Part shown: positions 1 to 27,844 of the stretch, one piece after another | Position numbering within the stretch: position 1 is the stretch's first letter | Layout of the letters: every line of letters begins with the position of its first letter | DNA from: a bacterium | Lineage (GTDB): Bacteria > UBP18 > UBA7526 | Direction: 5' to 3' | NCBI GenBank assembly: GCA_030619985.1 | Contig: JAUXAI010000010.1 | Coordinates: forward strand, 1-27,844 | DNA: 27,844 nt | Translations under genes and position numbers: made by a program | The notes under the pieces: generated by a model | Told to the model about the DNA's origin: nothing | Databases searched by the model: none | What the model saw: only the letters and a program-made list of their open reading frames with translations

Positions 1-354
1 CTTCTCTGTCATCAGTCTTAAGGGGCCAACTCTTCTATTAGCCAGTCCTGCGATCCCGGGAAGACCCACTACTGCAGACAGAAAGAAGATAGACCAGGAG
101 ATAATAAGGGATGATAAGCGAGAAATGTTGAATTCTGGCAAAAAGGGAAGCGGATAAGGGCTCTTATGGGCCATGATAAAGGTTGAGATCATGAAGCCAA
201 CTAGGCCAAAGGCATAGATGGGATGGATGAATCTTGCTAAACGACGAGTATAATCAAATCCCTCTCCCCTGTTAAGTATCCTTCTGCCAATTATAGTGAC
301 AAGATATAGAGAAAGAACACAATAAATGTGGAAGAAGACTAATTTGATAGCCAC
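1..354 (-). CDS. Integral membrane protein, 5' part only (3' end beyond window)
   Basis: The frame is open from a GTG at 354 to the window edge, giving 118 residues. The GTG is preceded by a strong GGAGG five bases upstream, and no ATG lies nearby, so I chose it. The N-terminus (AIKLVFFHIYCVLSLYLV) is a hydrophobic helix. A charged loop with an RR pair and another Arg/His-rich stretch follows, then a second helix around residues 43-60 and a third around residues 80-100, ending in GLPGIAGLANRR. This is a polytopic membrane protein. I do not recognise the family. It lies downstream of the activase cluster on the same strand but is separated from it by a 163-bp gap holding an 8-bp tandem array, so co-transcription is possible but not shown. 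Confidence 0.6.
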   Translation of the reverse strand, partial: MAIKLVFFHIYCVLSLYLVTIIGRRILNRGEGFDYTRRLARFIHPIYAFGLVGFMISTFIMAHKSPYPLPFLPEFNISRLSSLIISWSIFFLSAVVGLPGIAGLANRRVGPLRLMTEK

Positions 355-370
355 GCGTTCCTCCAAGACA

Positions 371-458
371 AGGTTATCGGGTAATCAGGTAATCCGGTTA
401 TTAGGTAATCGGGTTATCAGGTAATCAGGTTATTGAGTAAACAAGTTAATAAGTCATC
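371..458. repeat. Degenerate 8-bp tandem array, 11 units
   Basis: Eleven consecutive 8-bp units fit the consensus AGGTAATC or AGGTTATC in perfect register, with substitutions but no indels. The array occupies most of the gap between the membrane-protein start at 354 and the DUF2229 stop at 518. The units are rich in TAA and TTA, so stops occur on both strands. Confidence 0.85.
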
Positions 459-517
459 GGAAATTAAATCCAGTAGGATTTACTTTCCGTTTCACCCCTT
501 CTTCGATTCCCACTTTC

Positions 518-1522
518 TCACTTTCCATTTTTCTCACCTTCCATTTTTTTACTACGCCGGCGTCGTTTGATCATTTCAACGAAGGCATCGAGTCTGGTAT
601 CTATCCCCGTCTCGCCAGTATGCTCATCAATGACCAGGGACATATAGGCTACTTTCTTGTTCTTTCGCGCTTTATCATCAACGATCTCTTTTAGTAAGGA
701 ATCTGGGCCGCACTCAAAGGAGATGATATAGATTAGACCATCGATCTCTTTTGAATCCAAGTAATGGAAGGCAGCCCCTACGGTTTCCTTTCCAAATGTC
801 CAGTAGATCCTCTTGGATAGAGCACGAATCCCCTCCTCAATTGTCTCATCTGGAATCATCTCTGAGGTATAGATCCTTGCTTCCAATTTCCTTAGTTTCT
901 GAATGATATTGAGACTGGAAAAGGGATCGTAGACGGTATAGGGATTCCCCACTAAAGCGATATTCAGCCTCTCTTTTCTCTCTTTTACAGGAGGAACCTC
1001 TTCACCGTCAAAAGCCTGAATTGCCTCTTGAGGAGTGATTCCATCTCTAATCCTCTCTAAAAACTTCTTATACACTTCTTGTGCCTTTTGATAAGCGAGA
1101 TAAATCCTACGAGGATTTTTATCAAACCTCTTCCCTGCCTCATAGATGGATCTCATGGTCACCCCCTTCTTCCTCACATTGAAATAGGTATCTAAGATGG
1201 GGGGTAAATCAGGCATAATGGCACGTAGGACATCGGGAAGCCCTGCGAAGTGGGGACAAAGATAGGTATCCTTCTCAATGCTCACCAGCCGGGGAATGAA
1301 CAGATAGTCTACTTTATCGGCCAGAGTAATCACATGGCCGAAGACCAGTTTCATAGGAAGGCAGGTATCACCAATGAACTTCTTAAGTCCTTTCCTAAAT
1401 ATCTCTTGAGTGGTTGGTTCGGAAACGATTACCTCTGCTCCTAATTCAGTGAAGAATGTCTTCCACAGAGGATAGAAGCGATAGTATAAAAGTGCTCTGG
1501 GAATGCCAACTCGAATAGCCAC
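518..1522 (-). CDS. Acyl-CoA dehydratase activase-related protein (DUF2229), copy A1
   Basis: 334 residues, GTG start with AAGGAG upstream. The N-terminus (VGIPRALLYYRFYPLWKTFF) matches the DUF2229 family, iron-sulfur proteins related to subunits of 2-hydroxyacyl-CoA dehydratases. Three conserved cysteines are visible: C54 (DTCLPMK), C89 (YLCPHF) and C271 (FECGPD). These are the same three found in the paralog at 2757-3752, and three cysteines are enough to hold one [4Fe-4S] cluster with an open site. The C-terminal DEHTGE...TR motif (299-310) is shared with all four dehydratase-like proteins here. The last residues (MEGEKNGK) fall in a 16-bp direct repeat that continues past the stop. It is the last gene of a B-activase-A-B-A cluster. 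Substrate unknown. Confidence 0.85.
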   Translation of the reverse strand: MAIRVGIPRALLYYRFYPLWKTFFTELGAEVIVSEPTTQEIFRKGLKKFIGDTCLPMKLVFGHVITLADKVDYLFIPRLVSIEKDTYLCPHFAGLPDVLRAIMPDLPPILDTYFNVRKKGVTMRSIYEAGKRFDKNPRRIYLAYQKAQEVYKKFLERIRDGITPQEAIQAFDGEEVPPVKERKERLNIALVGNPYTVYDPFSSLNIIQKLRKLEARIYTSEMIPDETIEEGIRALSKRIYWTFGKETVGAAFHYLDSKEIDGLIYIISFECGPDSLLKEIVDDKARKNKKVAYMSLVIDEHTGETGIDTRLDAFVEMIKRRRRSKKMEGEKNGK

Positions 1523-1556
1523 AAAAAACTCCTTAGGCAGCAGAGATTAGATAGCT

Positions 1557-1650
1557 CAAGGGTTACACGGGGAACAGGGGGCACAAGGGAAACAGGGGTT
1601 TAAAACCCTTGTCACCCTTGCTACCCTTATCACCCTTGTTTCCCTTTCAT
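1557..1650. repeat. Inverted pair of 9-bp tandem arrays between B1 and A1
   Basis: Five 9-bp units of the type CAAGGGTTA/CAGGGGTTT run from 1557 to 1601. After four A residues, five units of the inverted type CCCTTGTCA run from 1606 to 1650. The two halves can pair as one long imperfect hairpin. The second half is in codon register with the upstream gene. Its last two units encode MKG and KQG, and the next unit begins with TGA as the stop codon. Confidence 0.85.
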
Positions 1651-2721
1651 CTTCTGTCTTGCTTGTTTGCGCTGGAGGAGGTCGACAAAGGCTTCCAGGC
1701 GGGTAATGAGTCCTGCCTGCGCGGTATGCTCATCTAGGACTAAGGTAAGAATAGGAATGCCTAAGTCTTTCCTCACTTTGGATAGAATACCTTGGGCCAC
1801 AATCTCCGGGAGACAGGTAAAGGGAGCGATATGGACTATGCCATCGAATCCCCTCTTAGCATAGAGAATCGTTCCTCCAATAGAGACGATGCACTCTCCC
1901 CCAGGCTCCTCTTTCAGATAGGGTTGGGCTGCTTTTCTATATTTTCGCCTCGGCCCCCAGCGGCTAAAGATGGGAAGCATGGAGATCATATACTCTGTTG
2001 CCCAGACAGGACGATGCACCTCGCAGCCCATCTCGCCCAACTTTCTTTCAACCTCTAGGTTGACATAGGGCTCTAAGACAGTATAGGTCTCCCCTACTAC
2101 CCCAACCTTTAAGGGATTGCGAGTTTTATCCTGGGGAATTTTCTTAAGTAGAGAAATAGCCTCTCTCTTTGCCCAGCGAAGCTCTCTAAAAGAGAATGTC
2201 CTCCTGATAATCCGGGAGGCCTCATCATATGCCTTGGTGGTAGAGCCCTTCTTTATTTCATAGGGCCTTATTCTATGGGCTGATCTCTCCATCTTCTCCA
2301 AGGTAAGTAATTTTAGGAAGCCGAATCTGAATGCCTCTCCAATCTGAAACCAGTTTTGCCCTTGAGCAAGCCTCTTTAATTTTCTTAAATTATTTAGCAT
2401 ATCATAGTCTAAGGTAATGAGTTCATACTCATAATCCAAGTTCTTCAATATAAGGTTTTGCAACGTGGCATAGTAGCCGAAGCGGCAAGGGCCTCCAGCG
2501 GCGAGCATGACGATAGTATCCGCTCCCCTCTCCAGGGCCTCTATAAGGTTGCCCAAAGTGACTTTCAAGGGTAGGCAGGCGAACTCTGGAGAGTAGCGTG
2601 AACCGAGGGTGAGGGTCCTTTTGCTGGTCTTCGGAGGGAGGATGACCTCCCGGCCAAAGCGCCTGAGGATCGCTTCACCCAAAACCCCAATGGTTCCCAT
2701 GTGAGGAAAGGTTGGCTTCAT
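1630..2721 (-). CDS. HgdB-like 'CoA protein activase' family protein, copy B1
   Basis: 363 residues, ATG start with GGAG supplied by the flanking 8-bp array. It begins MKPTFPHMG, as its paralog at 4757-5863 begins MKITFPHMG. Five cysteines are conserved between the two: C49 (FACLPLK), C79 (GGPCRFG), C233 (MGCEV), C277 (GECIV) and C303 (FTCLPE). The CLPxK motif and the C-terminal DEHT...TRLEAFVDLL motif also occur in the DUF2229 copies, so types A and B appear to share a fold. Proteins of this family sit beside activases and DUF2229 proteins in many anaerobes and are thought to carry Fe-S clusters, but their reaction is not established. It lies between A2 upstream and A1 downstream. Confidence 0.82.
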   Translation of the reverse strand: MKPTFPHMGTIGVLGEAILRRFGREVILPPKTSKRTLTLGSRYSPEFACLPLKVTLGNLIEALERGADTIVMLAAGGPCRFGYYATLQNLILKNLDYEYELITLDYDMLNNLRKLKRLAQGQNWFQIGEAFRFGFLKLLTLEKMERSAHRIRPYEIKKGSTTKAYDEASRIIRRTFSFRELRWAKREAISLLKKIPQDKTRNPLKVGVVGETYTVLEPYVNLEVERKLGEMGCEVHRPVWATEYMISMLPIFSRWGPRRKYRKAAQPYLKEEPGGECIVSIGGTILYAKRGFDGIVHIAPFTCLPEIVAQGILSKVRKDLGIPILTLVLDEHTAQAGLITRLEAFVDLLQRKQARQKMKGKQG

Positions 2722-2730
2722 TCTCTACTC

Positions 2731-2762
2731 CGTCGGTCCGTCAGTCCGTCAGTCCGTCAATA
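2731..2762. repeat. 8-bp tandem array, 4 units, between A2 and B1
   Basis: Four units of consensus CGTCAGTC lie in exact register. On the minus strand the TGA in the first unit is the stop of the upstream gene (2757-2759), and the last unit supplies the GGAG ahead of the B1 start at 2721. Confidence 0.85.
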
Positions 2763-3752
2763 AGATAGACGGATAGACCTTTTCTTTCGTCTCTCTATCA
2801 AGTCAATAAAAGCCTCTAGTCTGGTGACTACTCCTGCCTCTCCCGTATGCTCATCAAGAATGAGGGAGAGATAGGCGATCTCTGGATGCTTTCTTGCCCT
2901 ATCAGCTATTAGTTCCCTTAGGAAGGAATCCGGGCCACAGCCAAAGGAGCCCAGGTGAATCAAACCATCTATGGACTTTGATTCCAGGAGATAGAGACTG
3001 GCTCCCACGATCTCTCTCCCCAGGCTCCAATAGACTTCTTGGGGAATCTTGTCTGCTTCTTTCTTTATCTCAAGGGGGGATACCATCTCCGGGGTAACTA
3101 CTCTGGCACCCAGATCCTCTAACTTCTTAATGATATTGAGATTGACAAAGGAGTCGTAGAGATTATAGGGATGGCCGACTAAAGCGATGCAGAGATTCCC
3201 TTTGGGATTGGATGATCTAAGAGTCCTTCTCTCTTCCCAACTGGAGAGAACTTCAGGAAGCAGGATCCCTTTTTGAAGAGATGATAGGTATTTGGATTCC
3301 TCTTCTAAAGCTCTCTTATATGCCCGATATATGAAAAGAGGGGATTTTTTAAAGATTCTTCCTATCCGATACATAGGAAAAAATAGATTGCTTGGTCTTT
3401 TCCTCAGGTTAAAGGAGGTATCGATTAAGGGAGAGAGGTTATCAAAAGCGCTCCTTATCATATCCGGAAAGCCGATGAACTTGGGACAGATGTAGGTTCC
3501 CCTCTCAAGGCTCACCAATCTGGGTAGAAAGAGATAGTCCACTTTGTCCATTAGGTCTTTCACATGGCCGAAGGCGACCTTTATCGATAGGCAGGCCTCA
3601 TCTGGTGCATATTTCAAGCCTTTTTTCAATAATTTCTTAGTGGTCTTGCCAGAGACTATTACTTCTATCCCTAAGGAATTGAAGAATGTCTTCCAGAAGG
3701 GATAGAGACGATAGTATAGAAGAGCCCTGATAATCCCCACTCTAATAGCCAT
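2757..3752 (-). CDS. Acyl-CoA dehydratase activase-related protein (DUF2229), copy A2
   Basis: 331 residues, a clear paralog of the product of 518-1522 (shared MAIRVGI, RALLYYR, YPFWKTFF). The conserved cysteines are C54 (EACLSIK), C89 (YICPKF) and C272 (FGCGPD), with an extra C188 not shared with A1. The C-terminal DEHTGEAG...TRLEAF motif is present. At the first cysteine motif the usual CLP/CFP proline is replaced by Ser (CLS), a difference from A1. The ATG lies four bases after the activase stop, with GGAG inside the activase 3' end, so the two are translationally coupled. This pairing suggests A2 is the direct partner of the activase, perhaps with B2 upstream. That is inference; no substrate can be named. 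Confidence 0.85.
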   Translation of the reverse strand: MAIRVGIIRALLYYRLYPFWKTFFNSLGIEVIVSGKTTKKLLKKGLKYAPDEACLSIKVAFGHVKDLMDKVDYLFLPRLVSLERGTYICPKFIGFPDMIRSAFDNLSPLIDTSFNLRKRPSNLFFPMYRIGRIFKKSPLFIYRAYKRALEEESKYLSSLQKGILLPEVLSSWEERRTLRSSNPKGNLCIALVGHPYNLYDSFVNLNIIKKLEDLGARVVTPEMVSPLEIKKEADKIPQEVYWSLGREIVGASLYLLESKSIDGLIHLGSFGCGPDSFLRELIADRARKHPEIAYLSLILDEHTGEAGVVTRLEAFIDLIERRKKRSIRLSY

Positions 3753-3755
3753 CTC

Positions 3756-4715
3756 TTACTTCTCCAGAACTTCCCACTTCCCGCAGCGATCTCCCCATCT
3801 GGAGATGACCTCTCCATTCATCAAGACCTCGATCACTTCACATAAATTGGGGCAGCCGGTGCACTCAAAGGAGCGGGTCTTATAGTCTACCTCACTCACC
3901 TCAAAACCCTTGAACTTTGTCTTCTTTGTCTCAACTATCGTCTCTTGGGCGAGCATAGCCGCACCGATAGCTCCCATGACATGATAGTATTCTGGGACAA
4001 TGACTTCATATCCCAACTCCTCCTCAAAGGCAGTCTTCATCCCCTTATTCGCTGCCACCCCTCCCTGAAAGACGGTCGGAGGAAGAATCTCCTTTCCCTT
4101 GCCTACATTATTTAAATAGTTTCTCACTAAGGCCTGACAGAGGCCAGCCACGATATTCTCTGTAACATGGCCGGTCTGCTGCTTATGGATCATATCCGAT
4201 TCGGCGAATACGGTACATCTTCCGGCAATCCTGGTAGGGGCTTTTGCCTGAAGAGCTAAATCTCCGAACTCCTCTATAGGAACTCCCAGCCTCTGAGCCT
4301 GATGGTCTAAGAAGGAGCCGGTTCCTGCAGCACAGATGGTGTTCATGGCAAAGTCCACCACTACCCCATCCCGAACGATAATGATCTTTGAGTCCTGTCC
4401 CCCAATCTCAAAGATGGTCTTTACCTCCGGGATGAGATGAGAAGCAGCCACGGCATGGGCGATGATTTCACTCTTTACCGTATCTGCTCCTACCAATATT
4501 CCCGTGAGGTGTCTGGCACTCCCGGTGGAGCTTACCCCTTTTATCTCAGTTCCTGAGGGAAGTTTATTCTCTATCTCTTTTAGGCCTTTCTGGACCGCTT
4601 CTATTGGTTTTCCCCCGGTCAAGAGATACTCCCAGACTAAAACCTTCCTTTCCTCATTAATGACCGCTAAATTGGTGCTTATTGAGCCAACATCAATTCC
4701 TAAATAGGTATCCAT
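3756..4715 (-). CDS. ASKHA-type acyl-CoA dehydratase activase (BcrAD/BadFG/HgdC family)
   Basis: 319 residues, ATG start after a strong GGAGGT. The family hydrolyses ATP to drive an electron from its [4Fe-4S] cluster into a partner Fe-S protein. Visible hallmarks are the phosphate-1 loop GIDVGSIST (6-14), GGQDSK (105-110), the cluster cysteine C128 in NTICAAGTGSF, the second cluster cysteine C167 in GRCTVF, and GGVAANKG (218-225). The homodimer would hold one cluster through C128 and C167 of each subunit. An extra C-terminal segment holds C285, C288, C292 and C311 (CxxCxxxC plus RCGKW), which could bind another metal or cluster. It sits at the centre of the B-activase-A-B-A cluster and is the only activase in the window for four candidate partners. 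Confidence 0.92.
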   Translation of the reverse strand: MDTYLGIDVGSISTNLAVINEERKVLVWEYLLTGGKPIEAVQKGLKEIENKLPSGTEIKGVSSTGSARHLTGILVGADTVKSEIIAHAVAASHLIPEVKTIFEIGGQDSKIIIVRDGVVVDFAMNTICAAGTGSFLDHQAQRLGVPIEEFGDLALQAKAPTRIAGRCTVFAESDMIHKQQTGHVTENIVAGLCQALVRNYLNNVGKGKEILPPTVFQGGVAANKGMKTAFEEELGYEVIVPEYYHVMGAIGAAMLAQETIVETKKTKFKGFEVSEVDYKTRSFECTGCPNLCEVIEVLMNGEVISRWGDRCGKWEVLEK

Positions 4716-4741
4716 TTTTTTACCTCCAGTATAGTGGTATC

Positions 4742-4769
4742 GTTTACCGTTAACCGTTAACTGTTAACT
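4742..4769. repeat. 7-bp tandem array, 4 units, at the 3' end of B2
   Basis: Four units of consensus GTTAACY in register (on the plus strand). The upstream gene reads into it: its last residues VNS and its TAA stop are array sequence. Confidence 0.85.
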
Positions 4770-5863
4770 TTTTTCTTCGCCCTTTTTCTATGGAGAAGGT
4801 CGACAAAGGCCTCTAATCTGGTCATGAGATGGGTTTGGGAAGAATGTTCCTCCAGTTCCACAGTGAATATAGGTATATCATAGTCCTTGCTCACCCGGGT
4901 CAAAATCCCGCTGGCCACAAACTCTGGCATGCAGGTGAAGGGCATGAGATGGATGAATCCATCGTATCCCTCCTTAGCATATAAAATGGCATATCCTACA
5001 GTGGCGTTGCACTCTGCGCCTACAGGATACTTGAGGTAGGGTCTTGCTGCTCGGACAGCTTTCCTCTTGCTCCTTCTCATGAATTTATCCAGCCCTACGT
5101 GATGAAGGATATGGGTGGAAAACCAGATGGTTCTATCCACTTCACAGCCCAGTTCCCCTAATTTCTTCTCAATATCCAAGTTAGCAAAAGAGTCCAGGAC
5201 TACGAAGATCTCCCCAGCGATAGCTATCTTTAGTGGCCTTCTATTTCTATCCTGAGGGATACTTCTTAAATCTTTTATTACTGCATCCTTTGCTTTCTTA
5301 AGATCGTATAGATTATCTGCACTCTCAATAGCCTCCATTCCTTGGTATAAACCTTTTGTGGTATCTCCTTTATTTATCTCGTAGGGTCTAATCTTTAAAG
5401 AAAGCCTCTCGATCTCCTCTATAGCAAGCATTTTCTTCCAGCCAAAGTGAAAGGCAAGTAAGCCATCTACGAAGGTAAGTTTATCACGATACTTGACAAC
5501 ATCCTTCTCTATCCCCAACTGAAAGAGACCATATAAGGCATGGGGAGTATCCAGAATGAGCCAGTTGGTCTTATAGCCCAAGTTCTTTAGTATAATCTGC
5601 ATAGGTAAGCCATATAATCCCAAACGACAAGGGCCTTTATCGCTTACCATGATGACGGTATCTGCACCTTTCTCGAAGGCTTCTATCAGATTCCCGAGCA
5701 TCAACTTAAAGGGCAGACAGACGAACTCCGGGGCATACTTCACCCCTAAGTCCAAGGCCTTCTTGGAGTTGGTAGGAGGGATTACGGTCTCCATGCCCAG
5801 GGCTTTAACCATTCCCTTGATAAAAATATCCATCCTTCCCATATGGGGAAAAGTAATTTTCAT
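4757..5863 (-). CDS. HgdB-like 'CoA protein activase' family protein, copy B2
   Basis: 368 residues, ATG start with GAGGGG upstream. It is a paralog of the product of 1630-2721. The five shared cysteines are at C49 (FVCLPFK), C79 (KGPCRLG), C240 (LGCEV), C285 (AECNA) and C311 (FTCMPE). The C-terminal signature is EEHSSQ...TRLEAFVDLLHRK rather than DEHT, a small divergence from B1. It is the first gene of the five-gene cluster and follows the deacetylase gene by 46 bp. That gap is mostly a 7-bp array, so it may belong to the same transcript as the two upstream envelope-type genes. Redox role with the activase is inferred from family and context; reaction unknown. Confidence 0.82.
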   Translation of the reverse strand: MKITFPHMGRMDIFIKGMVKALGMETVIPPTNSKKALDLGVKYAPEFVCLPFKLMLGNLIEAFEKGADTVIMVSDKGPCRLGLYGLPMQIILKNLGYKTNWLILDTPHALYGLFQLGIEKDVVKYRDKLTFVDGLLAFHFGWKKMLAIEEIERLSLKIRPYEINKGDTTKGLYQGMEAIESADNLYDLKKAKDAVIKDLRSIPQDRNRRPLKIAIAGEIFVVLDSFANLDIEKKLGELGCEVDRTIWFSTHILHHVGLDKFMRRSKRKAVRAARPYLKYPVGAECNATVGYAILYAKEGYDGFIHLMPFTCMPEFVASGILTRVSKDYDIPIFTVELEEHSSQTHLMTRLEAFVDLLHRKRAKKKVNS

Positions 5864-5870
5864 GCCCCCT

Positions 5871-5898
5871 CACTACTGTAAACTGGTTATTGTAAACT
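5871..5898. repeat. 7-bp tandem array, 4 units, between deacetylase and B2
   Basis: Four 7-bp units (CACTACT, GTAAACT, GGTTATT, GTAAACT) in register. The unit type is the same as in the hisB-hisA gap at 15355-15420. Confidence 0.75.
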
Positions 5899-5909
5899 TC
5901 TTTCGTCTA

Positions 5910-6731
5910 TTACCTAATTTTCAGGACATCTCTTATCGGCCCAAATTCAAATTCTTCAAGCAGTTTGTGTAATTTATAAGAAGTGCTCCTTATTTTGGTA
6001 TAATGGACGAAGTTCCTCCAAAAAGGAAGTCTTACCTTAGGATGCTCTAAATCGAACTCCCAGGGGTGAATGCAGAATAGTGCTGGTATTCCTTCTTTAT
6101 TCAAATTTCTGATTGTTCTCTTTATATCCCACCAGATGCCAAACCGTAATCCCCAACCAGTAGCGATGGGCATATTGCCCATAAAGGTTCTCATAATGGT
6201 AGGGGGGAACTCAAATATCTCTCCCTTCTTCGTTTTAATCCTATGGGGATATCTATTGACTCTTGGCTCACCAATGAGCTTTACCTTGAGGATACTGGAG
6301 TCATACTCCAGGCCTTCCTCTTTTAAGATATCCAGCGCCCAGTAAGTATCCTTCCTTATCGACCATTCTGGTGCCCGATAACCAATAACCTTATTTTTGT
6401 TTATCTCCTCAATAATCTCTATTGATTTCCTTAAATCTCTTCTGAACTCTTCCTTTGTCTGCCTATAGACCTGAATATGGCCATATCCATGGGTGGCGAT
6501 CTCATGACCATCCTTCTTTATTAATCTTACAACCCGAGGATTCCTCTGGGCCACATATCCCAGGATGAAGAAGGTAGCCTTTACTCTCTTTTCTCTCAGG
6601 ATATCCAATAGTTTCTCTAAACCGACTGAGACCCGGTCCTGGTATTCATCCCATTTAGATGGAGGAAAGATATTTTCCATTCCGCAGATGTGGTACCAAT
6701 CCTCGACATCAATCGTCAAAGCATTAAGCAT
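5910..6731 (-). CDS. Polysaccharide deacetylase family protein (NodB fold, DUF3473 type)
   Basis: 273 residues, ATG start with AGGAG overlapping the stop of the upstream gene. The NodB-type motifs are visible: TIDVEDWYH (6-14) with the metal Asp, THGYGH (80-85) with the two metal His (H81, H85), and GYRAPEWS (117-124) with the catalytic-pocket Arg and Pro. The C-terminal ALFCIHPWEFD supplies the late His motif. No signal peptide is seen, as in the DUF3473 subfamily found in exopolysaccharide/exosortase loci, where these enzymes are thought to remove N-acetyl groups from lipid-linked or polymeric sugars. It is one base downstream of the ATP-grasp gene and surely co-translated with it. Confidence 0.9.
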   Translation of the reverse strand: MLNALTIDVEDWYHICGMENIFPPSKWDEYQDRVSVGLEKLLDILREKRVKATFFILGYVAQRNPRVVRLIKKDGHEIATHGYGHIQVYRQTKEEFRRDLRKSIEIIEEINKNKVIGYRAPEWSIRKDTYWALDILKEEGLEYDSSILKVKLIGEPRVNRYPHRIKTKKGEIFEFPPTIMRTFMGNMPIATGWGLRFGIWWDIKRTIRNLNKEGIPALFCIHPWEFDLEHPKVRLPFWRNFVHYTKIRSTSYKLHKLLEEFEFGPIRDVLKIR

Positions 6732-6732
6732 G

Positions 6733-7893
6733 CTATCTCCTGCATAATAGTCTTCTCATCTCTTTCTGTGAGAAGAGGCTACAGACAGAGAGTACGCGAC
6801 CGAAAATGGGACCAGGGTCTTTTAGGGATAATATATCATAATTCGTCCTGAAGTTAAAGAAGCCCGGAGTCCATCTGAATCTTCTCAAATTAGAGAAGAA
6901 ATGAAGAAAATCTCCCGGAAACATCCAGCGGCACCTTACCCCTATCTTATAATCGAGAATCGGTTTAATATCCCCCTCTTTTGCCATGCGATAGATGAGA
7001 TAGGGGAAGTCCACTCCAGACAAAATAGCCAGCTGTAAGGAACCCCAGAACCTGGGATTGACCTCCATTAGTTTTGGCTTTCCATCTCTGGGGTCTACTT
7101 TAAACTCCACCATAGCCACCCCTACCCAATCTAGTGCCTTCAATAATTTTAAACCCATCTCTTGAACTTTAGGATTTTTCACGCTTTCTCTTAAGGTACT
7201 TGGGCCTCCAGTAACCGGGTATTCCTTTAGCCTCTTATGAACAAAGACCGCACGAAGTTCAGAATTCTTATTGAAGAGAGCACTCACTCCAAAGGCCTCC
7301 CCTTTCTGAGGAATAGATTCCTGAATTAGGGGGAGAGGATAAATCTTGTGAACCTCTCTATATTTTGAGACTAATTCTTTCTCGTTTCTTACTCGTTTAA
7401 TACCATAGGAGCCGAAACTCACCTGAGGCTTAATCACTACTGGATACTCAATCTCTTTAGCAATTCTTTTTACTTCATCAATATGCCCAATAAACCAGGT
7501 CTTGGGGCAAGAGATATTTAACTCCCAGGCCTTTTTAATTATATTCTTCTTATTCCGGGTAAACTCGATCTTCTCATAATCAGGAATTAAGAGATAAGTA
7601 AGTTTAGAAATTTTTTCTTTATTCTTTGCCACGAGAAGTAAAGTTTCCTCTTCCATAGGACAGAGAACATCGTAGGATGTCTGCTTCAACTCATCTAATA
7701 AATAATCAATAAAAGCATCCGGTTTGGTTCCGGGAGAAGGATAGACTACTCTTTTAGTGGCATATTTAGAGAAGAGGCTGGTAGCCAATCTGGTATTCTC
7801 TCCTACGGTAATCTCAATCCCTTTTTCTCCCAAGGAACGGACTACCGCAAGTGTCTTTCTCCATTGTCCATCAGTAACGAATGCTCTTCCCAT
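6733..7893 (-). CDS. ATP-grasp superfamily carboxylate-amine ligase, substrate unknown
   Basis: 386 residues, ATG start directly after a GGAGTGAGGA leader. The N-terminal part (1-110) is a Rossmann-like pre-ATP-grasp domain. The ATP-grasp core follows, with nucleotide-binding YPVVIKPQVSFGSYGI (150-165) and the Mg-binding LMEVNPRFWGS (275-285; E277, N279, R281). Related enzymes activate a carboxylate as acyl phosphate and ligate it to an amine. Genes of this type often neighbour DUF3473 deacetylases in exopolysaccharide loci, and here the deacetylase starts one base after this stop, with its SD inside this gene's last codons. Exact substrates cannot be read from the sequence. Confidence 0.85.
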   Translation of the reverse strand: MGRAFVTDGQWRKTLAVVRSLGEKGIEITVGENTRLATSLFSKYATKRVVYPSPGTKPDAFIDYLLDELKQTSYDVLCPMEEETLLLVAKNKEKISKLTYLLIPDYEKIEFTRNKKNIIKKAWELNISCPKTWFIGHIDEVKRIAKEIEYPVVIKPQVSFGSYGIKRVRNEKELVSKYREVHKIYPLPLIQESIPQKGEAFGVSALFNKNSELRAVFVHKRLKEYPVTGGPSTLRESVKNPKVQEMGLKLLKALDWVGVAMVEFKVDPRDGKPKLMEVNPRFWGSLQLAILSGVDFPYLIYRMAKEGDIKPILDYKIGVRCRWMFPGDFLHFFSNLRRFRWTPGFFNFRTNYDILSLKDPGPIFGRVLSVCSLFSQKEMRRLLCRR

Positions 7894-7910
7894 TCCTCAC
7901 TCCGCTCAGA
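7894..7910 (-). promoter_or_regulatory. Recurrent ribosome-binding leader (copy 1)
   Basis: On the minus strand this reads TCTGAGCGGAGTGAGGA and ends directly at the ATG of the ATP-grasp gene. It matches the leaders at 18804-18821 (murA) and 15336-15353 (hisA), so it looks like a repeated SD cassette rather than a chance SD. Confidence 0.55.
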
Positions 7911-7990
7911 CGCAAATCAACGCGAAAACGCAAATCATCGCGAATCTAAAAAAAACCGCGAATCTACGCGAATAAATTCGCGAGAATTCG
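7910..7990. repeat. 9-bp degenerate tandem array upstream of the ATP-grasp gene
   Basis: Nine 9-bp units follow a pattern such as ACGCAAATC, AACGCGAAA and ATCGCGAAT in register. The last two are in inverted orientation (TAAATTCGC, GAGAATTCG). It fills much of the gap between the tRNA-Val gene and the ATP-grasp start. Confidence 0.75.
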
Positions 7991-8043
7991 CGTTCCGATT
8001 TATTTGTTCTCTAGTCATACTCGCGACTATTTGTGTTTATGGC

Positions 8044-8102
8044 GACCCGTAAAGTCGCTTTGCGACCACGGGTCTACCATGTGATGCCAACTTTGTTGGC
8101 AT
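8044..8102. repeat. Two GC-rich hairpins just downstream of tRNA-Val
   Basis: Hairpin 1 (8044-8074) has outer arms GACCCGT/ACGGGTC and a nested GTCGC-TTT-GCGAC. Hairpin 2 (8084-8102) is ATGCCAAC-TTT-GTTGGCAT, a perfect 8-bp stem. Hairpin 2 starts seven bases after the tRNA-Val CCA end in the direction of transcription. Neither is followed by a T run, so I do not call an intrinsic terminator. Confidence 0.6.
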
Positions 8103-8108
8103 TTTACG

Positions 8109-8183
8109 TGGTGGGCGCTGTAGGACTTGAACCTACGACCTCTTCCTTGTAAGGGAAGCGTTCTTCCTCTGAACTAAGCGCCC
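8109..8183 (-). tRNA. tRNA-Val (anticodon UAC), CCA encoded
   Basis: The minus strand folds as a cloverleaf with acceptor stem GGGCGCT/AGCGCCC, anticodon stem CTTCC/GGAAG around loop CTTACAA (anticodon TAC, reading GUN valine codons), and T arm GTAGG-TTCAAGT-CCTAC. The discriminator is A and CCA is encoded (8109-8111). Its 5' end directly abuts the CCA of the tRNA-Glu gene with no spacer. Confidence 0.95.
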
Positions 8184-8261
8184 TGGTGCCGCCAACCGGA
8201 TTTGAACCGGTGCCGTCAGGTTGAAAACCTGATGTCCTAAACCAGGCTAGACGATGGCGGC
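8184..8261 (-). tRNA. tRNA-Glu (anticodon UUC), CCA encoded
   Basis: The acceptor stem is GCCGCCA/TGGCGGC, the anticodon stem TCAGG/CCTGA around loop TTTTCAA (anticodon TTC), and the T arm ACCGG-TTCAAAT-CCGGT. CCA is encoded at 8184-8186 and is followed at once by the tRNA-Val 5' end. A T-rich, TAAAAT-containing stretch (8263-8275 region) precedes it and could include a -10 box, but no convincing -35 was found. Confidence 0.95.
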
Positions 8262-8299
8262 ATAAAAATTTTAGCGCACCTCGAGGTAAAAAAACCTGA

Positions 8300-8476
8300 T
8301 GCCTGCCCCGTTCCCCGACTTGTCGGGGTTTACGGGATCCTAACCAAGATATCCCCTTCGGGGATACTTCCATAGGGGCTTCGCCCCTCTGGCGGTCGGC
8401 AAAGTCATGCTTTGCCTCCCTGTCACCCCCTGGGGGTAAGCCCCGTAGATAAGCTTCGCTATCAACGGGGCAGGCA
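8300..8476. repeat. 177-bp hairpin-chain element with 13-bp inverted ends
   Basis: Perfect 13-bp terminal inverted repeats (TGCCTGCCCCGTT at 8300-8312, AACGGGGCAGGCA at 8464-8476) enclose a chain of short GC-rich hairpins: CCCCGAC-TT-GTCGGGG, TATCCCC-TTC-GGGGATA, AGGGGC-TTC-GCCCCT, GGCAAAG-TCATG-CTTTGCC and CCCCCTGGGGG, plus a nested GATA...TATC stem. No plausible protein is encoded. The 8262-8562 stretch, 301 bases without an intact gene, is this element plus the 12-bp hairpin and tRNA remnant described separately. Confidence 0.7.
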
Positions 8477-8508
8477 GATTCTGGGCAAAGACAGACCCCC
8501 TAATCCTC

Positions 8509-8537
8509 AGCATCGGAATTATTAAAATTCCGATGCT
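8509..8537. repeat. Perfect 12-bp hairpin
   Basis: AGCATCGGAATT (8509-8520) and AATTCCGATGCT (8526-8537) around a 5-nt loop. It lies immediately 3' of the tRNA-Glu-like fragment on the minus strand. There is no U tract on the transcript side, so it is not a standard terminator, though it could protect or terminate the purA/tRNA-Lys transcript. Confidence 0.7.
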
Positions 8538-8538
8538 T

Positions 8539-10998
<2,460 letters not shown>

Positions 10999-11010
10999 TT
11001 TTTTTCTCCT

Positions 11011-11508
11011 TTATAATTTGAATGTACCGTATTTTTTGAAGTGGGCGGCCAACCCCCCATCCTTTAATATCTCAATCATGAATCTTGCTAGGGGCTTAAT
11101 CTTTATTCTCTTCTTTTTACTCCTATTGTAGACTATTCCTCCTTCTAAATCAACCTCTAACTCATCACCCTCTTTAATCCTATCCGTATTGCACTCCATC
11201 ACTGGAAGGCCGACGTTTATGGCATTCCGATAGAATATGCGGGCAAATGATTTGGCAATTATGCCTGAGATCCCAGCATATTTTATGGCTAAAGGAGCCT
11301 GTTCTCTGGAAGAGCCGCAGCCAAAATTTCTTCCAGCAACGATGAAGTCTCCTTTCTTGATCTTCTTATAGAAGTCTGGATCTAAATCCTCCATGATATG
11401 CTTTGCTAATTCTCTCATATCTAAGGTGGCGAATTTGTATCTTCCGGAGATAATATAGTCTGTATTTACGTCGTGGCCAAATTTATGGGCTTTTCCTTTT
11501 AGTTTCAT
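11011..11508 (-). CDS. Aconitase/3-isopropylmalate dehydratase small subunit (LeuD-type swivel)
   Basis: 165 residues, the stand-alone swivel domain of a two-subunit hydro-lyase of the aconitase superfamily. Motifs: FGHDVNTDYIISGRYKF (11-27), the substrate-loop GRNFGCGSSREQAPLA and IAKSFARIFYRNA. The specificity loop after GRY is KFAT, not the usual L-containing loop of either isopropylmalate or homoaconitate isomerases, so substrate is uncertain. Its neighbour is isocitrate dehydrogenase, not leuB, which suggests a split aconitase role, citrate to isocitrate. The large Fe-S subunit is not in this window. The ATG (11506-11508) lies against the inverted-repeat element 11507-11612. Only a weak SD is visible, inside that element's terminal repeat. 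Confidence 0.85.
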   Translation of the reverse strand: MKLKGKAHKFGHDVNTDYIISGRYKFATLDMRELAKHIMEDLDPDFYKKIKKGDFIVAGRNFGCGSSREQAPLAIKYAGISGIIAKSFARIFYRNAINVGLPVMECNTDRIKEGDELEVDLEGGIVYNRSKKKRIKIKPLARFMIEILKDGGLAAHFKKYGTFKL

Positions 11509-11612
11509 CCCGTTAGACCTCTTTATTTTATTATAGGTAAAATATAATTCACCTAGTTTATTTTAAAATCCTTTGACCTAATCCCTCCAGACCAATGAAG
11601 GTCTAACGGGAT
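11507..11612. repeat. MITE-like 106-bp inverted-repeat element, copy 1
   Basis: Perfect 14-bp terminal inverted repeats (ATCCCGTTAGACCT at 11507-11520, its complement at 11599-11612) flank an AT-rich core with a small inner TAGGT/ACCTA stem (11534-11538, 11551-11555). It fills the entire gap between the trpF stop and the LeuD-type start. The CCCGTTAGA end and the inner stem recur in the element at 26847-26952. It could also act as an mRNA hairpin masking the downstream start. Confidence 0.65.
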
Positions 11613-12233
11613 TCATATTCCAAAGCCTTTTACCTTAGTAATGAATTCTTTTAGCTTCTTGTAGTCTTTCTTGCCTGGGGATGATTCTACACCACTGGAG
11701 ACATCTACTCCAAAGGGTGAAACCTTTTCCAAGGCCCCTACAACATTCTCTGAATTCAATCCTCCAGAGAGGATGATCGGCTTGCCGAGCTCCTTGGCCT
11801 CTTCTGCTAAATCCCAATTAAAGGTCTTTCCTGTCCCTCCCGGTGCAACTTCGGTATAGGCATCTAAGAGATAATAATCTACCTCATATTTTGGAATGTT
11901 TACTAAACTTTCTTTATCTTTAATCCTAAAGGCCTTGATTATCTTTTGTGGGAACTTCTTGCAGTAATTTGGAGTCTCATCTCCATGGAATTGGAGAATG
12001 TCGAAGTTGCAATAAGAAGTAATCTCGTTTACCTTCTCCTCTAACTCATCAACAAAGAGACCGACCTTGACTACCTCTTTTGGTAGAGAATTAATAATCT
12101 CCTTTGCTTTCTCTTTAGTAATCTTACGAGGGCTTTTTTCATAGAAGACAAACCCCAAAGCATCTGTTCCCAGTTCGACTACCTTTAAAGCGTCTTCAAC
12201 ATTTGTAATCCCACATATCTTTATCCAGGTCAC
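11613..12233 (-). CDS. trpF: Phosphoribosylanthranilate isomerase
   Basis: 206 residues, GTG start overlapping the trpC stop (GTGA) with AGGAG upstream. It isomerises phosphoribosylanthranilate to CdRP, the third step of tryptophan synthesis. The (beta/alpha)8-barrel motifs are in order: the catalytic Cys in KICGITNVEDA (5-15), GFVFYEKSPRKI, VGLFVDE, LQFHGDE, the catalytic Asp in YLLDAY, PGGTGKTFNW, PIILSGGLNSENV and the phosphate-binding GVDVSSGVESSPGKKD. Full length. It is the last gene of the his-trp run and is followed directly by the inverted-repeat element. TrpB and TrpA do not follow. Confidence 0.96.
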   Translation of the reverse strand: MTWIKICGITNVEDALKVVELGTDALGFVFYEKSPRKITKEKAKEIINSLPKEVVKVGLFVDELEEKVNEITSYCNFDILQFHGDETPNYCKKFPQKIIKAFRIKDKESLVNIPKYEVDYYLLDAYTEVAPGGTGKTFNWDLAEEAKELGKPIILSGGLNSENVVGALEKVSPFGVDVSSGVESSPGKKDYKKLKEFITKVKGFGI

Positions 12234-13015
12234 TTAGTTTCTCCTAAGAGTTCCTTCATCTTGGCGCTGATGTCTGGGGCACGCATCAGGGATTCGCCAA
12301 CTAAGATGGCCTTCACTCCACATTCTTGAAGTATTTTTACATCCTCATGGGTCTCGATGCCGCTCTCACTCACCAATATCCTATCCTTAGGGACTAATTT
12401 GCTTAGGGTCAGAGTAGTCGATAAATCAGTAGTCAGGGTCGTCAGGTCTCGATTATTGATTCCAATGATCTGGGCCTTGCTTGCTAAAACCTTACTCAAT
12501 TCTTCTTTGCTATGGACCTCTACCAGACAATCCAGTCCCAGATTGTGGGCATATTTCAAGAAGCTATTTATCTGGGCCTCAACCAGAATGGAAGCAATTA
12601 GGAGTATGGCATCTGCCTTATTTGCTCTCGCCTGATATATCTGATACTCATCAACAATGAAGTCCTTCTGTAAGATGGGAATGGTGGTCACTTCCTTTAC
12701 TTGAGAGAGGAAGTCCAGGCTTCCATAGAAGAACTTCTCCGTGGTCAGGACAGAGATGGCGCTTGCTCTAGACTCCTGGTAGATTTTAGCAATCTCTACG
12801 AGATTGAACTCTTTCCTAATCACTCCCTTGGAGGGAGAGGCCCTTTTTATCTCAGCAATGAGGTTTAGGCCCTCCTTTGATACGGCCTCTTTAAAATCCC
12901 TTGTAGGAGGTAAATCAGTGATTTTAGACTTCAGAGTCTCCAGGGGTATCTTTATCTTATCCCTCTCTATCTCTTTCCTTTTATAGCTAATGATGCTTTC
13001 TAATTCCCCAACCAT
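12230..13015 (-). CDS. trpC: Indole-3-glycerol phosphate synthase
   Basis: 261 residues, ATG immediately after the trpD stop, with GGAG inside the trpD 3' end. It closes the ring of CdRP to indoleglycerol phosphate. The barrel motifs are AEIKRASPSKGVI (catalytic Glu and Lys), QKDFIVDEYQIYQAR (catalytic Lys/Asp), LLIASIL, EVHSKEEL, GINNRDLTTL, VSESGI and AILVGESLM. It is a stand-alone enzyme, not fused to TrpF; the two genes overlap by 4 bp instead. Confidence 0.96.
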   Translation of the reverse strand: MVGELESIISYKRKEIERDKIKIPLETLKSKITDLPPTRDFKEAVSKEGLNLIAEIKRASPSKGVIRKEFNLVEIAKIYQESRASAISVLTTEKFFYGSLDFLSQVKEVTTIPILQKDFIVDEYQIYQARANKADAILLIASILVEAQINSFLKYAHNLGLDCLVEVHSKEELSKVLASKAQIIGINNRDLTTLTTDLSTTLTLSKLVPKDRILVSESGIETHEDVKILQECGVKAILVGESLMRAPDISAKMKELLGETK

Positions 13016-14032
13016 TTAGGTCGTCTCCTTAGAATATTTCTTAAGTAGTTCTAACTTCTCCTTCGCCTTCCCAGAGTCAATGGCTTCCTCTGCCAATTTA
13101 ATCCCCTCTTTTAAATCGCTTGCCTTGCCACCAGCAACGATGGCCGCAGAGGCATTTAGAAGAACGATATCCCTTTGAGGTCCTTTCTTTCCCTCCAGAA
13201 CATCATGGGCAATCTTCACATTATGGGGAACATCCCCTCCCAAGATGTCATCCAACTTTGCTCTTTTTATACCAAAGTCCTCTGGCTTAATGGAGTAGGT
13301 GGTGACCTTCCCCTTTTTTAATTCCGAGACCTTGGTGGGAGAAGTGGTGGTAATCTCATCCAGTCCATCCTCACCATGAACCACAAAGGCAAGTCTTGAG
13401 CCAAGATTCTTCAATGCCCCGGCAATGGTCTGGGTAAGTTTATCGCTATAGACCCCCAGGACCTGAACCTGGGCACCGGCCGGATTGGTCAAGGGTCCCA
13501 GGATATTAAATATGGTCCGGATTCCCATCTCCCTCCTGGGCCCAATAGCATACTTCATCGCCCCATGTAAGAGGGGAGCAAACAAGAAACCAATTCCAAT
13601 CTCTTCAATACATTTCTCAACAGTTTCTACTTCGACATCAAGGTTGACCCCTAATCCCTCTAAGAGGTCGGCGCTTCCGCATTGGCTGGATACTGCCCTA
13701 TTCCCATGCTTTGCTACGGTAAGGCCACATCCCGCAACGACAAAGGCGGCGATGGTTGAAATGTTGAAGGTATTAGGGAGATCCCCACCTGTTCCACAGG
13801 TATCAACAATGGGCTCCTTCTTCACCCTTATCTTGGTTACTTTCTCCCTCATGACCAGGGCCGCTCCGGTAATCTCCTCTACCGTCTCACCCTTTAATCT
13901 CAAGGCGGTTAGAAACCCTCCTATCTGGGCGGGAGTGGCATTTCCGGTCATGATCTCATTCATCACCCCAACCATCTCTTCCCGGGTCAAATCCTTCTTC
14001 TCAATTAATTTACTAATCGCTTCTTTGATCAT
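13016..14032 (-). CDS. trpD: Anthranilate phosphoribosyltransferase
   Basis: 338 residues, the normal length for a stand-alone TrpD. It transfers the phosphoribosyl group from PRPP to anthranilate. The N-terminal helical domain holds [20 protein letters not shown]. The PRPP loop is [18 protein letters not shown], followed by [20 protein letters not shown], with the Mg-site region [10 protein letters not shown] later. Its ATG overlaps the hisI stop by 4 bp (ATGA), so histidine and tryptophan genes are translationally coupled here. The TrpE/TrpG partners that supply anthranilate are absent from the window. Confidence 0.96.
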
Positions 14033-14472
14033 TTTCTTTTCTTCTTTTTCTCAAGGATTTGGTAGGTCTTCTCTATGGTCTCCTTTGGGCCATAGACCTT
14101 TTTTGGCTCAAAGACCTTCTTTCCCACTATCTTTACCTCTCCCTCCTTCTTCATCTGGCGATAGAAGCAGGACCAGTAACCCTTATGGCAGGCACCCCTT
14201 ACCTGCCGCACCTTAATCAAAAGGGTATCTGCATCGCAGTCAAAGTAGACATCCTCTACCTGTTGATAGTTGCCGCTCTCTTCTCCTTTTAACCATAACT
14301 TCTCTCTTGACCGGCTCCAGAAGTGGGTCTTCCCGGTCTCCATAGTCATGATGAAGGCCTCCTCATTCATATAGGCGAGCATGAGAACTTCTCCTGAGTC
14401 AACGTCTTGAATGATGACCGGGATGAGTCCCTTCTCATCGAACTTCAATCTTTCAAGTAGTTTCTTCATCAT
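14029..14472 (-). CDS. hisI: Phosphoribosyl-AMP cyclohydrolase
   Basis: 147 residues. It opens the adenine ring of PR-AMP in histidine synthesis. Visible motifs: [11 protein letters not shown], the [19 protein letters not shown] stretch, the Mg triad DCDAD (98-102 region) and the Zn ligands in [13 protein letters not shown]. It has a short, basic C-terminal tail ending KKKKRK and no HisE (PR-ATP pyrophosphatase) domain, so HisE must be encoded elsewhere. Two ATG codons in a row are possible starts; a GGGGGA lies just upstream. It ends overlapping trpD by 4 bp. Confidence 0.95.
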
Positions 14473-14498
14473 TGTCCCCCGCTAGTAGTTGATAAGTT

Positions 14499-14528
14499 TC
14501 CGCTAGAGGCGGATCCGCCTTCGGCGGA
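14499..14528. repeat. 30-bp tandem double-hairpin flanked by 8-bp direct repeats
   Basis: Within the hisA-hisI gap, two adjacent stems share the core: TCCGC-(5 nt)-GCGGA and TCCGCC-TTC-GGCGGA, with an overlapping 14-bp palindrome AGGCGGATCCGCCT (14507-14520). The block is bordered by GATAAGTT on both sides (14491-14498, 14529-14536), as if inserted into a tandem array with duplication of one unit. Confidence 0.7.
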
Positions 14529-14555
14529 GATAAGTTAACAAGTAAATAAATTGTT

Positions 14556-14618
14556 AGAAATTGGGAATTAAGAATTGGAAATTGAGTCCAGATAACCGAT
14601 CACTGTTCACCGATTACC
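14556..14618. repeat. 7-bp tandem array, 9 units, overlapping the hisA 3' end
   Basis: Nine 7-bp units in exact register. The first four are of the type GGGAATT/GGAAATT, and the last four of the type GATAACC, GATCACT, GTTCACC, GATTACC. The hisA stop (14607-14609) and its last codons are inside the array. The GATCACT-type units recur inside prmC at 19504-19575. Confidence 0.85.
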
Positions 14619-15332
14619 TATTTCAATGGCTTTTTCTAAATCTATTCTGCCTGTATAGAGGGCCTTACCCATGATGACCCCGAATAGGCCTTTCTTTTCC
14701 AGGAGCTTTAATCTCTTTATGTCTTCTAAGGAAGAGATTCCACCAGAGACTATCAAGGGAATATCTATTGCCTTTAACATCTTCTTGATCTGAGAGATAT
14801 TGGGACCTTTTAAAGTTCCATCCCTCTTTATATCGGTAAAGATAATACTTTTTACTCCTAATTTTGCCATCTCCTTGGCTAAGATAGGGGCAGTCTTTCT
14901 GGTTTTCTTCTCCCATCCCCGGACTCTAACCTTTAGATTAGAGGCATCGATGCTCACCATTATCCTTTTTCCGAATCTCTTTATTGCTCTTTTAACGAAT
15001 TCTGGTTTGGAGATGGCAGTAGTTCCTAAGATCACATATTCCACACCACAATCCAGAACCTCTCTGATGGTCTTTAGACTTCTTACTCCGCCCCCAAACT
15101 GGATGGGTATCTTAACACTTTTAGCAATTCTTTTGACTATTTTTAGGTTCTGGGGTTCTCCTTCAAAGGCTCCATCCAAATCAACGATATGTAGTTTCTT
15201 CGCTCCCTTTAGTTCCCACAATTCGGCTACAGCAACGGGCTCTCTTGAGTAAACCCTCTCAGAGGACAGTTTCCCTTGTCTGAGTCTAACGCACCTTCCC
15301 TCAATGAGATCGATGGCTGGAATGATAAGCAT
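14607..15332 (-). CDS. hisA: ProFAR isomerase (HisA)
   Basis: 241 residues, ATG with AGGA in a recurrent leader. It is an Amadori isomerase converting ProFAR to PRFAR. Motifs: IPAIDLIEGRCVRLRQG with the catalytic Asp (7-8 region), HIVDLDGAFEG, IQFGGGVRS (phosphate binding), VILGTTAISKPE, VSIDASNLKVRVRGW, FTDIKRDGTLKGPN with the second catalytic Asp, and LIVSGGISSLEDI. trpF is separately present, so this need not be a dual-function PriA. HisH and HisF, which use the product, are not in the window. Confidence 0.96.
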   Translation of the reverse strand: MLIIPAIDLIEGRCVRLRQGKLSSERVYSREPVAVAELWELKGAKKLHIVDLDGAFEGEPQNLKIVKRIAKSVKIPIQFGGGVRSLKTIREVLDCGVEYVILGTTAISKPEFVKRAIKRFGKRIMVSIDASNLKVRVRGWEKKTRKTAPILAKEMAKLGVKSIIFTDIKRDGTLKGPNISQIKKMLKAIDIPLIVSGGISSLEDIKRLKLLEKKGLFGVIMGKALYTGRIDLEKAIEIGNR

Positions 15333-15335
15333 AAG

Positions 15336-15353
15336 TTCCTCGCTTTGCTCGGA
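15336..15353 (-). promoter_or_regulatory. Recurrent ribosome-binding leader (copy 2)
   Basis: The minus strand reads TCCGAGCAAAGCGAGGAA, three bases before the hisA ATG. It is a variant of the leaders before the murA and ATP-grasp starts. Confidence 0.5.
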
Positions 15354-15354
15354 T

Positions 15355-15420
15355 AGTTTACAGTAACCAGCGAACAGTAACCAGCAAAAAGAGAAACTGT
15401 AAACTGGTTACTGGTTACTT
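15355..15420. repeat. Inverted pair of 7-bp tandem arrays, hisB-hisA gap
   Basis: Four units AGTTTAC, AGTAACC, AGCGAAC, AGTAACC (15355-15382) face inverted units ACTGTAA, ACTGGTT, ACTGGTT (15396-15416) across a 13-bp spacer. The transcript could fold as one long stem. Confidence 0.85.
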
Positions 15421-15437
15421 CGGAATTTACTTCTCCT

Positions 15438-16031
15438 TCAAAGTCTGCCTTTTGTGGAAGGGACCTTTTTTAGCCGGGGGTCTATCCCCGTTGCCTGGTC
15501 CAAGGCCCTCCCGAATCCCTTGAAGATGGCCTCTGCGATGTGATGATTATTCTTCCCATAAGAAAGATTAATGTGTAGGGTGATGCCAGCGTTTACCACC
15601 ACTGCCCTGAAGAACTCCTCTAATAGACTATAATCAAACTCCTTCTCTATCCTCTTCTTATAGAAGACGACGTTGAAGGCCAGGTAGGGCCTGCCGCTAA
15701 TATCCAAAGAGACAGAGGCCAGGGCCTCATCCATGGATAGAGTTATGCTTCCATATCTCCTAATCCCCTTCTTATTCCCCAAGGCCTTCTTTATCGCCTT
15801 CCCCAAAGAGATTCCGATATCCTCTATGAGATGATGCTCGTCAACCCTTAGGTCTCCCTTTGCTCTTATCTCTGAATCGAAGAGTCCATGCTGAGCAAAG
15901 AGTTCTAACATATGATCTAAGAATCCAATCCCAGTCTTTATCTTATACTTTCCCTCTCCATCGAGATTAAGTTTTAATCTAACATCCGTCTCCCTCGTCT
16001 TCCTCTTCACCTCTGCCATTCTCTTTGCCAT
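15438..16031 (-). CDS. hisB: Imidazoleglycerol-phosphate dehydratase
   Basis: 197 residues, monofunctional (no HisN phosphatase domain). It dehydrates IGP to imidazole-acetol phosphate using a di-Mn site. Metal-binding motifs are DHMLELFAQHG (38-48), DEHHLIEDIG (65-74), and the second-half HHxxE motif in NHHIAEAIFKGFGRAL. SLDISGRPYLAF is also typical. The ATG at 16031 was chosen over the internal ATG four codons later because AAGGAG lies 12-7 bases before it. Confidence 0.96.
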   Translation of the reverse strand: MAKRMAEVKRKTRETDVRLKLNLDGEGKYKIKTGIGFLDHMLELFAQHGLFDSEIRAKGDLRVDEHHLIEDIGISLGKAIKKALGNKKGIRRYGSITLSMDEALASVSLDISGRPYLAFNVVFYKKRIEKEFDYSLLEEFFRAVVVNAGITLHINLSYGKNNHHIAEAIFKGFGRALDQATGIDPRLKKVPSTKGRL

Positions 16032-16039
16032 TTTAATCT

Positions 16040-16128
16040 CCTTCCTTGCGACCGCTAAAGCCGCTAAAAGTCCGCGAAGTCCACAAAGATTTTTTGCGTT
16101 CTTTGCGATAATTCGGCGTTCTCTACGG
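16040..16128. repeat. Roughly 9-bp degenerate array with inverted halves, hisD-hisB gap
   Basis: On the minus strand, units such as CGTAGAGAA, CGCAAAGAA and CGCAAAAAA give way to inverted units such as ACTTCGCGG and CTTTAGCGG. Register is looser than in other arrays. The hisD stop TAG lies in the first unit, and the array runs almost up to the hisB SD. Confidence 0.65.
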
Positions 16129-17418
16129 TTGCAGTCTTATCTTTACTGCTTGAGCGTGGGCATCTAATCCTTCTCTTTGGGCAAGCTCTATAATCTCTTT
16201 TGCCTCTCTTTTTAGGGCTTCTTTAGAATAAGAGATAATGTGGGAAGACTTCATAAAGTCCCTCACTCCCAAGGGAGAATAGAATCTTGCCGTGCCACTT
16301 GTGGGCAGGATGTGGCTTGGTCCAGCAGTATAGTCCCCCACCGACTCACTAGAATAGGGACCCAAGAATATAGCACCAGCATTTCTAATCTTCTTCGCTA
16401 CTTGTCCTGGATTTCTGGTCATAATCTCTAAGTGCTCTGGTGCCATCTCATTCGTCAGCTCGATCGCTTCTTTTAAGTCTTTGGTGACAATTAAGGCTCC
16501 ATTATTCTTTAAAGAAGCATCAATTATTCCTTTTCGTGCTAAGGATTTAACCTGCTTTCTAATCTCCTGCTCTACTTTTCGGGCTAATCTCAAAGAGGTA
16601 GAGATAAGAAGCGGCCAGGATAGTCTATCGTGTTCTGCTTGAGCGATTAGATCACTGGCAATAAAGGAAGGATTGGCGCTCTCATCTGCTAAGATTAAGA
16701 CTTCACTTGGCCCAGCGAGCATATCGATGTCCACCTCACCATAGACCAACTTCTTTGCCAGAGTAACATAGATATTTCCCGGACCAACGATCTTGTCTAC
16801 CTTGGGAATGGTCTCTGTGCCATAGGCTAAGGCGGCAATGGCCTGGGCTCCTCCCGCTTTATAGATTTCTTTTATTCCTACTAGATCCGCCGCCATTAAA
16901 ATATAGGGACTTAGTTTCCCATTTCTTTGGGGTGGAGAGACCATAACGATTTCTTCTACCCCTGCTATTTTAGCTGGAATGCCAGCCATCAGGACAGTCG
17001 AGGGATAAGAGGCCCTTCCTCCCGGAATATAGAGGCCCACCCTCTCTATTGGCTGGTATCTTTCCTCTAAAATCACTCCTTTTCGAGAAGAAACCTTAAA
17101 GGATTTGGGAAGTTGTTTTTCGTGATATCTTCTGATATTCTGATAGGCCTTCTTCAATGCCTCTATAAAATCTCTATTTACTAATTTTTTTGCTTCTTCA
17201 ATCTCTCTTTTGCTGACCTTTAACCTTTGGGAAGAGAGAGAGACTCCATCGAATCTCTTAGTATATCTTAAGAGGGCCTTATTGCCTTTCTTTCGTACAT
17301 CTTCAATGATTTCTCTGACCTTTTTCTCTAATCTTTTATCTTTCAGAAGGGTCTTGCGATTCAGTATCTTCTTAATTATTCTATTAGTCTCTTTAGTATT
17401 AGTCCTTAGAATCTTCAT
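16123..17418 (-). CDS. hisD: Histidinol dehydrogenase
   Basis: 431 residues. It oxidises histidinol to histidine in two NAD-dependent steps, with one Zn per site. Motifs: the VGLYIPGGRASYPSTVLM stretch, GGAQAIAALAYGTETIP, VDKIVGPGNIYV, DMLAGPSEVLILAD, LIAQAEHD (the Zn ligands Gln and His lie here), APEHLE (catalytic Glu-His), GDYTAGPSHILPTSGTAR and EGLDAHAQAV (C-terminal Zn His). Full length. Its ATG follows an 8-bp array whose last unit gives the SD-like GAGAGG. It leads the his-trp run. Confidence 0.97.
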   Translation of the reverse strand: MKILRTNTKETNRIIKKILNRKTLLKDKRLEKKVREIIEDVRKKGNKALLRYTKRFDGVSLSSQRLKVSKREIEEAKKLVNRDFIEALKKAYQNIRRYHEKQLPKSFKVSSRKGVILEERYQPIERVGLYIPGGRASYPSTVLMAGIPAKIAGVEEIVMVSPPQRNGKLSPYILMAADLVGIKEIYKAGGAQAIAALAYGTETIPKVDKIVGPGNIYVTLAKKLVYGEVDIDMLAGPSEVLILADESANPSFIASDLIAQAEHDRLSWPLLISTSLRLARKVEQEIRKQVKSLARKGIIDASLKNNGALIVTKDLKEAIELTNEMAPEHLEIMTRNPGQVAKKIRNAGAIFLGPYSSESVGDYTAGPSHILPTSGTARFYSPLGVRDFMKSSHIISYSKEALKREAKEIIELAQREGLDAHAQAVKIRLQP

Positions 17419-17420
17419 CT

Positions 17421-17488
17421 TATCCTCTCACTTTCTCACCTGCTCACCTACTCACTATCCTACTTTCTTACTTTCTTACTTTCCTACT
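17421..17488. repeat. 8-bp tandem array filling the murA-hisD gap
   Basis: Four clean 8-bp units of the type TTCTTACT (17457-17488) lead into more degenerate units of the type CTCACCTA. The murA TAG (17484-17486) is inside the first unit in transcription direction, and the array ends in the hisD SD, so it makes up the whole gap. Confidence 0.82.
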
Positions 17489-18803
17489 GTTTAACCCTCT
17501 CTATCTTTGCTCCTAAATTGGAAAGTTTTTCTACAATCCTCTCATATCCCCGGTCCAGGTGATAGATACGAGAGATCTCTGTCTTTCCCTCAGCAACCAG
17601 GCCAGCTAAGATAAGGGCCGCAGAGGCCCTCAGGTCAGTAGCCATGACCGGTGCCCCACTCAGGGACTTTGCCCCTTTTACTACGGCGCTCGATCCCTCA
17701 ATCTTAATATCTGCTCCCATTCTTAAAAGTTCTGAAACGTGCATGAACCTATTTTCAAACACCGTCTCGGTAATAATGCTTATTCCCGGGGTAATGCTCA
17801 TAAGGGCCATGAACTGGGCCTGCATGTCTGTGGGGAAACCAGGATAGGGCATGGTTTTGACATCTACGGCTTTGATTCTTCTTCTTGCTTTTACTTTAAT
17901 CACTCTTTCTCTCCGCCTCATCGGTGGACCAGCCGATGCCTCTTCGGCATCCACCGTAGAAGTGGAAGAGGCTGGCTCATCCTCAATCTCTACTCCCGCC
18001 TCATGGAGTTTAGTAATCAGGGATTCCAAGTGATCAATCTTGGCGCCCTCTAAGATAATATCTCCTTTGGTAATGGCAGCGGCGATGATATAGGTTCCGG
18101 CCTCGATCCTATCCGGGATGATAGAGTAATCTGTTCCCTTCAGTTCCTTTACCCCGATAGTCCTGATGGTGTCTGTTCCCGCTCCCTTAATCTTTGCTCC
18201 CATCTTATTTAGGAAGTTGGCCAGATCCACAATCTCTGGCTCTTTTGCCGCATTCTCTATAGTTGTCTTTCCCTTAGCCAGGGTAGCAGCCATCATGAGA
18301 TTCTCTGTCGCCCCCACAGAGGGAAAGTCCAAGTAGATTTCAGCACCGATCAGTCCATCCCTCTTCACCTGGGTATAACCACCCCCCATACTCACCTCTG
18401 CTCCTAACTCTTCAAATCCCCTCAGATGTAGGTCTACGGGACGGGAGCCGATGGCACATCCTCCAGGCAGAGAGACCCTCGCTTTTCCCAACTTTGCCAA
18501 AAGAGGTCCGAAGACCAGGAAGGAAGCCCTCATGGTCTTCACCAGATTATAGGGAGCGAGGAAGCGATCGACATTGGTAGTATCGATCTTTAACTCTTTT
18601 TCCCTGAATTCTACCTTGGCCCCCAGGGTTCTTAATACCCGGGCCATGGTGGTAACATCCTTAAGACGGGGGATATTCGATAGAGTAGTTACTCCATTGG
18701 TCAATAAGGTAGCGGCCATGATGGGAAGGGCGGCATTCTTTGAACCACTTATTCCCACTCTACCCTTTAGTCTCTCTCCACCAGTGATGATGATCTTCTC
18801 CAC
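17484..18803 (-). CDS. murA: UDP-N-acetylglucosamine 1-carboxyvinyltransferase with in-frame palindromic insert
   Basis: 439 residues, GTG start in a recurrent GGAGTGAGGAA leader. It transfers enolpyruvate from PEP to UDP-GlcNAc, the first committed peptidoglycan step. Motifs: [17 protein letters not shown] (18-34), the active-site Cys116 in [17 protein letters not shown] (so the fosfomycin-target Cys is present), DRIEAGTYI, and [17 protein letters not shown]. Between VEIED and RVIKVKARR lies an extra segment of about 22 residues (275-298, rich in Ser, Ala, Glu) not expected in the family. It is encoded by a hairpin-forming palindrome. The usual length is about 415-420 residues. All catalytic residues are intact, so it is probably functional. 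Confidence 0.96.
17910..17978. repeat. In-frame palindromic insert within murA
   Basis: The core hairpin is GATGCC-TCTTC-GGCATC (17935-17951), inside outer arms CGGTGGA (17922-17928) and TCCACCG (17950-17956). It encodes residues about 276-298 of MurA, which lie in a region where family members have only a short turn. Confidence 0.65.
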
Positions 18804-18821
18804 TTCCTCACTCCGCTCGGA
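18804..18821 (-). promoter_or_regulatory. Recurrent ribosome-binding leader (copy 3)
   Basis: The minus strand reads TCCGAGCGGAGTGAGGAA, ending directly at the murA GTG. It is identical at 15 of 16 aligned positions to the leader before the ATP-grasp gene. Confidence 0.55.
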
Positions 18822-18825
18822 ATTA

Positions 18826-18948
18826 GTTGATAAGTTGACAAGTTAATAAGAGAACAAGGTAAAGAAAGGCACGGCGAAAAAGAACTTATTTACTTATTTT
18901 CGTATTCACGTATTTTCTTGTTAACTTGTGCACTTGTATACTTGTTAA
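18826..18948. repeat. Inverted pair of 8-bp tandem arrays, prmC-murA gap
   Basis: Three units of GTTGATAA/GTTGACAA/GTTAATAA type (18826-18849) face eight inverted units of CTTATTTA/CTTGTTAA type (18885-18948), all in exact register. A 35-bp core lies between. Confidence 0.85.
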
Positions 18949-18955
18949 CTTCTGT

Positions 18956-19876
18956 CTACTGTCTTTGGGCGATGATGACTCGTTCTATTTTAGAATAATC
19001 CTTAACAATTTCTATAGATTCAAACTCTAAGGTCTTTTTAACCATTTCTTTTACTTGGGAAGATTGATCTATTCCTAACTCCAGAATTAAGTAGCCTCTG
19101 CCCGCCCCGCACCGAACTTGTTCTGGTGCGGGGGACTTTAAATATAGGTGCGCTTCCTCTATTATTCTTCTATAAAAGAAAAGCCCATCCTCTTTTCCAT
19201 CCAAGGCGATGCGCGGTTCATAATTTGCTACCTCAGGCATCAAGGAATTGATCTCTCTTCTTATAACATAGGGAGGATTGGAGACTAAAAAGTCTATCTT
19301 CCCTTCCAAGTAATAATTTTCCCAAGGAGAGAAGAGGTCGCCTTCTAAAAAGGTAATCCTATCCTCTACTCTGTGCCTTATGGCGTTTTCTTTCGCTACC
19401 TCTAAAGCCTTTTTAGAGATGTCCACAGCATATATCCTGGAGTTTTGGATATGCCTTGCTAAGGTAATTGCGATATTCCCACAGCCCGTTCCTAAATCTA
19501 TGACAGTGATCGGTGAACGCCCGCCAAAGGCGAGGTCTCGCCCCTCTGGGGCGGAGTGATCAGTGATCGGTAATCTTTCCAAGACTGCGTCCACAATAAA
19601 TTCTGTCTCTGGACGAGGGATGAAGGTATCTGAAGTAACTCTAAACTCTAAAGAATAGAATTCCTTCTTTCCCGTAATGTAAGCTAAGGGCAGATGAGCC
19701 TTTCTCTTCTCTATTGCTTCTTCCAAAAGATTCAGTTCATAATGGGTTAAACCGCGATCTGGATTCAAGTAAATATCCCGTCTCACAAGGCCTAAGCAAG
19801 ACTTGAGGAGTAACTCAGCCTCTAAGAAATTCCCCAGATCTCGATGGGCTTGACAAAAAGCTTCTCTTATCTTCAA
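18956..19876 (-). CDS. prmC: Release factor glutamine methyltransferase with two in-frame repeat inserts
   Basis: PrmC methylates the Gln of the GGQ motif in release factors; its target prfA is just upstream. I chose the TTG at 19876 (AAGGAG seven bases upstream), giving 306 residues. A longer frame to 19939 adds only array-derived codons overlapping prfA. Motifs: LPLAYITGKKEFY, FIPRPETE, SAM-binding VIDLGTGCGNIAI (about 125-137), and the catalytic NPPY (200-203) followed by EPRIALDG. Two segments are foreign to the family. Residues 103-123, between ERLP and TVIDLG, are encoded by 7-bp array units plus two hairpins. Residues 248-259, between YLK and GYLILELG, are encoded by a GC-rich palindrome. 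Both keep the frame and avoid the catalytic site. Confidence 0.94.
   Translation of the reverse strand: MKIREAFCQAHRDLGNFLEAELLLKSCLGLVRRDIYLNPDRGLTHYELNLLEEAIEKRKAHLPLAYITGKKEFYSLEFRVTSDTFIPRPETEFIVDAVLERLPITDHSAPEGRDLAFGGRSPITVIDLGTGCGNIAITLARHIQNSRIYAVDISKKALEVAKENAIRHRVEDRITFLEGDLFSPWENYYLEGKIDFLVSNPPYVIRREINSLMPEVANYEPRIALDGKEDGLFFYRRIIEEAHLYLKSPAPEQVRCGAGRGYLILELGIDQSSQVKEMVKKTLEFESIEIVKDYSKIERVIIAQRQ
19097..19135. repeat. GC-rich palindrome inserted in frame in prmC (3' insert)
   Basis: CCCCGCACC (19105-19113) pairs with GGTGCGGGG (19125-19133), with inner GAAC/GTTC and a one-base bulge. It encodes about 12 residues (SPAPEQVRCGAG) at the place where the family has only a Pro-Gly turn between the last helix and the GYLILE strand. 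Confidence 0.65.
19504..19575. repeat. Array-plus-hairpin block inserted in frame in prmC (5' insert)
   Basis: On the minus strand, 7-bp units GATTACC, GATCACT, GATCACT lead into two hairpins, CGCCCC-AGA-GGGGCG and CGCC-TTT-GGCG. Units GTTCACC and GATCACT follow. The same 7-bp units lie in the hisA 3' array at 14591-14618, and the double-hairpin-inside-array layout equals that of 14499-14528. Confidence 0.75.
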
Positions 19877-19925
19877 ATCTCTGCTCCTTGTTTTCTCTGC
19901 GTCTCCTGCGGTTTTATTTTGCGCC
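19877..19925. repeat. Roughly 9-bp degenerate array, prfA-prmC junction
   Basis: On the minus strand units such as ACCGCAGAA, GGCGCAAAA and AGGAGACGC span the prfA 3' end and the prmC leader. The last PrfA residues (TAEGAK) and its TAA are array sequence, and the array ends at the prmC AAGGAG. The start closely matches the hisD 3' end (TGCAACCGYAGA). Confidence 0.65.
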
Positions 19926-20999
19926 TTCTGCGGTTGCAATCCTCTCCAACTTCTTTATCTGATCCTCTGATTGTAACCTCTGAATCAGTTCTTCTATCTC
20001 TCCTTCTAAGATGGTATCCAATTTATGAAGGGTAAGGTTGATGCGATGGTCGGTTACCCGTCCCTGAGGGAAGTTATAGGTTCTGATGCGCTCACTTCTA
20101 TCCCCAGTTCCAATCTGAATCTTCCTCTCTTGGGCCCTCTTCTTAATCTGCTCTTGAGTGAAGTGATCAAAGAGTCGAGCATAAAGAATCTTCAAGGCCT
20201 TGGCCTTATTCTTATGCTGGGACCTTTCATCCTGGCAAGTAGCGACTATCTTGGTAGGAAGATGGGTGATCCTCACTGCAGAGTCGGTGACATTGACATG
20301 TTGTCCTCCAGCGCCAGTTGCCCGGAAGGTATCAATCTGTAGATATTCTGGTTTAATTTGAACATCTATAGGCTCTGCTTCGGGTAGTACGGCCACCGTT
20401 GCTGCCGAGGTGTGAATCCTTCCTCCGGCCTCAGTGATCGGCACTCTCTGAACCCGATGGGTCCCACTCTCATACTTGAATCTACTATATACCTTCTCCC
20501 CTTCTACAGAGAAGATGATCTCTTTAAAGCCTCCCACCTCTCCGGGATGGGCGCTTAGGATATTTATCTTCCACCCCTTCCTTTGGGCATACTTAGAGTA
20601 CATACGGAAAAGGTCCCCAACAAAAAGAGCGGCCTCATTTCCCCCGGTGCCCGCTCTTACTTCCATGATGGTATTTTTTTCATCGTTGGGATCGGGAGGA
20701 ATTAAGAGAAGCCTCAGTTCTCTCTCCAGGGTCTCCTTCTCTTTCGATAACTTGTCGAGTTCTGCCCTTGCTAGAGCCTTGAATTCTAAATCCTTTTCCA
20801 AGGTATAGAGCTCCTGGGCCTCATCCATCTGCCTGATTACCTTCTCATATCTTTGGTATTTCTTCACCAGGGGTTCTATCTGGGAGCGCTCCTTGGCCAA
20901 CTTCTGATATTTTACTCGGTCAGCAACGATTTCTGGATCGGAGAGGAGTCTTCCCAGGTCCCGGAATCTTTTTTCAAGATCAGCTAATTTCTCTAACAT
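19914..20999 (-). CDS. prfA: Peptide chain release factor 1
   Basis: 361 residues, normal for RF1. It ends translation at UAA and UAG. The peptidyl-hydrolysis motif [20 protein letters not shown] is intact, in RATGAGGQ. The stop-recognition tripeptide region [19 protein letters not shown] has P-I-T where RF1 usually has P-A-T or P-V-T. The N-terminal coiled coil (20-110) is present. The ATG overlaps the DUF1385 stop by 20 bp. The C-terminal ATAEGAK is encoded by intergenic array sequence that the gene reads into. Confidence 0.96.
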
Positions 21000-21840
21000 C
21001 TTCTCTTCCCTCTTCTAAGGCCAAGACTTCTTTTAAGGCAACTAGGGCCACTTCAATCTGGTCATCTGCGGGCTCCTTGGTAGTGATCTTCTGAAGTTGC
21101 AGGCCAAGGAAGTTGATGAAGTGCCATCTCTTCTTCATAGAGAACCTGATGATCTCATAGGCAAAAGCAGCGATGATAGGAATGAGGCAGAGGCGCAGTA
21201 GATGGGTCTCAAGAGAAGTAGCTCTTCCCAATAGAGAGAATAGCAGGATACTCATGATTAAGAAGATGAGGATGAAGTTCGTTCCACATCTGGGATGAAG
21301 GGTGCTTTTATTTCTGGCATTCTCTATAGTTAAATCTTCTCCAGCTTCGTAGGTATAGACCACCTTATGTTCTGCCCCATGATAAGCAAATAATCTCTTA
21401 ATCTCTTTTAGCCGAGAGATGGCCCAGAGATAACTGAAGAAGAGGAGAAGGCGAATGAGACCATCCACCAGATTAAAGAGAATGCTACTCTTAATCTGAA
21501 ATAAACTAGTTAGGAGGGCGGGCAAGAGGATAAAGAAGAGGATTGCTAAACCAAAAGCGAAGACCATAGTAAGTCCCAGAACAAAACCTGATATCTCTTT
21601 TTCCTCTTTCTTACTCTTCTTGGCAGAGAAGGCTAAGGCCTTATAGCCGATGACCAGTGCCTCCCATAGGGCAATTGCCCCTCGGCTTATGGGCTTCTTT
21701 AAGAGAAGATGGCGGGAAGGAAGGATCTCCTTCTTTACCAGAATCTCTCCATCCTCTTTTCTTAGGGCAATAGCCAGAGCATGGGGGGTTCTCATCATCA
21801 CCCCCTCAATGACCGCCTGCCCTCCAACCCTCACCCTCAC
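20980..21840 (-). CDS. DUF1385 integral membrane protein (YqhQ family)
   Basis: 286 residues from the GTG at 21840, which overlaps the rpmE stop as GTGA. The frame is open 61 codons further, but that part only overlaps rpmE out of frame, and the family begins at [13 protein letters not shown] (about 5-17), so the short start is right. Conserved motifs are [29 protein letters not shown] and [10 protein letters not shown], whose His, Glu and Cys suggest a metal site. Several hydrophobic segments (about 85-115, 120-145, 190-240) predict a membrane protein. The function is unknown, although it is widely found beside prfA and rpmE as here. Confidence 0.92.
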
Positions 21841-22055
21841 TTCTTCTCTTCTTTCTCGCCCAATCCATACTTTCTCTTGAACCTCTCCACCCTTCCCGCA
21901 GTATCGACCAGTTTCTGCTTTCCGGTGAAGAAGGGATGGCAAGCAGCGCAGATCTCCACTCTGATGCTGGGCTTGGTCGCTCTGGTATGGATGACGTTTC
22001 CGCAGGCACAGGTAATGGTGCAATCCATATACTTAGGATGAATTCCTTTCCTCAT
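21837..22055 (-). CDS. rpmE: Large ribosomal subunit protein L31 (zinc-binding type)
   Basis: 72 residues. It begins MRKGIHPKY, as L31 does. Four cysteines, C16 and C18 (CAC) and C36 and C39 (CAAC), form the Zn site of the C+ form of L31, so no paralog switch to the Zn-free form is implied here. [18 protein letters not shown] is the family hallmark; the tail is Lys/Glu rich. It starts one base after the rho stop, and its stop overlaps the DUF1385 GTG. Confidence 0.97.
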
Positions 22056-22056
22056 A

Positions 22057-23310
22057 TTAACCTCCTTGATTCATGGATTTCAGGAATTCCTTGTTGGTCT
22101 TGGTCTTCTTCAGCCTCTCAATTAAGAGTTCCATCTTCTCCACAACATTGAGCGGGCTCAACACCTTTCTTAAGACCCAGATCTTGCTCAGATCCTCCTT
22201 ATCCAGTAAGAGTTCCTCTTTTCTCGTCCCGCTTCGCGAGATATCGATAGCCGGAAATACCCTCTTATCCACCAGCTTCCTATCGAGGACCAGTTCCATA
22301 TTCCCCGTTCCCTTGAACTCCTCAAAGATTACCTCATCCATCTTGCTCCCGGTATCAATTAAAGCAGTAGCCAGAATGGTCAAGGAACCACCCTCCTCAA
22401 TATTTCGCGCAGAACCGAAGAACCTCTTGGGCTTAGGCAAGGCATTGGCATCCACTCCTCCAGTCAGTATCTTTCCTGAATGGGGGCAGGTTGTATTATA
22501 TGCGCGAGCTAACCTGGTGACGGAATCCAGGAGAATGACCACATCCTTCTTATACTCCACGAGCCTCTTGGCCTTCTCCAGAACCATCTCTGCTACCTGG
22601 ACGTGGCGGCTGGCTGGCTCATCAAAGGTAGAGGCAATGACCTCTCCTTTGACGCTTCGCTCCATATCCGTTACTTCTTCTGGTCTCTCTCCAACTAAAA
22701 GAATGATTAAGGTCATCTCGGGATGGTTGGTGGTGATGGAATTAGCGATCTTCTGCAATAGAATGGTCTTCCCTGCCCTAGGAGGAGAAACGATTAAGCC
22801 TCTTTGACCCTTCCCAATGGGAGTCAAGAGGTCCATGACCCTCTCTGAGATAGTATCGGCTCCCGTCTCCAGCCTAATCCTCTCCTTGGGATATAGGGGA
22901 GTGAGGTTATCGAATAGTATCTTCTCCTTAGCTAGTTCTGGATTCTCAAAGTTCACTGCCTCTACCTTGAGTAGAGCAAAGAACTTCTCGTCCGCCTTTG
23001 GGGGCCGAATCTGGCCGGAGACGATATCCCCTTTCTTGAGGCTGAAGCGCCTTATCTGGGAGGGAGAGATGTAGATGTCATCTGGGCCAGGAAGATAGTT
23101 GGTATTGGGGGAACGCAGGAAGCCGAAGCCATCGGGAAGGATCTCCAAGACCCCTTCCCCAAATAAAAGACCCTCCTCCTTCGTCTGGGCCTCTAATATC
23201 TTGAAGATGAGCTCCTGCTTCCTCAAATTCCCTATTCCCGGAATCTTCATCTTCCGAGCTACATCGCTTAACTCAGAGATGGTTTTTTCTTTCAAGGCAA
23301 CGATATCCAT
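22057..23310 (-). CDS. rho: Transcription termination factor Rho
   Basis: 417 residues, without large N-terminal inserts. The hexameric RNA helicase releases transcripts. The N-terminal helix bundle (1-45) leads to the primary RNA site [15 protein letters not shown] with [15 protein letters not shown]. The ATPase core has Walker [25 protein letters not shown], Walker [17 protein letters not shown], the [20 protein letters not shown] loop and the secondary-site region. GAGGTG precedes the ATG, which lies 24 bp after coaE. Its presence fits the lack of clear intrinsic terminators in this window. Confidence 0.97.
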
Positions 23311-23334
23311 CTTTCACCTCAACAAAAATATATT

Positions 23335-23949
23335 TTACTCTTTTTTATTAGTGATTGTCAAACGCAGCTGGTTATAGACCTCTTTCGTTCTCTTTATAGT
23401 CTTCTTAACTGAGCGACTATTATCAATGACATGGTCAGCCAGTTTCACCTTTTCAGATAGGGGCATTTGGGTGGCGATCCTTTCCCTGGCCTCTTTCTCT
23501 GTCAAATGATTCCTTTGGGCCAGGCGTTTAATTTGAATCTTGGGACTTACCGTGACCACAATAAGCTTATTGACTAAGGATAACTGCCCGGCCTCGATTA
23601 AGAGGGCAGCATCCACAATGACTATCTTCTCTCCTCTTTCTTTAAAACCCTGTATTCTTTTCTTTATCTCCTTAACTATTCTGGGATGAAGAATGGAATT
23701 GAGTCTCTCCCTTTCTCTGGCATCAGTGAAGATTATCTTAGCCAATCTTCTTCGGTTAATGGTCTGGTCTGGATTAAGGATCCCTTTCCCGAAATGGTCT
23801 ACGATCTCTTGATAACCTACTTCACATGGTCTTACCATTTCTCTGGCGATCAGATCAGCATCGATTATTGACAGACCAAGCTCTTTAAGGGTCTTACTTA
23901 CCACGCTCTTCCCAGATGCCATGCCACCTGTCAGGCCAACAACTAACAT
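23335..23949 (-). CDS. coaE: Dephospho-CoA kinase
   Basis: 204 residues. It phosphorylates the ribose 3'-OH of dephospho-CoA, the last CoA step. The P-loop GLTGGMASGKS (5-15) is followed by DADLIARE (31-38), the CoA-binding lid LHPRI, and VDAALLIEAG. It is the usual length. It lies 180 bp downstream of polA across a repeat-filled gap, and the polA-coaE neighbourhood is common in bacteria. Confidence 0.95.
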   Translation of the reverse strand: MLVVGLTGGMASGKSVVSKTLKELGLSIIDADLIAREMVRPCEVGYQEIVDHFGKGILNPDQTINRRRLAKIIFTDARERERLNSILHPRIVKEIKKRIQGFKERGEKIVIVDAALLIEAGQLSLVNKLIVVTVSPKIQIKRLAQRNHLTEKEARERIATQMPLSEKVKLADHVIDNSRSVKKTIKRTKEVYNQLRLTITNKKE

Positions 23950-23970
23950 CTTTAAATCCTCAAAACTAAT

Positions 23971-24126
23971 GGTTAATAACAGTTAACATCAGTTAATAGC
24001 AGTTAATATCAGTTACGCGTTTTTAAGGTAACCAATTTTAACCGCCCCTCGTTTTCACTCGGGACTAGGCGATCCTGAATGAAATGAAGGACCGTTGATA
24101 ACAGTTTTTAACCGATATTAACCTGT
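23971..24126. repeat. Inverted pair of 10-bp tandem arrays, polA-coaE gap
   Basis: Four and a half 10-bp units of the type AGTTAATATC (23971-24015) face three units of the complementary type, GTTGATAACA, GTTTTTAACC, GATATTAACC (24094-24123), across a 78-bp core. It is the only 10-bp period found in the window. The outer array begins a few bases after the polA stop. Confidence 0.82.
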
Positions 24127-24129
24127 TTT

Positions 24130-26796
24130 TTAGTGGATTTCTGCCCAGCTCTTTCCCATCTTTATATCGACTCTTATGGGGACCTCTAACTCTATTGAAC
24201 CCTCCATAATCTCCTTGGCTAATCTTGATACTTCCTTTACTTCATCCTCGGGAACCTCGAAGAGGAGTTCATCGTGGATCTGAATAGTCATCTTGGTTTT
24301 TAGTCTTTCTTTCTTTATTCTTTCACTTATCTCAAGCATGGCCACCTTGATGATATCCGCAGAGGTCCCTTGTATGGGAGTATTAATGGCCACTCTTTTA
24401 GCAAAGTTGGAGAGCCTGGGATCCGGGTGATTTATCTCTGGAATATATCTTCTTCTTTTAAGTAACGTGGTAACATAGCCCTTCTCTTTCGCCTCTTCGA
24501 TGATCTCCTCAATATACTTCTTCACCCCTCTATACCTCTCAAAGTATTTTGTGATGTACTTCTCGGCTTCTTTCAAAGGGATGCCTAAGTCCTTGGAGAG
24601 GCCAAAAGGGCTCATGCCATAGGAGAGGCCGAAGTTTACAGTCTTTGCGATTCTGCGTAGTTCGGGAGTGACCTCTTTCTTTGAGATGCTGAAGATCTCA
24701 CATGCTGTTCGGGAGTGAATATCCTCGTCCTTGAAGAAGGCGTTTCTCAAACTCTTGTCTTTCGAGATATGGGCCAAGACCCTGAGGTCTATCTGGGAGT
24801 AATCGGCGGATAATAGAATAGAACCTTCTTTAGGAATAAAGGCCTTCCTGATCTTCCTTCCCAACTCTGTCCTTATGGGAATGTTCTGGAGGTTGGGTTC
24901 AGAGGAGGAAAGCCTTCCGGTAGCGGTCACGGTCTGATTAAAGGAGGTATGGACCCTTCCATCTATAGGATTGATAAGTAAAGGTAAAGCATCGATGTAG
25001 GTTGACTTGAGTTTGGCCAGTTCCCGATATTTGATAAGTAGGCTGGGTAATTTATGACTGGGGGTTAATTCCCTTAGGACTGCTTCTTTTGTAGAGTATC
25101 CGGTCTTGGTCTTCTCTATTACGGGGAGTTTTAACTTCTCAAATAGGATATAAGAGAGCTGCTTGGGAGAATTGATATTGAACTCCTCCCCTGCCAGGGA
25201 GTAGATTTTCTTCTCCAATTTTTTTAGCTCTAAAGCAAATTCCTTTGATAGAGATCCAAGATATTCCTTGTCAATAAGAACCCCGTCCCTCTCCATCTCT
25301 GCCAGCACCCTTACCAGAGGCATCTCCACCTTATGAAAGAGTCCTTCTAAGCCTTTCTTCTTTAACTTCGGCTCCATGATTTCTGCCAAACGAAGAACGA
25401 TGTCCGCATCAGCGCAGGCATAGGGAGTGACCCTCTCGATCTCCACCTCATCCATAGTAATTTCTTTCTTGCCTTTACCAATTAACTCACTTATTGGAGT
25501 CATCTTATGGCCCAGGTATTCAATGGCGATATCGCCTAAGTTGTGATTTAGCTTCGCAGGGTTCAAGAGGTAGGAGGCGACCATGGTATCAAAATATATT
25601 CCTTTTAAATCTATTCCTTCCCTCTTCAAGAGAATAATCTCATATTTTATATTCTGTCCATACTTCTTTATTCTCTCATTCTCCAGGATAGGCTTTAGCT
25701 CTTTTAAGACATATTCCCTATCCAGTTGTTCTGGGGCCCCGAGATAGGAATGGATAAGAGGAACGTAATGGGCAGAGAAAGGCTTTAGAGATAGAGCGAC
25801 GCCTACCAGAGAGGCGGCCATGGGGTCCTTTCCCGTGGTCTCAAAATCAATAGAGACTAAGGAGACTTTCCTTAAATCCTTTAGCAGCCTCTCAAAATCA
25901 TCCTTGGAGAGGATGGTAGAGTAGCTAACCCGCTTCTCTTCCTTAGTGGTGACCAGCTCAGCGATGAGACTTCGAAATTCTAACCTGTGGAGAAGGCCCA
26001 AAAGTTCTTCTCTCTTGGGTGGTTTTATTTTACAACAGGAGATCTCAAACTTTAAAGGAACGTCCTTTTCTAAGATAACTAATCTCTTCGAGAGAAAGGC
26101 CTCCTCTTTTGAATCCTTTAGCCTTTCTTTTAATTTCCCCTTTATCTCGTCTAAATGTTGATATAGATTCTCAATGCTTCCAAACTTCTGGATGAGTTGG
26201 GTAGCGGTCTTGGGTCCTACCCCTCTTACTCCGGGAACATTATCTGATTGATCACCCATAAGGGCCATGAAATCGGTTATCTGTTTAGGAGTAACGCCTG
26301 TTTTTTCTTTTACCTCCTCCTCGTCATACGAGATGTCCTTGGGTTCATTTAAGACTCTAATAGATTTATCGACCAACTGCAAGGCATCCTTATCTCCGGT
26401 AACAATGACGCTCTCTATCCCTTCCTTCTTTGCTCTTTCAGAAAGGGTAGCGAGCAAATCATCTGCTTCATATCCCTCTTTCTCAAAGAGGGCAAGATTC
26501 AATGCTTTGACGATCTCATGGGCCAGGGGGATTTGACTTCGTAGTTCATCTGGCGCTCTTTTCCTGGTGGCCTTATACTCCTCATATACCTTATGGCGGA
26601 AGGTGGGTGCCGGATAATCGAAGCAGACCGCCATATAATCCGGGGATTCCTTTCGCAAGATTTTCAGTATCATCCTGATAAAGCCATAGACAGCGTTTAT
26701 CATCTCTCCCCGAGAAGTAGTGAGGAGAGGCAAGGCATGGAAGGCTCTATGGATATAGGCATTCCCATCAATTAAGAAGAGTCTTTTCTTGGCCAT
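24130..26796 (-). CDS. polA: DNA polymerase I
   Basis: 888 residues with three domains. The 5' nuclease (1-290) has LIDGNAYIHRAF, YKATRKRAP, EADDLLATL, TGDKDALQL and GDQSDNVPGVRGVGPKTA. The 3'-5' exonuclease (305-480) has ExoI D317/E319 (SIDFET) and ExoIII Y459/D463 (YACADAD). At ExoII (NIKYE, 382-386) the usual metal-binding Asp is Glu386. The polymerase (510-888) has TGRLSSSEPNLQNIP, motif A DYSQIDLRVLAH (665-676, with Asp670 where E. coli has Glu710), motif B K718...F722...Y726 and motif C IHDELLF (840-846). It is full length. A GGAG precedes the ATG. It repairs gaps and removes Okazaki primers. Confidence 0.97.
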   Translation of the reverse strand: MAKKRLFLIDGNAYIHRAFHALPLLTTSRGEMINAVYGFIRMILKILRKESPDYMAVCFDYPAPTFRHKVYEEYKATRKRAPDELRSQIPLAHEIVKALNLALFEKEGYEADDLLATLSERAKKEGIESVIVTGDKDALQLVDKSIRVLNEPKDISYDEEEVKEKTGVTPKQITDFMALMGDQSDNVPGVRGVGPKTATQLIQKFGSIENLYQHLDEIKGKLKERLKDSKEEAFLSKRLVILEKDVPLKFEISCCKIKPPKREELLGLLHRLEFRSLIAELVTTKEEKRVSYSTILSKDDFERLLKDLRKVSLVSIDFETTGKDPMAASLVGVALSLKPFSAHYVPLIHSYLGAPEQLDREYVLKELKPILENERIKKYGQNIKYEIILLKREGIDLKGIYFDTMVASYLLNPAKLNHNLGDIAIEYLGHKMTPISELIGKGKKEITMDEVEIERVTPYACADADIVLRLAEIMEPKLKKKGLEGLFHKVEMPLVRVLAEMERDGVLIDKEYLGSLSKEFALELKKLEKKIYSLAGEEFNINSPKQLSYILFEKLKLPVIEKTKTGYSTKEAVLRELTPSHKLPSLLIKYRELAKLKSTYIDALPLLINPIDGRVHTSFNQTVTATGRLSSSEPNLQNIPIRTELGRKIRKAFIPKEGSILLSADYSQIDLRVLAHISKDKSLRNAFFKDEDIHSRTACEIFSISKKEVTPELRRIAKTVNFGLSYGMSPFGLSKDLGIPLKEAEKYITKYFERYRGVKKYIEEIIEEAKEKGYVTTLLKRRRYIPEINHPDPRLSNFAKRVAINTPIQGTSADIIKVAMLEISERIKKERLKTKMTIQIHDELLFEVPEDEVKEVSRLAKEIMEGSIELEVPIRVDIKMGKSWAEIH

Positions 26797-26846
26797 AAAA
26801 TCTCCAAAAAAATTAAAGGGAATAAAACAGTGAGAAAGGCGGGTAA

Positions 26847-26952
26847 ACCCCGTTAGATCTTCAAATACTATCTTTGTTTCTTTAACAACGAAGAGACCGA
26901 TTCCAAAGGTAGTTATCTATTTTACTACCTGTAATTAAATCTCTAACGGGGT
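26847..26952. repeat. MITE-like 106-bp inverted-repeat element, copy 2
   Basis: Perfect 11-bp ends ACCCCGTTAGA (26847-26857) and TCTAACGGGGT (26942-26952) flank an AT-rich core with an inner 7-bp stem AGGTAGT/ACTACCT (26907-26913, 26924-26930). Its length and layout equal those of 11507-11612. It lies in the 241-bp gap between the nuclease gene and polA; the rest of that gap holds nothing I recognise. Confidence 0.65.
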
Positions 26953-27037
26953 AAAGAGTGGGGATAATCTAAATCGCAAGCTCAACAATATCTATTTATT
27001 TTTCTGGGAAAGTTATCATCTTTTCGCTAACAGATGT

Positions 27038-27844
27038 TTACTTAAAGGTCGGACAGAGCTCCTTATAATCGCACCAGGGGCATAGGGGTCCCTTTTTTGC
27101 TTCAAACCTCTTCTCCCTGATCTTAGAGGCAACCTCACCTACAATCCTCTCCACATCCCTCAAGTGCTCTGGTCTCCTGGTGGTACTTAACTTCTGATTA
27201 TACTTCAAATAGTAGAGGCTCACCTTCTCTGGGGCTCTCTTGAACTTCTCCTTACAGCCCAGATAATAGAGGGATAACTGGAAGTTCTCATCAATCTCTG
27301 AAGGATTTAGGTCGGCTTCTAATCCTGCCTCTTCTATTCTTCTTTTACCTGCCTTATAGTCTATGATCTCCCATCCCCCATCAGGAAGCCTATCGATCCT
27401 ATCGATCTTTCCCCAGATCTCGCAATCCCCCATGCGAAACTTGAAATTCTCCTCCAGATAAAGGGAAACATTAGGATTTCTTATCGCTGTCTGATAATAA
27501 TCCCTGAGTATCCTCTCTCCCTCTCTCCTAAACTCCTCTTCCTGCTCCTTGCTCTCGTATCCCTCGGCCACCCAGTTCTTCTCATAGAGATTCAATAGAT
27601 CTTCCAGGCTTGTTCTCTTAGGATCAAATTCTTTGTGGAAGTCTTCTAGGGTATTGTGGATGGTTTGGCCGAAGTCTAAGTGGGGGCTAGGTTTGGTGGG
27701 TCTTCTCTCTATATACTGAAACTTATACTTGAGGGAACACTGCTGATAGGTACTTATCTGGGAATAGCTCAGGACTAAGGGTCTCTTCTCTGACTTTGGT
27801 GATGACTTCTCTTTACCAAAGAAATGCTCGAAAAGATCGCTCTG
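27038..27844 (-). CDS. PD-(D/E)XK nuclease domain with Fe-S cysteines, RecB/AddB-like, 5' end outside window
   Basis: The frame is open from the window edge for 268 residues; an internal TTG at 27595 is not the start, since clear family sequence continues upstream of it. Motifs in order: LSYSQISTYQQCSLKYKF with the first cluster Cys, LDFGQTIHNTLEDF (motif-I His), GKIDRIDRL (catalytic Asp), WEIIDYKAGKRR (D-x-K core), NFQLSLYYLG (QxxxY motif), and the C-terminal CPWCDYKELC with three more Cys. Together these form the Fe-S staple of AddB/Cas4-type nucleases. Most likely this is the C-terminal nuclease domain of a UvrD/AddB-like helicase-nuclease, but the helicase part is not visible. A free Cas4-like exonuclease is an alternative. 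Confidence 0.85.
   Translation of the reverse strand, partial: QSDLFEHFFGKEKSSPKSEKRPLVLSYSQISTYQQCSLKYKFQYIERRPTKPSPHLDFGQTIHNTLEDFHKEFDPKRTSLEDLLNLYEKNWVAEGYESKEQEEEFRREGERILRDYYQTAIRNPNVSLYLEENFKFRMGDCEIWGKIDRIDRLPDGGWEIIDYKAGKRRIEEAGLEADLNPSEIDENFQLSLYYLGCKEKFKRAPEKVSLYYLKYNQKLSTTRRPEHLRDVERIVGEVASKIREKRFEAKKGPLCPWCDYKELCPTFK

Follow-up and report, generated by a model that had tools for sequence, protein, structure and literature searches.

Rickettsia palindromic elements are small dispersed palindromes, many of which lie in frame in unrelated conserved genes and are seemingly translated (PMC10969869). REP and REPIN sequences are palindromes of 20-40 bp, often found as inverted doublets, and some of them occupy flexible parts of genes (PMC3733652, PMC3116915). 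Tandem 7-bp units have been reported as TAACTGA in Beggiatoaceae and cyanobacteria (PMC4679880) and as the heptanucleotide elements of Geobacter (PMC2700814), in both cases at many sites, some of them in ORFs; in the Maribeggiatoa genome the in-ORF repeats are mostly at protein ends (PMC4679880). SDR5 of Nostoc is a very small module inserted precisely within another repeat, the HIP1 site (PMC4390886), and the in-ORF tandem repeats of Borgs are fast-evolving, form disordered segments, have units whose length is always a multiple of three and which are seldom shared (PMC9879509).

The window analysed here, a DNA stretch of 27,844 nucleotides, corresponds to contig 27 in a draft genome of 1.25 Mb (G000) that was compared with five relatives of the same family (G001-G005); the six genomes are 53-93% complete, and the comparison with the congener G002 covers 385 kb, about 27% of that genome. 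Its prmC gene carries in frame a 7-bp array split by a 36-bp double hairpin. Like Rickettsia palindromic elements, the 36-bp family is dispersed (34 copies), lies in frame in unrelated conserved genes and has an empty site in the prmC of G001; a preliminary description of the window had named those elements as the precedent, and they fit, being palindromes in frame in conserved genes. Going by their description (about 150 bp, with a conserved peptide), it is set apart from them by its length of 36 bp, the several frames used and its position inside tandem arrays. As a doublet of two hairpins the 36-mer resembles REP and REPIN sequences, but it has no constant GTAG or CGTC tag, no RAYT was found in the six genomes, and it resides in 7- and 8-bp arrays whose phase it keeps. 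Unlike a MITE, it shows no target-site duplication in prmC when set against the empty site. The tandem 7-bp units at many sites (135 lag-7 arrays in this genome) recall the TAACTGA-type heptamer repeats, whereas here, unlike in Maribeggiatoa, they are dense within conserved enzymes, come in many unit types and turn over at fixed sites. Nostoc SDR5, also a small module nested in another repeat, though in another phylum, is likened by this nesting and not by sequence; it is reportedly associated with heptameric repeats. With Borg repeats the arrays share their tandem organisation within ORFs, but their 7- or 8-bp units are drawn from a shared set. The array type had been thought undescribed, which overlooked heptamer arrays (PMC4679880, PMC2700814) and intragenic REPs (PMC3733652) in the literature. 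Judged from a limited literature search, the ingredients are individually known, while the nesting, the phase-keeping residence, the turnover of units at a given site and the density within core genes look new.

The in-frame block of prmC

The features of the gene are as follows.

18956-19939, reverse strand: prmC, peptide chain release factor N5-glutamine methyltransferase (NCBIfam TIGR03534), the host gene
19505-19575, reverse strand: composite in-frame insert within prmC, five degenerate 7-bp units split by a 36-bp double hairpin
19556-19575, reverse strand: 5′ heptads GATTACC GATCACT GATCAC, same letters in G001
19520-19555, reverse strand: 36-bp double-hairpin element TCCGCCCCAGAGGGGCGAGACCTCGCCTTTGGCGGG, read as SAPEGRDLAFGG, not at the orthologous site of G001 or G002-G005
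19505-19519, reverse strand: 3′ heptads (C)GTTCACC GATCACT, same letters in G001
19100-19135, reverse strand: second hairpin insert in prmC (TCCCCCGCACCAGAACAAGTTCGGTGCGGGGCGGGC), 11 extra residues relative to G002

The product scores 256.8 bits against TIGR03534 (cut-off 199.1; equivalog score), and the TTG at 19939 probably lies upstream of the true start of the gene. An array with a double hairpin had been described in frame inside prmC, and it is indeed present at 19505-19575. Read on the coding strand from 19575 to 19505, the block is GATTACC GATCACT GATCAC + TCCGCCCCAGAGGGGCGAGACCTCGCCTTTGGCGGG + C GTTCACC GATCACT and encodes LPITDHSAPEGRDLAFGGRSPITV, flanked by ER and VIDLGTG. After removal of the hairpin pair, 22 of 28 lag-7 comparisons within the remaining 35 bp of heptads are matches, a value reached by none of 100,000 shuffles, and a chance origin of the block is excluded because copies of its 36-bp part occur elsewhere. 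The 36-mer folds into two hairpins (-11.5 kcal/mol, z -3.05, DNA parameters). The surplus of PrmC, put at about 16 residues in the preliminary description, comes to 15 residues at the block position in a phmmer alignment with Thermotoga maritima HemK/PrmC. A conserved linker of the same length was not seen in distant PrmC proteins; in unrelated PrmCs the linker is short and variable, which rules out an ordinary long PrmC linker.

PrmC retains every residue that is invariant among 29 homologues, and its dN/dS against the same-genus genome G001 is 0.25; this value and the intact motifs rule out a pseudogene. In an AlphaFold2 model (mean pLDDT 93) the insert is a loop between helix 92-103 and strand 126-131, and its residues 111-120 have a pLDDT of about 53. 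The model thus indicates a confident and intact fold in which the insert is predicted as a disordered or floppy loop. Together the reading frame, the dN/dS, the intact catalytic residues and the confident fold indicate that the block is a translated and tolerated insert. The second hairpin insert of prmC (fold z -4.16) reads PAPEQVRCGAG and is unrelated to the 36-bp element; its 12-mer type AAGGTGCGGGGT occurs 55 times in the genome, 12 of them in CDSs.

At the orthologous site G001 has GATTACC GATCACT GATCAC|C GTTCACC GATCACT, identical but exactly 36 bp shorter. G002 has five AATTACC units of equal length without the hairpin, in G004 and G005 GATCCTTG/GATCCTGG units precede CCAGCAT units, and the G003 site is degenerate. 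Since the 36-bp site is empty in G001 and other units stand in G002, the array predates the genus and the hairpin pair was added in the G000 lineage. The alternative, that the other lineages precisely lost the hairpin, would need more events. The block had been thought to enter as one 72-bp piece, which does not agree with G001, where the same five heptads are found and only the 36-bp hairpin pair is lacking; the array is older. For the same reason the expectation that the block be absent from sister prmC genes and present elsewhere holds for the hairpin, absent in G001-G005 and with 15 element copies in this genome, but not for the heptads, which G001 has.

Three other features of the window may be noted here.

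17907-17978, reverse strand: palindromic 22-residue insert in a murA-like gene (17484-18803) adjoining prmC, not in the congener G002
14499-14528, forward strand: 30-bp double hairpin TCCGCTAGAGGCGGATCCGCCTTCGGCGGA within an 8-bp array, whose phase is regained on removing the 30 bp
14591-14618, forward strand: heptad array of the GATCACT type, whose bases form the final codons and the stop of hisA (ORF 14607-15332)

Units of the prmC type at the end of hisA had been reported and are there as listed. A double hairpin within an array at 14499-14528 had been reported as well and is present, but TCCGCTAGAGGCGGATCCGCCTTCGGCGGA is related to and different from the 36-bp element (30 against 36 bp). 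The Rfam scan of the window gave three tRNAs and no other RNA family, so a known RNA family is ruled out as the identity of the element. The purA frame (8543-9922, reverse strand) has no stop before the next gene and crosses a tRNA gene (8566-8638, reverse strand); this read-through adds a tail of 23 protein letters.

The 36-bp element and its residence in arrays

Fifteen strong copies of the 36-bp element are present in this genome and 19 more across G001, G002, G004 and G005, which gives 34 in five genomes, with no copy in G003. An 84-base search of 54 other genomes returned nothing comparable, and the exact core was not found in IMG/VR, an absence by which a viral origin is ruled out. Ten copies are internal to conserved genes, as confirmed by family models, in nine genes with valS counted twice.

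G000: prmC, asnB, valS
G001: kdtA
G002: rsmE, hypF
G004: murF, valS, lolD, nadC

An eleventh in-gene copy forms the C-terminus of a radical-SAM gene. Among the in-gene copies each of the three forward frames is used, as is the reverse strand, and therefore no particular peptide is being conserved. In nadC, two array sites are filled in both genera with differing units (G004, L325:819-1778, against G000, L229:1-888), the fillings being FRLQASGFRLQ versus KMQNAKCKMQN and HRSPVTGYRSP versus RLSSIVRRPSL; the G004 gene also has the 36-bp element. The same loop of LolD (G004, L312:173-1015; G000, L182:5210-5926) holds the heptad array KVQSPKSNVQSH in one genus and the 36-bp element in the other.

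The inner sequence of the element is nearly constant and its flanks are tandem arrays of many kinds, which include the unlike GATCACC, GGTTACT, GCGTTTC and GCATTTT types and 8-bp AATCCCC types. We cut n bases from a fixed left end in 24 copies and scored the array phase across the junction. Phase matches were 60% at n = 36 and 48% at 43 (= 36+7), and 22-28% at other n from 30 to 42; a few single copies, whose flanks are weak or degenerate, show no peak of their own at 36. The peak at 36 therefore places the element within arrays, with their phase preserved and no visible target duplication. No target-site duplication is seen in prmC against the empty site of G001, though elsewhere a duplication of one array period would escape notice. 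Left ends vary among copies (CGTCC in some, else ACTCC, TTGTCC or TTCCTCC), a variation of the tag that rules out a CGTC-tagged REP. The RAYT-type Y1 transposase family PF01797 had no match in any of the six family genomes, which are incomplete (53-93%), with positive controls, so that mobilisation by a RAYT is not supported.

From these results we consider it likely that the prmC block is a translated, tolerated insert that arose in two steps, and that arrays in permissive loops are landing sites for small palindromic elements. In the first step, before the genus split, an exposed PrmC loop immediately ahead of the first strand in the methyltransferase domain would have come to be encoded by a 7-bp array. 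In the second, a 36-bp double hairpin would have settled within that array, only in the G000 lineage, and lengthened the gene by exactly 12 codons. The dispersed element lodges within 7- and 8-bp arrays with the phase kept and no target duplication left. It has no stop codon in any frame, and therefore arrays in permissive protein loops would be safe landing sites within genes. As read from sequence comparison, both steps, the array residence with its phase, the many in-gene copies and the frame constraint are documented, and we infer that the element is selfish or neutral.

The manner of its spread admits a second reading, in which the element has no mobility of its own and is spread by template switching or gene conversion between arrays through the short homology of flanking units. 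We regard this as well possible, though short of an even chance. The element is always inside arrays with the phase kept and without target duplication, it seems always to face the same way with respect to the unit of a given array type, and no RAYT is found; as regards the missing duplication and the fixed orientation, copying between arrays fits as well as insertion. Against it, the element occurs in arrays of unlike units with little common homology, and in prmC the flanking units remain those of the recipient, leaving a few bases of junction homology. Such recipient-type flanks offer little homology for conversion, and are still compatible with template switching.

Tandem arrays inside conserved genes

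A lag scan of the genome gave 284 arrays, 135 with a period of 7 and 108 with a period of 8 (six are runs of N), and the same scan gave no arrays in Markov controls. By CDS calls from a simple hexamer script, 172 of the 284 are intergenic and 83 lie inside CDSs. The view of this array type as mainly intergenic is at odds with these 83 arrays of all types and with the 12-mer ATCACCGATCAC, of which 19 out of 24 occurrences are in coding sequence. Yet the underlying idea, that a conserved gene carries, in frame and very probably in translated form, repeat DNA also known from between genes, is borne out. Within ORFs of at least 150 residues there are 61 arrays per Mb in this genome and 75 per Mb in G002, compared with 2.8 per Mb in other bacteria (708 kb, 75 loci). 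All six family genomes contain the GATCACY type, as do 3 of 284 other genomes. Small repeats of other kinds also occur in G000: ATCTGTGCTAAT / ATCTGCGGTCAT, with 31-40 copies, mostly intergenic, and the hairpins AACCCCGCCCCT and CTGTCTGCCGAC, some of them in CDSs.

Array hosts supported by family models include enolase, UvrA, IleS, LeuS, TrmD, FolC, riboflavin synthase, D-Ala-D-Ala ligase, KsgA and DapF. Relative to solved homologues the arrays add about 16 residues in KsgA, about 20 in TrmD and about 5 in enolase, whereas in RibE, DapF and IleS they fall on a native loop with little or no gain in length. Simple insertion gives no account of this overwriting of native loops in IleS, RibE and DapF.

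Twenty-five in-gene arrays have a readable G002 orthologue, and in 15 of these the same site holds an array in both species, with a chance expectation of about 0.6% each. The unit is unrelated in 8 of the 15 (2-4 of 7 positions by the best rotation, or another period), as in enolase, where GGGTTAA in one species faces ATTACCA in the other, and the proteins with swapped units are still 70-93% identical. Ten of the 17 heptamer types in G002 genes are also found in G000 genes (0.36 expected). Within this one species pair, covering about 27% of G002, the pattern looks like that of one unit library differently assigned to the same slots. It is conceivable, and we propose it tentatively, that loop sites of essential genes are standing array slots in which the site and often the length persist while the arrays are swapped wholesale from a genome-wide library, with the double hairpins using the arrays as landing pads.

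Short tandem repeats usually arise by slippage, and the in-gene arrays could have grown locally from the sequence at each site, with no traffic between sites. Unit number does vary between congeners (by 7 residues in uvrA), and Borg repeats are thought to arise locally (PMC9879509). We nevertheless find such an origin unlikely, as units recur in unrelated genes (ACCGATC eight times, besides the heptamers common to both species), the same site often holds unrelated units in G000 and G002, and the shared 36-bp element is left unexplained. Also improbable is a functional role in which the arrays and hairpins are binding sites of a translational or DNA-binding regulator, although regulatory roles have been proposed for the upstream heptamers of Beggiatoaceae (PMC4679880) and the repeats of Geobacter (PMC2700814) and the array sites are kept from one species to another: the units at a given site differ, dozens of unit types exist, the 36-bp element is read in several frames, and the hosts are unrelated enzymes.

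Probable translation of the inserts

In-frame insertions of at least 7 residues between G000 and a congener number 31, of which 13 are hairpin-like and 8 array-like (about 0.6 expected of each), as called at p<=0.02 against random coding segments. Frame-breaking differences between orthologues are rare: about 200 genes gave eight candidates, several of which lie at gene ends. When an in-gene array has one stop-free strand, that strand is the one read in 29 of 33 cases, which partly follows from the requirement for an open frame. Removal of the insert at the RNA level, or its skipping by the ribosome as in an intron or a mitochondrial byp element, is therefore hardly credible even for a hairpin-rich insert in conserved genes, the inserts being in frame, free of stops and read on the open strand. 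As the frame is kept, ribosomal bypass and splicing were both set aside, and the insert is most simply read as translated rather than removed. In one G002 gene (L294:15469-16954, orthologue of G000 C42:15143-16546) an array of AACTCAA units stands where the frame breaks relative to G000, and this gene is possibly damaged.

Significance

The two-step reading of prmC implies that repeat DNA of a noncoding type has turned into part of the sequence of essential enzymes, and sister species show such sites empty or filled otherwise. This makes testable how tiny palindromes spread without a known transposase, and why tandem arrays are their sites. It also yields a catalogue of loop sites tolerant of rewriting in universal proteins (enolase, IleS, LeuS, ValS, UvrA, TrmD, FolC, KsgA and others). 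For such lineages it is a warning as well, since indel-based phylogeny, gene calling and family models can mislead. If standing slots and swapped arrays prove true, they would amount to a new process by which protein loops are rewritten by repeat DNA.
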